Assembly: GCA_021810505.1 (NCBI GenBank)
Contig: JAJZIR010000018.1
Location: 1-51,740, forward strand
Reading direction: 5' to 3'
Source: a bacterium
Lineage (GTDB): Bacteria; Deinococcota; Deinococci; Deinococcales; Deinococcaceae
DNA length: 51,740 bases
Position numbers and translations under genes: made by a program
In this document: piece by piece, positions 1 to 51,740 of the stretch
Layout: each line of letters begins with the position of its first letter
How positions within the stretch are numbered: the stretch's first letter is position 1
Notes under the pieces: model-generated
What the model was told of the DNA's origin: nothing
Databases searched by the model: none
What the model saw: only the letters and a program-made list of their open reading frames with translations

Positions 1-124
1 CGCGTGCGCTTCGCTCCCACTGACCGGAAATATGGTCCTGCGTCACAAGCTGTCATTCTGCGCACCCCTCCTCGCGGAAGGGCGAAGAGAATCTTACGGC
101 GCTGAGGGAAGGGTGTCAAGGGGG

Positions 125-130
125 TAGAGT
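125..130 (+). promoter_or_regulatory. -10 box of a leaderless promoter for the gene at 137
   Basis: TAGAGT ends 6 nt before the GTG at 137, with no room for a Shine-Dalgarno site. A transcript starting about 7 nt after the -10 box would begin at the start codon. No clear -35 box is visible. The bases before it (1-124) hold no gene I can support. Confidence 0.6.
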
Positions 131-136
131 GGGGGC

Positions 137-361
137 GTGGACGGGGAGACATCGCGGCTCGACGAGCTGCTCGATCAATTGGCCAACAACCTGGTCTGGA
201 AGCTGGGCAAGTACGAGGGGAGTGAACGGGTGGTCATCCGCCTGGGCTACGCTTCCAGCACCCCGAATTTCACCGACCAGGAGAGGCTCAAGAATGTGGG
301 TAACGCTGAGCTGGAAGCTGCCCTGAAGAACCGCGACTTCGATGTCGAGTGGGTCAGCTAG
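137..361 (+). CDS. small conserved-type protein, unknown function (possibly DUF3248-like)
   Basis: A 74-residue acidic protein with no signal peptide or membrane segment. The N-terminal third is predicted helical (DELLDQLANNLVWKLG), followed by a beta-rich stretch and the helix-like ELEAALKNRDFDVEWVS. It starts with GTG and is preceded by a leaderless-type -10 box. The next gene begins 12 nt after its stop, so the two are probably co-transcribed with the UPF0173 hydrolase. From memory it resembles small DUF3248 proteins of Deinococcus-Thermus; I could not verify this. No activity can be assigned from sequence. Confidence 0.7.
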   Translation: MDGETSRLDELLDQLANNLVWKLGKYEGSERVVIRLGYASSTPNFTDQERLKNVGNAELEAALKNRDFDVEWVS

Positions 362-373
362 CGGGTCCTGGCC

Positions 374-847
374 GTGCAATTCCATGCTCAAGCGCGCGTG
401 GACGTGCCGCATCCTTTAGGCCTCCAGGCTGCCACGGCTTACCTCCGCGACCTCCCACGCAGCTTGCGGCAGGTCGCCTGCCTGCACGACCTCCAGGTCC
501 AGGGGAACATTCTGCAAGGGGCTCTCGCTGTGCAGCTCCCGCTCCTGGACGTCCAGAGCTTCCCCTTCCAAAGCAAGACCGCCGACGTCCCAGGGGGGCT
601 AGAGCTCTTCGGTGAAACGCTCCCGGAAGAGAGTTGGGCGCAGATCAGCGGCGAGGGGGAGGCCGACTCCGGCTTATTGCACTACAATCTGGACGTCTGG
701 GTCCATGTCAACCTGCCCAGCAACCTCTCTTGGGGAGTGGGCGTGGTCCAGAAAATGGCCGAAGCTGCCGTGAGCCGGGTCACTCGGCAACTCAGCGCCG
801 AGTTTCACGCCGGAGTCGCAGCCGGCCTCTTGGAGGTCAGCGCATGA
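374..847 (+). CDS. DUF3809-like protein
   Basis: A 157-residue soluble protein of alternating beta strands with a C-terminal helix rich in Ala/Val (about residues 122-150). The strand-strand-long-helix pattern resembles START/SRPBCC-like lipid or ligand binding folds. From memory it is like DUF3809, a family I associate with Deinococcus; this is unverified. It starts with GTG, lies 12 nt after the 74-residue gene, and its stop overlaps the next start as ATGA at 844-847, implying translational coupling to the hydrolase. No catalytic motif is visible. Confidence 0.7.
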   Translation: MQFHAQARVDVPHPLGLQAATAYLRDLPRSLRQVACLHDLQVQGNILQGALAVQLPLLDVQSFPFQSKTADVPGGLELFGETLPEESWAQISGEGEADSGLLHYNLDVWVHVNLPSNLSWGVGVVQKMAEAAVSRVTRQLSAEFHAGVAAGLLEVSA

Positions 848-1518
848 GGATGCAATACCTGGGGCACTCGGTGTTCTACCTAGAAGTCGGTGAGCACCGG
901 CTGCTGATCGACCCCTTCATCGAGGGGAATCCCCTATGCCCCTTCTCGCTCAAAGAGCTCCTGGAGAGGGGAATCAGCGACGTCCTGATCACCCACGCCC
1001 ACGGGGACCACAGCAGCAATGCCCTGGACTTCGCCAAACGCGGCGCCCAGATCATCTCCACCTTCGAGATCGCGAACTACCTGGGTGCGCACGGCGCCGA
1101 GCACGCGGTCGGGCTGGGTATCGGCGGTAGAGGCCACTTCCCCTGGGGGAGCGTCCTGCTGACCCCCGCCTGGCACTCCAGCTCCTTCCCCGACGGGACT
1201 TACGGGGGGATGCCGACCGGCTTGGTCCTAGAGATCGAGGGGCAGCGGATCTACCACGCCGGCGACACCGCCCGGTTCGGCGACATGCACCTGATCGGCG
1301 AGCTGGGCTTAGACATCGCCTTGCTCCCGATCGGCGACCACTTCACCATGGGCATCGCCGACGCGGTGGAGAGCCTCAACCTGCTCCGCCCCAAGCTGGC
1401 CGTCCCGATCCACTACAACACCTTTCCGCCGATCGCCCAAGATCCAGCCGAATTCGAGAGGTCTGCACACCTGCACGGCTTCCACGCCGTAGCGGTCAAA
1501 CCGGGGGGTTGGGTCTAG
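844..1518 (+). CDS. UPF0173-type metal-dependent hydrolase
   Basis: A 224-residue metallo-beta-lactamase-fold hydrolase of the YtkL/UPF0173 type. The N-terminus MRMQYLGHSVF fits the family start. The metal motif HAHGDH lies at residues 51-56, and later ligands appear in HAGDTA and IHYNTF. Family length is about 225-230 residues, so this is full length. The true substrate of UPF0173 proteins is not established. The ATG at 844 overlaps the preceding stop (ATGA); an ATG at 850 is a less likely alternative. Confidence 0.9.
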   Translation: MRMQYLGHSVFYLEVGEHRLLIDPFIEGNPLCPFSLKELLERGISDVLITHAHGDHSSNALDFAKRGAQIISTFEIANYLGAHGAEHAVGLGIGGRGHFPWGSVLLTPAWHSSSFPDGTYGGMPTGLVLEIEGQRIYHAGDTARFGDMHLIGELGLDIALLPIGDHFTMGIADAVESLNLLRPKLAVPIHYNTFPPIAQDPAEFERSAHLHGFHAVAVKPGGWV

Positions 1519-1522
1519 GAGG

Positions 1523-2182
1523 TCAGCGGCCGGCCGCGGACCACAGCGCCTGCAGGGCCGGGAGACCACCTTCCAAGCTGGGTAGGCGCAGGGCCTCTGC
1601 GGGGAAGGGGAGATCCCGAGTGACTGGATTGGTCACGACCACGCAGAGCAGGCCAGCAGCTAGGGCCGCCCTGGTTCCGTGCAGGGAGTCCTCCAGGGCC
1701 AGGGCCTGCTGGGCGTCCACGCCCAGGCGATCGAGCGCGAGCCGGTAGAGCGCGGGGTCGGGCTTAGCCGCAGCGACCTGGTCTCTGGTGCTGATCACCT
1801 CGAAGTCCTGGAGTAGGCCGAACTTACCGAACCAGCGCTGAATCCAGGACCGGTCGCTGGAAGAGGCGATGGCCAGGCGCAGGCCCGCCTGCTTGGCCTG
1901 GGCGATGAGCTGCCGTACTCCTGGGAGAAGCTCCTGAGCCTCCAAGCGCTGGTGGAGGCGCTGCCGGTACCGGTCCACCAGCTCCCGGCGCTCCTCGTCG
2001 GGGAGACCGCCGAAGGGCTCCCAAGGGTCGAAGCCCTGCCAGGTGCCCACGCCTTTCTGCCAGTCGGAGAGGCGGAGCTCCAACCCGTGCTCGGCATACA
2101 GCTCCGCGAAGGCCTCGAACTCGGAGGTCTCCGAGTCGAAGATCAAGCCGTCAAAGTCAAAGATCAGCGCCAAGAGCTTCAC
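1523..2182 (-). CDS. HAD-superfamily phosphatase (beta-phosphoglucomutase/YcjU-like)
   Basis: A 219-residue haloacid dehalogenase-like hydrolase. Motif I is DFDGLIFDSE (nucleophile Asp9, general acid Asp11), motif II is the Ser in IASSSDR, motif III the Lys in AAKPDP, and motif IV is LEDSLHG. The helical cap lies between motifs I and II, as in subfamily IA phosphatases and beta-phosphoglucomutases. The substrate is unknown. The GTG start at 2182 overlaps the stop of the upstream membrane protein as GTGA, so the two are translationally coupled. The reading frame stays open upstream, but the HAD motif fixes this start. Confidence 0.9.
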   Translation of the reverse strand: MKLLALIFDFDGLIFDSETSEFEAFAELYAEHGLELRLSDWQKGVGTWQGFDPWEPFGGLPDEERRELVDRYRQRLHQRLEAQELLPGVRQLIAQAKQAGLRLAIASSSDRSWIQRWFGKFGLLQDFEVISTRDQVAAAKPDPALYRLALDRLGVDAQQALALEDSLHGTRAALAAGLLCVVVTNPVTRDLPFPAEALRLPSLEGGLPALQALWSAAGR

Positions 2183-2808
2183 CGCTTCCACCAGCGCAGG
2201 CGCGAGATCAGGCTCCAGAACAGCAGCAGCGCGAGGGCGCCGATCTCCAGAGCCAGCGGGTAAGCGCGCAGCAGGAAGCCGACGCCCAGACCCAACAAGG
2301 CGGCGACCAGCGCCGGCCAAAGCGGTCGGCGCAGCTTGCTCCAACGACCCAGGAATTCCCTGCGCCGGGGCGCGGCGCTGCCGGCCAAGATCCAGGGCCA
2401 GCGGGGAGCCTGCAGGGCGCGCTCCAGCATGGCCAGGGCCGGATCGGCCAGCAGCTCGTCCCAACCTACCAGGGTGAGTGGAAGGGTGACTACCAAGGAA
2501 CCGAACTGCAGCTCCGCCCGCGGGATCCACCAGTGCAGGGTGAAGCGAGCGCGCCGCAGGCCGCGCAGCGGGTAGCTGCTCTGGCGGCCGAATCGCCGCA
2601 CCACCAAGCAGTCGTTTTCCAGCCAACAAGACGTCATCTGTACGGAAGCCTCCTCGATGAAGATCAAACCCAGCAAGGCTGCCAAGAGGATGAAGGGCCA
2701 GGCGCGGAGGCTGAAAGCCAGCCCCAGCAACAGCGCCAGCAACAGCGCGATCGCCGCGAGGAACCAGAACCCAGCGACAGCGGCGATCGGAACGCGCAGG
2801 CGATCCAC
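2179..2808 (-). CDS. membrane protein with PH-like domain
   Basis: A 209-residue protein with two hydrophobic segments near the N-terminus (about 10-31 and 35-52), a central hydrophilic beta-rich region (about 58-110), and two C-terminal segments (about 165-203). This layout is typical of bacterial PH-like (bPH/YdbS-type) membrane proteins, but the family call is by architecture only. The start is GTG with TAAGCT ending 6 nt upstream, so it should be leaderless. It is divergent from the Ppx/GppA gene and forms an operon with the HAD phosphatase through a GTGA overlap. Confidence 0.7.
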   Translation of the reverse strand: MDRLRVPIAAVAGFWFLAAIALLLALLLGLAFSLRAWPFILLAALLGLIFIEEASVQMTSCWLENDCLVVRRFGRQSSYPLRGLRRARFTLHWWIPRAELQFGSLVVTLPLTLVGWDELLADPALAMLERALQAPRWPWILAGSAAPRRREFLGRWSKLRRPLWPALVAALLGLGVGFLLRAYPLALEIGALALLLFWSLISRLRWWKR

Positions 2809-2814
2809 CCGGTC

Positions 2815-2845
2815 AGCTTAGCACCGCCCCCAGACTCTTTAGACT
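2815..2845. promoter_or_regulatory. back-to-back leaderless promoters (PH protein / ppx-gppA)
   Basis: On the minus strand TAAGCT (2820-2815) ends 6 nt before GTG 2808. On the plus strand TAGACT (2840-2845) ends 5 nt before ATG 2851. The start codons are only 43 bp apart and the upstream promoter halves must overlap. Confidence 0.6.
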
Positions 2846-2850
2846 GGGGT

Positions 2851-4371
2851 ATGCGCGTCGCGATCGCCGATGTCGGGACCAACTCCAGCCACCTGATCAT
2901 CGCCGAGTTCGATCGCGACGCCATCCTGTCGGCGCCGCGCTACCAGATCGTCGACTCCCTGCGCGACCAGACCAGGCTCGGGGAGCACCTGGAGGACGGC
3001 CGGCTCAGCGAGGAGGGCTACGAGCGCCTGCGGCTGGCCATGGAGCGGATCCGCGACTTGGCGGCCGCCAATCGGGTCACCGACACCCTGGTCTACGCCA
3101 CCAGCGCCCTACGCGAGGCCTCCAACGGGCGAGCCGTGGTCGAGAGGATTCGGGCCGATACCCAGGTGCCGATCGAGATCATCTCCGGGGAGCGCGAGGG
3201 GGAGCTGACCTACCTCGGCGCCGCCGGTAGCCTGCCGTTTCATGGACCGACCCTGCTGCTCGATCTGGGCGGAGGTAGCCTGGAGCTGGTCAAGGGTAGC
3301 TCCGACCAGGTGGAGCGAGCCATCAGCCTGCCGGTAGGGGTGGTGCGGCTGCGCGACAGCTTCTTGCTGCGCGATCCCCCCAGCAAGAAGATGCGGGGTG
3401 CTCTGCAGGAACACCTGGCGCAGGCGGTGTCCCCCCACCTGAGCGGCCTGATGGCCGACGATCCCAAGCTGATCGGGTCCAGCGGGACTTTCGAGAGCCT
3501 GGCGAGCATGCTGGCGGAGCGCAAAGGGCTGGCCATCCGATCGGTCAACGGTTTCCGCATCGAACGCCAGGCCTTAGCCCAGCTGACCTCCCAGCTCGGC
3601 AGGATGCCCCTGAGTCGGCGGCTCAGGCTGGCCGGCTTGGACCCCAAGCGCGCCGACATCATCATCGCCGGATCGGAGATCGCCCTGAAACTGCTCGAGC
3701 TCAGCGGGCGGAGCGAGGTGACGGTATCCACCGGAGCACTCCGCGAGGGGATGCTGATCGACTACCTCAGGAGCCAGGTCAAGCAGGTCAGCTCGCTCTC
3801 CTCCAGGGAGTTGGGGGTCTTGGAGCTGGCGGAAAGGTTACAGGTCGATCTAGCCCACGGCCAGCGGGTGGCGGCATTGGCCAGCCAGCTCTTAGAAAGG
3901 CTGCGCCCCTTCCACCCTTTCCCGGAAGACGCCGGCGAGCTGTTGGCGGCAGCGGCAGCGCTGCACGAGGCCGGGCTCATCATCTCGCCCCGGGCGCACC
4001 ACAAGCACAGCCTCTATCTGATCCAGCACGCCGGGCTGCGGGGCTTCTCGCACGACCAAGTCGACCTGATCGCCAATGTGGCCCGGTACCACCGGCGGGG
4101 TACGCCCAAGAGCAGCCACCCAGCTTTCGCAGCTCTGGACAAGGGCAGCCAGGAGCTGGTCGGCAAACTCTCCGCGATCCTGCGCGTCGCCGACGGGCTG
4201 GACCGCTCGCACCAGCAAAGCGCCCACCTGGTCCAGCTGCTCCCCGAAGAGGGCGGGTACCAGTTGATCCTGGAGGGTGGCTCGGATCTGGATATCTGGG
4301 GCGCCGAGGAGAAGAGCGACCTGTGGAAGAAGTACTTCGGAGCGCTGCGGATCGTGCGCCTAGGGGACTAG
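2851..4371 (+). CDS. ppx: exopolyphosphatase / pppGpp phosphatase (Ppx/GppA) with HD-type C-terminal domain
   Basis: A 506-residue protein that should hydrolyse polyphosphate and/or pppGpp. The N-terminal actin-like ATPase fold has the phosphate-1 motif VGTNSSHLI (residues 7-15), the SALREA segment and the phosphate-2 motif LLDLGGGSLEL. From about residue 320 onward there is an HD-like helical domain containing LHEAG and ARYHRRG, as in long Ppx proteins. It begins at ATG 2851, where the conserved N-terminus starts and a -10 box ends 5 nt upstream; the open frame further upstream is not coding. Ppx and GppA roles cannot be separated by sequence. Confidence 0.92.
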   Translation: MRVAIADVGTNSSHLIIAEFDRDAILSAPRYQIVDSLRDQTRLGEHLEDGRLSEEGYERLRLAMERIRDLAAANRVTDTLVYATSALREASNGRAVVERIRADTQVPIEIISGEREGELTYLGAAGSLPFHGPTLLLDLGGGSLELVKGSSDQVERAISLPVGVVRLRDSFLLRDPPSKKMRGALQEHLAQAVSPHLSGLMADDPKLIGSSGTFESLASMLAERKGLAIRSVNGFRIERQALAQLTSQLGRMPLSRRLRLAGLDPKRADIIIAGSEIALKLLELSGRSEVTVSTGALREGMLIDYLRSQVKQVSSLSSRELGVLELAERLQVDLAHGQRVAALASQLLERLRPFHPFPEDAGELLAAAAALHEAGLIISPRAHHKHSLYLIQHAGLRGFSHDQVDLIANVARYHRRGTPKSSHPAFAALDKGSQELVGKLSAILRVADGLDRSHQQSAHLVQLLPEEGGYQLILEGGSDLDIWGAEEKSDLWKKYFGALRIVRLGD

Positions 4372-4375
4372 AAGA

Positions 4376-5404
4376 TCAGTCCCCCAGGCGCTGCGCCAAG
4401 AGATCCGACCAGCGGCGCGGGCTGCGGCTGCGCCAGCCACCGCTGTGGTAGATGTAGCCGGCCAGCAGCGGAAGGGTGACGGTCATCTCGCCGAAGACCA
4501 TCTGCTCGTGGGCCAAGCCGACCTTCCCCCAGGAGTTGGCCTCGCGCAGCGTCGACCCGGACAGGGCGCCGTCTCGCTCGTCAGCCACGGTGAGCTGCAC
4601 CGCGTAGGCGTGCATCTCGGCCGGGTACCCCAACACCTCCGCCGACACTACTACGTCCTGGACGAAGTTCTTGGGCACTCCCCCGCCGAGCATCAGCAGG
4701 CCGGTCCGGCCGTGCCAGACCTTGAGCATGGTCAGTTCGCGGAAGTCCCGCACCGAGTCGATGCTGACGTGCCGGTCGGGGTGGGCGACCTGGTGCGCGA
4801 CTAAACCGAAACCGGCCGAGCAGTCGCTGAAGGCCGGGACGAAGATCGGGACCCCCAGGCGGTAGGCCAGCGCCACCAGGCTGTCCTCGCCGAGGTTTCG
4901 GTCGGCCAAGTAGCGGCCCATCTGGGCGATGAACTGCCGCGAGCTGTAGGCTCCCGGGGGCAGGCCGTCGGCGATCTCGCGCACAGTGTCGTCGCAGACG
5001 CGCAGCGCGTCCTCATCGATGTAGGTGTCATAGATGCGGTCGATGTGCACCTCGCGCAGGGCCTGGTCATCGGCCCGGATATCCCCTTGGAAGTGCCGGA
5101 AGCCCAGCGCCTCGAAGAAATCCTGATCCACGATGTTGGCCCCGGTCGATACGATCGCGTCCACGGCGTTGCAGCGCAGCAGCTCCGCCAAGACCGCCCG
5201 CTGGCCGGCTGAGATCAGGCTACCCGCCAGGGTCAGCAGGATCGCGCAGGAAGAATCTTCGATCATCTTGGCGGCGATCTCGGCGGCGCGGGCGAGGTTG
5301 CGCCCCTGAAAGGCGGTCTTCCCCATCATCTCGATCACCGGCCGCACGTCGGTCCGCCGAATATCGTAGTGCTCCACGGGTACACCCAACTGCCTCAGCT
5401 CCAT
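4376..5404 (-). CDS. deoxyhypusine synthase-like NAD-dependent aminobutyl transferase
   Basis: A 342-residue member of the deoxyhypusine synthase family. NAD-binding signatures STGANIVDQDF and MLGGGVPKNF are present, as is the SWGK motif whose lysine (about Lys294) forms the aminobutyl-imine intermediate in true DHS. Bacteria lack eIF5A, so the acceptor must be something else; homospermidine synthesis from spermidine/putrescine is a reasonable guess because plant homospermidine synthase evolved from DHS. ATG start with the SD-like AAAGGCAGG upstream. A -10 box TATGCT lies at 5439-5434. It converges tail to tail with ppx (4-nt gap). Confidence 0.88.
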   Translation of the reverse strand: MELRQLGVPVEHYDIRRTDVRPVIEMMGKTAFQGRNLARAAEIAAKMIEDSSCAILLTLAGSLISAGQRAVLAELLRCNAVDAIVSTGANIVDQDFFEALGFRHFQGDIRADDQALREVHIDRIYDTYIDEDALRVCDDTVREIADGLPPGAYSSRQFIAQMGRYLADRNLGEDSLVALAYRLGVPIFVPAFSDCSAGFGLVAHQVAHPDRHVSIDSVRDFRELTMLKVWHGRTGLLMLGGGVPKNFVQDVVVSAEVLGYPAEMHAYAVQLTVADERDGALSGSTLREANSWGKVGLAHEQMVFGEMTVTLPLLAGYIYHSGGWRSRSPRRWSDLLAQRLGD

Positions 5405-5406
5405 GT

Positions 5407-5427
5407 TTAGCCTGCCTTTCCGTCCAA
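5407..5427 (-). CDS. possible leaderless mini-ORF before the DHS-like gene
   Basis: A TTG codon lies 6 nt after the -10 box TATGCT and opens a 6-codon frame (M-D-G-K-A-G) whose TAA ends 2 nt before the DHS-like ATG. The spacing equals that of leaderless genes in this window. TTG is a weak leaderless start and the main gene has its own SD, so this is only a candidate. Confidence 0.3.
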   Translation of the reverse strand: MDGKAG

Positions 5428-5440
5428 GCCCCTAGCATAC

Positions 5441-6445
5441 TCAGCTGCGATCGCGCCGGCGCAAAGCCAGCCAGAGCAGCAGCCCGCCAGCTGCCCAGAT
5501 CCACCAGCGGCTCCTGCGGTGCCGGCCCTCAGCACCGGCCCCCGGCGGCACAGGAGCCGGAGAGCGCGCTGCTAGCTCGGGCGAGCGCACCGGAACAGGG
5601 GCGCCCGCCTCCCCCGAGCGCGACCCAGCGGTGACGCTGTACCCCCAAATCAGCTCCGCGCCCAGGTACAAGATCTGGGCGGAGTAGTAGACCCACAGCA
5701 AGAGAGCCAAGAGAGACCCCGCAGCGCCGTAGACCGAGCCGGTGCTGGAGCGGGCGAAGTAGAGGCCGATGGCGTACTGGCCCAGCGCGAACAGGGCAGC
5801 GGTCAGCAGGCTGCCCCAAAAGATCTCCGACCAGGGTAGCTTGATCCTCGGAAGCAGCCGGAACAGCAGCGCGAAGAGCAAGGTGAACAGGGCGATCTGC
5901 ACCAAAGTGTCCAGCAACCGCAGCCATAGGGCGACGTCGCCGATCCGGTCGCGCAGGATATCCCCGAAGGCGGAGAGAGCGGTATTGGCCACCAGGAACA
6001 GCAGCACCACCAGGCCGACCACGAGCACCATCAAGAAGGTCAGCAACCGGTTGCGCACCAGCGCCCACCAGCCCAGCGGCGGGATCGCCTGGGTGCCACC
6101 CCAGATCGAGTTGAGGGCGTCTTGGAGTTGCAGGAACACCCCCGAAGAGGAGAACAGCAAAGTGACCGCCCCCACCAGTGCCGCCAGAACGCCGGACTCG
6201 GGGCGAGCGACGCTGGCTACCAGCCGGCGCAGGATCGCGGTCACTTTGGGCGTACCGATGGCCGAGATGGCGGCCAAGACCTGGTGCTGGGCCAGGTGGG
6301 GGCCCAGCACCACACCAACGATCCCGACGATCACCACGATCAAAGGAGCGATGGACAACAGGACAAAGAAAGCCAAGGCGGCCGAGAGGCGAGGGACGCG
6401 GTCTCTGGAATAGCCGGCCAGGCTGGCCTGCAGCAAAGCCAGCAA
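5441..6445 (-). CDS. YihY/BrkB family membrane protein
   Basis: A 334-residue polytopic protein with about six membrane segments between residues 18 and 275 and the family pattern: SAALAFFVLLSIAPL near the start, LQDALNSIWG in the middle, and GSLLALLLWVYYSAQILYLGAEL late. Once annotated as ribonuclease BN, the family is now regarded as an inner-membrane protein of uncertain role. After a Pro/Ala-rich linker there is one further hydrophobic segment (WWIWAAGGLLLWLAL) and a basic tail. The likely start is TTG 6445, 11 nt after the thyX stop; no better in-frame start exists there. Operon with thyX. Confidence 0.88.
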   Translation of the reverse strand: MLALLQASLAGYSRDRVPRLSAALAFFVLLSIAPLIVVIVGIVGVVLGPHLAQHQVLAAISAIGTPKVTAILRRLVASVARPESGVLAALVGAVTLLFSSSGVFLQLQDALNSIWGGTQAIPPLGWWALVRNRLLTFLMVLVVGLVVLLFLVANTALSAFGDILRDRIGDVALWLRLLDTLVQIALFTLLFALLFRLLPRIKLPWSEIFWGSLLTAALFALGQYAIGLYFARSSTGSVYGAAGSLLALLLWVYYSAQILYLGAELIWGYSVTAGSRSGEAGAPVPVRSPELAARSPAPVPPGAGAEGRHRRSRWWIWAAGGLLLWLALRRRDRS

Positions 6446-6456
6446 CTTCGCTGCGC

Positions 6457-7143
6457 TCAGCGCGCCGACCTCGCTTCTCTCCAGGCTGCGAAGCAGACCG
6501 GGAAGATCGGCTCGCCCAGCTGCTCAAGAGCTTTGGCGTACTGGCGGATCTCCCACTGCGCCCCTGGGTGGTCGCGCAGCTCGAGGAAGTGGAAGAGCGC
6601 GCGCAGGTTGCAGCTGAAGTACATTTCTGAGTACATCGCCGTGGGGAGTACCCCCCGGGCTTGCTCGCGCGCGACGCCCAAGGCGAGCAGTTTCTGGTAG
6701 CAAAGGTAGGATTCCTGCCAAGCAGCCTGCCACAGGCTGGCGGCCTGCTCCTGGGGTACCTGCGGGCTCTCCACCGAAGCCTGCTTGTTGCCCGTGGCCT
6801 GGGCCCGGAAAACCTGAGGTCGGTAATGAAGGTCCTGTACTTCGCTATACCTCGCGGATATCTCGTTGTAGGAGGCGATACGGTGGCGCATCCATTGCCT
6901 CAGAACGAAGATCGGCGCTACCACCTTGAAGGTCATCGCGTTGTGCTCGAAAGGGCTTCCGTGGTCGTGGGCCAGCAGGTAGCGGATCAGCTTCGCGTCG
7001 CGCGGGGACAGCGGCCCACTACCCGGGCGGTCTTGACCGTAGCTCACCCTCGCCGCATTGACCACGCTTTGGTCGTCGCCCATGTGCTGCACCAAGCTGA
7101 CGCTCCCGATCCCGTCTCCCAAGGGGTGCACTACCGAGTCCAC
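6457..7143 (-). CDS. thyX: flavin-dependent thymidylate synthase
   Basis: A 228-residue ThyX converting dUMP to dTMP with methylenetetrahydrofolate, NADPH and FAD. The diagnostic RHRxxSxNExSxRY motif is intact at residues 86-99. Other conserved pieces are SPFEHNAMTF and the C-terminal LRALFHFLELR. Length is normal. GTG start at 7143 with TAGAGT ending 6 nt upstream, hence a leaderless mRNA. It heads a probable two-gene unit with the YihY-like gene. Pterin genes folE, folB and folK occur elsewhere in the window. Confidence 0.95.
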   Translation of the reverse strand: MDSVVHPLGDGIGSVSLVQHMGDDQSVVNAARVSYGQDRPGSGPLSPRDAKLIRYLLAHDHGSPFEHNAMTFKVVAPIFVLRQWMRHRIASYNEISARYSEVQDLHYRPQVFRAQATGNKQASVESPQVPQEQAASLWQAAWQESYLCYQKLLALGVAREQARGVLPTAMYSEMYFSCNLRALFHFLELRDHPGAQWEIRQYAKALEQLGEPIFPVCFAAWREARSAR

Positions 7144-7149
7144 CCTGTC

Positions 7150-7155
7150 ACTCTA
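7150..7155 (-). promoter_or_regulatory. -10 box for thyX
   Basis: TAGAGT read on the minus strand (7155-7150), 6 nt before the GTG at 7143. It sits just before the stop codon of the upstream EVE gene, so thyX has its own promoter as well as any read-through. Confidence 0.55.
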
Positions 7156-7635
7156 CTAGACGCCCTGGACCAGGGGCGGCTCTAGGCCTTCCAGCTCCAA
7201 GACCCTCTGCCAGAAGGCCGCAGGGACGGGCAGGACCGAGAGGCGGTTGCCGCGCCTCAGCAAAGGCCAGGCGGCGAGATCTGGTTGCAGGCGCAGCTCG
7301 CAGAGGGGCAGCGCGCGGCGCAGCGGCCGCTCGGCCCTCAGGTCCACCGCCCACCAGCGCGGCGCCTCAGGGGTGCTGCGCGGATCGAAGTAGCGGCTGG
7401 CAGGATCGAACTGGGAAGGATCGGGGTAGGCTCCAGCGACCACCTCGGCCAGGCCGACGATGGCGGGAAGAGGGCAGCTGCTGTGATAGAACAGCACCCC
7501 GTCTCCGCAGCGCATCTCCTGCAGATAGCGGCGCGCCTGGTGGTTACGGACGCCGCTCCACGGCTCGCTGGCGCGCGCCATCAGGTCGGCAAAGGAGAAA
7601 GCGGACGGTTCACTTTTGACCAGCCAGCCAGCCAT
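7156..7635 (-). CDS. EVE domain protein
   Basis: A 159-residue single-domain EVE protein of the thymocyte nuclear protein 1 type. It begins with the family hallmark MAGWLVKSEPSAFSFADL and continues with WSGVRNHQARRYLQEMRCGDGVLFYHS and the VGLAEVV strand. EVE domains belong to the PUA-like fold and bind modified bases in DNA or RNA. There is no restriction or toxin partner next to it here, so it may act as a stand-alone modified-base reader. ATG start with TATCCT ending 6 nt upstream (leaderless); divergent from the protease at 7667. Confidence 0.92.
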   Translation of the reverse strand: MAGWLVKSEPSAFSFADLMARASEPWSGVRNHQARRYLQEMRCGDGVLFYHSSCPLPAIVGLAEVVAGAYPDPSQFDPASRYFDPRSTPEAPRWWAVDLRAERPLRRALPLCELRLQPDLAAWPLLRRGNRLSVLPVPAAFWQRVLELEGLEPPLVQGV

Positions 7636-7641
7636 GAGACT

Positions 7642-7660
7642 AGGATAGCCGGCCTATACT
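7642..7660. promoter_or_regulatory. tight divergent leaderless promoters (EVE gene / protease)
   Basis: Minus-strand TATCCT (7647-7642) ends 6 nt before ATG 7635; plus-strand TATACT (7655-7660) ends 6 nt before GTG 7667. Only 7 bp separate the two -10 boxes, so polymerases cannot occupy both together. Confidence 0.6.
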
Positions 7661-7666
7661 GCCGCC

Positions 7667-8434
7667 GTGGCGCGCCCATGGGCCAGGAGGCTGGGAGCAG
7701 CCGGTTTGATCGTGATTCTCTTAGCCTTCGCGGCCGGCTGGCTGGTCGGCCGCGAGCAGGCAGGACCGGTGCGCTCAGCCCGCGCCGCGTCGTTCGAGCT
7801 GCAGCGCTACAGCGGCAAGCACCTGGCCGCCGTCACCATCGGAACCGGCTTTCTGATCAGCCACCTCGGTCTGGCGCTCACCGCCTACCACGTGGTCCGC
7901 GGTGGCAAGCTGCTGATCGCGCGTTTCGCCACCGGACCGGAGAGGCCGGCCCAGCTGCTGGCCTTCAGCACCGAGCAGGATCTGGCGCTGATCCAGATCG
8001 ATCTCTCCCGCGCCCGCCCCGATCTCCGCCTGCGCAGCACTCCGGCCAGGATCGGAGCGCAGCTGTTGGCTATCGGGAACGCCAGGGGCGCCTTCCTGGG
8101 AGCGACCTTCGGCCGGCTACTGGCCAAGCACCAGCCGCCAGCGACCGGAGCAGGAGGCCTTGCAGGCGATACGCTGCTCACCGACCTCCCGCTGAGGCCA
8201 GGGGACTCCGGGGGGCCAGTGCTCGCGAGCGGCGAGGTGGTAGGGATCTCCGATTACATCGTCACCCGGGGAAGCCGGGAGCTGTCCTATGCCATCTCAG
8301 TCCATCACGACCTGACCCTGATCGCCCGGCTCATCCGCCGCGGCACCGGAGGGTCGCGGATCCGACCAGGAATTCCGCCCCCCGCCCGATCGGTCCAGAT
8401 CCGGAGCGGCCGGGGGAGGGCGACCAAGGGCTGA
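7667..8434 (+). CDS. membrane-anchored trypsin-like serine protease
   Basis: A 255-residue protein with an N-terminal anchor or signal segment (about residues 9-27) and a chymotrypsin-fold protease domain. The triad is His75 (LTAYHVV), Asp105 (EQDLALI) and Ser181 (GDSGGPV), in the order of HtrA/DegP-type proteases. No PDZ domain follows; the tail is short, basic and Pro-rich. It should act outside the cytoplasmic membrane. GTG start, leaderless-type promoter. A second, separate protease of the same kind is at 35174. Confidence 0.88.
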   Translation: MARPWARRLGAAGLIVILLAFAAGWLVGREQAGPVRSARAASFELQRYSGKHLAAVTIGTGFLISHLGLALTAYHVVRGGKLLIARFATGPERPAQLLAFSTEQDLALIQIDLSRARPDLRLRSTPARIGAQLLAIGNARGAFLGATFGRLLAKHQPPATGAGGLAGDTLLTDLPLRPGDSGGPVLASGEVVGISDYIVTRGSRELSYAISVHHDLTLIARLIRRGTGGSRIRPGIPPPARSVQIRSGRGRATKG

Positions 8435-8672
8435 GAGGCCGGCGCGGGAGGCTGGGCGGAGCTCGCGCCGGCACTCCCCCGAGCACACCTGCAGGTGGGG
8501 TGCCAGAGCTGGGCGCGTTGGCAGCTTGGGCGTAGCAGCTCCTGGCCAGCCGAGCTAGGCGCGCACCGGGGATCTCCGGTGGGTATGGAGAAAATGCGTT
8601 CAGCTGAGGCAAGCAGCCAGGTAGTTGTCAAGAGCGCACCAAGCGTTATATGCCACCATGACGGAAAGGTAT
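8435..8672 (+). ncRNA. gene-free region with four consecutive hairpins; possible structured RNA or terminator cluster
   Basis: No coding frame is convincing. Inverted repeats follow each other: 8438-8446 with 8464-8472 (9 perfect pairs), 8486-8497 (12-bp palindrome), 8502-8510 with 8536-8545 (CCAGAGCTG against CAGCTCCTGG, one bulge), and 8564-8569 with 8576-8581. The first is 3 nt after the protease stop and could terminate its mRNA, but there is no U-run. I recognise no known RNA family. Confidence 0.35.
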
Positions 8673-8678
8673 TACAAT
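8673..8678 (+). promoter_or_regulatory. -10 box for the gntR-SDR-carboxypeptidase operon
   Basis: TACAAT ends 7 nt before ATG 8686, consistent with a leaderless transcript. Another AT-rich block (TTATAT, about 8646-8651) upstream follows a TTGTCA element near 8627 and could be a second, leadered promoter. Confidence 0.5.
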
Positions 8679-8685
8679 TGCAGGC

Positions 8686-9702
8686 ATGATCCGTTCGCGA
8701 GAGTTTTCGATCAGCATCGATCGCGACAGCGCCGTCGCGATCAGCCTACAGATCCGGGGGCAGATCGAGCTGGCCATCACCTGCGGCAGCCTCCCGACCG
8801 GGACCCAGTTACCCTCGGTGCGCGAGCTGGCCGCCGAGCTCGGGGTGTCACCGGTCACCATCTCCCAGGTCTACCGCCAGCTACAGAACAGCGGCCTCGT
8901 CACCAGCCAAGCCGGTAAGGGGACCTTCGTAGTCAACAATCCCGGCGCCAGTGCCAACGGTCCCCAGCACCAGATCGACAGCCTGATCGATCAGCTCGCC
9001 GACGCGGCCAAAGCCGCGGGGATGGACCACAATCAGCTGCTACAACGGGTCTCCTCGCATCTGGGCTTCTATCATCGACAAAGCATCCAGCTGTCCACCG
9101 CAGTGGTCGGCATGTTCGGGGAAGCCACCTGGGGCTACGTGGAGAGTCTGAGGGCAGCGGCCCAGAGATTCTCGAGCTTCGAAGCGCTCACCTTTTCCGA
9201 GCTGGAGATGATGTCGGCTAGCCAGGTCCGCTCGCTCCTGGCGCGCTACAACTTACTGGTCACCTTCCCCTATCAGGTCAGCGCGCTCAGGAAGTTGGCC
9301 GGGCCAGATCTACCCATCACCCAGCTGCGCTTCATCCCCAGCCAGGCCACCCGCTTGCAGCTGGCCAACCTGAACCCGGACGCCCGGGTCCTGGCGGTGG
9401 CCACCTTCCCGGACTACCTGCTCAGCCTGAGGACCAGCGTCGAGACCTTCGCGCCGCAGCTCCGCCACCGGGTCCAGTATCTGGTGTACGGCGACCCTGG
9501 CCTGGAAGCAGCCCTGGGAGGCTGCACCGCGCTGATCTACGCCACCGGATCCGAGCGGGTCACCCAGCTGCTCCGGCCGGGCCTGCTAGCCTTCGAACAC
9601 CGTTACGTCCCCGATCCCGACAGCATCCAAGAAGAGCTGCTGCCCATCTTGCGGCTGCTGCGAGCGGGCTGGCCGGTAGCTCTGCGCCAGGAGGAGCAGT
9701 GA
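8686..9702 (+). CDS. GntR-family transcriptional regulator with unusual C-terminal domain
   Basis: A 338-residue regulator. Residues about 15-85 are a GntR winged helix: QIRGQIELAI, LPSVRELAAELGVSPVTISQVYRQLQ, and the wing GLVTSQAGKGTFVV. The remaining roughly 240 residues do not look like the aminotransferase, FadR or UTRA effector domains of common GntR types; the alternating alpha/beta pattern (LLVTFPYQ, VLAVATFPDYL, TALIYATGSERV) suggests a periplasmic-binding-protein-like sensor. ATG start, leaderless-type -10. Its stop overlaps the SDR start (GTGA), so it may control its own operon. Confidence 0.85.
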   Translation: MIRSREFSISIDRDSAVAISLQIRGQIELAITCGSLPTGTQLPSVRELAAELGVSPVTISQVYRQLQNSGLVTSQAGKGTFVVNNPGASANGPQHQIDSLIDQLADAAKAAGMDHNQLLQRVSSHLGFYHRQSIQLSTAVVGMFGEATWGYVESLRAAAQRFSSFEALTFSELEMMSASQVRSLLARYNLLVTFPYQVSALRKLAGPDLPITQLRFIPSQATRLQLANLNPDARVLAVATFPDYLLSLRTSVETFAPQLRHRVQYLVYGDPGLEAALGGCTALIYATGSERVTQLLRPGLLAFEHRYVPDPDSIQEELLPILRLLRAGWPVALRQEEQ

Positions 9703-10478
9703 GGGGGAGTGCCGCGCAAGACTTCGAGGGGCGCGTCGCCTTGGTAACTGGAGCTGGCCACGGTTTAGGGCGGGCCATCGCCCTGGCGCTGAGCGGACGT
9801 GGGGCGGCGGTCTGGGCCAGCGACCTGGACAGCTCCGAGCTGGCCCAGACCGCCCAGCTAGCCGAAGAGGCCGGAGGCTCGATTCGGACCAGCAGAGTCG
9901 ACGTGACCGACGCCGAGCAGGTAGACGCCTGGGTCGCCGAGGCCCGAGGAGCTGGAGGAACTATCCACCTGTTGGTCAACGACGCGGGAGGGGTACTCGG
10001 GCAGGTCGGTAGGCCGATCGAGCAGGTCACCGAGGAGGACTGGCACGCCATCCTGGAGGTCAACCTAGGGGGAACTTTCCGCTGCTGCCGGGCGGCCACG
10101 CCCGCGATGCGGGAGGGCAGGTACGGCCGTATCCTCAATATCTCCAGCGGAGCAGGGCTCTCGGTGAGCCTGACCGGCATTCAAGCCTACGCCGCAGCCA
10201 AAGCGGCCCAGATCGGCCTGACCCGCCAGCTGGCCCACGAGCTGGGCCCGAGCGGCATCACCGTCAACAGCGTCGCCCCAGGATTCATCCGCTCCAACCC
10301 CAACACCGAGGCGCAGTGGCGCTCCTATGGAGAGGCTGGCCAAGCCGCGCTGGTCGAGGGGATCGCCCTGCGCCGTCTGGGGCGCCCCGAGGATATCGCC
10401 CACGCAGCGCTGTTCTTCCTGTCCGAGGGGGCCGGGTGGGTCACTGGGCAGACCCTAGCGGTCGATGGCGGGAAATGA
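9699..10478 (+). CDS. short-chain dehydrogenase/reductase
   Basis: A 259-residue classical SDR. The Rossmann motif is TGAGHGLGRA, the catalytic Ser is in NISSGAG, and YAAAK holds the Tyr and Lys. The usual NNAG motif reads NDAG here, a tolerated but less common variant. Asp after beta-2 (ASDLDSSE) suggests NAD(H) preference. The C-terminal VTGQTLAVDGG is typical of FabG-like enzymes; the substrate is unknown. GTG start at 9699 overlaps the gntR stop as GTGA. Confidence 0.9.
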   Translation: MRGSAAQDFEGRVALVTGAGHGLGRAIALALSGRGAAVWASDLDSSELAQTAQLAEEAGGSIRTSRVDVTDAEQVDAWVAEARGAGGTIHLLVNDAGGVLGQVGRPIEQVTEEDWHAILEVNLGGTFRCCRAATPAMREGRYGRILNISSGAGLSVSLTGIQAYAAAKAAQIGLTRQLAHELGPSGITVNSVAPGFIRSNPNTEAQWRSYGEAGQAALVEGIALRRLGRPEDIAHAALFFLSEGAGWVTGQTLAVDGGK

Positions 10479-12004
10479 AAGCCTTCCGGAAAGGTCGGGG
10501 TCTTATGCCGCGCGCGCTAAGCCAGGTCCAGGAAGCGATCGCCGAGCTCAACGACCTGCTCTGCACCTTCTCCCTGCTCAGCTGGGACGCCAGGACCCAG
10601 CTGGCTAGCGGTGGGCATGTGGTCCGGGGGCAGCAGATCGCCAGCTTGACCCGGCTGATCCGGCAGCGCCTGCTCGACAGCGCCCTGGCGCGCGCCGCCG
10701 AGCGAGCTGAACGCAGCCTGGACCCAGATGACACCGAGGGGAGGCGGGTCCTCTCCGGCCTCAGATCCGCCATCGAGCACCACCGGCGTATCCCCTGGGC
10801 CCTGCAGTCCGAGCTGGCCGAGCTGGCCGTCCGGGCACAGGTCAGCTGGCAGCGCGCGCGGGAGCAGGAGGATTTCCAGCAGTTCGCACCCGACCTGCAC
10901 CGGCAGGTCGAGCTGCAGCGCGAGTTGGCTCAGGCGATCGGCTTTGAGGCGCACCCCTACGACGCGCTGATGGGAATCTACGAGCCGGGGATGACGGCCG
11001 CTCGGTTAATTCCGCTGTTGGAGATGCTGCGCCAGCAGACCGCGGACCTGCGCCAACCCAGCGAAAGCGAAGTAGCCGGCGACTTCCCCGAGGACCGACA
11101 AGAAGCTTTCTTGCGGGAGCTGCTGCCGCTGCTGGGCTACGACCTAGCCCGCGGCCACTTAGCCCGCTCGGCCCACCCCTTCGAGGTCTCGCTGACTCGG
11201 CAGGACGTGCGCATCACCACCCGCTACCGCAGGGACCGGCTCGACACCGCGCTGTTCGGGGGCCTCCACGAGTGCGGTCACGCCCTCTACGAGCAGAACG
11301 TCGATCCGTCCCTGACCCGCAGCCTCTTCACTACCGACCTGATCGGGCTCTACGCGGTGGGGGGTACCAGCTACGGGGCGCACGAAGCGCAATCCAGGCT
11401 CTGGGAGAACCTGGTAGGCCGCTCGCGCCCCTTCTGGCAACGCCACTATCCGGCCCTACAGCAGACCTTCCCGGAAGCCTTGAGCGCGGTGTCCCTGCCA
11501 GCTTTTCTCAAGCACATCCACCAAGTGCGCAGGGACCAGGTCCGAGTAGAGGCCGACGAGGTGAGTTACAACCTGCACATCCTGCTGCGCGTGCGCTTAG
11601 AGCTCGCCCTCATCTCGGGAGCCCTGCAGGTCCAAGAGCTCCCCGAGGCCTGGGCAGCGCAGAGCCTGGAGCTGCTAGGAGCGCGCCCGGCTGGAGACCG
11701 GGAGGGAGCTCTGCAGGACATCCACTGGGCTTCTGGACTCTTCGGATCCTTCCCCACCTACGCCCTGGGCAACCTGATGTCCGCGCAGCTCTTCCAAGCC
11801 GCCAGCGAGGATACCCAGGTCCGAAGTGGTCTAGAGCAGGGTGAAACCTCTGCGCTGCTGGCTTGGCTGCGCGACAAGGTTTACCGTCACGGGCGGCGCT
11901 TCTCGGCCGAGGAGTTGCTGATGCAGAGCACTGGGCGCGGCCTGGATCCAGGCCCCTACCTGGCCCACCTGCGCGAAAACTACCGGCCCGGGCGCTGGAG
12001 CTGA
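10475..12004 (+). CDS. M32-family metallocarboxypeptidase (Taq type)
   Basis: A 509-residue enzyme that removes C-terminal residues from peptides. The metal site HECGH (in GLHECGHALYEQ, DNA about 11267-11285) is the M32 version of HExxH, and downstream GAHEAQSRLWEN supplies the third ligand. Length matches Thermus aquaticus carboxypeptidase Taq (511). The ATG at 10475 overlaps the SDR stop as ATGA; an ATG at 10505 is an alternative that would shorten the protein by 10 residues. Last gene of the gntR operon; its end nearly meets the LolA-like gene. Confidence 0.93.
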   Translation: MKAFRKGRGLMPRALSQVQEAIAELNDLLCTFSLLSWDARTQLASGGHVVRGQQIASLTRLIRQRLLDSALARAAERAERSLDPDDTEGRRVLSGLRSAIEHHRRIPWALQSELAELAVRAQVSWQRAREQEDFQQFAPDLHRQVELQRELAQAIGFEAHPYDALMGIYEPGMTAARLIPLLEMLRQQTADLRQPSESEVAGDFPEDRQEAFLRELLPLLGYDLARGHLARSAHPFEVSLTRQDVRITTRYRRDRLDTALFGGLHECGHALYEQNVDPSLTRSLFTTDLIGLYAVGGTSYGAHEAQSRLWENLVGRSRPFWQRHYPALQQTFPEALSAVSLPAFLKHIHQVRRDQVRVEADEVSYNLHILLRVRLELALISGALQVQELPEAWAAQSLELLGARPAGDREGALQDIHWASGLFGSFPTYALGNLMSAQLFQAASEDTQVRSGLEQGETSALLAWLRDKVYRHGRRFSAEELLMQSTGRGLDPGPYLAHLRENYRPGRWS

Positions 12005-12009
12005 GCAGC

Positions 12010-12669
12010 TCAGGGCTGGTGTACTACCTGGGCGCCAGCCGGCAAGGCCTTCAGCGCGGCCGCGCTCAGCTGGGGGTTGATCTTCCAGCTCTCAAAGCGT
12101 AATTGAGCGGCTACCCCGCCCTTCACCGCGACCTGTAGGCTGACCGGCCGCCAGGTTGCCGAGGAGACCCACAGCTCCAGCCGCTGCCCGGCTGCGACGG
12201 GAATCCCTAACTGATAGAGCACCGACCGGCCCGAAGCTTGGCTGGACAGCAGGGTGGCCGAGTGCAGGAACTGGTGGAGGGAAGTGCCGCTGGCCAGCTG
12301 GGCGACCTGGGTGAAGTTGAAGCCGAAGCCTCCTAGCTGGGTCTTGGCCAGCGGCTGGACGGTGACCTGATTGGTCAGGTAGAGGTAGGTATAGGCGGTC
12401 TGGCCGGAAACGATCATCAGGTTGTCGGCCAGAGCGCTGGGAGCATCGAAGACGACCCGGGCCAGCTGCTGGCCCGGGATCGCCGAGATCTTCAGATCCA
12501 CGCGGTGCCGGCTTCCAGCAAAGTCCGCGGTCCCGACGACGCGCACCTGAAAGCTGCGCACCCCGGTCTGCTGGGCTAGGACGTGGGTGATCACCTGCTC
12601 GGCGCTCATCGCCGCAGCTAGGGGAGAGACCGACCAGACTAGGAGGAGCAGGGAAGCAGCGCGGCGCAT
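12010..12669 (-). CDS. secreted LolA-like outer-membrane lipoprotein carrier
   Basis: A 219-residue protein with a clear signal peptide (MRRAASLLLLVWSVSPLAAA, cleavage near residues 20-22) and a long beta-rich domain with the LolA/LolB/LppX pattern: repeated VDLKISAIP..ARVVFDAP, NLMIVSGQTAYTYLYLTNQV and the FNFTQVAQLASG segment. Such half-barrel proteins carry lipid-modified proteins or lipids across a periplasm, which would fit a diderm envelope. ATG start; a weak CAGAAT box ends 6 nt upstream. The fold is inferred, so the exact role is open. Confidence 0.75.
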   Translation of the reverse strand: MRRAASLLLLVWSVSPLAAAMSAEQVITHVLAQQTGVRSFQVRVVGTADFAGSRHRVDLKISAIPGQQLARVVFDAPSALADNLMIVSGQTAYTYLYLTNQVTVQPLAKTQLGGFGFNFTQVAQLASGTSLHQFLHSATLLSSQASGRSVLYQLGIPVAAGQRLELWVSSATWRPVSLQVAVKGGVAAQLRFESWKINPQLSAAALKALPAGAQVVHQP

Positions 12670-12735
12670 GGGCGCATTCTGCCAGGGCCGGCAGTGAGAA
12701 ACTGCCGGCCCGGCTGATCTGCGTGAGGCCTACCC

Positions 12736-12741
12736 TATGAT
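12736..12741 (+). promoter_or_regulatory. -10 box for the tetR-like gene
   Basis: TATGAT ends 6 nt before GTG 12748. The spacer GGAGGA would also look like an SD, but is too close to the start to work as one. Confidence 0.55.
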
Positions 12742-12747
12742 GGAGGA

Positions 12748-13323
12748 GTGAGGCGCGGCGACCGGCGCAGCAGCCTACTCGCTGCTGCCAAGCGGGTTCT
12801 GGCTCGGCGCAGCTGGGAGGAAACCACCGTGCGCGAGGTGGTCGCAGAGGCCGGCGTGGCCCAGGGAACCTTCTACCTGTATTTCTCCTCCAAGGAGGAG
12901 TTGGCGCTGGCGCTGGCCGGGGACCTTCAGGATCAGATCGGAGCGGTCTTAGAGGGCTCGTTCGGGCGGGAGCGCTCGGCCGAAGAGATGCTCCGGGAAG
13001 GGATCGCGGAGATCTGGGCGCTGCTGCGGGGGGAGCAGGCCCTGCTGCGCACCCTGCACTGCGCTGCCGGGACTAAGCTGCACAGGCAGCAGGCGGTAGG
13101 AGCCGCCGCCAAGTTGCTGGCCCAAGGGATCCAGGCCGGTGATCTGCGCGCCGACTTGGACCCTGAGATCGCTGCCGAGCTACTGGTCGGTTTGGTCGAG
13201 CGCTCTCTAGAGCGCCAGCCGCTACGAGAAGGGTTGCAGCAAGAGCAGCGCTACCTAGCCCAGCTCACCGATTTCATCTGGGCAGCCATCCGCAAGCCGG
13301 AACCCGGAGCGGTATTAAAATGA
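12748..13323 (+). CDS. TetR-family repressor
   Basis: A 191-residue regulator. Residues about 5-50 form the HTH: RRSSLLAAAKRVLARRSWE, then TVREVVAEAGVAQGTFYLYF with the typical GTFYxYF recognition helix, followed by SSKEELALAL. The rest is the helical ligand-binding and dimer domain. Its stop codon lies inside a perfect 17-bp palindrome that precedes the P450 gene, the probable operator. It most likely represses the P450/metallo-hydrolase pair in response to a hydrophobic ligand. Confidence 0.92.
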   Translation: MRRGDRRSSLLAAAKRVLARRSWEETTVREVVAEAGVAQGTFYLYFSSKEELALALAGDLQDQIGAVLEGSFGRERSAEEMLREGIAEIWALLRGEQALLRTLHCAAGTKLHRQQAVGAAAKLLAQGIQAGDLRADLDPEIAAELLVGLVERSLERQPLREGLQQEQRYLAQLTDFIWAAIRKPEPGAVLK

Positions 13324-13337
13324 CTGACAGTCAGTCA
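13316..13337 (+). promoter_or_regulatory. P450 promoter with TetR operator palindrome
   Basis: TAAAAT at 13316-13321 is a -10 candidate. It overlaps a perfect palindrome TGACTGAC-A-GTCAGTCA at 13321-13337 (8-bp arms, 1-bp centre), a layout typical of TetR-family operators. The predicted start site falls within the operator. AGGAGG (13337-13342) then sets the P450 start at ATG 13347. Confidence 0.75.
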
Positions 13338-13346
13338 GGAGGAGCC

Positions 13347-14654
13347 ATGCGCGATCTACCCTTTCCACCCCTACCGCCGGCCGACCCGCAGCACGGCCAT
13401 CTGGGCCAGCTCCGGGCTGACCGGCTAGGTTTCCTCACCGAGACTGCCCACACCTACGGGGACGTCGTGCAGATCCACTTCGGAGAGGCGGTGAGTTACC
13501 TGGTCAACCGCCCCGACCTGATCGAGAAGGTCTTGCTGCATACCAATACCCATTTCATCAAGGGGTACAGCGACGATCCCATACTCAGGACCCTCTTGGG
13601 GAACGGCTTGCTCAACAGCGAGGGGAGCTTCTGGCTGAGGCAGCGCCGGCTGATCCAGCCGACCTTCCACCGCAACCGCATCGCCAGCTACCAGCAGATC
13701 ATGGTCGACTACACCGAGCGGGCCCTCTCCGAGTGGAGAGATGGGCAGCGCCTGGAACTGCACGGCGTCCTGATGCAGCTCACCTTAGAGATCGTCGCCA
13801 AGGCGCTGTTCGGCGAAGATCTGAGGGATAAGAGCCAGGGCATCGGCGAGGCGCTCACCGCAGCGCTCAAGGCCTTCTTCGATCGCGACGAAGAGGACGA
13901 CGGCGAGCTGCCCGAGGGCTTCCTGAAGGCAGTGGCCTCTCTGGACGCCGTGGTCTACGAGCTGATAGAGCGCCGCCGCTCGCAGCCTACCTCCCAGAGC
14001 GACCTGATCAGCGTGCTGCTGGGAGCTAGGGACGACGAAGGCCAGACCATGACCGACCAGCAGCTGCGAGACGAGGTGATGACGCTGCTGCTAGCCGGGC
14101 ACGAGACCACCGCGAACGCCCTCTCCTGGGCGTGGCTGCTCATCAGCCAGCACCCAGCGGTGTGGGAAGGGATGCACCGCGAGGCCAAGGCGCTGGCACA
14201 ACCCCTGCAAGCGGCCGAACTGTCTCAGCTGAGCTGCTGCGAGAGCGTGCTCAAGGAGGCGATGCGGCTGTACCCACCGGTATGGGCTTTCAGCCGGGTG
14301 GCCAAGGAAGACCTGGAGTTGGGCGGCTTCGCCCTCCCCGCCGGAACCGGGGTACTGCTGAGCCAGTGGGTGACCCACCGCGATCCGCGCTACTTCCCTG
14401 AACCCCTAGCCTTTCGCCCAGAGCGCTGGCAAGCCGAGGGGAGCTGGCCCCGCCACGCCTACTTCCCTTTCGGTGGAGGGCCCAGGCTGTGTATCGGCAA
14501 CAATTTCGCCATGCTAGAAGGAACCTTGATCAGCGCGCGGATCGCCCGGGAGTGGCGCCTGCGCTGGACCGGCGAGGAGGTCACCCCGCTGCCGGCCATC
14601 ACCTTGCGGCCCTTCCCGGGGGTCTGGGTCACCCTGGAGCGGGTGGGCGCCTGA
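13347..14654 (+). CDS. cytochrome P450
   Basis: A 435-residue soluble-type P450 monooxygenase. The I-helix oxygen-activation motif AGHETT is at residues 250-255, the ExxR motif is EAMR, and the heme loop FGGGPRLCIGNN carries the thiolate Cys382. The N-terminus has no membrane anchor. Redox partners are not encoded nearby. ATG 13347 is preferred because AGGAGG precedes it by 4 nt; an ATG at 13320 overlapping the tetR stop is the alternative. Control by the adjacent TetR protein points to inducible oxidation of a hydrophobic compound. Confidence 0.92.
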   Translation: MRDLPFPPLPPADPQHGHLGQLRADRLGFLTETAHTYGDVVQIHFGEAVSYLVNRPDLIEKVLLHTNTHFIKGYSDDPILRTLLGNGLLNSEGSFWLRQRRLIQPTFHRNRIASYQQIMVDYTERALSEWRDGQRLELHGVLMQLTLEIVAKALFGEDLRDKSQGIGEALTAALKAFFDRDEEDDGELPEGFLKAVASLDAVVYELIERRRSQPTSQSDLISVLLGARDDEGQTMTDQQLRDEVMTLLLAGHETTANALSWAWLLISQHPAVWEGMHREAKALAQPLQAAELSQLSCCESVLKEAMRLYPPVWAFSRVAKEDLELGGFALPAGTGVLLSQWVTHRDPRYFPEPLAFRPERWQAEGSWPRHAYFPFGGGPRLCIGNNFAMLEGTLISARIAREWRLRWTGEEVTPLPAITLRPFPGVWVTLERVGA

Positions 14655-15539
14655 GTGGCGAGGGCACTCGAACAGTTGGCAGAGGGCGTGCACTACCTCC
14701 CAGGCGCCGTCAACAGCTTGATCGTGGAGGGGGCAGATGGGCAGGCGGTCATCATCGACAGCGGGCTGGACCAAGGGCAGGCCCGCCAGATCGCCAAGGC
14801 CCTTAGCTCGCTCGGCCTGCGGCCGGGAGCGCTTCTGAACACCCACAGCCACGCCGACCACTGCGGGGGGAACGCCGAGCTGCTCGAGCGCTACCCGGAT
14901 ATCCAGATCTACGCCCCGCCGCTGGAGGCAGAGCTGATCCGCTGCAGCGAGCTGGAGCCGGTCTACCTCTATGGGGCCCGGCCACCCGGCGAGCTGCGCA
15001 ACAAGCACCTACAGGCTCAGCCGAGCCCGGCTGAGCCCATCGGCCCAGGAAGGCAGCGGCTAGCTGGCCGAGAGCTGGAGCTCATCCCCTGCCCCGGACA
15101 CGCGCTGAACCAGTACGCCGTCAGGATAGCAGGGGTGCTGTACGCTGCCGATGGGCTCTTCGGGCCCCAGGTCCTGGCCAAGCACCCCCTCTGCTTCTGC
15201 CAGGACAGCGCGCTGCAGAAGCGCAGTGCGGCGGAGCTGGGGGACCTGCAGGGCGTCAGGTTGGTTCTGCCCGGACACGGAGACCCGAGCGCCGACTTGT
15301 CGGGGCTGGCAGAAGAAAACCTCAGGCACTTCCAGGAGACCAGCGCACGGATCCTGCGCTGCTGCGAGCAGCCTAAATCCGCTGAGGCTATCGTGGCCGA
15401 GCTGAGCTCGGCCAGCTCTCTGCCGCTCTGGTACCTGGACCGGAGCACGGTCCTAGCCCACCTGAGCGAGCTGATCAGCCTCGAGCGGGTGGACTGGAAG
15501 CTGAGCGGCGTGCCGGTGTTCTGCCTGCGCCTACCCTGA
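14655..15539 (+). CDS. metallo-beta-lactamase-fold hydrolase
   Basis: A 294-residue MBL-fold protein. The metal motif THSHADH is at residues 63-69; further ligands are in CPGHAL, YAADGLF and LPGHGD. The last roughly 70 residues (SAEAIVAEL, STVLAHLSELISLERVDWK) resemble a winged-helix extension seen in some MBL hydrolases. GTG start immediately follows the P450 stop with no gap, so the two are co-transcribed and perhaps act on the same compound. The substrate (thioester, ester or lactone) is unknown. Confidence 0.88.
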   Translation: MARALEQLAEGVHYLPGAVNSLIVEGADGQAVIIDSGLDQGQARQIAKALSSLGLRPGALLNTHSHADHCGGNAELLERYPDIQIYAPPLEAELIRCSELEPVYLYGARPPGELRNKHLQAQPSPAEPIGPGRQRLAGRELELIPCPGHALNQYAVRIAGVLYAADGLFGPQVLAKHPLCFCQDSALQKRSAAELGDLQGVRLVLPGHGDPSADLSGLAEENLRHFQETSARILRCCEQPKSAEAIVAELSSASSLPLWYLDRSTVLAHLSELISLERVDWKLSGVPVFCLRLP

Positions 15540-15630
15540 ACGGGCCTCCCGGCCCTGACTCATAACATACTAATGAGTTTAGGGTGTAATTAAGGAGAGA
15601 TCTTTGAGTTAGGTCCTGAGGAGGTAGACC
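15540..15630 (+). promoter_or_regulatory. leader of the APC permease gene
   Basis: A GC hairpin (GGGCC-TCCC-GGCCC, 15542-15555) follows the hydrolase stop and may terminate it weakly. An AT-rich block with -10-like TAACAT (15563-15568) follows, then a leader and a strong GAGGAGG SD (15618-15624) 6 nt before ATG 15631. A 6-codon frame (15573-15593) lies in the leader. No riboswitch was recognised. Confidence 0.45.
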
Positions 15631-17241
15631 ATGGCAGTGAACTCCACCGGAAGTTCTTCCACTGGCCTTAGGCGAGGGATGGGGCCGATCGGCCTGCTCT
15701 TCGCCGCCCTAGGCGGGATCATCGGATCAGGGTGGCTGCTCGGCTCGCTGTCCGCCGCCCAGACCGCTGGGCCTGCCGCCCTGATTTCCTGGATCATCGG
15801 CGGCTTGGCCGTTCTCTTGATCGCCCTGATCTACGCCGAGCTAGGCAGTATGTTCCCGGTCGCGGGCGGCGTCGCGCGCTACCCGCAGTACTCTCACGGC
15901 AGCTTAGCCAGCTTCTCGATGGGCTGGATCTCCTGGCTGGCCTACGTCACCGTCGCTCCGATCGAAGTGGAAGCCACCATCCAGTACGCCAGCAACTACC
16001 TACCCAACCTCCTGCACACCGCCGGTGGCCAAGCGGTGCTCAGCCCCGTCGGCTACCTGGTCGCAGCCCTGCTGATGCTGCTCTTCACCTGGATTAACTA
16101 CCTGGGCGTGCGCTCGCTCAGCCTGACCAACTCGACCATCACCTGGTGGAAGCTGATCATCCCGACGCTGACCTTCCTGGTCCTGCTGGCCGTCAGCTTT
16201 CACGGCTCCAACCTGAGCGCCCAGGGAGGCTTCGCCCCCTACGGCCTGCAGGGAATCCTCAGCGCGGTCTCGACCTCGGGAATCGTCTTCTCCTATCTGG
16301 GCTTTCGGCAGGCGGTCGAGCTGGCCGGGGAGACCACCAACCCGCAGCGCAACGTGCCGATGGCTCTGATCTGGTCGGTGGTGATCGGGATCGTCATCTA
16401 TTTCTTCCTGCAGCTGGCTTTCCTGGGTGCCCTGCAGCCGGGAGACCTGGCCAAGGGCTGGGGTAGCCTGAGCTTCACCGGGTCGTTCGGGCCCTTCGCC
16501 GGCATCGCCGGAACCTTGGGTCTAGGCTGGCTGGCAGTTCTGCTCTACATCGACGCTATCGTCTCCCCGGGCGGTACCGGGCTGATCTACACTGGCTCGA
16601 CCGCCCGGCTGTCCTACGCGATGGCGCGCAACGGCTACATCCCCAGCATCTTCGCGCAGATCAACCCGCGCACCGGCGTCCCGGTCTTCAGCATCCTGTT
16701 CACCTTCATCATCGGCCTGATCGTTTTCCTCCCCTTCCCCAGCTGGCAGTCGCTGGTAGGTTTCATCAGCTCGGCCTCGGTCATGTCCTACGGGGTGGGG
16801 CCGCTGGTGCTGATCGCCATGCGCAGGCAAGACCCCAAGCGGGTCAGGCCTTACCGGCTGCCGGCCGGTAACTTCTGGGCCACAGTCGGCTTCATCGTGG
16901 TGAACCTGATCATCTACTGGACCGGCTGGGCCACCGACGAGAAGCTCTTCTTGGCTATCGCCCTAGGGCTGATCCTCTTCGCCATCTCTTACAGCGGAAT
17001 GCGCTCCAGCGGTAAGGCTCTGCCCAAGGTAGACTGGGTCTCCGGGGCTTGGATCTGGCCCTACTTCATCGGGATGGCGATCATCTCTTACCTGGGTACC
17101 TTCGGCGGCGGCACTGGCTTCATCTCGCTGGGCTGGTCCTTCGTGGTGATCATCATCTTCAGCCTGCTGATCCTGTGGATGGCCACAGCGAACCGGCTGA
17201 GCGACGCCCAGGCCGCGGAGTACATCGGCGATCTGAGCTGA
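15631..17241 (+). CDS. APC-superfamily amino acid permease
   Basis: A 536-residue polytopic transporter with about 12 membrane segments. The first carries the family's substrate-binding glycine motif GGIIGSGWLLG (about residues 31-41); LIYAELGSMFPVAGG and FSYLGFRQAVELAGETTNPQRNVP are also typical. It should couple amino acid or amine uptake to an ion gradient across the cytoplasmic membrane. ATG start with a strong SD. A long perfect palindrome lies 11 bp after the stop. The substrate cannot be read from sequence. Confidence 0.92.
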   Translation: MAVNSTGSSSTGLRRGMGPIGLLFAALGGIIGSGWLLGSLSAAQTAGPAALISWIIGGLAVLLIALIYAELGSMFPVAGGVARYPQYSHGSLASFSMGWISWLAYVTVAPIEVEATIQYASNYLPNLLHTAGGQAVLSPVGYLVAALLMLLFTWINYLGVRSLSLTNSTITWWKLIIPTLTFLVLLAVSFHGSNLSAQGGFAPYGLQGILSAVSTSGIVFSYLGFRQAVELAGETTNPQRNVPMALIWSVVIGIVIYFFLQLAFLGALQPGDLAKGWGSLSFTGSFGPFAGIAGTLGLGWLAVLLYIDAIVSPGGTGLIYTGSTARLSYAMARNGYIPSIFAQINPRTGVPVFSILFTFIIGLIVFLPFPSWQSLVGFISSASVMSYGVGPLVLIAMRRQDPKRVRPYRLPAGNFWATVGFIVVNLIIYWTGWATDEKLFLAIALGLILFAISYSGMRSSGKALPKVDWVSGAWIWPYFIGMAIISYLGTFGGGTGFISLGWSFVVIIIFSLLILWMATANRLSDAQAAEYIGDLS

Positions 17242-17252
17242 GCTCTACGGAC

Positions 17253-17288
17253 CTAACAGACCGGCGAAATATTTCGCCGGTCTGTTAG
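17253..17288. terminator. 36-bp perfect palindrome, probable terminator and/or operator
   Basis: An uninterrupted inverted repeat centred at 17270/17271 with 18-bp arms (outer CTAACAGACC, inner CGGCGAAAT). As RNA it would form a very stable hairpin 11 nt after the permease stop. It has no U-tract, and its right arm runs directly into the -10 box of the next gene (TAGACT, 17286-17291), so it could equally be a protein-binding site. Confidence 0.6.
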
Positions 17289-17291
17289 ACT
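17286..17291 (+). promoter_or_regulatory. -10 box for the phosphoesterase at 17297
   Basis: TAGACT ends 5 nt before GTG 17297. Its first three bases belong to the 36-bp palindrome, and any -35 contacts would lie wholly inside the palindrome. Confidence 0.55.
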
Positions 17292-17296
17292 TGGGT

Positions 17297-17932
17297 GTGC
17301 GCAGAGTCCGCCTGATGCTCATCGCGGACTACGTGCACCCCTTCGTTTACCGGGAGAGCTTCCCTGAGGGAGTCCCCGAGGTGGCCGCGGTCTTGGCCGC
17401 TGGAGATCTTCCCGGGCACTACCTGGAATTCGTCGCTACCAAGCTGAGCGCCCCGGTGCTCTACGTCCACGGCAACCACGACAACGAGCGGTTGCGGGAG
17501 GGCGCGGTCTGGCGCGATCCCCAGGGGGTCATCGCGGTGCACGGACGCGTGGTGGAGGCGGTAGGGCTGGTGGTGGCCGGCTGGGGGGGCGTCCCCAAGT
17601 ACCGCGAGGATGGGGACGGACAGTTCACCGAGGCCCAGGCGCGCTGGGGTTTTGGGAAGCTGTCACGGCAGCTGCTGCTGCGCAGGTTAGCCGGGAAGAG
17701 GCAGCTGGACATCCTGCTCACCCACGCGCCGCCCCTGGGCGAGCACGCCGGATCGGACCACGCCCACCGCGGTTGCCCAGCAATGACCCGCTTCGCTCTG
17801 GCCCAGAAACCCGCTCTGCTGGTGCACGGGCACATCCACGAGTATGAGGGAAAGAAGTTTGAGACCCGGCTGGGCAGCACCCGGGTGATCAACGCTTACG
17901 GTTACCGCATCGTGGAGCTGGAGATCCCCTGA
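17297..17932 (+). CDS. calcineurin-like metallophosphoesterase
   Basis: A 211-residue phosphoesterase with the dinuclear-metal motifs in order: an atypical first motif ADYVHP, then AAGDLPG, HGNHDNE, LLTHAPP and HGHIHEYEG. The first motif has DYVH in place of the usual DxH, a variant I associate with a subgroup of bacterial phosphoesterases. The substrate is unknown. GTG 17297 is preferred over the in-frame TTG 17291 because TTG overlaps the -10 box. It converges with folE. Confidence 0.85.
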   Translation: MRRVRLMLIADYVHPFVYRESFPEGVPEVAAVLAAGDLPGHYLEFVATKLSAPVLYVHGNHDNERLREGAVWRDPQGVIAVHGRVVEAVGLVVAGWGGVPKYREDGDGQFTEAQARWGFGKLSRQLLLRRLAGKRQLDILLTHAPPLGEHAGSDHAHRGCPAMTRFALAQKPALLVHGHIHEYEGKKFETRLGSTRVINAYGYRIVELEIP

Positions 17933-17947
17933 AACCGGAAGTAGGCG

Positions 17948-18529
17948 TCAGCGGAGCTGATAAGGGTTCTGGATCGCGTGCATGAATTCCGCCCTGGTGC
18001 GCGGGTCTTCGCGGAAAACCCCCAGCATGCTGGAAGTGGTGGTGCTGGAGTGCTGCTTCTGAACCCCCCGCATGGCCATGCAGAGGTGGACTCCTTCTAG
18101 GACAACCGCCACACCGGATGGCTCCAAGAGCTCTTGGATAGCCTCAGCGATCTGGGTAGTGATGCGTTCTTGGACCTGGAGACGTCGGGCGAACATATCG
18201 GTGATCCTGGCGAATTTGGAGAGACCTAGAATCTTCTGATTGGGGATGTATCCGATATGGGCACGGCCGAAGAAAGGTAGCAGGTGGTGCTCGCACATCG
18301 AGTAGAACTCGATGTCCTTGACGATGACGATCTCGCTCCCCTCAGCGCGGAAGACCGCCTCGTTGGCCACATCCTCAAGGGTCTGGTTGTAACCGGAAGT
18401 CATGAAGGACCAAGCCGACTCCACCCGCTTGGGCGTCTTGAGCAGCCCCTCCCGGCCTGCATCTTCACCGATCTCGGCCAGCCAACGCAAGGTTAGGTCG
18501 GCCAATTGGGGTTTGGGTGTAGTGGTCAT
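17948..18529 (-). CDS. folE: GTP cyclohydrolase I
   Basis: A 193-residue enzyme converting GTP to 7,8-dihydroneopterin triphosphate, the first step of folate synthesis. Zinc ligands are Cys79 and His82 ([10 protein letters not shown]) and Cys150 (HLCMAMRG); the substrate-binding GLSKFARI and the [10 protein letters not shown] loop are intact, as in type IA enzymes. ATG start with GAGAGGAG SD. It lies downstream of purA on the same strand with a 137-bp gap that holds a -10-like TAAACT (18608-18603). FolB and FolK are encoded 12 kb away. Confidence 0.96.
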
Positions 18530-18666
18530 TAGGCTCCTCTCGGCCCGGCTTACCTGGTCTAGGCACGGGCCTGCCCACAGCTAGGTCCTCACCGGCAGCA
18601 ACAGTTTAGAGAAGGCAGCCGGAGAAAACTGTGCGATTTGCTGTAGCTGAGGGCGCCGGGCACGGC

Positions 18667-19875
18667 TCAAGGCCAGGCGATCTGGCCGTAGGTCTGACCG
18701 CGCTCCGGACCGCAAGAGAACATCGACACTGGGCAACCCGTCTCCGACTCGATCAGGTCCAGGTAGGCCTGCGCTTCCGGGGGGAGGGTCTCCCGGCTGG
18801 TGGCTCCTTCCACGCTGGCCCAGCCCGGCAACGTGCGGTAGACCGGCCTACCGTCTTGGTAAGCCACGCAGACCGGAATCTGGTCCAAACCCGCCAAGAC
18901 GTCCAGCTTGTTGACGACCAGCCCGTCCACGCCGTTGACCTCGCAGGCGTAGCGCAGCAGGACCAGGTCGAGCCAGCCTACCCGCCTCGGGCGTCCGGTG
19001 GTGGTCCCGAATTCGTCCCAGGGCTGGCTCCCGTCTCCTCTAAGGCGCAGCTCCAACGCGCCGGAGACCTCGGTGGGAAAGGGACCATTCCCCACTCGGC
19101 TGCAGAAAGCTTTGGCGACGCCGTACACCCTGGAGATCGCCTTGTGGCTGACCCCGCTGCCGATCAGGACCCCGCCCACCGTGGGGTGCGAGCTCGTCAC
19201 GAAGGGGTAGGTGCCGTAGTTCAGGTCCAGTAAGGTCGCCTGGGCGCCCTCGAATAGGACCCTTTGGCCACCGGCCAGAGCCTCGCGGAGCATCCCCCCG
19301 GTGTCGCGCACGTAAGGGGCCAGCAGGTCCCGGACCGGCTCCAAGGCCGCCATAGCTCGCTCCACGCTGGTCCAATTGACCCCAGCAGTCGAATTGGGCT
19401 TGGCCTCGATCAGCCGGGCCAAGCGTTCCTCTAGGACGGAGCGGTCCATCAGATCTCCGGCTCTCAGGCCGACCCGTCTGGCCCGGTCGGCGTAGGCCGG
19501 ACCGATACCCCGGCCGGTGGTGCCGACGAAATCCTTGCGCCCGTCGACGTACTTGTGGTGGGGCAACACCAGGTGGGCGCGTTCGGAGAGGTAGACCACC
19601 GGGTCGAAACCGAGTTCGCGGAAGTTGCCCAGCTCCTCGCTGAACTTCCAGGGATCGATGACCATCCCATCGCCCAGGATATTGGTGGCGCCGTGTAGGA
19701 CGCCGCTGGGAAGCAGGTTGAGTTTGAAGGTGGCGTCGGCGACGCTGATGGTGTGGCCGGCGTTGGCACCACCCTGGTAGCGCACCACGTAGTCGGCGCT
19801 CTGCGCCAACACGTCGGTAACCTTCCCCTTCCCCTCATCGCCCCACTGGGCGCCGATGATCGCGATTCCCGGCAT
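18667..19875 (-). CDS. purA: adenylosuccinate synthetase
   Basis: A 402-residue PurA joining IMP and aspartate with GTP to make adenylosuccinate. The N-terminal GAQWGDEGKGKVTD P-loop (about residues 8-21), GGANAGHT, GTTGRGIGP, EGAQATLLD, SSHPTVGG and FGTTTGRPRRVGW are all present. Slightly short compared with the usual 420-430 residues. ATG start preceded by GGGGGTGTA. It follows the degenerate E2-like gene by 37 nt on the same strand, probably one transcript. Confidence 0.96.
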   Translation of the reverse strand: MPGIAIIGAQWGDEGKGKVTDVLAQSADYVVRYQGGANAGHTISVADATFKLNLLPSGVLHGATNILGDGMVIDPWKFSEELGNFRELGFDPVVYLSERAHLVLPHHKYVDGRKDFVGTTGRGIGPAYADRARRVGLRAGDLMDRSVLEERLARLIEAKPNSTAGVNWTSVERAMAALEPVRDLLAPYVRDTGGMLREALAGGQRVLFEGAQATLLDLNYGTYPFVTSSHPTVGGVLIGSGVSHKAISRVYGVAKAFCSRVGNGPFPTEVSGALELRLRGDGSQPWDEFGTTTGRPRRVGWLDLVLLRYACEVNGVDGLVVNKLDVLAGLDQIPVCVAYQDGRPVYRTLPGWASVEGATSRETLPPEAQAYLDLIESETGCPVSMFSCGPERGQTYGQIAWP

Positions 19876-19912
19876 TACACCCCCCGCGGGACCTGCTGGA
19901 GGCCCGCTCCGC

Positions 19913-21319
19913 TCAGGACAAGAGCAACCTGACCGGGAGCGCGATCCGGGAGGCGACCTCGGCGAGCAGGGGAGCGGCCTGAGACCTAGAGGCCGTCCCA
20001 GACAAGACTAGACTGAGATCTTCCGCGCGGGCCTGCCAGGTCAGGGTCAGGCCATCCGCGGACCAGAGCACCTCTTCTGCGCCCAAGGAACTCCCGTCGA
20101 CCAAGACCAAGCCGCAAGCAGGGGCTTGGTCTGCCGACCAGCTATCCCGAAAACTGGGCAGGTGCGCCTCGCCGAAGGCCGCCCAGGCCTGCGAGAAGGA
20201 TCCGGTCAAGTCCGGCAAGACCAGCGAGGAGCCGTCGGCCTGCAGCAGCGCCACCGAATCGGCCAGGCCGAGCGACGAGAGGCTCTCGGCGGCGATCTTG
20301 GCTAGCCAGAAGGCCAACGGGATCTCGCCGAACAGGGTACTCAGCTGGCCACCCAGGCGAGCGAGTTCGGTGAGGGCGCAGCTCTTCTTGAGCGACCAGA
20401 GCTGGGTCTGACGCAGAATCCGCTGCGGCGCCGCCTCCAGTGGCCCAGCCGCCTGGCCCTCCAGGGGCATCCCCGGAAGTTCTGCCGGCGCAGGGACGTC
20501 GGAGGCGAGTTGGCCGGGCCCCTCTTCTCCCTGGGCCGGCGGCTCGGCCGCCTCCGGGCTGGGAGGAGCATGCGGCGCGTCGCTCTGATCCGGCTGATCA
20601 CGGTACGGCTCTTCCGAGAAGGGCTGCTCCGGAGCAGGCGGCTGAGCCGCGGTCCCGATCTGTTCGGCCGGACCGGAGGCGGCGTCCTCTAGGTCCAAGA
20701 CCGCGCTCGGCTCCAGCTCTCCAGCCGCCGGCGCAACGCCTTCTACCGCAGGGATCTCCCCAGAGAATGCGTCCGCATAGGGGGGAGCGGAATCCTGGTC
20801 AAAGTCGAGAGCGAAGTCGTCCGGCTCGACCATCTCCTCGGCGGCGTCTGCGGCCTGCGGGAAGCGGCCGCCCGAGAGCTCTTCGGCCGGCTGAGCCATC
20901 AACAGCCCATCCGCCCCATCCTCTTCGGCGTCGTTCACCACCAAGGGCTCTTCCGCGGCCGGCGGCTCAGCGAAGGGGCTCTGGGGGGGAGCAGGGGCTA
21001 GCTCCGAGGGAGCAAAATTTTCCGGTGAGGCCGAGCGCATCTGGTGGGCGAAGTCGATCAGATCTGGATCTACCCCGACCCGGCTCATCTCGCTGGCATC
21101 CGGAAGATGCCCCAAGGCCTCGTCACCGGTCCAGTCCGGGGGGACCGGATCTACGGGCTGTTCCGGGGCATCGATCTCACCGCTCATGATTCGGGTCAAG
21201 TAGTTGAGGATATCGCGCTCGGTGATCCTGCCCTCGTCCCCGGTCCCCTGAATCTGGCGCCAATCGATCCCATTGTCCTCGGCCAACCTCTTGGCCAACG
21301 GCGAGATTAGCGGTTCCAT
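19913..21319 (-). CDS. degenerate dehydrogenase E2-like protein with E3-binding domain
   Basis: A 468-residue protein. Residues about 5-42 (ISPLAKRLAEDNGIDW, GTGDEGRITERDILNYL) are a canonical peripheral subunit-binding domain of 2-oxoacid dehydrogenase E2. A roughly 260-residue acidic Pro/Ala/Glu-rich linker follows. The last 160 residues parallel the E2 acyltransferase core in order, ending in LSLVLSGTASRSQAA, ..PVRLLLS where E2 has LSYDHRVVDGA. The catalytic His and Asp are therefore missing, and there is no lipoyl domain. ATG 21319 has an SD (GGGGGA) and fits the domain start. It may be a non-catalytic scaffold. Confidence 0.7.
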   Translation of the reverse strand: MEPLISPLAKRLAEDNGIDWRQIQGTGDEGRITERDILNYLTRIMSGEIDAPEQPVDPVPPDWTGDEALGHLPDASEMSRVGVDPDLIDFAHQMRSASPENFAPSELAPAPPQSPFAEPPAAEEPLVVNDAEEDGADGLLMAQPAEELSGGRFPQAADAAEEMVEPDDFALDFDQDSAPPYADAFSGEIPAVEGVAPAAGELEPSAVLDLEDAASGPAEQIGTAAQPPAPEQPFSEEPYRDQPDQSDAPHAPPSPEAAEPPAQGEEGPGQLASDVPAPAELPGMPLEGQAAGPLEAAPQRILRQTQLWSLKKSCALTELARLGGQLSTLFGEIPLAFWLAKIAAESLSSLGLADSVALLQADGSSLVLPDLTGSFSQAWAAFGEAHLPSFRDSWSADQAPACGLVLVDGSSLGAEEVLWSADGLTLTWQARAEDLSLVLSGTASRSQAAPLLAEVASRIALPVRLLLS

Positions 21320-21475
21320 AGGCTCCCCCAATCGCCGGTATTGTAGCAAATCCGGACCGGCCTCCCCTCGGGGAATCCTCAAAGTAGCCGGAGGTTATGC
21401 CGCCGCGATCGCGGAGCCGAGAGGATCTCAGGGCAGATTCATGGGATTCCCTGGTTCCGCGCCAGTAGGCCGTGC

Positions 21476-21481
21476 TAGGCT
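21476..21481 (+). promoter_or_regulatory. -10 box upstream of DUF5693 gene
   Basis: TAGGCT ends 7 nt before ATG 21489, the start of a 37-codon reading frame that runs into the DUF5693 gene. Confidence 0.45.
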
Positions 21482-21488
21482 GCGCGGG

Positions 21489-21602
21489 ATGGCGACGCAT
21501 CCGCCGAAACACCCGGTACACCTAGACCCAGGTGGTGGCCGGCCGCCCTACTCCGCCGTCCTGACTCCAGTCCCCCGCGAGGTCCTATGCGCCGCATCCT
21601 GA
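21489..21602 (+). CDS. possible leaderless upstream ORF overlapping the DUF5693 start
   Basis: A 37-codon frame beginning at leaderless spacing from TAGGCT, starting MATHPPKHPVHLDPGG and rich in proline. Its stop at 21600-21602 lies 16 nt inside the DUF5693 gene, so ribosomes terminating there could re-initiate at ATG 21587. It may be a regulatory leader rather than a functional peptide. Confidence 0.35.
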   Translation: MATHPPKHPVHLDPGGGRPPYSAVLTPVPREVLCAAS

Positions 21603-23374
21603 CCATCTTGATGTTCGTCAGCCTCATCCCAGCGCTCCTGATAGCTTGGCAGCGCATCCGCGCCGAGCAGGGCAATAAGGTCGTGGCGATCGTGATGGAC
21701 TATCCGTCGCTGAAAGCCCAGGCCGGGCTGCTGGGAAAGCCGACCCAGGCGCTGCTGGCCCATTACCAGAAGGAGGGCGTCAACGGCGTGGGGGTCTACG
21801 AGGATTCGGTCCAGAGCCGAATCTTAGAGGGCAAGGCCGCGTACGCCAGCGGGAGCAGCCTACTGGCCAAACACCCAGGGGCGGCGGTGCACCCCAGCTG
21901 GACTTACCTGAGGTCGCTGGCCCCCGGTACCGTGGCCCAGCTGCGCTCCCGGTACCGATCCCCTAGCCAGGTCCTCCAGATCGGCAAGCAGCGCTGGACC
22001 GGCTGGCCGGTCGACATCCGCGGCCTACCCGCCGGCGCGCCGATGAGGCTGCTCCGCAGCCTGCACCGCCGCGGTCTTCTGGTGGTCTACCGGCCCTTCT
22101 ACAGCTCGCTGGAGCGCCACCTCGGCCGGCTGCTGCCCCCAGCCCACCTAGCTCCCTTCTTGGCTTTCCTGGGCAGTAGCGTTCCCGGTGCCGGGAATCA
22201 CCAGCTCCTGGCTGCCTACAGCCAGAAGCTGAGCGGGCGCACCCTGGCACCGATCGGTTTCAACGCCCAGACCGGAATGCTCAGCCTGGCCAGCCAACAC
22301 CCCGCTGTCCAGCTGTTCAGCCTCCCCAGCAATTACCTGGCCACCCTGAGCCCGCAGAGCGCCAGCTTGAAGTACGTCCTGGGGGCAGCCAACCGCTCCT
22401 ACCGGCTGCTCTACCTGCACCCCTACACCAGCGTCAAGAGCACCGACTTGCTGATCCGGTCCGTCGTCGCCGGCCTCAAGGCGCACGGCTTCACCATCGG
22501 GACGCCCCAGCCGGTCTCCTTCGTTCCCAACCACACCCTGCAGCGGCTCAGCCTGATCGGGCCGCTGCTGGCGCTGGTCCTGCTCGCGCTCAGTTACAGG
22601 CTGCGCTGGCTCGGGGTGGCCGTGGCCGTCCTGGTCGTCCTCCTGGCAGTGGCCGACGCCGGGCACACCCTAGCCGGCGGGGCGCTGATGGCCGGCCTGA
22701 CTTTCCCAGTGCTCGGGTTGGTCAACCGCAGAGAGCGCCCGGTCGACTGGCTGACCGCCACGCTCTACACCCTCAGCGGGGCGATGTTCGCCCAGGCGAT
22801 GGGGGTCAGCCGCCTGGGGATGCTAGCGCTGAGCCCCTACCGCGGCGTCGCCCTGGTACTGACCGTGCCGGCGCTGCTCTTCCTCTTCTCGCTGATCCCC
22901 AACCAAGACCTGCGCGTCACCCTGCGCCAGTTCTACTCGGTCCGCCTGCGGCTGGGGGACCTGATCCTGTTCCTGGTCGTGATCGCGTCCATGGCCTTAG
23001 TATTGCTGCGGCGCGGCAACAATACCGGCCTAGGGGCTTCGAGGTTGGAGCTCAAGGTGCGCAGCCTGCTGCAGCACCACATGGTCCGCCCCCGCTTCAA
23101 GGAGCTGATCGGGCATCCGTTGGCCCTGATCGGCCTGGACGGCCCCTTCGTGGGCTGGGTCAACGCGATCCTGTTGGCCGGCGGAGTCGTCGGCCAGAGC
23201 AGCATCATGGACAGCTTCGGTCAGTACAACACCCCCCTGCTGACTAGCCTGGACCGCACTTTCAACGGGCTCTGGATCGGTGGCCTGATCGGCTTGATCC
23301 TGATCCCGATCCTGCGCGGGATCGCCGGATGGTTCAGGGCCGAACCCGCCGGAGCCGAGGTGGCTGCCGGTTGA
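21587..23374 (+). CDS. DUF5693-family membrane protein
   Basis: A 595-residue protein with an N-terminal membrane segment (about 5-20), an extracytoplasmic domain to about residue 318, and about eight further membrane segments. The pattern matches the DUF5693 family, commonly found just before csaB; function unknown but the neighbourhood links it to cell-wall polymer modification. ATG 21587 has the weak SD GCGAGG. Its stop overlaps the csaB start as TTGA, a tight operon. Confidence 0.82.
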   Translation: MRRILTILMFVSLIPALLIAWQRIRAEQGNKVVAIVMDYPSLKAQAGLLGKPTQALLAHYQKEGVNGVGVYEDSVQSRILEGKAAYASGSSLLAKHPGAAVHPSWTYLRSLAPGTVAQLRSRYRSPSQVLQIGKQRWTGWPVDIRGLPAGAPMRLLRSLHRRGLLVVYRPFYSSLERHLGRLLPPAHLAPFLAFLGSSVPGAGNHQLLAAYSQKLSGRTLAPIGFNAQTGMLSLASQHPAVQLFSLPSNYLATLSPQSASLKYVLGAANRSYRLLYLHPYTSVKSTDLLIRSVVAGLKAHGFTIGTPQPVSFVPNHTLQRLSLIGPLLALVLLALSYRLRWLGVAVAVLVVLLAVADAGHTLAGGALMAGLTFPVLGLVNRRERPVDWLTATLYTLSGAMFAQAMGVSRLGMLALSPYRGVALVLTVPALLFLFSLIPNQDLRVTLRQFYSVRLRLGDLILFLVVIASMALVLLRRGNNTGLGASRLELKVRSLLQHHMVRPRFKELIGHPLALIGLDGPFVGWVNAILLAGGVVGQSSIMDSFGQYNTPLLTSLDRTFNGLWIGGLIGLILIPILRGIAGWFRAEPAGAEVAAG

Positions 23375-24345
23375 GAGTCCTGCTCAGCGGTTACTACGGC
23401 TTTGGGAACACCGGCGACGAGGCGATCCTACGCGCGATGGTCCTGGAGTGGCAAGCCCTAGGCCACCAGCCGCTGGCGTTGAGCGCCGACCCAGAGCGGA
23501 CTAGCCGGAAGTACGCCATCCCGGCCTACGGGCGCGCAGAGCCGTGGGCGCTGCTCCGCGCCCTGCAGGGCTGCGACCTGTTGGTCTCCGGGGGCGGGGG
23601 CCTGCTGCAGGATCAGACCAGCAAGCGGACCCTGCAGTACTACCTGGGCCTGATCCGGCTGGCCAAGCTGCTCGGGAAACCAGCGGTCATCTTTAACCAG
23701 AGCGCCGGCCCGCTCAGCTCCAGCGGCCGGGCCTCAGTGGCGCGGGCCCTCCGGGGGGTGCGGGTCTGGGTGAGAGACCGCCAAAGCCAGACCCTGCTGA
23801 GGGCGCTGGGCATCGAGGCCAGGTTGGGCGGCGATCCGGCGCTGCTGCTCCGCGCCAATCCGGTCGGCCAAGATCCCCAGCAAGTGATCTTGGCTCCCAG
23901 AGGAGGGCACCCGGAACTGACCACCCGCTTGGTTCAGCTGGCCAGGCGCCTGCAGGAACGGGGGCTGCGGCCGCTGGCCCTGGCGTTCCAGCCCAGCCAG
24001 GATGATCCGGAAACCGAGCTGATCGCCCGGTCGACCGGCTGCGCGGTGCTCTCCACCTCTGACCCCCAGGTGGCCATAGACCACATCGCTGGCTCGGCCT
24101 TCGTGGTGGGCGTGCGGCTGCACGCCCTGATCCTGGCCGCCGCGGCCAGGATCCCCTTTCTGGGGCTGGCTTACGACCCCAAGGTCCGCGGTTTCTGCGA
24201 GGACGCCGGCGCGCCCTGGACTAACGTGGGCTTCGGCGTAGAGGAGGTCGCCGAACAGGTCTCCTCCCTGCAGCCGCCGGACTGGGACGAGGTGGCCGCC
24301 ATGCAGGAACGCGCCAAGCGCAGCTTTCTGGAGGCGCAGCCGTGA
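23371..24345 (+). CDS. csaB: CsaB-type polysaccharide pyruvyl transferase
   Basis: A 324-residue transferase adding ketal pyruvate to cell-wall polysaccharide; in Bacillus and Thermus this modification anchors S-layer homology (SLH) domain proteins. Typical motifs are LLSGYYGFGNTGDEAIL at the start, LLVSGGGGLLQDQTS, VIFNQSAGPL and the C-terminal VVGVRLHALILAAAARIPFLGLAYDPKV. TTG start at 23371 overlaps the DUF5693 stop (TTGA), with the conserved N-terminus immediately after it. The downstream overlap with the thioesterase is GTGA. Confidence 0.93.
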   Translation: MRVLLSGYYGFGNTGDEAILRAMVLEWQALGHQPLALSADPERTSRKYAIPAYGRAEPWALLRALQGCDLLVSGGGGLLQDQTSKRTLQYYLGLIRLAKLLGKPAVIFNQSAGPLSSSGRASVARALRGVRVWVRDRQSQTLLRALGIEARLGGDPALLLRANPVGQDPQQVILAPRGGHPELTTRLVQLARRLQERGLRPLALAFQPSQDDPETELIARSTGCAVLSTSDPQVAIDHIAGSAFVVGVRLHALILAAAARIPFLGLAYDPKVRGFCEDAGAPWTNVGFGVEEVAEQVSSLQPPDWDEVAAMQERAKRSFLEAQP

Positions 24346-24794
24346 GGCTGCCAACACCTGAAGAGATCGGCCAACTCTCCCCCCAGGAGCTGGCCGAGCG
24401 GTTGTCTCCGCCACCCGGTACCCTGGCCGCTCGGCTGGGGATCCAGCTGATCGAGGCCAGCCCCGAGCGGATGGTCGGCCGCTTGGAGGTCGAGGGTAAC
24501 CGCCAGCCAGCCGGCCGGCTGCACGGCGGCGCCAGCCTAGCCCTAGCCGAAGAGCTGGCTAGCCTGGGAAGTTGGCTGAACCTGGACACCACCCAGCAGG
24601 TCGCGGTCGGCGTCGACCTCAACGCCACCCACGTGCGGGGGGTCCGCCAAGGGAGCGTGCTGGGAACCGCCCTGCGGGTCTACCGGGGGCGCAAGCTGCT
24701 GGTCTGGACGGTGACGATCGAAGATGCGCAGGGCAAGGTGTGCTGCCTGGCCCGCTGCAGCTGTCAGGTCATCCCGGCCTCGACCGGAACTTGA
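24342..24794 (+). CDS. PaaI/MenI-type hotdog thioesterase
   Basis: A 150-residue hotdog-fold protein. The signature is PAGRLHGGASLALAEELASLGS, with the HGG turn and the glutamate on the central helix used by PaaI/MenI acyl-CoA thioesterases, followed by VGVDLNATHVRGV. Candidate substrates include 1,4-dihydroxy-2-naphthoyl-CoA (menaquinone pathway) or phenylacetyl-type CoAs. GTG start overlaps the csaB stop. An N-terminal extension of about 25 residues precedes the domain. It converges with the FtsB-like gene (2-nt gap). Confidence 0.88.
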   Translation: MRLPTPEEIGQLSPQELAERLSPPPGTLAARLGIQLIEASPERMVGRLEVEGNRQPAGRLHGGASLALAEELASLGSWLNLDTTQQVAVGVDLNATHVRGVRQGSVLGTALRVYRGRKLLVWTVTIEDAQGKVCCLARCSCQVIPASTGT

Positions 24795-24796
24795 GA

Positions 24797-25135
24797 TCAA
24801 GGCCCCGCCGTTCCCAGCAGCGGTAGGGGGCGACAGATCCTGCGGCGGAAGGCTGAGGCGTGCTGAGGGTCGACCAAGATGCGGTCGGCGGCGCCGACGA
24901 AACCGAAGCAGCGGGCCAGCTCCCGCAGGTAAGCGGAGTTCTGCATGGCCGTGACCCCCTTGGAGAGCACGGCGACCTGGCGTTTGAGCGCGTGCACTTG
25001 GCCCTCGGCAACACGGATCTGGCTCTCCCAGCGAAAAGTCTGATAGGCGGCCGAGCCGATCAGCAGGGTCATCTGAGCGATACCCAGCGCGAGCAGAATA
25101 CCGAGCAGCCAGATCTCCAAGCGGCCGCCGCGCAC
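24797..25135 (-). CDS. FtsB/DivIC-like septum protein
   Basis: A 112-residue bitopic protein: short cytoplasmic N-terminus, one membrane segment (about residues 8-30), a coiled-coil-like stretch (about 34-65), then YLRELARCFGFVGAADRILV, which resembles the conserved end of DivIC/FtsB. These proteins form the FtsQLB divisome scaffold. The start is GTG 25135 rather than in-frame GTG 25141, because TATACT ends 1 nt before 25141 but 7 nt before 25135. Divergent from the thioesterase at 25168. The basic tail is longer than usual. Confidence 0.68.
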   Translation of the reverse strand: MRGGRLEIWLLGILLALGIAQMTLLIGSAAYQTFRWESQIRVAEGQVHALKRQVAVLSKGVTAMQNSAYLRELARCFGFVGAADRILVDPQHASAFRRRICRPLPLLGTAGP

Positions 25136-25142
25136 GCCCACG

Positions 25143-25161
25143 AGTATAGCGGCCTTACAAT
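25143..25161. promoter_or_regulatory. tight divergent leaderless promoters (FtsB-like / thioesterase)
   Basis: Minus-strand TATACT (25148-25143) ends 7 nt before GTG 25135; plus-strand TACAAT (25156-25161) ends 6 nt before ATG 25168. The two -10 boxes are 7 bp apart, the same geometry as at 7642-7660. Confidence 0.6.
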
Positions 25162-25167
25162 GCAGCC

Positions 25168-25554
25168 ATGCCGCAATGGGAGATCCCCATCCAGGTGCGC
25201 TTCGGAGATACCGATATGATGGGGCACCTCAACAACGCCGCCTACGTGCAGTACCTGGAGCTGGCCCGGCTCCACGTGGCCGCGGAGATGGAGCGCTCCG
25301 GCCTACCGCGGGTCTACACCGTCTTGGCGCACCTAGAGATGGATTACCGCAGGGAAGTCCACTTCGGCCAGGAAGTGCGGGTCCGCATCTGGACCGAGCG
25401 GGTCGGCAGCAGCAGCTGGCAGCTCGGCTGCGCCGTCGACGCCGACGGGCAGCTGGCCGCCGAAGGTAAGACCGTGCAGGTCTGCATCGACCCGGAAACC
25501 AGGCGGCCCTCCCCGATCTCCGGCAGGGTCCGCAGCTACCTGGAGGGGAGCTGA
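25168..25554 (+). CDS. acyl-CoA thioesterase, YbgC/FadM (4HBT) type
   Basis: A 128-residue hotdog thioesterase. VRFGDTDMMGHLNNAAYVQYLELAR (around residues 10-34) contains the catalytic Asp and the HLNN turn of the 4-hydroxybenzoyl-CoA thioesterase/FadM group; the following strand pattern is complete. It probably hydrolyses a fatty or aromatic acyl-CoA. ATG start on a leaderless transcript. It heads a run of co-directional genes up to glcD. Confidence 0.92.
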   Translation: MPQWEIPIQVRFGDTDMMGHLNNAAYVQYLELARLHVAAEMERSGLPRVYTVLAHLEMDYRREVHFGQEVRVRIWTERVGSSSWQLGCAVDADGQLAAEGKTVQVCIDPETRRPSPISGRVRSYLEGS

Positions 25555-25559
25555 GCGGC

Positions 25560-25844
25560 TTGGGGGAGGAGCAGATCGCCATCTATCAGGGAGTGCGCTG
25601 GGTGCGTCTGGGGGAATACCCCCGGCTGATCGCCGAATCCCTACGGCGAGTGCTGGCTGAGGAAGGGCTGGTCTCCGCGGTCCGCACCCCCTTCCAGTGG
25701 GTCACTTTTTCCCCGGTCGTGGAGATCGAGAGCGGGAGCTATCTGGGGCAGGTAGGCCTCTACGTGCCCCAGAGTATGCTCACGGCGGCGCGAGAGCTGC
25801 TGGACGCGTCTCTGGGACAGGAACCAGATGCGGAGAGGAGCTAG
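25560..25844 (+). CDS. small DUF2007-like protein
   Basis: A 94-residue protein. LIAESLRRVLAEEGLVSAVRT followed by GQVGLYVPQSMLTAARELLD resembles the ferredoxin-like DUF2007 proteins, sometimes described as putative signal transducers; this is a pattern match only. The start appears to be TTG 25560, 5 nt after the thioesterase stop. The ROK gene follows after 1 nt, so it belongs to the same operon. Confidence 0.7.
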   Translation: MGEEQIAIYQGVRWVRLGEYPRLIAESLRRVLAEEGLVSAVRTPFQWVTFSPVVEIESGSYLGQVGLYVPQSMLTAARELLDASLGQEPDAERS

Positions 25845-25845
25845 C

Positions 25846-26736
25846 GTGGAGAGCTTGATCGGAGTGGACCTGGGTGGGACCAAGATCGCGGTAGGCGTGC
25901 TCGAGGACGGCAAGATCACGGACAGGGACGTGTCCCACACCCCCAAGGAGGGTTGGCAGGCGGTCTTGGACCAGATCGTGGCCAGGGTCAAGGCGGTCCT
26001 AGCGCAGCGGGAACCGCTGCCCAGGCTGGGCATCGGGGTTCCCGGGCCTCTAGACTTTCAGCGCGGGGTCGTCAAATTCGCCCCCAACATCTACGGTTTC
26101 AGGGACGTGCCGCTGATCCGCTACCTCTCCGAGCGCCTGGACATGGAAGTCTTGATGGAGAACGACGCCAACGCGGCGGCGCTAGCCGAGGACACCTACG
26201 GGGCGGCCAGGGAGGCCAGCTCCTCGCTGTTCGTGACCATCTCAACTGGAATCGGCGGTGGGGTGGTGCTGGGCGGCAAGGTCTGGCGAGGGGCCCACGG
26301 TGTGGCCGGAGAGGTGGGGCACATCACCGCTCTGCCTGGCGGCACGGTCAGCGGCGCTGGCTGGCCGGGTGGCCTGGAGGCGGTCGCCAGCGGCACCGCT
26401 ATCGCCCGGGACGCCAGCTACGCGGTAGGCCGGCCGCTCAGCACCGCCGAGGCTTTCGCCCTAGCCGAGCAGGGGCATCCGGTAGCCTCGAAGGTGGTAG
26501 AGAACGCCCTGCACTACCTGGGCGTGGCTTTGGGTGACCTCCAGAAGGTGCTGGACCCGGAGGTGATCGTCCTGGGAGGCGGAGTCAGCGAGGCGGGGAG
26601 CTACTTCTTCGAGAGGGTCCAGGCCGCCGCCGACGCCGCCGCCGCCGGTTTCGCTCCCGTGACCCTCAAGCGAGCCGAGCTGGGGACCGACGCCGGGGTG
26701 ATCGGGGCGGCGCTCTCCTCCCTGCACCCCAGGTAG
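25846..26736 (+). CDS. ROK-family sugar kinase (glucokinase-like), zinc site lost
   Basis: A 296-residue ROK kinase. The phosphate motif is GVDLGGTKIAV (residues 6-16), the catalytic Asp is in ENDANAAALAE, and the adenosine motif VILGGGVSEA is present. The ROK cysteine cluster (CxCGxxGCxE) that binds structural zinc is replaced by SGAGWPGGLEA, so no zinc can bind there while the E..EA residues contacting sugar persist. Glucose is the likely substrate, not proven. GTG 25846 lies 1 nt after the previous stop with GGAG upstream; the frame is open further upstream, inside the preceding gene. Confidence 0.9.
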   Translation: MESLIGVDLGGTKIAVGVLEDGKITDRDVSHTPKEGWQAVLDQIVARVKAVLAQREPLPRLGIGVPGPLDFQRGVVKFAPNIYGFRDVPLIRYLSERLDMEVLMENDANAAALAEDTYGAAREASSSLFVTISTGIGGGVVLGGKVWRGAHGVAGEVGHITALPGGTVSGAGWPGGLEAVASGTAIARDASYAVGRPLSTAEAFALAEQGHPVASKVVENALHYLGVALGDLQKVLDPEVIVLGGGVSEAGSYFFERVQAAADAAAAGFAPVTLKRAELGTDAGVIGAALSSLHPR

Positions 26737-26743
26737 CGCGGCC

Positions 26744-27439
26744 GTGGCCGAGATCCCAGCCCACCGCTCGCTGCTCAGCCCCCAGGCCGAGGATTACCTC
26801 AAGGCCATCTATCTGCTGGGACGGCAGAGCCGGGTAGGGACCCAGCTGCTGGCCGGGGAGTTGGGAGTCAGCCCAGCCAGCGTGAGCGGCATGCTGAAGC
26901 GGCTGAGCGAGCTGGGCCTGCTGGTCCACCGCCCTTACTACGGCGCCGAGCTCACCGGACCCGGCGAGCAGGTGGCGCTGGAGATCCTGCGCCACCACCG
27001 CCTGCTCGAGCTATACCTGTCCGAGCGGTTGGGATACACCTTCGATCGCGTCCACGAGGAAGCCGACCGCTTGGAGCACGTCATCAGCGAGGACTTGGAG
27101 GCCAGGATCTGCTCCGACCTGGGGGACCCCAGCTACGACCCCCACGGGCACCCCATCCCCCGAGTGGACGGCAGCGTGCCCGGCGAGCTGGGCCGGCCGC
27201 TATCCGAGCGGTCGGCTGGCCAGCCGCTGTGCATCAGCAGCCTGGCTGGTCCCCCGCTGCAGCAGCTGGAGCTGATAGCCTTGGGCCTGGGGCCGGGGGT
27301 CACCCTGACCGTGCTGTCCAGCGACGCAGTCCGGGGCACCCTGGAGATCCAGCTGCAGGCCGGCCGGGAGGTCTTGGGGTTAGAAGTGGCCCGCCGCATC
27401 CTGACCGTCCCGGAGACGCCGGGGAACGGCAGCGCCTAG
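26744..27439 (+). CDS. DtxR/MntR-family metal-dependent regulator
   Basis: A 231-residue regulator with the three-domain DtxR plan: winged helix (AEDYLKAIYLLG, LAGELGVSPASVSGMLKRLSELGLL), dimer/metal domain with HHRLLELYL and HEEADRLEHVIS supplying the conserved His and Glu ligands, and a C-terminal FeoA/SH3-like domain from about residue 150. It should repress metal uptake genes when Mn(II) or Fe(II) binds. GTG start 7 nt after the ROK gene; no transport gene is adjacent, so its targets are elsewhere. Confidence 0.92.
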   Translation: MAEIPAHRSLLSPQAEDYLKAIYLLGRQSRVGTQLLAGELGVSPASVSGMLKRLSELGLLVHRPYYGAELTGPGEQVALEILRHHRLLELYLSERLGYTFDRVHEEADRLEHVISEDLEARICSDLGDPSYDPHGHPIPRVDGSVPGELGRPLSERSAGQPLCISSLAGPPLQQLELIALGLGPGVTLTVLSSDAVRGTLEIQLQAGREVLGLEVARRILTVPETPGNGSA

Positions 27440-27448
27440 ACTGAGCGG

Positions 27449-28777
27449 GTGGAGCATGTCATCGACTTGGAGCACCAGGCGGCCCGGATCGCCGAGGGAG
27501 CTGACCTATGCGTGCAGTGCGGCCTCTGCCTCTCGGTCTGCCCCACCTACGCGCTGACCGGGGAGGAGATCCAGTCCCCCAGAGGGCGGGTGATGCTCTA
27601 CCGGGCAGCCGCGGTGGGCGAGCTGATGGACGATCAGACCGTCCTGAAAGCAGCCTACGACTGCCTGGACTGCCAGGCCTGCCAGACTATCTGCCCTAGC
27701 GGGGTGAAGCCCGGGGAGTTGGCCCTGGAGACCAGGGCCGCCCTACAGGGCGGTCAGACCCACAGCCCGCCGCTGCGGGCCATGCTGGAGGCTTTCAAAC
27801 ACCCCTGGGCGATGGACCTGGTCAACGCTGCGCTGCTCGGATACCAGCGCAGCGGGCTGCAGGGTTGGGTCCGGGGAAGCGGCCTGCTGCGCGGCCTAGC
27901 CAGCCACTACGGGGGGCGCTGGGCCGACCTGCAGACCATGGAGAGCCTGTTGCCGCAGCGCCCGATCGCGCCGGCCATGCGGCTGCGCCGCCCGCGCTGG
28001 ACCCCCCACCGGGGTGCCTACCGCGGGACGGTGGCCTTCTTTTTAGGTTGCGTGATGAACGCGGTATTCAGCGAAGCCTCCGCGGCCAGCTGCGAGCTGC
28101 TAGCCAGGAACGGCTACGACGTGGTGCTGCTGCCGGAGACCAGCTGCTGCGGCGCTCCCCACATCGAGGAGGGGGATGACCGGGGCTACCGGCAGTTGGC
28201 TGCCAAGACGGCCAGGCTATACGGTGATCTGGCCGTCGACGCCATCGTCACTGACTGTGCCGCCTGCGGGGCCGAGCTCAAAAAACTCGGCCGGTACTTC
28301 GCCGACGACCCTGAGCTGGCTACCCCCCTGGCCAGGGTCAGCGCGCTGGCTAGGGGCATCTCGGAGTTTCTGCGCTGGGCCGGAATCCGGGAAACCGGTG
28401 CGACCGGGCCGGGGCGACCCACCACCTACCAGGACGCCTGTCACCTCTGCCACGCCCAGGGGATCTGCAAGCAGCCCCGTGAGCTGTTGCAGGACAATCC
28501 GCAGGTAGCCTACGTCGAGTTGGAAGGGGCCGACGCCTGCTGCGGCTCGGCCGGTATCTACAACCTGAGCCACCGGGAAACCAGCCAGGAGCTGTTGAAG
28601 GGCAAGGTAGAGCGGGTACGCCGGAGCGGGGCGGAGGTTCTGGCCGCAGAGAACCCCGGTTGCCTGCTGCAGCTGGAGGCCGGTTGCCGGGAGGCCGGGC
28701 TGGCGGTGGAAGTTCGGCACACCAGCCTGATCCTGCTGGACGCCTACCTGGAAGGAGAGGCCCCGGGTGGAGCCTGA
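27449..28777 (+). CDS. glcF: glycolate/lactate oxidase iron-sulfur subunit
   Basis: A 442-residue protein with two [4Fe-4S] motifs near the N-terminus, CVQCGLCLSVCP and CLDCQACQTICP, and two cysteine-rich CCG domains: first GCVMNAVF with SCCGAPH, second CHLCHAQG with ACCGSAGIY. It passes electrons from the flavin subunit GlcD to a carrier at the membrane. GTG start. Its end overlaps the glcD start by 11 nt, so the subunits are co-translated. No glcE gene is seen. Confidence 0.93.
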   Translation: MEHVIDLEHQAARIAEGADLCVQCGLCLSVCPTYALTGEEIQSPRGRVMLYRAAAVGELMDDQTVLKAAYDCLDCQACQTICPSGVKPGELALETRAALQGGQTHSPPLRAMLEAFKHPWAMDLVNAALLGYQRSGLQGWVRGSGLLRGLASHYGGRWADLQTMESLLPQRPIAPAMRLRRPRWTPHRGAYRGTVAFFLGCVMNAVFSEASAASCELLARNGYDVVLLPETSCCGAPHIEEGDDRGYRQLAAKTARLYGDLAVDAIVTDCAACGAELKKLGRYFADDPELATPLARVSALARGISEFLRWAGIRETGATGPGRPTTYQDACHLCHAQGICKQPRELLQDNPQVAYVELEGADACCGSAGIYNLSHRETSQELLKGKVERVRRSGAEVLAAENPGCLLQLEAGCREAGLAVEVRHTSLILLDAYLEGEAPGGA

Positions 28778-30137
28778 CTGGGAAGGGGGCTTAGCCGAGC
28801 TGCGCGCCGCCCTGGGCCGCAAGCTGCTGGAGCGGCCAGCCGAGCGGCTGCTGTACCGCTACGACGCCCTGCTGTCCGGACCGGCCCCGCGGGCGGTGCT
28901 GCAGGCCGAGTCAGCCGCAGACGTGCAGGTGGCCCTGCGCAGCTGCAGCCGCCATCGGCTACCAGCAGTCGCCCGCGGCGGCGCCAGCGGGCTGTCCGGC
29001 GGCGCGGTCCCTACCGGGCCAGCCCTGGTGATCAGCACGACCAGGATGACCAGGGTGAGCATCGACCCGGCCGGGCGCCTGGCTCGGGTCGAGCCCGGCG
29101 TGATCAACCAGCAGCTCCAGGAACTGCTCCGCCCGCACGGGCTCTACTATCCGCCCGACCCCCAGAGCAGCCGCCAAGCCACCCTGGGGGGGAACCTGGC
29201 TGAAAATGCCGGCGGGCCGCAGTGCTTCAAGAAGGGGGTGACCGGGGACTACTTGCTGGAATTGGAGTTCGTCACTGCGGACGGCCAACTCTGGCAGATG
29301 GACCGCTCGGGGACCGATCTGCCAGGGTTGATCGTAGGGTCCGAGGGTACCCTAGCGGTGATCACCGGAGCGACGCTGCGGCTGAGCCAGCTGCCCAGCC
29401 AGGTGCGGACCGCCCGGGCGCTGTTCGGGAAGCTGGAGGAAGCCGGCCGCGCGGTGGCCGAGATCATCCGGCGGGGCCTGCTGCCGGCCAAGCTGGAGCT
29501 GATGGATCAGGCCAGCATCGCCGCGGTCGAGCAAGCTTTCCACCTGGGCCTGCCCAGCGCTGCGGCCCTGCTGCTCTGTGACTGCGACGGCGAAGACCCC
29601 GAAGAAGTCGACCGGGAGATCGCCGAGGTCGCGCTCGCCTTTCGGTCGGCTGGGGCTCTGCAGGTCGACCTAGCCAGCAACCCAGCCGAGGCCGAACGGC
29701 AGTGGTACGCCCGGCGCAGCGTCTCACCGGCCCTGGGCCGAATCAAGCCCCGGCGGATGAACGAGGACATCGTGGTTCCCAGGAGCGAATTGCCCCAGGT
29801 GATGCAGGAGATCCGGGCTCTGGGCGACGCCTCCGGCCTGCCGCTGGTCATCTTCGGGCACGCCGGGGACGGTAACCTGCACCCCAACATCATGTACGAC
29901 CCGGCCGAGGGCCGCTGGGCCGAGGTGCAAGCCCTAGCCCACGCCATCGCCAAGGTGGCCATCGCCCACGGCGGCGCGCTCAGCGGCGAGCACGGTATCG
30001 GTCTGGCCAAGCGGCCCTTCATGGCCGAGGCGGTCCCCCAAGAGACGCTGCGCGCCTACCGGGCGGTCAAGCGGGCCCTGGACCCCTTGAACCTGCTCAA
30101 CCCGGGCAAGATCCTGCCGGAGGAGCGGCCGCTCTAA
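28767..30137 (+). CDS. glcD: FAD-linked glycolate/D-lactate oxidase subunit
   Basis: A 456-residue flavoprotein. The PCMH FAD-binding domain spans about residues 25-215 (PAVARGGASGLSGGAVP, DPQSSRQATLGGNLAENAGGPQCFKKGVTG, IVGSEGTLAVITGATLRL), and the oxidase C-terminal domain ends in FGHAGDGNLHPN and GEHGIGLAK. It oxidises a 2-hydroxy acid to the 2-oxo acid. GTG start inside glcF. The last 4 nt overlap the convergent membrane-protein gene. Confidence 0.94.
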   Translation: MEPDWEGGLAELRAALGRKLLERPAERLLYRYDALLSGPAPRAVLQAESAADVQVALRSCSRHRLPAVARGGASGLSGGAVPTGPALVISTTRMTRVSIDPAGRLARVEPGVINQQLQELLRPHGLYYPPDPQSSRQATLGGNLAENAGGPQCFKKGVTGDYLLELEFVTADGQLWQMDRSGTDLPGLIVGSEGTLAVITGATLRLSQLPSQVRTARALFGKLEEAGRAVAEIIRRGLLPAKLELMDQASIAAVEQAFHLGLPSAAALLLCDCDGEDPEEVDREIAEVALAFRSAGALQVDLASNPAEAERQWYARRSVSPALGRIKPRRMNEDIVVPRSELPQVMQEIRALGDASGLPLVIFGHAGDGNLHPNIMYDPAEGRWAEVQALAHAIAKVAIAHGGALSGEHGIGLAKRPFMAEAVPQETLRAYRAVKRALDPLNLLNPGKILPEERPL

Positions 30138-30535
30138 GCCACCCGCACCTTGTAGAACACTTCCACCGCGCGGAAAGCCACCCCGAAACCGAACAGGGTC
30201 ACCAGCCACATCCAGCGGGCCACCACCCCGGTCTTGAGCACCCGGCCGGGCAACAGGATCTCCTCGGCGACGACGGTCAGCACCACGAAGGAGAGGTACA
30301 TCAGGTAATCACCGGTCCGCCCTGAGGCCACCGGTTGGTTGGAGAGCAGAGCGACCAGGGTGACCAGGACCTGCAAACCGACGATCACCTCGAGCACGAT
30401 GAGGCTCCTGCGAAAGGCCGGTAAGGTCCGCGGGCTCCAGAACAAGAACATACTCCACAAGAACTGGATGAGGTAGAAGAACGCGCTTAGAGCACCGAAG
30501 AGCTGGTCCTTGAATAGGCTGTCGATCAGCGGCAT
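30134..30535 (-). CDS. four-helix membrane protein, unknown
   Basis: A 133-residue protein with four hydrophobic segments (about 12-32, 43-64, 80-98 and 104-122) and no recognisable catalytic motif. N- and C-termini are probably on the same side. ATG 30535 with TAGAAT ending 6 nt upstream, a leaderless promoter. It overlaps glcD tail to tail by 4 nt. I do not recognise a family. Confidence 0.75.
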   Translation of the reverse strand: MPLIDSLFKDQLFGALSAFFYLIQFLWSMFLFWSPRTLPAFRRSLIVLEVIVGLQVLVTLVALLSNQPVASGRTGDYLMYLSFVVLTVVAEEILLPGRVLKTGVVARWMWLVTLFGFGVAFRAVEVFYKVRVA

Positions 30536-30541
30536 AGTGGG

Positions 30542-30547
30542 ATTCTA
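30542..30547 (-). promoter_or_regulatory. -10 box for the membrane protein at 30535
   Basis: TAGAAT on the minus strand (30547-30542), 6 nt before ATG 30535. The plus-strand folB gene starts 64 bp away and has an SD (GAGGAGG) and thus a conventional leader. Confidence 0.55.
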
Positions 30548-30598
30548 GGGCCAACCGGGGACAGCTCACCGGGGGACGCGAAACTGCGAGGAGGTCTG

Positions 30599-30964
30599 GT
30601 GGACAGAGTAGCCTTGATCGGATTGGAGTTTCGCGGCCGGCATGGAGTGCGCGAGGAGGAGGCCCGGCTGGGAGCCCGCTTCCTGATCGACGTGGAGCTG
30701 CGCTACGCCCTGCTCCCGGGGAACGACCGCCTGGCCGACACCGCCGACTACGCCAAAGTCCACGCCAGCGTCAGGGAGGAGGTCACCGGCACCCCGGTCC
30801 GGCTGATCGAGACCTTGGCGTTGCGGATCGCCGACCGGCTGCTGGCCGAACACCCCCAGCTACAGGCGGTTCTGGTCAGGGTCCACAAGCCGCAGGCCCC
30901 GCTGGACGGACCCTTCACCGATGTCTACGCCGAGACCCTCCGGGAGCGCCCATCCGCGCCCTGA
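30599..30964 (+). CDS. folB: dihydroneopterin aldolase
   Basis: A 121-residue FolB converting 7,8-dihydroneopterin to 6-hydroxymethyl-dihydropterin and glycolaldehyde. Typical: VALIGLEFRGRHGVREEEARLGARFLIDVEL, DTADYAKVHASV, LIETLALRIADRLL with the substrate Glu, and VRVHKPQAPLDG. GTG start with GAGGAGG SD. Its TGA overlaps the apparent CTG start of folK (CTGA). Confidence 0.95.
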   Translation: MDRVALIGLEFRGRHGVREEEARLGARFLIDVELRYALLPGNDRLADTADYAKVHASVREEVTGTPVRLIETLALRIADRLLAEHPQLQAVLVRVHKPQAPLDGPFTDVYAETLRERPSAP

Positions 30965-31422
30965 TCGGTCTGGGCGGGAACCTGGGCCCAGTGCTGGCCA
31001 CCCTGCGCTCGGCCAGGGAGCAGCTGGCCCAGCTGGGAGCGCTGCGCAGCTCGAGGCTGTACCGCGGTCCGGCCTGGGGGCCGCCGCAGCCCGACTACCT
31101 CAACGCGGCGGTGCGCGTCGAAGGCCAGCTCCCTGAGCCGGGCCAGCTCCTGCTCTACCTCCAAGGCATCGAGCGAGCGCATGGCCGGGTCCGCACCGTC
31201 CGCTTCGGGCCGCGCACCCTGGATCTGGACCTGCTCGACGTGGACGGGCTGCACCTGCAGTCGGCTGAGCTGGAGCTGCCGCACCCCCGGCTGTTGGAGC
31301 GCCCCTTCGTCCTGCGGCCGGTCCTGGATCTGGAACCGGACTACCGGCATCCGGACGGCCGCACGGCCGCGTCGGCGCTCGCGGGGCTTCAGGACCTCAC
31401 CGAGCTGCTGGGTTCCTGGTAG
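30961..31422 (+). CDS. folK: hydroxymethyl-dihydropterin pyrophosphokinase, non-canonical start
   Basis: A HPPK of about 153 residues that transfers pyrophosphate from ATP to the FolB product. The conserved start LIGLGGNLG, the middle RVRTVRFGPRTLDLDLL and LELPHPRLLERPFVLRPVLDL are complete. No ATG, GTG or TTG lies in frame before IGLGGN. CTG 30961 overlaps the folB stop as CTGA; the other candidate is ATC 30952 (GGGAG upstream), which would add MRA before LIGLGG. GTG 30991 would cut off the first strand. It overlaps holB tail to tail by 34 nt. Confidence 0.9.
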   Translation: MIGLGGNLGPVLATLRSAREQLAQLGALRSSRLYRGPAWGPPQPDYLNAAVRVEGQLPEPGQLLLYLQGIERAHGRVRTVRFGPRTLDLDLLDVDGLHLQSAELELPHPRLLERPFVLRPVLDLEPDYRHPDGRTAASALAGLQDLTELLGSW

Positions 31423-32312
31423 AGCGGCGCGACCGGCTGGGCCCGGCGCACCCGGCGCAGGGCCATGGCCAGCCAGGTCAGCACCGGTCCGGGGTTGCAG
31501 CGCCGGTCTAAGGCTGTCCAGGCTTGCTCCATCGTCAGCTCGGCGCCCAAGCGCTGCTCCACGGGCCAGGCCGCGGTCAGGACAGCCAGCGCCCTGGGGT
31601 GGGCGGTCAGGTCCAGGCGTTTCTCGAAGGCTTCCGCCGCCTCCAGAGCGCCCAGGAGGTCCCCATCCAGACCGGCCAGGAACTCCTCGGCCTCCTGGAG
31701 GACCGCCAGGGAACGGGTGTGTTCCAGCAGCGGACCGGGCCAGCCAGCCGCGTAGGCCAGTAGCCGAGAATCCGGGGAGGCGCCGGCCTGGAGCAGCAGA
31801 GCAGCGGCCTCTCCGGGGGGCAGCGGGGGGAGCAAGAGCACCTGACAGCGGCTGCGCACCGTGGGCAGGACCTGGAACAGGTCGCTGGCGATCAGGAAAA
31901 AGCGGGCCCGGTGGGGAGGCTGCTCCAGAGTTTTGAGCAGGGCGTTGGCGGCGGCGGCGCTGAGCAGGTCGGCGCCGCAGAGGATCACGCAGCGCTGCTG
32001 ACCGGGTCTGGGGGCCACCGAGACGAATTCGATCAGGTGCTCAGGGTAGGTATGGGCGGCGTCGTGGCTGGCGCTGACTGCGGCGATCGGGATCTGAGCC
32101 CGCCCGACCCGACCCGGGGGCGGCGCGACCTCGAGCACCTCGGGGTGCTCGCCCCTAGAGATCTGCAGGCAGGTGGGGCAGCGCAGGCAGGGGCGCTCCG
32201 CCCGGGCTGGGCAGAACAGCGCGCTGACCATCCGGCGAGCGACCGCTAGGCCACCGGCCTCCGGTGGGCCTAACAGCAGAGTGGGGAGCTGGGAGGGGGC
32301 TGGAGCGCTCAC
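31389..32312 (-). CDS. holB: DNA polymerase III delta-prime subunit
   Basis: A 307-residue clamp-loader subunit. LLLGPPEAGGLAVA is the degenerate P-loop of delta-prime (no Lys). Zinc cysteines are Cys34, Cys42, Cys45 and Cys48, and ANALLKTLEQPP and the SRC motif (VRSRCQ) are typical. It acts in loading the sliding clamp with tau/gamma and delta. GTG 32312 overlaps the stop of the upstream phosphoesterase (GTGA). Confidence 0.9.
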   Translation of the reverse strand: MSAPAPSQLPTLLLGPPEAGGLAVARRMVSALFCPARAERPCLRCPTCLQISRGEHPEVLEVAPPPGRVGRAQIPIAAVSASHDAAHTYPEHLIEFVSVAPRPGQQRCVILCGADLLSAAAANALLKTLEQPPHRARFFLIASDLFQVLPTVRSRCQVLLLPPLPPGEAAALLLQAGASPDSRLLAYAAGWPGPLLEHTRSLAVLQEAEEFLAGLDGDLLGALEAAEAFEKRLDLTAHPRALAVLTAAWPVEQRLGAELTMEQAWTALDRRCNPGPVLTWLAMALRRVRRAQPVAPLYQEPSSSVRS

Positions 32313-33061
32313 CGACCCAGCTCCAAACGCTTGGCGAGCTGTTCGGGAAAGCCGGCCGCCCGCAGGCGGCGTTGAGTCTCGCGGACGTCGTAGTCCACCC
32401 GGCGCAGCTCCGCAACCAGGCCGTCCAGATCGAGCAGGGCGTAGCTGGCAGCCGGGTTACCGTCCCTGGGCTGGCCGACCGAGCCGGGGTTCAGGATGAA
32501 GCGCTCGGAATCCAGGGGAAGCTGGACCGAGCGCTCCCCGGCCGGCTGGTACTTGACCCAGCGCCCCCCTGGGCCGATGGCCGAGCGGTACAGGCCGGGA
32601 AGGTGGGTATGGCCGAGGCAGCAGCCCCAAGCCGAACAGGTCCCGAAGACCTCCCCAGCGGCGGCCGGCGCGTCGACGTAGCGCCAGGGGTCACCCGGGC
32701 TGCCGTGCGCGCAGAGCAGCTCCCCCTGCGGCCGGTCCAGTACGATCTGGTCCGGCCAGGTCCGCAACCAGTCCAGCTGCTCTGCGCGCAGCCGGTCGGC
32801 CTGCCAGCGCAGGGCCCACTCCGGGACGCTCCTAGGAGGCTCTCCTGGGGGGAGGCCGAGCAGCCAGAGCTCATGGTTACCCAGCAGCGGCTGTACCCCC
32901 TGGTCGCGCAGGCGATCGAGCACCGAGACAGGGTCCGGCCCGTAGCCCAAAGCGTCGCCGAGACAGATCGCGCGGTCGTAACCAGCTACAGCTGCGTCGT
33001 CCAGGACAGCATCCAGCGCCGTCAGGTTGCCGTGCACATCGCCGAGCAACAGCAGGCGCAT
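32309..33061 (-). CDS. YfcE/calcineurin-like metallophosphoesterase
   Basis: A 250-residue phosphoesterase with intact metal motifs: LLLGDVHGN, LGDALGYGPDP, LLGNHE, CAHGSP and LGHTHLP. The ILNPGSVGQPRDGNP segment is characteristic of this group, which includes phosphodiesterases active on small phosphate esters. ATG 33061 is favoured because TAGCAT ends 5 nt upstream; GTG 33076 is in frame but lies upstream of that box. Coupled to holB by a GTGA overlap. Confidence 0.9.
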   Translation of the reverse strand: MRLLLLGDVHGNLTALDAVLDDAAVAGYDRAICLGDALGYGPDPVSVLDRLRDQGVQPLLGNHELWLLGLPPGEPPRSVPEWALRWQADRLRAEQLDWLRTWPDQIVLDRPQGELLCAHGSPGDPWRYVDAPAAAGEVFGTCSAWGCCLGHTHLPGLYRSAIGPGGRWVKYQPAGERSVQLPLDSERFILNPGSVGQPRDGNPAASYALLDLDGLVAELRRVDYDVRETQRRLRAAGFPEQLAKRLELGR

Positions 33062-33066
33062 GCGGC

Positions 33067-33095
33067 ATGCTAGCACGGGGATGCTCTGCTAAGCT
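33067..33095. promoter_or_regulatory. divergent leaderless promoters (phosphoesterase / 170-residue protein)
   Basis: Minus-strand TAGCAT (33072-33067) ends 5 nt before ATG 33061; plus-strand TAAGCT (33090-33095) ends 6 nt before GTG 33102. Confidence 0.55.
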
Positions 33096-33101
33096 GGCAG
33101 C

Positions 33102-33614
33102 GTGGCTGCACTGCAAGACAGCTGGTATGACCTTTACGGCGCGCTGTGGTCGCTCTGGGAAGGCCTTCCGGGCGGCGATGACTGGCTGCTGGCCAGCACC
33201 GACCCCGGAGCTGTTGCCTCGCTGGAAGCGACCGACCCCCGCTTCAAAGGACGGCTGTGGTGGGTGCTGTGCCCCGAGCGCGCCGAGCTGCCGGTGGCGC
33301 GGGCGCTCCGCGCGGTGCGCCCGCGCGGCCTCTTCGCGCTGGGAGCCGACCTAGCCGGGGGACCGGCTGGCCGGCTGCCCTACCGGAGCGTCCGCTGGGA
33401 AGGGGGAGTGGGTTTCCTGGAGGGCGGCGAGCTCGCCGCCTGGCAGGGGGCGTTGTGGAGCGAAGGGGCCGGGGAGGCGCCGGACCCCTGGGGGGCCGCC
33501 GCCAGCGCCTGCGGAGTTCCGGTCTGCTGCTGCCAGCCCGGGCAGCTGCCCGGGCTGGCCCTGGCCTGGTGGCAGCGCAGCCCGCAAGCTCTGCTGGATC
33601 TGCGCGATCAGTGA
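33102..33614 (+). CDS. hypothetical protein upstream of hemW
   Basis: A 170-residue soluble protein, rich in Trp, Gly and Ala, with a short cysteine cluster (ACGVPVCCCQPG) near residues 141-154. No family recognised and no signal peptide. Codon-position GC bias and the tight GTGA coupling to hemW support a real gene. GTG start with a leaderless -10. The CCC run could bind a metal or be incidental. Confidence 0.7.
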   Translation: MAALQDSWYDLYGALWSLWEGLPGGDDWLLASTDPGAVASLEATDPRFKGRLWWVLCPERAELPVARALRAVRPRGLFALGADLAGGPAGRLPYRSVRWEGGVGFLEGGELAAWQGALWSEGAGEAPDPWGAAASACGVPVCCCQPGQLPGLALAWWQRSPQALLDLRDQ

Positions 33615-34726
33615 CCCCCATCTCCCACCTCTACCTGCACGTCCCCTTCTGCCCGACCATCTGCCCCTACTGCGACTTCCACGTGGTGCGGAGGCAAGCC
33701 GGCTGGGTAGAGGCCTACCTGAAGCGGTTGCTGGAGGAGGCCGGCCAGCTGGCCGGCCTCTGGCCGCTGGAACTGGAGACCATCTACCTGGGCGGGGGGA
33801 CACCTTCCTTCCTGCGCGACCGCGAGCTGGCTGCGCTGGTAGAGGGTCTGAGGGCTGCGGTCGGCTGGGCCGGGGAGGTCACCTTGGAGGTCAACCCGGG
33901 GACGGTCAGCCGGGCCAGGGCCGAGCTGTGGAGGGAGCTCGGCTTCACCCGGGCCAGCCTGGGGATCCAGAGCCTGGACGACCAGGTCCTGCGCTTCCTG
34001 GGAAGGACCCACAGCAGCAGGGCGGCCAGGGAGGCCGCCTCCTACCTGCGGCAAGCCGGCCTGAGGCTCTCGGCCGACCTGATCACCGCGGTGCCGAGTC
34101 AGCGGCTGGAGCGGGAAGTCGCCTCCTACCTGGAGCTCGACTTGGAGCACCTCTCGGCCTACAGCCTCACCGTCGAAGAGGGGACCGAGTTCGCCAGGCG
34201 GGGTGTGGAGGTCGCCGAGGAAGACGAGCGCGAAGCCTTCTACCGGACCGAAGAGCTGCTGGCCGAGGGGGGCCTGCTGCGCTACGAGATCAGCAACTAC
34301 GCCCGGCCGGGGGCCGAGTCGCGCCACAACCTGGGCTACTGGACCAACGCCTTCTACGCCGCTCTGGGCCCCAGCGCCGCCGGGCATTACCCCAGCGAGC
34401 GCCCGGGAGAGCTGGCCCAGCGGCGCACCGCAGCCACCCTGGAGGGCTGGCTGCGCGGGGAGGGCGGGGAGGTTCTCCCAGTCTCCCCAGCCCAGTACGC
34501 CAGCGACGCCGCCTTCATGGGCTTGCGCTTGGAGCGGGGGATCGACCTGCGCGCGCTGGGAGGCAGAACCGGCCTGGACCTGCTGGGCAGCTGGCCCCAG
34601 CTGCTTCGGCGGCCGCTGGAGGGCGGCCTGCTGGAGCTGCAGGGGGGACAGCTCAGGGCTACTAGAGACGGCTGGTGGGTACTCAACCAGCTGGTCACTC
34701 CCCTGGTGGAGTGGTCGGCCGGCTGA
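33611..34726 (+). CDS. hemW: HemW-like radical SAM heme chaperone
   Basis: A 371-residue radical SAM protein. The cluster motif CPTICPYC (Cys14, Cys18, Cys21) follows YLHVPF, as in HemW/HemN-like proteins, and YLGGGTPSFL, LEVNPGT, SLGIQSLDDQVLRFLGRTHS and YEISNYARPGAESRHNLGYW are present. HemW is a heme chaperone rather than a coproporphyrinogen oxidase. GTG 33611 overlaps the previous stop (GTGA); the reading frame extends far upstream without coding signal. Confidence 0.93.
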   Translation: MTPISHLYLHVPFCPTICPYCDFHVVRRQAGWVEAYLKRLLEEAGQLAGLWPLELETIYLGGGTPSFLRDRELAALVEGLRAAVGWAGEVTLEVNPGTVSRARAELWRELGFTRASLGIQSLDDQVLRFLGRTHSSRAAREAASYLRQAGLRLSADLITAVPSQRLEREVASYLELDLEHLSAYSLTVEEGTEFARRGVEVAEEDEREAFYRTEELLAEGGLLRYEISNYARPGAESRHNLGYWTNAFYAALGPSAAGHYPSERPGELAQRRTAATLEGWLRGEGGEVLPVSPAQYASDAAFMGLRLERGIDLRALGGRTGLDLLGSWPQLLRRPLEGGLLELQGGQLRATRDGWWVLNQLVTPLVEWSAG

Positions 34727-34808
34727 GCGGGCGCCGGCGCGCTCCGGAGAGCCGGATATCTCCCGCGCCAGCAAGCCAGCGCACCTTCCACGCCGGGCGC
34801 CGCGGTGT

Positions 34809-34842
34809 TACCATGGTGAAAACTGGCCGCGTACGCGGCCAG
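34809..34842 (+). promoter_or_regulatory. promoter and 20-bp palindrome before the FmdB-like gene
   Basis: TACCAT (34809-34814) is a -10 candidate. A perfect 20-bp palindrome (34823-34842, arms CTGGCCGCGT) starts about where transcription would, followed by AAGGAGG (34848-34854). It could be an operator or a 5'-end hairpin that protects the mRNA. Confidence 0.5.
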
Positions 34843-34858
34843 CCTTCAAGGAGGTCCC

Positions 34859-35158
34859 GTGCCGATCTACCGATACAAGAACCTGCACAGCGGAGAGGTC
34901 TTCGAAGTCAAGCAGAGCGTCTCCGATCCACCCCTGAGCCAGCACCCGGAAAGCGGGGATCCGGTCAAGCGGTTGGTCAGCCGGCCGGCCATCGCCTTCA
35001 AGGGATCCGGTTTCTACGCCACCGACTCCCGCAAGCCGAACGGGGAGGCAGGGGCCAAGGCGGACAGCGCACCCAAGGCTGAGGGTGCGGCGGCCGAAGG
35101 GGCCGGGGCGGCCAAAGCAGCGGAGCCCAAACCTGCCGAAGCCCCCGCCAGCGACTGA
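34859..35158 (+). CDS. FmdB-family protein without zinc cysteines
   Basis: A 99-residue protein with the FmdB layout: MPIYRY at the start, FKGSGFYATDSR at residues 48-59, and an Ala/Glu/Lys-rich tail. In the usual zinc ribbon two CxxC pairs follow; here they read NLHS and HPES, so all four ligands are gone while the spacing is kept. I recall similar Cys-free versions in Deinococcus-Thermus, unverified. The family was named for a regulator of formamidase; the real role is uncertain. GTG start, strong SD. Confidence 0.85.
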   Translation: MPIYRYKNLHSGEVFEVKQSVSDPPLSQHPESGDPVKRLVSRPAIAFKGSGFYATDSRKPNGEAGAKADSAPKAEGAAAEGAGAAKAAEPKPAEAPASD

Positions 35159-35173
35159 GCAGGATGACCGGAG

Positions 35174-35914
35174 GTGCCCAGACGCTGGGTGGTTTTGGTA
35201 GCCGCGCTATCTCTGTCTATCGGCTACGGCGCGGCGCGGTTGCAGGCTGAGCACCGCCTGGTCACTTCTGGAGAAAAGAATACCGTCCAGGTCGCCGGGG
35301 GGGCGCTCAGCGCCTTGGTCCAGGTCCGCTCCAGAATCCCCCGCCACCTGCGCCAGCCGGGAGGCCTGCGCACCGAGATCGGATCGGGCTTCTTCATCTC
35401 CAAGTATTTGATCCTGACCGACGATCACGTCGTCGCGCTCGCCAGCAGCATCTCGGTACGGCTGCGCGGCGGAAAGCTGGTAAAAGCACAGCTCCAAGCG
35501 GCCAACCCCGGCCTCGACCTGGCGATCCTCAGGGTCAACGCCCCCGCGCCCAAGGCGCTGCGCCTGAGCAGCAGCCGGAACCTGCTGCCCGGGGAGAAGC
35601 TGATCGTCTTGGGAAATCCCTACGGCATCCCTAACTTCATCGCCACCGGGGTGCTGTCGGCGGTGGCGAGGGCTGGCTCGCCGGGAGCCGGAGTCGGGGG
35701 GGCGCTGGGCAAACTGCTGATGACCACCGCTGCGGTGCTCTCCGGCGACTCGGGGGGCCCGGTCCTCGACTCCAGCGGCCGAGTGGTCGGGGTGGTGGAC
35801 GCCGATCTGGGGGCTCCCCTGCTGGTTCCCGGGGCCCAGATCGGCCTGGCCATCCCCAGCTCCACGGTGCGCGGCGAGCTGGCCAAGCTGCACCTGCCCC
35901 GGCCGAGCTCTTAG
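35174..35914 (+). CDS. secreted/anchored trypsin-like serine protease
   Basis: A 246-residue HtrA-like protease without PDZ. A hydrophobic N-terminal segment (about residues 5-24) directs export. The triad is His85 (LTDDHVV), Asp115 (GLDLAIL) and Ser193 (GDSGGPV). The loop after VLGNPYGIPNFIATG is typical of HtrA. It lies 15 nt after the FmdB-like gene. It is only loosely similar to the protease at 7667, so they are not a recent duplication. It converges with the FUN14 gene (4-nt overlap). Confidence 0.88.
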   Translation: MPRRWVVLVAALSLSIGYGAARLQAEHRLVTSGEKNTVQVAGGALSALVQVRSRIPRHLRQPGGLRTEIGSGFFISKYLILTDDHVVALASSISVRLRGGKLVKAQLQAANPGLDLAILRVNAPAPKALRLSSSRNLLPGEKLIVLGNPYGIPNFIATGVLSAVARAGSPGAGVGGALGKLLMTTAAVLSGDSGGPVLDSSGRVVGVVDADLGAPLLVPGAQIGLAIPSSTVRGELAKLHLPRPSS

Positions 35915-36264
35915 CCGCGGCGCAGCCCCAGGATAAAGAACACCACGAAGGCACCGCTGAAGGGGAGGTTGTGGGTCAGGGTGGCCAAGAGCGCGCTCCA
36001 GTCGGCCTGCAGGGCGTTCTGGGTCAGCAGGGGGGCGGCCGAGCGCTGCACCTCCAGCCAGTTGATCTGCAAGTAGCCGCCGGCGGCCAGCAGCTGCAGG
36101 GCTACGAACAGGATACCTACCACCACCAAGGCGATCTTGCCGATCACCTTGACGGCGTAGCCGGCGGCGAAGCCCAAGATGGCTCCCAGGGAAATCTGGC
36201 CCAGCGCCGGCGCCAGGCGGATCAGCGACAGGCTCTGCCCGGAGGGGGGCGGCGAGGGCGGCAT
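35911..36264 (-). CDS. FUN14-family membrane protein
   Basis: A 117-residue protein with three hydrophobic segments. The central GFAAGYAVKVIGKIALVVVG and LQLLAAGGYLQINW match the FUN14 domain, with glycine-rich helix GFAAGYAVK and the short linker ending in INW. Eukaryotic FUN14 proteins are mitochondrial outer-membrane proteins; the bacterial role is unknown. ATG start with TAGACT ending 6 nt upstream (leaderless); divergent from the sigma factor. Confidence 0.8.
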   Translation of the reverse strand: MPPSPPPSGQSLSLIRLAPALGQISLGAILGFAAGYAVKVIGKIALVVVGILFVALQLLAAGGYLQINWLEVQRSAAPLLTQNALQADWSALLATLTHNLPFSGAFVVFFILGLRRG

Positions 36265-36270
36265 AGCGGC

Positions 36271-36308
36271 AGTCTACGGGAACCATCTGCCAAGAGGTGA
36301 CGTATTGT
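36271..36308. promoter_or_regulatory. divergent leaderless promoters (FUN14 / ECF sigma)
   Basis: Minus-strand TAGACT (36276-36271) ends 6 nt before ATG 36264; plus-strand TATTGT (36303-36308) ends 5 nt before GTG 36314. The plus-strand box fixes the sigma start. Confidence 0.55.
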
Positions 36309-36313
36309 GGATT

Positions 36314-36895
36314 GTGGCCGCCCTCGCCGCCGATTTCGATCCGACCGCGGCCACCACGCTGTACCGGCTGAAGCGCGGCGACGAGGAGACGTGGTGCCGG
36401 CTCATCTCCTGCTATCAGGACCGCATGCTCAACTATCTCTACCACCTAGAAGGCGATCGCGACCGGGCCCTGGAGCTGACCCAGGAGGTCTTCTTCCGGG
36501 CCTGGAAGGGGATCGGGGGCTTCAAGGAGGCCGAGGCCTTCCTGCCCTGGCTCTATTCCATCGCCCGTAACACCCAGATCGAGGGGCACCGGCGCAAGCT
36601 GCTGCCGAGCTTCAGCCTGGAGGAAGCCAGCGAGAGCGGCTACGACCCCACCTCACCCTACCCGGACCAGGCCGAGGAGGCCGAGCGGGCCGAGGAGGCC
36701 GAGCGGGTCCAGCGCGCGATCGCCTCGTTAGCACCGGACTACCGCGAGGCGGTAGTGCTCCGCTTCCTCGAGGAGCTGTCCTACGAGGACATCGCCAGGG
36801 TGCAGGGCGTGGCGGTCGGGACCGCCAAGAGCCGGGTCTTCCGGGGCAAGGAGATGCTGGCCCTGGCGCTGCGGGAGCGAGATGCGGCTTCCTGA
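36314..36895 (+). CDS. ECF-type RNA polymerase sigma factor
   Basis: A 193-residue sigma-70 family protein with region 2 (DRMLNYLYHLEGDRDRALELTQEVFFRAWKGI, then FLPWLYSIARN) and region 4 (LAPDYREAVVLRFLEELSYEDIARVQGVAVGTAKSRVFRGKEML), joined by an acidic linker that contains the tandem EEAERAEEAER. No region 3, so group IV. GTG 36314 is chosen by its leaderless -10; TTG 36305 overlaps that box. It overlaps the following membrane protein by 14 nt, as sigma/anti-sigma pairs do. Confidence 0.92.
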   Translation: MAALAADFDPTAATTLYRLKRGDEETWCRLISCYQDRMLNYLYHLEGDRDRALELTQEVFFRAWKGIGGFKEAEAFLPWLYSIARNTQIEGHRRKLLPSFSLEEASESGYDPTSPYPDQAEEAERAEEAERVQRAIASLAPDYREAVVLRFLEELSYEDIARVQGVAVGTAKSRVFRGKEMLALALRERDAAS

Positions 36896-38009
36896 TTCGC
36901 TGCACGAGGCGCTGGAGCGCGGCCTCATCCCCCCGGGTCAGGAGCAGCTGGCCGGCGAGCTGGCCGCGGTCCAGCAGCGGCTGGCCGAGCTGCCCAGGCT
37001 CCGGGCTCCGGGCCACCTGGCCGCGGTGCTCAGCGCCGAGATCGCCGTTCAGGCGGGGCTGGAGGGCCTGAAGGGGAGGCGCCTCTCTGCCCCTCCAGCC
37101 CTAGCCGAGCAGGTGGCCCAGCGGATCGCCGAAGACGCGCACGGAGACGCGCTGGCGCGGCTGGCCGAGCTGCCCAGGCTCCGGGCTCCGGGCCACCTGG
37201 CCGCTCTCGCGGCGCACCGCATCGCCCGGTCAGCCCGGCCGGAGAGAGCGGCCCGCTCCCCTTGGCCGAGCCTGGCGCTGGGTCTAGCCGCCTGCGCCCT
37301 GGCCCTGGCTTGGTGGCTGGGCGGCCCGCTGCGCGACCTCGGCCGCCTGGCTGGCCTGGCGTCGGCTTCCCCCTGGCCGGCTCAGCTGGGCGAGGTCGGG
37401 CTGCTGGCTCTGGGCTTGTTGGCGCTGCGCGGTCGGCTGCGCCCGGCAGTCTGGAGCAGCGGCCTGGCCCTGGCCCTGGCGCTGCTGGCTCTGGGCCTGA
37501 GCCGCTCGGCCCCGGGGGTAGAGCAGCTAGGCGGCCTGCTGGCGCCGCTGTTCGCGCCCGGCCTGCGCTGGATCGCCCTGGGCTTGCTGCTGCTGACCCT
37601 GACCGCCCGGCTGCTCAGCCGGCCTTCTCCGCCGCCGAGCTGGGGGGAGCTGCGCCGCGGGCTGGGCCGGGGGGGTCTGCTGATGGGTCTGTTTTGGCCG
37701 ACCTGGCTGCTGCTGCGGCTCAACCCGGCTACCGCGGCGCTGGCCAGCGCCTTGGCCCTGGGTTGGGCGGCCTGGCTGCTGGGCGGCCTGGAAGTCCTGC
37801 TGGAGCAGCTAGGACGCTGGCTGGGAAGAGGGCGGCGCTGGCCCGGGCTGTTCTGGGGCCTGACCGCTCTCGCGGCGCTGATAGCCAGCTTGGCGCTGAG
37901 CCCGCTGTCCGGCTGGCTGTGGGGAGCGCTGGCTCTGCCCCTAGCCGGCCGGCTGCTGGAACCGGTACCCCAGCTGCGGCCCAGCGCTCAGGGGGGAGAG
38001 GTCAGGTAA
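36882..38009 (+). CDS. putative membrane anti-sigma factor with internal repeats
   Basis: A 375-residue protein. The cytoplasmic N-terminal part (residues 1-125) has three copies of a short motif: RAPGHLAAVLSAEIA, SAPPALAEQVAQRIA and RAPGHLAALAAHRIA. The first and third are embedded in a 48-bp exact DNA repeat. The remainder has about eight hydrophobic segments rich in Leu, Ala and Trp. Overlap with the sigma gene and location of the soluble part suggest it binds the sigma factor at the membrane. There is no zinc HxxxCxxC motif. Function is inferred from context. Confidence 0.7.
   Translation: MRLPDSLHEALERGLIPPGQEQLAGELAAVQQRLAELPRLRAPGHLAAVLSAEIAVQAGLEGLKGRRLSAPPALAEQVAQRIAEDAHGDALARLAELPRLRAPGHLAALAAHRIARSARPERAARSPWPSLALGLAACALALAWWLGGPLRDLGRLAGLASASPWPAQLGEVGLLALGLLALRGRLRPAVWSSGLALALALLALGLSRSAPGVEQLGGLLAPLFAPGLRWIALGLLLLTLTARLLSRPSPPPSWGELRRGLGRGGLLMGLFWPTWLLLRLNPATAALASALALGWAAWLLGGLEVLLEQLGRWLGRGRRWPGLFWGLTALAALIASLALSPLSGWLWGALALPLAGRLLEPVPQLRPSAQGGEVR
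36977..37024 (+). repeat. 48-bp exact direct repeat, copy 1
   Basis: Identical to 37157-37204, exactly 180 bp (60 codons) apart and in frame within the putative anti-sigma gene. It encodes RLAELPRLRAPGHLAA. Identity at every wobble position implies a recent duplication or gene conversion. Confidence 0.9.
37157..37204 (+). repeat. 48-bp exact direct repeat, copy 2
   Basis: Second copy of the repeat at 36977-37024. Recombination between the copies would delete 60 codons while keeping the frame. Confidence 0.9.
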
Positions 38010-38272
38010 GCCAGGAAGTCGGGCAGGTCTGGCCACTCCGAGGCCAACTGAGCGCTCAGGCAGGCGTCTCCGGGGTCCCCGGCCGGCAAGCGACCAGCCG
38101 CGACCAGCCGCTTGAGCTCGGCCTCGACCCGCTGAGCCACCCGCCTCAGCGGCATCCCCGCCGCCGGGATCCCGCAGAAACCCAGAAAGCTGCGGTGGAA
38201 GCTGGGGAGCAGCTCCAGGGGCAGGGCTGCTTCCAGCGCCCGGAAGGAGTAGGACGCTGGGGGGCAGCTCAA
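37988..38272 (-). CDS. small hypothetical protein downstream of aldolase
   Basis: A 94-residue protein with a helical middle (LRRVAQRVEAELKRLVAAG) and the acidic/aromatic end SEWPDLPDFLAYL. No family recognised. The TTG start at 38272 overlaps the aldolase stop as TTGA, the same coupling seen for sure genes here. Its end overlaps the anti-sigma gene by 22 nt on the other strand, so some of its sequence may be an antisense shadow. Confidence 0.55.
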   Translation of the reverse strand: MSCPPASYSFRALEAALPLELLPSFHRSFLGFCGIPAAGMPLRRVAQRVEAELKRLVAAGRLPAGDPGDACLSAQLASEWPDLPDFLAYLTSPP

Positions 38273-39189
38273 ACCCGGCCCACGCTTCCGAGCACGCCCA
38301 TCTTGTGCTCCACGATCTTGGCCATCAAGTCCCTGGCCGGCCCCAGAATCTTGCGCGGATCGAACTCTGCCGGAGCGGCCTCGAGCACCTCCCGGACGCC
38401 CACCGTGAAAGCCAGGCGTAGGTCGGTGTCGACGTTGACCTTGGCGATGCCGTGCTTGGTGGCGCGGCTCAAGTCCTCGTCGGCGATGCCCTGGGCGTCA
38501 CCGATCTCCCCGCCCGCCGCCCGCAGGCGCTCGACCACCCAGGCCGGCACTCCGGAGGAACCGTGGGCTACCAGGGGGATGGGGATCCTGGCCGCGACCT
38601 TTTCGATCCGGGCGTGGTCGATGAAGGGTCGCCCCTTACCCTTGTAGGCGCCGTGGCTAGTCCCGATGGCGATGGCCAGGTAATCCACCTGAGTGGCCTG
38701 GTAGAAGCGCTCGGCCTCGTCGGGATCGGTCAGGAAGGCGTCGGCCGCATCGACGGAGACGTGCTCCTCGACACCGCCCAGCCGGCCGATCTCGGCCTCC
38801 ACGGTTACCCCCATGGCGTGGGCCGCCTCCACCACCCGCTTGGTCTCCCTGACGTTATCTTCGAAGGGCAGATGGCTCATATCGATCATCACCGAGGTGA
38901 AACCAGCGCGCATGGCGCTCAGCGCCGAGGCGTAGGAGGAGCCGTGGTCCAGGTGCAGGGCGACCGGGACCCGGACCCGGCTGGCCAGATCGGCTACCAG
39001 GTGACCCAAGTCCTCGGTGCCCGCGTACTTGCGAGCGCCCTCGCTGATCTGGACCATCACCGGCGCGTTCAGCCGGTCAGCGGTGCGCAGAATGGCCTGG
39101 GTGATCTCCAGGTCGTTGGTGTTGAACGAGCCGACGCCGTAGCCTCCCTGCCGCGCAGGGACCAGAACCTCACTGCCAGTTACCAGCAT
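38269..39189 (-). CDS. fba: class II fructose-bisphosphate aldolase
   Basis: A 306-residue metal-dependent aldolase cleaving fructose 1,6-bisphosphate to glyceraldehyde 3-phosphate and dihydroxyacetone phosphate. GSFNTNDLE at the start, the zinc site ALHLDHGSS, VEAEIGRLGGVEEH, AIAIGTSHGAYKG, LVAHGSSGVP and AKVNVDTDLRLAF are in place. Length is standard. ATG with AGGAGGAAGC SD, 17 nt after gatB. With pfkA at 42694 it covers central glycolysis. Confidence 0.95.
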   Translation of the reverse strand: MLVTGSEVLVPARQGGYGVGSFNTNDLEITQAILRTADRLNAPVMVQISEGARKYAGTEDLGHLVADLASRVRVPVALHLDHGSSYASALSAMRAGFTSVMIDMSHLPFEDNVRETKRVVEAAHAMGVTVEAEIGRLGGVEEHVSVDAADAFLTDPDEAERFYQATQVDYLAIAIGTSHGAYKGKGRPFIDHARIEKVAARIPIPLVAHGSSGVPAWVVERLRAAGGEIGDAQGIADEDLSRATKHGIAKVNVDTDLRLAFTVGVREVLEAAPAEFDPRKILGPARDLMAKIVEHKMGVLGSVGRV

Positions 39190-39206
39190 GCTTCCTCCTC
39201 AGGCCC

Positions 39207-40664
39207 TCAGGGCCGTTCCGCCCGCTCGGCGGCCAGGCGCTCCAAGCGGGCCCGCAACAGGTCGCGCAGGCGCTCGGGCTGGGCCGCTCCGCCAGTCCTG
39301 CGCATGACCTGGCCGAACAGGGCGTGGATCGCCTTGGGGTTGCTGCCGGAGATGACCCGCTCGGCCAGCTCGCGCTGCTCCCGAAGGGTAGCCTCGATGG
39401 CCTCCGTCAGGGTGGTCTCGTCGCGGACCGCCCGCAGGCCGCGCGCTGCGACCAGCTCCTGGGGATCCCCGCCCTCCATCACCTCCGGGAGCAGCTCCTT
39501 GGCCATCTTGCCGCTGATCTCGCCCCGGTCGACCAGGGCCGCCAGGGCCGCCAGGTGCTCCGGCCGCAGGGGGCTGGCAGCGATCTCGATGCCGGAGGCG
39601 GTCAGGGTCCCGGCGACGTCGCCGAGCAGCCAGTTGACCAGGGTCTGGGCCGGTCCGGGGTAGGCGGCGATGGCCCGGTCCAGGAAACTGCTCAGGTCCG
39701 GGCTCTGAGACAGCAGCGCCGCCTCGGCCGCGCGGACCCCCAGGGCCAGGTAGCGGGCCTCCTTGGCCGAGGGGAGCTCGGGCAGCCTGGCCCGGATCTT
39801 CTCGATCCAGGGCTTGGTGATAGCCAGGGGAGGCAAGTCGGGTTCGGGGAAGTAGCGGTAGTCCGCCTCCTGCTCCTTGCTGCGCAGCAGGTAGGTGCGC
39901 CCCGCCGCCTCATCCCAGCCGAAAGTGGCCTGCCGCACCGCCTCGCCGGAGCGCAGCTGGCGGCGCTGCACTTCGGTCTGATACTCCAGGGCGCGCTGGA
40001 CGCTGCGGAAAGAGTTGAGGTTCTTGATCTCCACCTTGGTCCCCAGGGGTGCTCCCGGAGCGCGCAGCGAGAGGTTGACGTCGGCCCGCATCTTGCCCTC
40101 CTCGGGGTTGGCGTCGGAGACGCCCAAGGTCTGGGCCAGGCTGCGGAGCTGGTACAGGAAGTCCCTGGCCTCCAGGGGGCTGGTCAGGTCCGGCTCGGTC
40201 ACCAGCTCGATCAGCGGCATGCCAGCCCGGTTGAGGTCGAGCAGGGAGACCGGCTCCCCAGGGGGGTGGATCAGCTTCCCGGCGTCGTCCTCCAGGTGGA
40301 TCCTGCGGACGCGGACGGTGCGCCCGCCCAGGTCGAGGTGGCCCGAGCGGCCGATGGGGCTGTCGTACTGCGAGATCTGGTAGTTCTTGGGGGAGTCCGG
40401 ATAGAAGTAGTTCTTGCGGTGGAACTGGGCTCTCCCCTCCAGCTGGCACCCTAAGGCCAGGCCGAACAAGATGGCCAGCTCGACCGCTTGGCGGTTGATC
40501 ACCGGCAAGGCCCCGGGCAAGCCCAGAGTCAGCGGATCGGTGAAGGAATTCGGCTCGGCCGAAAAGTAGTCCGCCCGGCAAGCGCTGAACATTTTGGTCC
40601 TGGTCCTGAGCTGCAGGTGCACCTCGAGGCCGATGACCGCTTCTAGAGGCTCTGGCACTGCCAT
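39207..40664 (-). CDS. gatB: Asp/Glu-tRNA amidotransferase subunit B
   Basis: A 485-residue GatB that, with GatA and GatC (not in the window), amidates Glu-tRNA(Gln) and/or Asp-tRNA(Asn). Signatures: [84 protein letters not shown], and the C-terminal GatB/YqeY helical domain. ATG 40664 with AAGGAG SD starts right at the conserved N-terminus; the frame is open but non-coding upstream. Confidence 0.96.
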
Positions 40665-40689
40665 CTCCTTGGGGAACTGCGCCCCAGGC

Positions 40690-40695
40690 AGTCTA
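40690..40695 (-). promoter_or_regulatory. -10 box for gatB-fba
   Basis: TAGACT (minus strand 40695-40690) lies 25 nt before ATG 40664, giving a short leader of about 18 nt that holds the AAGGAG SD; this is a conventional, leadered promoter. Confidence 0.45.
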
Positions 40696-40740
40696 CCACG
40701 CCCGCCGCGCCTTCCCGGAGCCGGGGCGGCCGCCCCGGGC

Positions 40741-41187
40741 TCAGGCGGGGCCAGCTCGGTGGTAAGGCTCACCCCGAGCGAAGGAGCTGGCTCGGTACAG
40801 CGCCTCCAGGGCGATCAGCAGAGCCAGCTCGTGGGGGAAGGTCAGCCGCGAGAGGCTCCACTGCTCCTGGCAACCGGCCAGCAGCTCCGAGCTCAGGCCG
40901 CTGGGGCCGCCCACCAAGATGGCTAGGCGGCTGACCCCGCGGCTGGGCAGCCACTCGCTCCAGCGGGCCAACTCCTCGGTAGAGCGCTCGGTGCCGCCGG
41001 GGTGGAGGGCGACCCGGTAGAAGCCGGCGCTCAGCTCGAGGAGGGCTTGGCCTTCCCGGAGCGGGGTGGCGTCGCGGACCGAGCGCAGCGCGACCTGGTG
41101 GTAGCGGGAGAGCCGGGCAGCGTACTCCTTCACCCCCTGGCCCAGGTAGCCGCTGGGGCGGCCGACTGCGGCGATCAGCAGCCGCAC
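40741..41187 (-). CDS. rlmH: 23S rRNA pseudouridine-1915 N3-methyltransferase
   Basis: A 148-residue SPOUT methyltransferase. The SAM-binding knot is clear: [39 protein letters not shown] and the terminal GEPYHR. It methylates pseudouridine 1915 in helix 69 of 23S rRNA. Start GTG 41187 (VRLLIAAVG); no obvious -10 box or SD is seen. It has about 9 residues beyond the usual YH-K/R end region. Confidence 0.93.
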
Positions 41188-41241
41188 GGGTACGCCCAGA
41201 TCGGCCAGACGGCCTTCCCTGCCGAGAGGCGGGAAAATCGG

Positions 41242-41247
41242 TAGAAT
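41242..41247 (+). promoter_or_regulatory. -10 box with leaderless mini-ORF
   Basis: TAGAAT ends 5 nt before ATG 41253, which opens a 5-codon frame ending in the next gene's start. The same transcript also carries GGAGGG as SD for GTG 41267. Confidence 0.5.
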
Positions 41248-41252
41248 GGGGC

Positions 41253-41270
41253 ATGGAGGGAGCGAGGTGA
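41253..41270 (+). CDS. possible 5-codon leaderless uORF (MEGAR)
   Basis: ATG GAG GGA GCG AGG TGA. The TGA overlaps the GTG start at 41267 (GTGA). It would load ribosomes at the mRNA 5' end and pass them to the main gene. Alternatively the bases act only as a leader with an SD. Confidence 0.4.
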   Translation: MEGAR

Positions 41271-41668
41271 ACTACGCAGCCGTTCTGGCGGTGCTGATGC
41301 TCCTGAGCTTTGCCTTCCCGGGGCTGGTGCAGCTGGCACACAACCAGGGTATCCCCGCTTCGCACGCGGTGATCGCCGGCTTGGTGGTCGTGCTGGCCCT
41401 GTCGGCCTGGGCAGTGATCCGCCGCCAAGTCCGGCGCTACCGCTCGGTCCTGTCCAGCGTGCTTCTAGCCAAGCGGCAGATCGCCGAGGAGCCCCAGAAT
41501 CCCGCCGCCTACTTCGTCGCCGAGCACCACGTCAGCGACCTGCTCATCCGGCTGGGCCGGCACCGGGAAGCCAAGCAGCTACGGGAGTCTTACAGCCGGC
41601 TCTCCGGGGGTGAACGGCACCCCCAGGGGGCTCCACCCCCCCTTTCCAACCGGCAGGGGGAGGCGTGA
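41267..41668 (+). CDS. two-helix membrane protein, unknown
   Basis: A 133-residue protein with two hydrophobic segments (about residues 4-18 and 33-53), a basic loop (RRQVRRYRSVLSS), and a helical, TPR-like cytoplasmic end (NPAAYFVAEHHVSDLLIRLGRHREAKQL). Function unknown; the helical repeat pattern suggests a protein-interaction role. GTG 41267 fits the promoter and overlap; an in-frame ATG 41246 lies partly in the -10 box and is unlikely. First gene of an operon leading to rsmI. Confidence 0.75.
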   Translation: MNYAAVLAVLMLLSFAFPGLVQLAHNQGIPASHAVIAGLVVVLALSAWAVIRRQVRRYRSVLSSVLLAKRQIAEEPQNPAAYFVAEHHVSDLLIRLGRHREAKQLRESYSRLSGGERHPQGAPPPLSNRQGEA

Positions 41669-41856
41669 GAGCCTACCGCGGGGTGGTGCGCGGCGGCGTG
41701 GTGGTCTTGGAGAAGGCCAAGCTGCCGGAGGGCGCAGTGGTCACCGTGACCATCGGCGAGACCGAGCTGCTCAGGGCCACCCTGCAAGGAGTCTTCCGGC
41801 GGAGCCGGCGGGTGCGCATCCGGCTGCGGCCCAGCCACCTGGCTCAGCGGGACTGA
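41665..41856 (+). CDS. 63-residue beta-barrel protein, DUF104/AbrB-like
   Basis: A small basic protein. The pattern RGVVRGGVVVLEKAKLPEGAVVTVTI resembles the short beta proteins of the DUF104 (AF2212-like antitoxin) group, but no toxin gene accompanies it. The C-terminal part (RRSRRVRIRLRPSH) is strongly basic and may bind nucleic acid. GTG start overlaps the previous stop as GTGA; its own stop overlaps the rsmI start as CTGA. Confidence 0.7.
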   Translation: MRAYRGVVRGGVVVLEKAKLPEGAVVTVTIGETELLRATLQGVFRRSRRVRIRLRPSHLAQRD

Positions 41857-42689
41857 GGGCTTCTCTGCTCAGCCTGGTCCCCACCCCGGTAGGCCACCTG
41901 GAGGACATCACCCTGCGCGCGCTGAAGGTGTTGACCGCCTGCGACGCGGTCGCCGCCGAGGATACCCGCCGCAGCAAGGTGCTCCTCGACCACTTCGGGA
42001 TCCATAAACCCCTGCTGCACCTGGATCAGCACAGCAGCCAGGAGGCGCTGGCCCGCGCCCTGGGCTGCGGTCACCTAGCCTACGTCAGCGATGCCGGGAC
42101 GCCGGGCCTGAGCGACCCGGGGGCCGAGCTGCTGCAAGCCGCCCTGGCTCTGGGCCACCGTGTCGAGGTGCTCCCCGGACCCACCGCGCTGATCCCGGCG
42201 CTGCTGCTCTCGGGCCTGCCACCGGTGCCCTTCCACTTCGAGGGCTTCCTGCCCAGGAAGGGAGCGGAGCGGCGCCGGCGGCTGGAGCAGCTGGCGCCGC
42301 GGCAGGCCACCTCGGTGATCTACGAGAGCCCGCTACGCTTGGCTGCCACCCTGCGCGAGCTGGTCGCCCTCTGCGGGGGAGAGCGCCGGGCTTCGGTCAC
42401 CCGCGAGCTCAGCAAGCTCCACGAGGAGACCTTCCGCGGCAACCTGCAAGAGGCGGCGGCGCACTTCTCCGGGCGGGTCCGCGGCGAGGTGGTGCTGGTC
42501 GTCTCCCCGGCCCCCCCGGCTCCGGCGCGGCCCGCCGGCACCGACTACGCCGCCCTGGCGGCCGAGCTGGCCAGTTCGGGCAGCAGCGCCTTGCAGATCC
42601 GGCGCGCCCTGGTCTCGGCAGGGATGCGGCGCAACGACGCCTATGTGTTAGCGTTGGAGGCGGCCGGGAAACGGCCGGAGACGACCTAA
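41853..42689 (+). CDS. rsmI: 16S rRNA 2'-O-methyltransferase RsmI, CTG start
   Basis: A 278-residue methyltransferase modifying C1402 of 16S rRNA. Motifs: [77 protein letters not shown] and VIYESPLRL. The conserved N-terminus begins at CTG 41853, which overlaps the previous TGA as CTGA, and no ATG, GTG or TTG occurs in frame for a long way upstream. It is the second apparent CTG start in the window. pfkA follows after 4 nt. Confidence 0.92.
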
Positions 42690-42693
42690 GCCG

Positions 42694-43662
42694 ATGATCA
42701 ACCGCATTGCATTGCTCACCAGCGGCGGGGACGCACCCGGGATGAACGCAGCGGTTCGGGCGGTGGTCCGAACCGCCTCCTCCTGCAACATCGAGGTGAT
42801 CGGTGTGCGCCGGGGCTTCGCCGGCCTGATCGAGGGGGACTCGCGCACGTTGGGACCGCGCGACGTCGCCAACATCATCCAGCGCGGGGGCACCATCTTG
42901 CTGTCGGCTAGGTCCAAGGATTTCCTCTCCAGGGAGGGGCGCGCCCGAGCCGCCGAGAACCTGCACCTCTGGGACGTCGACGGCCTGGTGATCATCGGGG
43001 GGGACGGCTCCTTCCACGGCGGCCAGCGGCTGCTCGACGAGTTCAGCATCCCGGTGATCGGCATCCCGGGGACCATCGACAACGACCTGTTCGGCAGCGA
43101 CTTCACCATCGGCTACGACACCGCGGTCGAGACCGCGCTGTCCGCCATCGATAAGCTGCGCGACACCGCCGCCAGCCACGAGCGCATCTTCGTGGTGGAG
43201 GTGATGGGCAGGAACGCCGGGTTCATCGCGCTGGACGTGGCTGTGGCTGGCGGCGCCGAAGAGGTCTTGATCCCGGAGGCGCCGGTCCCGATCGATTCGG
43301 TCATCGAGACGGTTCAGGAGAGCCTCCGGAAGGGCAAGACCTCCTCGATCATCGTCGTGGCCGAGGGCGTAGACGGGGGGGCGCTGCAGGTCCGCCAGGC
43401 CATCGAGCAGGCTACCGGCCACGAGGTGCGGGCGACCATCTTGGGGCACATCCAGCGGGGGGGGACCCCGACCGCCGCCGACCGCATCCTGGCTAGCCGG
43501 CTGGGCGAAGCGGCGGTAAAGGCTCTGGTGGAGGGCCGCAGCGGCGTGATGGTAGGCATCGTCAACGGCAACGTCCACCACACCGCCCTGCCGCTGACCT
43601 GGGAGCGGCGCAAGGAGGTCAACCCCCACCTCTACGCCTGCGCCAAGACGCTCTCGATCTGA
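42694..43662 (+). CDS. pfkA: ATP-dependent 6-phosphofructokinase
   Basis: A 322-residue [22 protein letters not shown] starts the protein, [11 protein letters not shown] has Gly rather than Asp after GGD and so indicates ATP rather than pyrophosphate as donor, IPGTIDND holds the catalytic Asp, and EVMGRNAG and [15 protein letters not shown] are present. ATG start 4 nt after rsmI. A GC hairpin (43663-43675) directly follows the stop. Confidence 0.96.
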
Positions 43663-43675
43663 GCCGCTCGGCGGC
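43663..43675 (+). terminator. weak hairpin after pfkA
   Basis: GCCGC-TCG-GCGGC directly after the stop. No U-run follows closely; the T-rich tract begins 55 bp later. A terminator role is uncertain. Confidence 0.35.
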
Positions 43676-43730
43676 CAGGTCCCCGCAAGTCAGGCGAATC
43701 CACTCCCCGGTTGCCCCCAGGGACTTTCAC

Positions 43731-43766
43731 TTTTTTATTGTTTTTTATTCTTTTTTATGCTATAAA
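43731..43766 (+). promoter_or_regulatory. helically phased T6 tracts and promoter of galE
   Basis: Three 10-bp units in register, TTTTTTATTG, TTTTTTATTC and TTTTTTATGC (43731-43760), then TATAAA (43761-43766) 6 nt before ATG 43773. T-tracts repeated every helical turn bend DNA strongly and also resemble an UP element. This is the most AT-rich spot in the window. Confidence 0.7.
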
Positions 43767-43772
43767 TTGGAT

Positions 43773-44783
43773 ATGACCGAGGGGATGGCGGGGGGAGAAG
43801 AAGCGACAAAGGTCTTAGTGGTCGGCGGGGCGGGGTACGTGGGTAGCCACGCCTGCCTGGCCCTGGCCGAGGCGGGGTTCCTGCCGGTCACGGTCGACAA
43901 CCTGGTGTACGGCCACCGCTGGGCGGTGCAGTGGGGCCCGCTGGAGCAGGGCGACCTGGCCGACAAAGCCTTCTTAGGGGCGGTGCTGGAGCGACACCGC
44001 CCCGCCGCGGTACTGCACTTCGCGGCCTACACCTACGTCGGCGAATCGGTCGAGCAGCCGGCCAAGTACTACCGCAACAACGTCCTCGGCACGCTCAACC
44101 TGCTGGAGGCGATGGTCGAGGCCGGTATCCGCAAGCTGGTCTTCTCCAGCACCTGCGCGGTCTACGGACCACCTCAACGGCTGCCGCTCACCGAGGACCA
44201 CCCCCTAGCTCCGATCAGCCCTTACGGGGAGAGCAAGCGGATGGTCGAAGCGATGCTGCGCGACTTCGGCAGAGCCTACGGCCTGCAGGCCACCGCGCTG
44301 CGCTACTTCAACGTGGCGGGGGCCGACCCCCAGGGGAGGACCGGGGAGTCGCACGATCCGGAGACCCACCTGATCCCGCTGGTTCTAGACGTCGCCAGCG
44401 GCCGCAGGCCAGCCATCGCGGTCTTCGGGAATGACTACGCTACCCCGGACGGGACCTGCATCCGCGACTACATCCACGCCAGCGACCTGGCCCAGGCCCA
44501 CCTGCTGGCCCTGCGCCGGTTGTTGGAAGGTACCGGAGGCGGGGTGTACAACCTAGGCAACGGCGACGGCTTCTCGGTGCTGGAGGTGATCCAGGCGGTA
44601 GAGCGGGTGACCGGACGCGAGATCCCGGTCACCCTCCAGGGCCGGCGGCCGGGCGACCCGGACCGCCTGGTCGCCGACGCCAGCAAGGCCAGGGGCGAAC
44701 TGGGCTGGAACCCCAGGTACCTGGGCAAGGAGGGCTTAGAGCAGATCATCGCCACGGCCTGGCGCTGGCACCAGCGGGGCTGA
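43773..44783 (+). CDS. galE: UDP-glucose 4-epimerase
   Basis: A 336-residue extended SDR. The NAD motif VVGGAGYVGSH lies at about residues 16-26, the catalytic Ser is in SSTCAVYG and Tyr/Lys in SPYGESK; ALRYFNVAGADPQGRTGESHDPETHLIP and DYATPDGTCIRDYIHASDLAQAH are typical GalE. It supplies UDP-galactose for the glycans built by the following genes. The start is ATG 43773; an in-frame TTG at 43767 is possible. An N-terminal extension (MTEGMAGGEEATK) precedes the domain. Confidence 0.95.
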   Translation: MTEGMAGGEEATKVLVVGGAGYVGSHACLALAEAGFLPVTVDNLVYGHRWAVQWGPLEQGDLADKAFLGAVLERHRPAAVLHFAAYTYVGESVEQPAKYYRNNVLGTLNLLEAMVEAGIRKLVFSSTCAVYGPPQRLPLTEDHPLAPISPYGESKRMVEAMLRDFGRAYGLQATALRYFNVAGADPQGRTGESHDPETHLIPLVLDVASGRRPAIAVFGNDYATPDGTCIRDYIHASDLAQAHLLALRRLLEGTGGGVYNLGNGDGFSVLEVIQAVERVTGREIPVTLQGRRPGDPDRLVADASKARGELGWNPRYLGKEGLEQIIATAWRWHQRG

Positions 44784-44804
44784 GCAGCCCCAGCGGGCAA
44801 CCTG

Positions 44805-44833
44805 TAAACTGGAGGCGCTTCGGAGGCGCCAAG
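44805..44833 (+). promoter_or_regulatory. promoter and leader hairpin of the sugar transferase gene
   Basis: TAAACT (44805-44810) is a -10 box. The leader contains GGCGC-(7 nt)-GCGCC (44814-44830) overlapping the SD GGAGG (44822-44826) upstream of GTG 44834; folding could mask the SD. Confidence 0.4.
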
Positions 44834-46270
44834 GTGGCCTATAGCCAGCAGGAAAAGCGAGGTGGGGTCGCCGGGAGCTGGACCGGGGCCTTCTCCTGGG
44901 ACTCGGCGCCGCAGGGCCTAGCCATGCTGGGCGCTGACCTGGTGGCGGCCTACCTGAGCTACCACGCCGTCAACGCCCTGCAATTCCAGGGCAACCGCAC
45001 TCCCCTCAGCGTCGGCTACACCGGGGCCTGGATGACCTTCTGGATGCTCGCCCGGCTTTACCAGCAGCTCTACCCCGGCTACGGCAACTCCCCGGAGCAA
45101 GAGCTCAGGCAGCACGTCCTGACCTGCGGGGAAGCCGCCGTAGGTCAGTTCGCCATCTCCTTCGCGATCCACAGCTTCGCCAGCAGCCGGCTGGGGCTGG
45201 GGCTGGTCTGGGTGGTGCTTACCCTGGTCTCGCTGCTCACCCGCACGCTGACCCGGCGGCTGCTGATCCGCCTGGGCCGCTACGGCCGCCCGGTCTCGAT
45301 CATCGGCGCCGGCAAGACCGGGCGGCTGACCACTTCGTACCTGCTGAGCCACCCCGAGTTCGGCCTCAGGCCGGTGGCGATCTATGACGACGACCCCGCC
45401 CTGTCCGGCTGCCAGGTCGCAGGTATCCCGGTGTTGGGCGACCTGGAGCTGGCCGGGAACCAGCCGCTGACCGTGCACGCCATCGTCAGCATCCCGGGAG
45501 CCCGGGCGGAGCGCCAGAGCGAGATCATCCGCAAGATGCTGGAGGCTTATCCGATCACCTGGACCACCCCCGACCTGTTCGGTGTCCCCAGCCAGTCGCT
45601 GCAACCGCACGTCATTGGCACCCACGCCACGCTGGAAGTCCGCAACAACCTGCGCAGCCTGCAGGCCAGGCTGATCAAGCGCAGCATCGACCTAGCCGCG
45701 GCGCTCCTGGGAGGGGTGCTGATCAGCCCCTTCCTGCTGGCCATCGCGCTGGCCATCCGAGTGGACAGCCAAGGACCCGCGCTCTACGTGGCCACGCGGC
45801 TGGGCCGGGGCGGCGAACCCTTCCGCTGCTACAAGTTCCGCACCATGCACAGAGACGCCGAGCAGCGCTTGGAGCAGGTCCTGGAAGACCCAGAGCGCCG
45901 CCGCGAGTACGAGACCTTCCACAAGCTCAAGGAAGATCCCCGGGTCACCCGGGTCGGCCGCTGGCTCAGGCGGACCAGCTTGGACGAGCTGCCGCAGATC
46001 CTCAACGTGCTGCTGGGTTCGATGAGCCTGGTGGGTCCCCGCCCCTACCTGCCCTCAGAGCAGGGGAAGGTGGGCAAACAGGGCGGCTTCATCCTGCAGG
46101 TCCACCCGGGGATCACCGGGCTGTGGCAGACCAGCGGGCGCAATCAGCTGTCCTTCAGCGAGCGGGTAGAGATGGATTCCTTCTATGTCAGCAACTGGAG
46201 CATCTGGCTGGACCTGGTCATCTTGCTGCGCACCGCCCGGGTGGTCCTGACCAGGCGCGGAGCCTACTGA
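44834..46270 (+). CDS. polyprenyl-phosphate sugar-1-phosphate transferase (WbaP-like)
   Basis: A 478-residue initiating glycosyltransferase. The N-terminal half has four to five membrane segments followed by a nucleotide-binding-like region ([17 protein letters not shown]). The C-terminal catalytic domain (from about residue 285) has [59 protein letters not shown] and [13 protein letters not shown]. It transfers sugar-1-phosphate, possibly galactose given galE next door, to undecaprenyl phosphate at the inner membrane. GTG start. Converges with the ABC ATPase gene (7-nt overlap). Confidence 0.92.
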
Positions 46271-47064
46271 CCTAGCGGCGTATCCAGCAGGCCAGGGCGC
46301 AGATCGGCGGAGCGGCCGCGCTCGACCACCTTGCCGTGGGCCAGCTTGATGTAGCGGTCGGTGAACTGGGCCACCTGCATCGGGCTGTGCGAGACCAGGA
46401 TCAGGGTCATGCCCTGGGCGCGCATCTGGCGGACCCGGTCCAGGCACTTCTCCTGGAACTCGGCGTCTCCGACCGCCAGGATCTCGTCGGCCAGCAACAC
46501 GTCGGGGTCCAGGTGGATAGCCACCGAGAAGGCCAGGCGCAAGTACATGCCCGAGGAGTAGATCTTGATCGGCAGATCGATGAAGCTGCCCAGGCCGCTG
46601 AACTCGATGATCGCGTCCATACGCTGGCGAATCTGCCGATTGGTCATCCCGTACAGCGAGGCGTTGAGGAAGATGTTCTCGTTGCCGGTCAGCTCGGGGT
46701 GGAAGCCTGCGCCCAACTCGATCAGGGGGGCCACCCGCCCGCGCACCCGCACCTCCCCAGTATCCGGGACCAGGATGCCGGCGATGATCTGGAGCAAGGT
46801 GCTCTTGCCGGAACCGTTGGCCCCGATCAGCCCGAAGGCTTGTCCGCGGCGCACCGAGAAACTGATGTCTTCGAGGGCGGCGAAGCGCTCGGGGGTCCTG
46901 CGGTAGCGGGAATAGAAGCGGCCCAGCACCCTGGTCTTGAGCCGGTCGGATTGATTGTGGTAAAGGGTGAAATGCTTGCTGACCCGCTCGAGCTCGATGG
47001 CCAGCTCCCCCTCCCAGCTCCCGCTCGCGGCGGCGCGCTCTGGCAGGACGACTCCCTGCATCAC
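46264..47064 (-). CDS. polysaccharide ABC exporter ATPase (Wzt/TagH-like)
   Basis: A 266-residue ATPase. Walker A GANGSGKST is at residues 81-89, the signature is YSSGMYLRL and Walker B is DVLLADEIL followed by AVGDAEFQEKC, the typical Wzt/TagH/RfbE wording. There is no C-terminal O-antigen binding extension, so the exporter probably does not recognise a capped chain. GTG 47064 overlaps the permease stop (GTGA); ATG 47061 is possible. Confidence 0.94.
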   Translation of the reverse strand: MMQGVVLPERAAASGSWEGELAIELERVSKHFTLYHNQSDRLKTRVLGRFYSRYRRTPERFAALEDISFSVRRGQAFGLIGANGSGKSTLLQIIAGILVPDTGEVRVRGRVAPLIELGAGFHPELTGNENIFLNASLYGMTNRQIRQRMDAIIEFSGLGSFIDLPIKIYSSGMYLRLAFSVAIHLDPDVLLADEILAVGDAEFQEKCLDRVRQMRAQGMTLILVSHSPMQVAQFTDRYIKLAHGKVVERGRSADLRPGLLDTPLGQ

Positions 47065-47879
47065 AGCCTCTCGATGATCGCGGGGACCCGGCGGTTGAAG
47101 GTGCGGATCCCCAACCAGAGGGCAAAGGTCGACCAGAAAACCAGGCCCACCGCCTCGGGGATAGAGGGAAGGGCGCCGCGGTAAACCAGCTGGTGAGCCA
47201 CTTTGAGGGCCGGAACCGCCGGGTTCAGGTAGAGCAGAGCGCGCAGGGCAGCGTGGTGGATCAAGCTGGTCGAATAGGTGATAGGGGTCAGCCAGAACAG
47301 CACCTGGATGGCTACCTCGACCAGGTGCTTGCTGTCACGGTATTCGACGTGCAGGGTCGCGAGCAGCAGGGCGATGCCCAGACAGAGCATCAGAAAAAAG
47401 ACCATATAGACCGGAAACAGCAGCATAGGCCAGCTGTAGTGCCCGCCCAGAGGGACCAGAATAATCAGGAAGACGACGAAGGCCGACGACCAGAACACCG
47501 TGTTGGTCAACAGGGAGGCGATGGGGATGGCGACGCGGGGGAAGTAGACCTTCTTGAGCAGGTTGGCGTTTCCCACCAGCAGCTCGCTGCTGGTCATCGC
47601 CGTCGAGGAGAACAGGTTCCACTGGACCACGCCGATCACCAGGAAAACCGGGTAGTGGGGGATGCTGGAAGGGAAGACGACCGTGAACACGAACAGATAG
47701 GTCAGGCTGATGATCAGGGGGTTGACCATCGACCAGGCAAACCCGAGCGAGGCCCCCAGGTAGCGAACCCGTACCTCCTTGCGGACCAGGTTGAGCAGGA
47801 GGTCGCGGTACTCCAGCAGGTGTTGCAGGCCGCCGGCCTGGCGGTCAGTGCCCAGCCTATCCTTGGTATCCGTGGTCAC
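47061..47879 (-). CDS. polysaccharide ABC exporter permease (Wzm/TagG-like)
   Basis: A 272-residue ABC-2 type permease with an amphipathic N-terminus (EYRDLLLNLVRKEVRVRYLGASLGFAWSMVNPL, the family start) and six membrane segments. It forms the export channel with the ATPase for undecaprenyl-linked glycans. GTG 47879 is chosen because the conserved region follows it, GGGGG precedes it, and a small leaderless frame ends there as GTGA. The frame is open further upstream but reads as low-quality protein. Confidence 0.92.
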   Translation of the reverse strand: MTTDTKDRLGTDRQAGGLQHLLEYRDLLLNLVRKEVRVRYLGASLGFAWSMVNPLIISLTYLFVFTVVFPSSIPHYPVFLVIGVVQWNLFSSTAMTSSELLVGNANLLKKVYFPRVAIPIASLLTNTVFWSSAFVVFLIILVPLGGHYSWPMLLFPVYMVFFLMLCLGIALLLATLHVEYRDSKHLVEVAIQVLFWLTPITYSTSLIHHAALRALLYLNPAVPALKVAHQLVYRGALPSIPEAVGLVFWSTFALWLGIRTFNRRVPAIIERL

Positions 47880-47929
47880 CGAACCCCCGAGTTGGCGCTG
47901 AGAGAGAAAAAGTCGGCACAAAAGGCCAT
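47876..47929 (-). CDS. 17-codon leaderless uORF coupled to the permease gene
   Basis: ATG 47929 lies 6 nt after TACCTT (47941-47936). The frame reads MAFCADFFSLSANSGVR and its TGA (47878-47876) overlaps the permease GTG as GTGA. The promoter spacing is that of the leaderless genes and the junction is that of the coupled operon genes. It may be a leader peptide controlling the exporter. Confidence 0.5.
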   Translation of the reverse strand: MAFCADFFSLSANSGVR

Positions 47930-47935
47930 TGCACC

Positions 47936-47941
47936 AAGGTA
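47936..47941 (-). promoter_or_regulatory. -10 box of the exporter operon
   Basis: TACCTT on the minus strand, 6 nt before the uORF start ATG 47929. Confidence 0.45.
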
Positions 47942-48492
47942 GCACACCGCCACCGGCAGCGGGTTGACAGATTCTGAGCGCAGGCCAAGGAATGTACAAG
48001 GTGCCACGCACCCCGCAGCCACCTCCTGCCCAGCGTCCATTCCTGCGTGCCCGTCTGGTGCGGGAACGAGGCCGAGGGCTCTCTGCTGGCCGTGCAGGCG
48101 GCAACGATAACCGGCCAGGCTAAAGCAGGGGACAAGCCCGCTGTAGCACCTGGCGGAGCGGTCCTAAATCTCTGGCCCAGGTAATGGCGCAGAACGCGCT
48201 GTCCAAGTCCACTCAGCTGGGCTCTGGCCGAGGTCCGTAACGCTGGAGCAGCAATCCGGGTATTCGAGTGGGCTACGCTGGGGTCGCGGACAGCACCGAG
48301 GTGTCGTTCCCCGACCTCCTGCGCGGAGCACTGGATCCACCTCAAGGAGGTGCAGCCGATCAAGCCGACCTTGGCCGCTCCAGCAGGGCGTGCGAAACTG
48401 CCCCCAGGGAGCGGCCGGAAGGCAACTGGCAGGGGACTTGAGCGACCCCCGTCGGTGCGCTGCGAACCCGGCGCAGGTGGCACGAGACTCGT
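47942..48492. other. gene-free region between exporter and methyltransferase genes
   Basis: About 550 bp with no supportable gene. The frames open here give Arg/Ser/Pro-rich, low-complexity translations without motifs. A TTGACA (47964-47969) is not followed by a good -10 at normal spacing. No tRNA, transposase remnant or terminal inverted repeat was recognised. It marks the change from compact housekeeping DNA to a sparser segment. Confidence 0.5.
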
Positions 48493-49053
48493 TCAGAAGA
48501 GAAACGGCAGGAACATCTTGGTCGAGCGCCGGTAAGCCGGATAGGAATCCGGGAACCGCTCCACCAGGTAGTGCTCCTCGACCGCCGCACTATAGAGAAA
48601 GTAGGTTCCGGCAAAGACTACGGCGATCAACCAGAGCCAGCTCAGCGCCATCGCAGTGCCAGCTCCAGCCATCAAGAGACCCGAGTAGATCGGATGGCGG
48701 AGCAGGCGGTAGGGACCGCTGGTCACTAGCTCTGGATCATCTTTCTGAGTCATCGGATTGCCCCAATTGCGCCCAATATGCACACGAGCCCAGACCGCGA
48801 GTGCCAACCCAAGGGCGAAGAAGGCGGACCCGAAGCCGACAAGCCACCAACTCGTATTTCCGATGTAACGCTGCGGAAAGACCCCGACCCGAAACAAGAG
48901 CAGCAGCGCAGCGACCATTGAAATCATCAGAATCCGGATGCGCAGCTGGTGTGCCCACGAGATATGGCCCCTCTTCGCCCAAAGGGCAGTGGCGAGCCAG
49001 TACAGCCAAAACGCCCCCCATCCGGAAACAAAGACAAGCTCGACCACTCTCAT
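48493..49053 (-). CDS. isoprenylcysteine/phospholipid methyltransferase-like membrane protein
   Basis: A 186-residue protein with five hydrophobic segments. The C-terminal signature VTSGPYRLLRHPIYSGLLMAG, then EEHYLVERFPDSYPAYRRST, defines the ICMT/PEMT family of SAM-dependent membrane methyltransferases. Bacterial members have diverse, mostly unknown substrates. ATG 49053 is preferred; a GTG 49068 is in frame 5 codons earlier. It has no leaderless -10 box, and its codon use is visibly less GC-rich than the genes to its left, consistent with acquisition. Confidence 0.85.
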   Translation of the reverse strand: MRVVELVFVSGWGAFWLYWLATALWAKRGHISWAHQLRIRILMISMVAALLLLFRVGVFPQRYIGNTSWWLVGFGSAFFALGLALAVWARVHIGRNWGNPMTQKDDPELVTSGPYRLLRHPIYSGLLMAGAGTAMALSWLWLIAVVFAGTYFLYSAAVEEHYLVERFPDSYPAYRRSTKMFLPFLF

Positions 49054-49298
49054 CGTCGCGCAACCCACCGTTGTTGCAGCGCGGGGTGCCTCGGTGCGAT
49101 TGGCACTAGGCCGAGCCGGCGCTGCTCCGAGTCAGCCTGAAGGTCGAATGCGCTGCACCCAAACGCCAGAGCGACCCCTCTCTCACCCACCCAGGTCGCC
49201 TGATCGGCGAGAGGCTCCCAACTATCTCTGCAGCTGCTGCCATCACAAATCCAGATGGGGCCGAACCGGCGCGGCACATACCTCCCCAAACCGCTCAG
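49054..49298. other. intergenic region, nothing recognised
   Basis: About 245 bp between the methyltransferase start and the stop of the propeller protein, both on the minus strand. No clear promoter, terminator or RNA gene. Confidence 0.4.
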
Positions 49299-50912
49299 CT
49301 AAGGGATCGCGTAAGCGACCAGTTGTGGGTGGCCGCCCCCGTGCAACCCCAGCTTAGGCCCTCCTGCTGGCACGAGAACGGTGTTGCCGGCGATGGCAAT
49401 CGTTGAGTTGTCCGACGTAGGCAATGCGTGGCGGTAAACGACTGCGCCGGTATACCGGTTGAGCGCCACCAGAACACCGCTGTATAGCGTCGTAAAGACC
49501 AGGTTATTCGAGACAGTAGCTCCCCCTAAGGGCATTTGGGGGAACTTAGTGTCCCATTCGACTTTTCCGGTGGCGAGGCTGAGTGCCTCTATCTCACCGG
49601 TCGCCCGGGTGTGTACCGACGCGACGTTTGCTCCTGCGACCTGACGCAGGGAAGTGAAGCGGAAGGGATCGTCGACGGTCGCTACGTAGACGCTACCGCC
49701 GGCCACTGCCAGGTTGCTCAACACCCCACCCAAGGAGCCTGGCTCGTAGGTAAAAGGTGCCTTCAGCTTGTTCCGGTGGTGGAGAGCCTGGAGGGAGTCT
49801 CGGCCATGGCCATTATGCCTCCCGACCGGTGTCTTCCAGAGGAGGGCACCGGTCGCGGCGTTCATCGCGTAGACCACACCCATCTTCCCCGAGCCGATGA
49901 CTGCCGGAATGCGGCCGACGGTAGCCGCGACCGGCGAAGTCTGCATGTCGTAGTCTTTGAAGTCGTCCGGAACCCCTTGGTAGTACCACCGGAGCTTACC
50001 CGTAGCTGCGGCCAGGTTCACGTCGCTGTCCGTATAGGCGAGGGTAGAAGGGTGCTGGATCGCAGAGGCGGCCGACTGGTAGGGGTTACCTGTACCGTAG
50101 GTGACCGACCCGTCCGTCCCGACGAGAGGCGTCTCCCAAGCTCCACCAGCTACGAACACACCGGGATGGGTATGGCGCAGGGTGCTGAATTTCCAGATAA
50201 CCGCCCCATCCGACGCGTTGAGCGCGAGCAAAACACCTCCATGTGAGCTTTTCCCGAACGCACTCGCCAGGTAAACCCGCCCGCCAGCAACCTGAGGTTG
50301 GATGCCGAAGGTACCCTGACTCTTCCTCAGGAGATGGCGGTCCACCCAGAGGGGCTTGCCGGTCGCTGCCGAGAGGGCGAAAGCGGTCGTCGGTGAATCG
50401 CCATAGACGACCCCGCCTTCGACCGCAACGCCGTCTGGACCTAGGCTGGGGAGCGGAGAATTCAGGCGATACTCCCACTTGAGCTTCCCAGATGCCAGCG
50501 ACAGCGCATAGACATTGGCGTAGAGATCTTGAAGATAGACGACACCACCCACTACGATCGGCGTCGCGGCGAGCGAACCAAACACCGAAACTCCTTTGGC
50601 TGCCTTGCCTGTGATCTTGAAAGACCAGACCTGCCTCAGGCTCGCCACATTCGCCGACGAGATCGTCGAGCCTGGCGCCACGCGGTTGTTGGCGAGGTCA
50701 GCATTGGGGTATGGCCATGAACCCGATGGCCCCGAAGTGGCCGAGCCAGCCATACCACCGATCAACCCTCCCGCAGCCACCAAGCTCGCGGCTGCAAGAA
50801 GCCCAGACTTGAAATACCTGCGCCCTAGCGAACGGACACGGCCGTAGTGTTCGCCGCGTGAGCTGGCCATGGTCCCGGCGATCCAAGAGGCACTTTCGTC
50901 CGATGACCTCAT
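49299..50912 (-). CDS. exported PQQ-like beta-propeller protein
   Basis: A 537-residue protein. The N-terminal GRRYFKSGLLAAASLVAAGG (about residues 30-49) looks like a twin-arginine signal. The rest is built of repeated propeller blades with the PQQ-like pattern, e.g. VYALSLASGKLKWEY, AFALSAATGKPLWVD, LLALNASDGAVIWKF, VYAMNAATGALLWKT, IEALSLATGKVEWDT and LVALNRYTGAVVYRH. It may be a quinoprotein dehydrogenase-like enzyme or a non-catalytic propeller; the cofactor-binding disulphide of alcohol dehydrogenases is not seen. ATG with GGAGG SD. Lower GC than its neighbours. Confidence 0.85.
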   Translation of the reverse strand: MRSSDESASWIAGTMASSRGEHYGRVRSLGRRYFKSGLLAAASLVAAGGLIGGMAGSATSGPSGSWPYPNADLANNRVAPGSTISSANVASLRQVWSFKITGKAAKGVSVFGSLAATPIVVGGVVYLQDLYANVYALSLASGKLKWEYRLNSPLPSLGPDGVAVEGGVVYGDSPTTAFALSAATGKPLWVDRHLLRKSQGTFGIQPQVAGGRVYLASAFGKSSHGGVLLALNASDGAVIWKFSTLRHTHPGVFVAGGAWETPLVGTDGSVTYGTGNPYQSAASAIQHPSTLAYTDSDVNLAAATGKLRWYYQGVPDDFKDYDMQTSPVAATVGRIPAVIGSGKMGVVYAMNAATGALLWKTPVGRHNGHGRDSLQALHHRNKLKAPFTYEPGSLGGVLSNLAVAGGSVYVATVDDPFRFTSLRQVAGANVASVHTRATGEIEALSLATGKVEWDTKFPQMPLGGATVSNNLVFTTLYSGVLVALNRYTGAVVYRHALPTSDNSTIAIAGNTVLVPAGGPKLGLHGGGHPQLVAYAIP

Positions 50913-50979
50913 ACCGCCTCCTCAGGGAGTTCGCTCACCCAACACACCGCGGGTAACGAGCGCAGGTGCAACCACTCTC

Positions 50980-50985
50980 ATCTTA
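50980..50985 (-). promoter_or_regulatory. -10 candidate for the propeller gene
   Basis: TAAGAT (minus strand 50985-50980), 67 nt before ATG 50912, giving a leader with GGAGG. A 17-codon frame starting GTG 50975 and ending before the SD is present but has poor spacing (4 nt). Confidence 0.35.
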
Positions 50986-50989
50986 CCCC

Positions 50990-51376
50990 CCTCCCAGCGC
51001 AAGGGCCAAGGGATAGGCGGGATTAAGGAAGGGGCGGGTGGGAAATAAGTCGGAGGAGTAGGTCAGCAAGCAGCCGACCTGATCGGCACCGGCACCTCAC
51101 AGGGTGGGCAGTAAGTCAGGAGGACGGGTCAGTAGGAAAACAAGAAGGGCTAAGAGCCCCCTCCCCACTGGCTCTGCTCTGGCAGGGGAGATACCCAGGT
51201 CCCGGCCCCGGCTGATTCCGCGGATGGTGTGCAAGGTGTGGTCTCGCAGATCCTGGCCGCGCACGGATCCCTCGGATCCTGACAGCCAGGGCAGGGAGTA
51301 GGTCCAGCAGCCCTGTAGCCCGAGTCCCTGAGCTGGCCCCTCCTCGCCGCCGGGGAGCCAGCTAGGTCGGGGAACA
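50990..51376. other. gene-free region with imperfect direct repeats
   Basis: No gene supported. A motif of about 34 bp containing TAAGTCGGAGGAGTAGGTCAG (near 51047-51067) recurs imperfectly near 51111-51132. A small hairpin GGGCT-AAG-AGCCC occurs at about 51147-51159. Open frames here are G/R/P-rich by-products of composition. Confidence 0.4.
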
Positions 51377-51648
51377 GGTCGGAACCTACCCATCCGAGCC
51401 CACCCGAGCCCATCCGGCCCACCCGAGCCAAGACACTAAGCACCGGTGCGTGCACACGTACGCACCCACGGGATTGCTGGTCGGAACCTACCCATCCGAG
51501 CCCACCCGAGCCCATCCGGCCCACCCGAGCCAAGACACTAAGCACCGGTGCGTGCACACGTACGCACCCACGGGATTGCTGGTCAGAACCTACCCATCCG
51601 AGCCCACCCGAGCCCATCCGGCCCACCCGAGCCAAGACACTAAGCACC
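51377..51648. repeat. 102-bp tandem repeat, about 2.7 copies
   Basis: Copies begin at 51377, 51479 and 51581 (last partial, to about 51648) and are nearly identical (one visible change, GGTCGG to GGTCAG). Each full copy has C-rich 10-bp subrepeats (CCCACCCGAG/CCCATCCGG) and an inverted repeat GGTGCGT-(8 nt)-ACGCACC (51445-51466, 51547-51568). The period is a multiple of 3, so frames stay open without implying a gene. Confidence 0.9.
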
Positions 51649-51740
51649 CCTCCCCCTCGCCGCCGGGGAGGGGGAACGGCTAGGAGAGGTCCGGAATCCT
51701 GGATGGCCGTGATAGCCGTGGCAAGGAACCCTGGACGGCC
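51649..51740. other. window end, nothing recognised
   Basis: Non-coding, GC-rich sequence after the tandem repeats; no gene start is visible before the window ends. Confidence 0.3.

Follow-up and report, generated by a model that had tools for sequence, protein, structure and literature searches.

Three helically phased T6 tracts in the predicted core promoter of a galE-like gene in a GC-rich Deinococcaceae genome

Introduction

What role can be attributed to three T6 tracts that follow one another with an exact 10-bp period immediately upstream of a galE-like gene, in DNA that is otherwise rich in G and C? The question arises in a window of 51,740 nucleotides, the whole stretch of Deinococcaceae DNA analysed here, the GC content of which is 67.5%. 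The sequence from 43731 to 43766 reads TTTTTTATTG TTTTTTATTC TTTTTTATGC TATAAA; it is followed by TTGGAT and then by an ATG codon at 43773. An initial annotation had proposed that this array is exceptional, that it should bend DNA, that it may attract either a xenogeneic silencer or the RNA polymerase alpha-CTD and so control surface-glycan genes, and that slippage in the T6 runs could vary expression.

Several known systems can be compared with this locus. In Synechocystis, helically phased A-tracts are aligned with the -10 element and the start site on a genome-wide scale (PMC9825172), and reports cited in that article describe promoter function for phased A-tracts on their own. A leaderless -10 signal has been described for Deinococcus-Thermus (PMC3160421). 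Experiments in Deinococcus located -10 motifs 6-7 bp upstream of the ORF, most of which have no accompanying -35 element, and adding a -35 element at 17 bp raises expression in D. radiodurans (PMC12340547).

Genomic Setting of the Array

The array lies in the 110-bp intergenic region that separates galE from pfkA, and 6 bases remain between its end and ATG 43773. Its neighbours are housekeeping and glycan genes of an ordinary type, rich in G and C. The features of the locus are as follows:

42694..43662, + strand, pfkA (6-phosphofructokinase), the upstream gene, with its stop 68 bp before tract 1
43731..43736, + strand, T6 tract 1 (A6 on the other strand), at -42 to -37 if RNA starts at 43773
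43741..43746, + strand, T6 tract 2, exactly 10 bp after tract 1, at -32 to -27 if RNA starts at 43773
43751..43756, + strand, T6 tract 3, exactly 10 bp after tract 2, at -22 to -17 if RNA starts at 43773
43773..44783, + strand, galE-like NAD-dependent epimerase, likely start ATG 43773, with in-frame alternatives ATG 43785 and TTG 43767
44834..46270, + strand, bacterial sugar transferase (WbaP-like), downstream, possibly co-transcribed with galE

The start of galE is uncertain because two in-frame ATG codons lie 12 nt apart. No Shine-Dalgarno sequence is present upstream of ATG 43773; GAGGGG directly abuts ATG 43785, a spacing too short for a usual Shine-Dalgarno site. Homologous GalE proteins start near the residue equivalent to T12 here. 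The segment 43773-43808 adds about 11 residues (MTEGMAGGEEA) to the N-terminus of GalE, and its homologues have no such extension.

Convergent ABC-2 transporter genes, forming an exporter pair, lie beyond the sugar transferase gene. With this pair and the sugar transferase near galE, the proposed link of the array to surface glycans is plausible. Other observations concern the same region and genome. A PQQ-type beta-propeller protein with a probable signal sequence is encoded on the minus strand at 49299-50912 and adjoins the glycan export genes. The best matches of an aldolase of the window are PDB entries 2fjk and 1rv8, which we take to be Thermus proteins. This match and the leaderless -10 signal described below fit a place in Deinococcota; DdrB is absent from the genome, which says little when taken alone.

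Rarity and Likely Origin of the Array

Tandem repeat analysis (TRF) describes the array as a 10-bp unit present in 2.9 copies with 89% match, in agreement with the three exactly spaced tracts followed by TATAAA that had been pointed out initially. These tracts are the only T6/A6 runs of the window outside genes, and the other T6/A6 runs found in a 405-kb genome sample that includes the window are mostly single and intragenic. The pattern T6-N4-T6-N4-T6 occurs once in the whole 2.31-Mb genome, namely at this site. In the same genome, phased T4 triplets are found at one other place and pairs of T5 runs 9-12 bp apart at four other places. The A+T content of the array is 32/36, the highest of any 36-mer in the window, and the maximum among 36-mers of a 353-kb sample of the same genome is 28/36. 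The array is thus statistically exceptional for this genome, as had been claimed. Three independent phased T6 runs would be expected about 4e-7 times per genome, a figure that ignores tandem duplication and overstates the surprise, since the near-identical units point to tandem duplication as the likely origin of the array.

The other phased T4 triplet lies in an AT-richer patch with several T6-T7 runs (L112, G000:C20 ~6090-7270), next to genes for a UvrD-type helicase and an ATPase-like protein (GLRGVGKT). L160 (G000:C12:53075-53088) and L159 (G000:C8:161832-161848) each show a pair of A5-A6 tracts separated by roughly one helical turn; their surroundings are AT-rich and look intergenic, and they may be weaker relatives of the galE array. 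Near the contig end, a 102-bp tandem repeat (51377-51648; 2.7 copies, 99% match) is built from CCCATCCGAG/CCCACCCGAG-like sub-repeats.

Predicted Curvature and Stability

The array has the layout expected of curved DNA, that is at least three A/T tracts of at least 4 residues with a period of about 10-11 bp. With a dinucleotide wedge model (Bolshoy parameters), its predicted bend is 48, 67, and 77 deg over 21, 31, and 42 steps, each value being the maximum of the window. For comparison, the mean bend in the 353-kb same-genome sample is 14 deg over 31 steps and 16 deg over 42 steps. In that sample, the bend of the array is equalled at 3 of 352,705 positions (31 steps) and at 1 of 352,485 (42 steps), so that the predicted curvature lies far over the genome background. 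A simple model that assigns 18 deg to each A6 gives 52 deg for the array. Hence, the two computational models agree with the initial proposal that the array should bend DNA, and the curvature prediction called for at the time yields the strongest predicted bend of the window.

The contribution of phasing can be appreciated from shuffled sequences. Random shuffles of the 43-mer reach the bend of the array in 0.5% of cases, and shuffles in which the three T6 blocks are kept intact but scattered do so in 3.4%. This last figure indicates that the predicted curvature comes mostly from the T6 tracts themselves and that their phasing adds moderately to it. As to stability, no 36-mer of the window is predicted to be less stable than the array.

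A Candidate Leaderless-Type -10 Signal Upstream of galE

In the 405-kb sample, we counted TANNNT motifs upstream of the ATG or GTG codons of GC3-biased ORFs. The motif was found at 12, 32, and 18 sites at gaps of 5, 6, and 7 bases, respectively, vs. 1-10 sites at each of the other gaps between 0 and 20. This peak 5-7 bases before ATG/GTG shows that the genome uses a leaderless-type -10 signal. A matrix was derived from such sites, which themselves score 4.3-10.4 bits, and was used to rank the candidates upstream of galE:

43738..43743, + strand, TTGTTT, weak -35-like sequence with 3/6 matches to TTGACA, the only match at 17-bp spacing from TATAAA
43756..43761, + strand, TATGCT, alternative -10 box, 9.2 bits, the top matrix score, gap of 11 to ATG
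43761..43766, + strand, TATAAA, most likely -10 box, 2.8 bits, gap of 6 to ATG, with A as final base where T is usual
43763..43768, + strand, TAAATT, overlapping TANNNT hexamer, 6.9 bits, gap of 4 to ATG

A consensus scan of the region found no sigma-70 pair. TATAAA stands at the right position for a leaderless promoter, but the last T of TANNNT is missing, and the location of the best-scoring box, TATGCT, 11 bases away from ATG is a point against a leaderless model. Whichever of the three -10 candidates is used, RNA would start no more than about 5 nt from ATG 43773, and the tracts would span -42 to -17 (start at 43773) or -37 to -12 (start at 43768), that is the -35 and spacer region. The A+T content between -45 and -14 is 0.84 at galE and does not exceed 0.62 in any of the sample's 62 other promoters of the leaderless type, so that T tracts do not normally belong to this promoter class.

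A competing explanation is a core promoter that is simply AT-rich, with low stability and overlapping -10 hexamers as its active features and no contribution from bending. The 10-bp period would then be a by-product of a tandem duplication of TTTTTTATTS by slippage. As every unit includes a TANNNT hexamer (TATTGT at 43736, TATTCT at 43746, and TATGCT at 43756), several starts 10 bp apart may be used. The near identity of the units, the scores of their hexamers on the genome's own matrix (6.2-9.2 bits), the position of the array as the least stable stretch of the window and its only moderate excess of bend over the block-keeping shuffles all go in this direction. However, TANNNT hexamers are expected by chance in a stretch so rich in A and T (about three by our estimate), which makes them weak evidence, and an activating curve would likewise need an exact 10-bp period. 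We regard this explanation as rather unlikely, although it is the strongest of the competing ones. A promoter architecture distinct from the known ones would result if tandem T6 plus TANNNT units were held in exact helical register, phased A-tracts replacing the -35 element of a leaderless gene with perhaps several starts one turn apart; we hold this reading to be quite doubtful.

Comparison With Related Genomes

Sixty-one genomes were searched, none of them from the same genus. Upstream regions of galE were compared at 29 homologous loci of the same order (L003-L031). A TANNNT box precedes the galE start at a gap of 6, 7, or 8 bases in 24 of the 29 (8, 14, and 2 cases, respectively) and almost never at other gaps; of the remaining five loci, four show a sequence resembling a Shine-Dalgarno site. 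Judging from these upstream regions, a leaderless transcription start would usually be the rule for galE in this order. The TATAAA of the present locus, at a gap of 6, coincides in position with the TANNNT box of these relatives.

In contrast, a phased T array was found before galE at none of the 29 loci. T5-T6 runs are present at L023 (one) and L025 (three), without any 10-bp recurrence in the stretches read. Since neither the galE promoters of the relatives nor the other leaderless promoters of this genome carry the tracts, these are not required for the promoter class. In the nearest relative, which belongs to the same family (G001; GalE 70% identical), galE follows a sugar-nucleotide gene within an operon, has GGAG before its ATG and hence needs no promoter of its own.

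Triple T6 arrays occur in 3 of 60 relatives: that of G011 lies within an AT-rich coding gene, that of G008 behind a terminator hairpin and that of G058 in a poly-T contig end. Neither galE nor a T array was found after pfkA in the stretches read at 11 relatives' loci, and the idea of a conserved pfkA-galE pair was therefore rejected; in G001, an inverted repeat follows pfkA. A wider contig scan for galE returned only distant galE genes from many phyla. As far as these comparisons go, the array is lineage-specific. Because it is not conserved and close relatives are missing from the comparison, selection on it cannot be shown.

Candidate Binding Partners of the Array

The genome encodes an RNA polymerase alpha-CTD (PF03118 match) in which, by eye, the equivalents of R265, G296, S299, and E302 are kept (TTRVLHSLK...GIGERSLDEIK). 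The array resembles UP elements in having phased A/T-rich tracts beside a predicted promoter. Unlike the A/T tracts of UP elements, located at about -40 to -60, its tracts lie between -42 and -12. For a predicted start between 43768 and 43773, only tract 1 touches the proximal edge of the UP region, and this in one model. The suggested attraction of the alpha-CTD is thus sustained by the presence of the domain with its contact residues and weakened by the position of the tracts, most of which, at about -42 to -17, are downstream of the usual site. Minor-groove contacts of the alpha-CTD with the tracts, mostly off the standard UP position, are possible.

No Lsr2 or H-NS protein was found in the genome by searches with PF00816 and PF11774, for which positive controls matched in E. 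coli and C. glutamicum. Neither these searches of the Lsr2 and H-NS families nor the neighbouring genes, which are GC-rich housekeeping and glycan genes, support the proposal of a xenogeneic silencer target, and it was rejected on these grounds.

Another nucleoid protein, of the HU type, or a specific regulator could bind the bent or repeated DNA and regulate galE. Direct repeats in phase can be operators, minor-groove binders are favoured by A-tracts, and one HU-family gene is present in the genome. On the other hand, Lsr2/H-NS proteins were not found, and the repeat is unique: no second copy exists in the whole genome even with 3 mismatches allowed, so that no regulon is visible. For the same reason a genome-wide operator was rejected. 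Regulation of galE by such a protein seems improbable to us.

Transcription Termination and Phase Variation

The proximity of the tracts to the end of pfkA raises the question of whether they serve mainly to terminate its transcription. U-rich stretches take part in termination, the tracts begin 68 bp past the pfkA stop, and the triple T6 array of G008 sits after a clear terminator hairpin. However, a GC-rich terminator-like hairpin was not found before the tracts, the folding energy of the region is no better than that of shuffled sequences (z -0.28), the nearest stable stem (~43656-43681) is about 50 nt upstream of the tracts, and pfkA of the relatives has no T array behind it. With no hairpin before the tracts and a fold no better than that of shuffles, the array was rejected as a pfkA terminator, and we consider a mainly terminating role very unlikely.

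The stem at 43656-43681 (GAUCUGAGCCGC/GCGGCCAGGUC) spans the pfkA stop codon and has no T run behind it. An RNA element or riboswitch was also rejected, Rfam having no match in the window or in 43600-43850.

By analogy with H. pylori sabA, where promoter-adjacent T-tracts act as rheostats (PMC4081817), slippage in the T6 runs or gain and loss of 10-bp units might vary galE expression, and a glycan gene would be a typical target of such a contingency locus. As at sabA, a T tract lies near the -35 region, and the sabA tract alters local DNA structure and polymerase binding. However, sabA has one long variable run and the present locus three short phased ones, T6 comparing with 9-16 nt for the listed H. 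pylori tracts (PMC4081817). Such phase variation is the least credible of the explanations considered here.

A Curved A-Tract Core Promoter as the Preferred Explanation

We consider it probable that the array makes up the upstream half of a galE promoter, namely a curved A-tract core promoter giving rise to a leaderless or near-leaderless message. The predicted promoter role is supported by the position of the array, by the leaderless -10 signal of the genome and by the galE -10 box of 24 of 29 relatives. The -10 element at 43761-43766 (TATAAA, overlapped by TATGCT and TAAATT) would start RNA at ATG 43773 or within about 5 nt of it, so that the galE message would have no leader or almost none. 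The three A6/T6 tracts, spaced by one helical turn, would cover the -35 and spacer region, curve and destabilise its DNA, and present a narrow minor groove on one face. Phased in this way, they may help RNA polymerase to bind, to wrap or bend the DNA, and to open the promoter, and thus make up for the lack of a good -35 element. We infer from this arrangement that the DNA acts as a promoter, where RNA starts, that bending brings a gain, and that transcription continues into the sugar transferase gene.

Such a promoter would share features with two known types. As in Synechocystis promoters (PMC9825172), the tracts are one helical turn apart and aligned with the -10 element and the predicted start; unlike the statistical pattern seen there over many promoters, a single isolated array, with full T6 tracts on the core promoter, stands here in a 67.5% GC context. 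As in Deinococcota leaderless promoters (PMC12340547; PMC3160421), a candidate -10 box lies about 6 bases before ATG, with no Shine-Dalgarno sequence and no good -35 element. The differences from the Deinococcota leaderless promoters seen in the present work are the T tracts and a -10 box, TATAAA, that is devoid of the last T of TANNNT.

The likeliest meaning of the array is thus ordinary in kind. Phased A-tracts and leaderless promoters with only a -10 element are each known and are rarely seen together. In AT-richer genomes, the effects of composition and curvature are hard to separate. With its 67.5% GC setting and the array-free galE promoters of the relatives, the present array, placed on a type of promoter in which a -35 element is usually missing, would offer a clean test, set up by nature, of whether the -35 contact can be replaced by curvature. 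For the organism itself, the array is a likely control point for the galE and sugar transferase pair.
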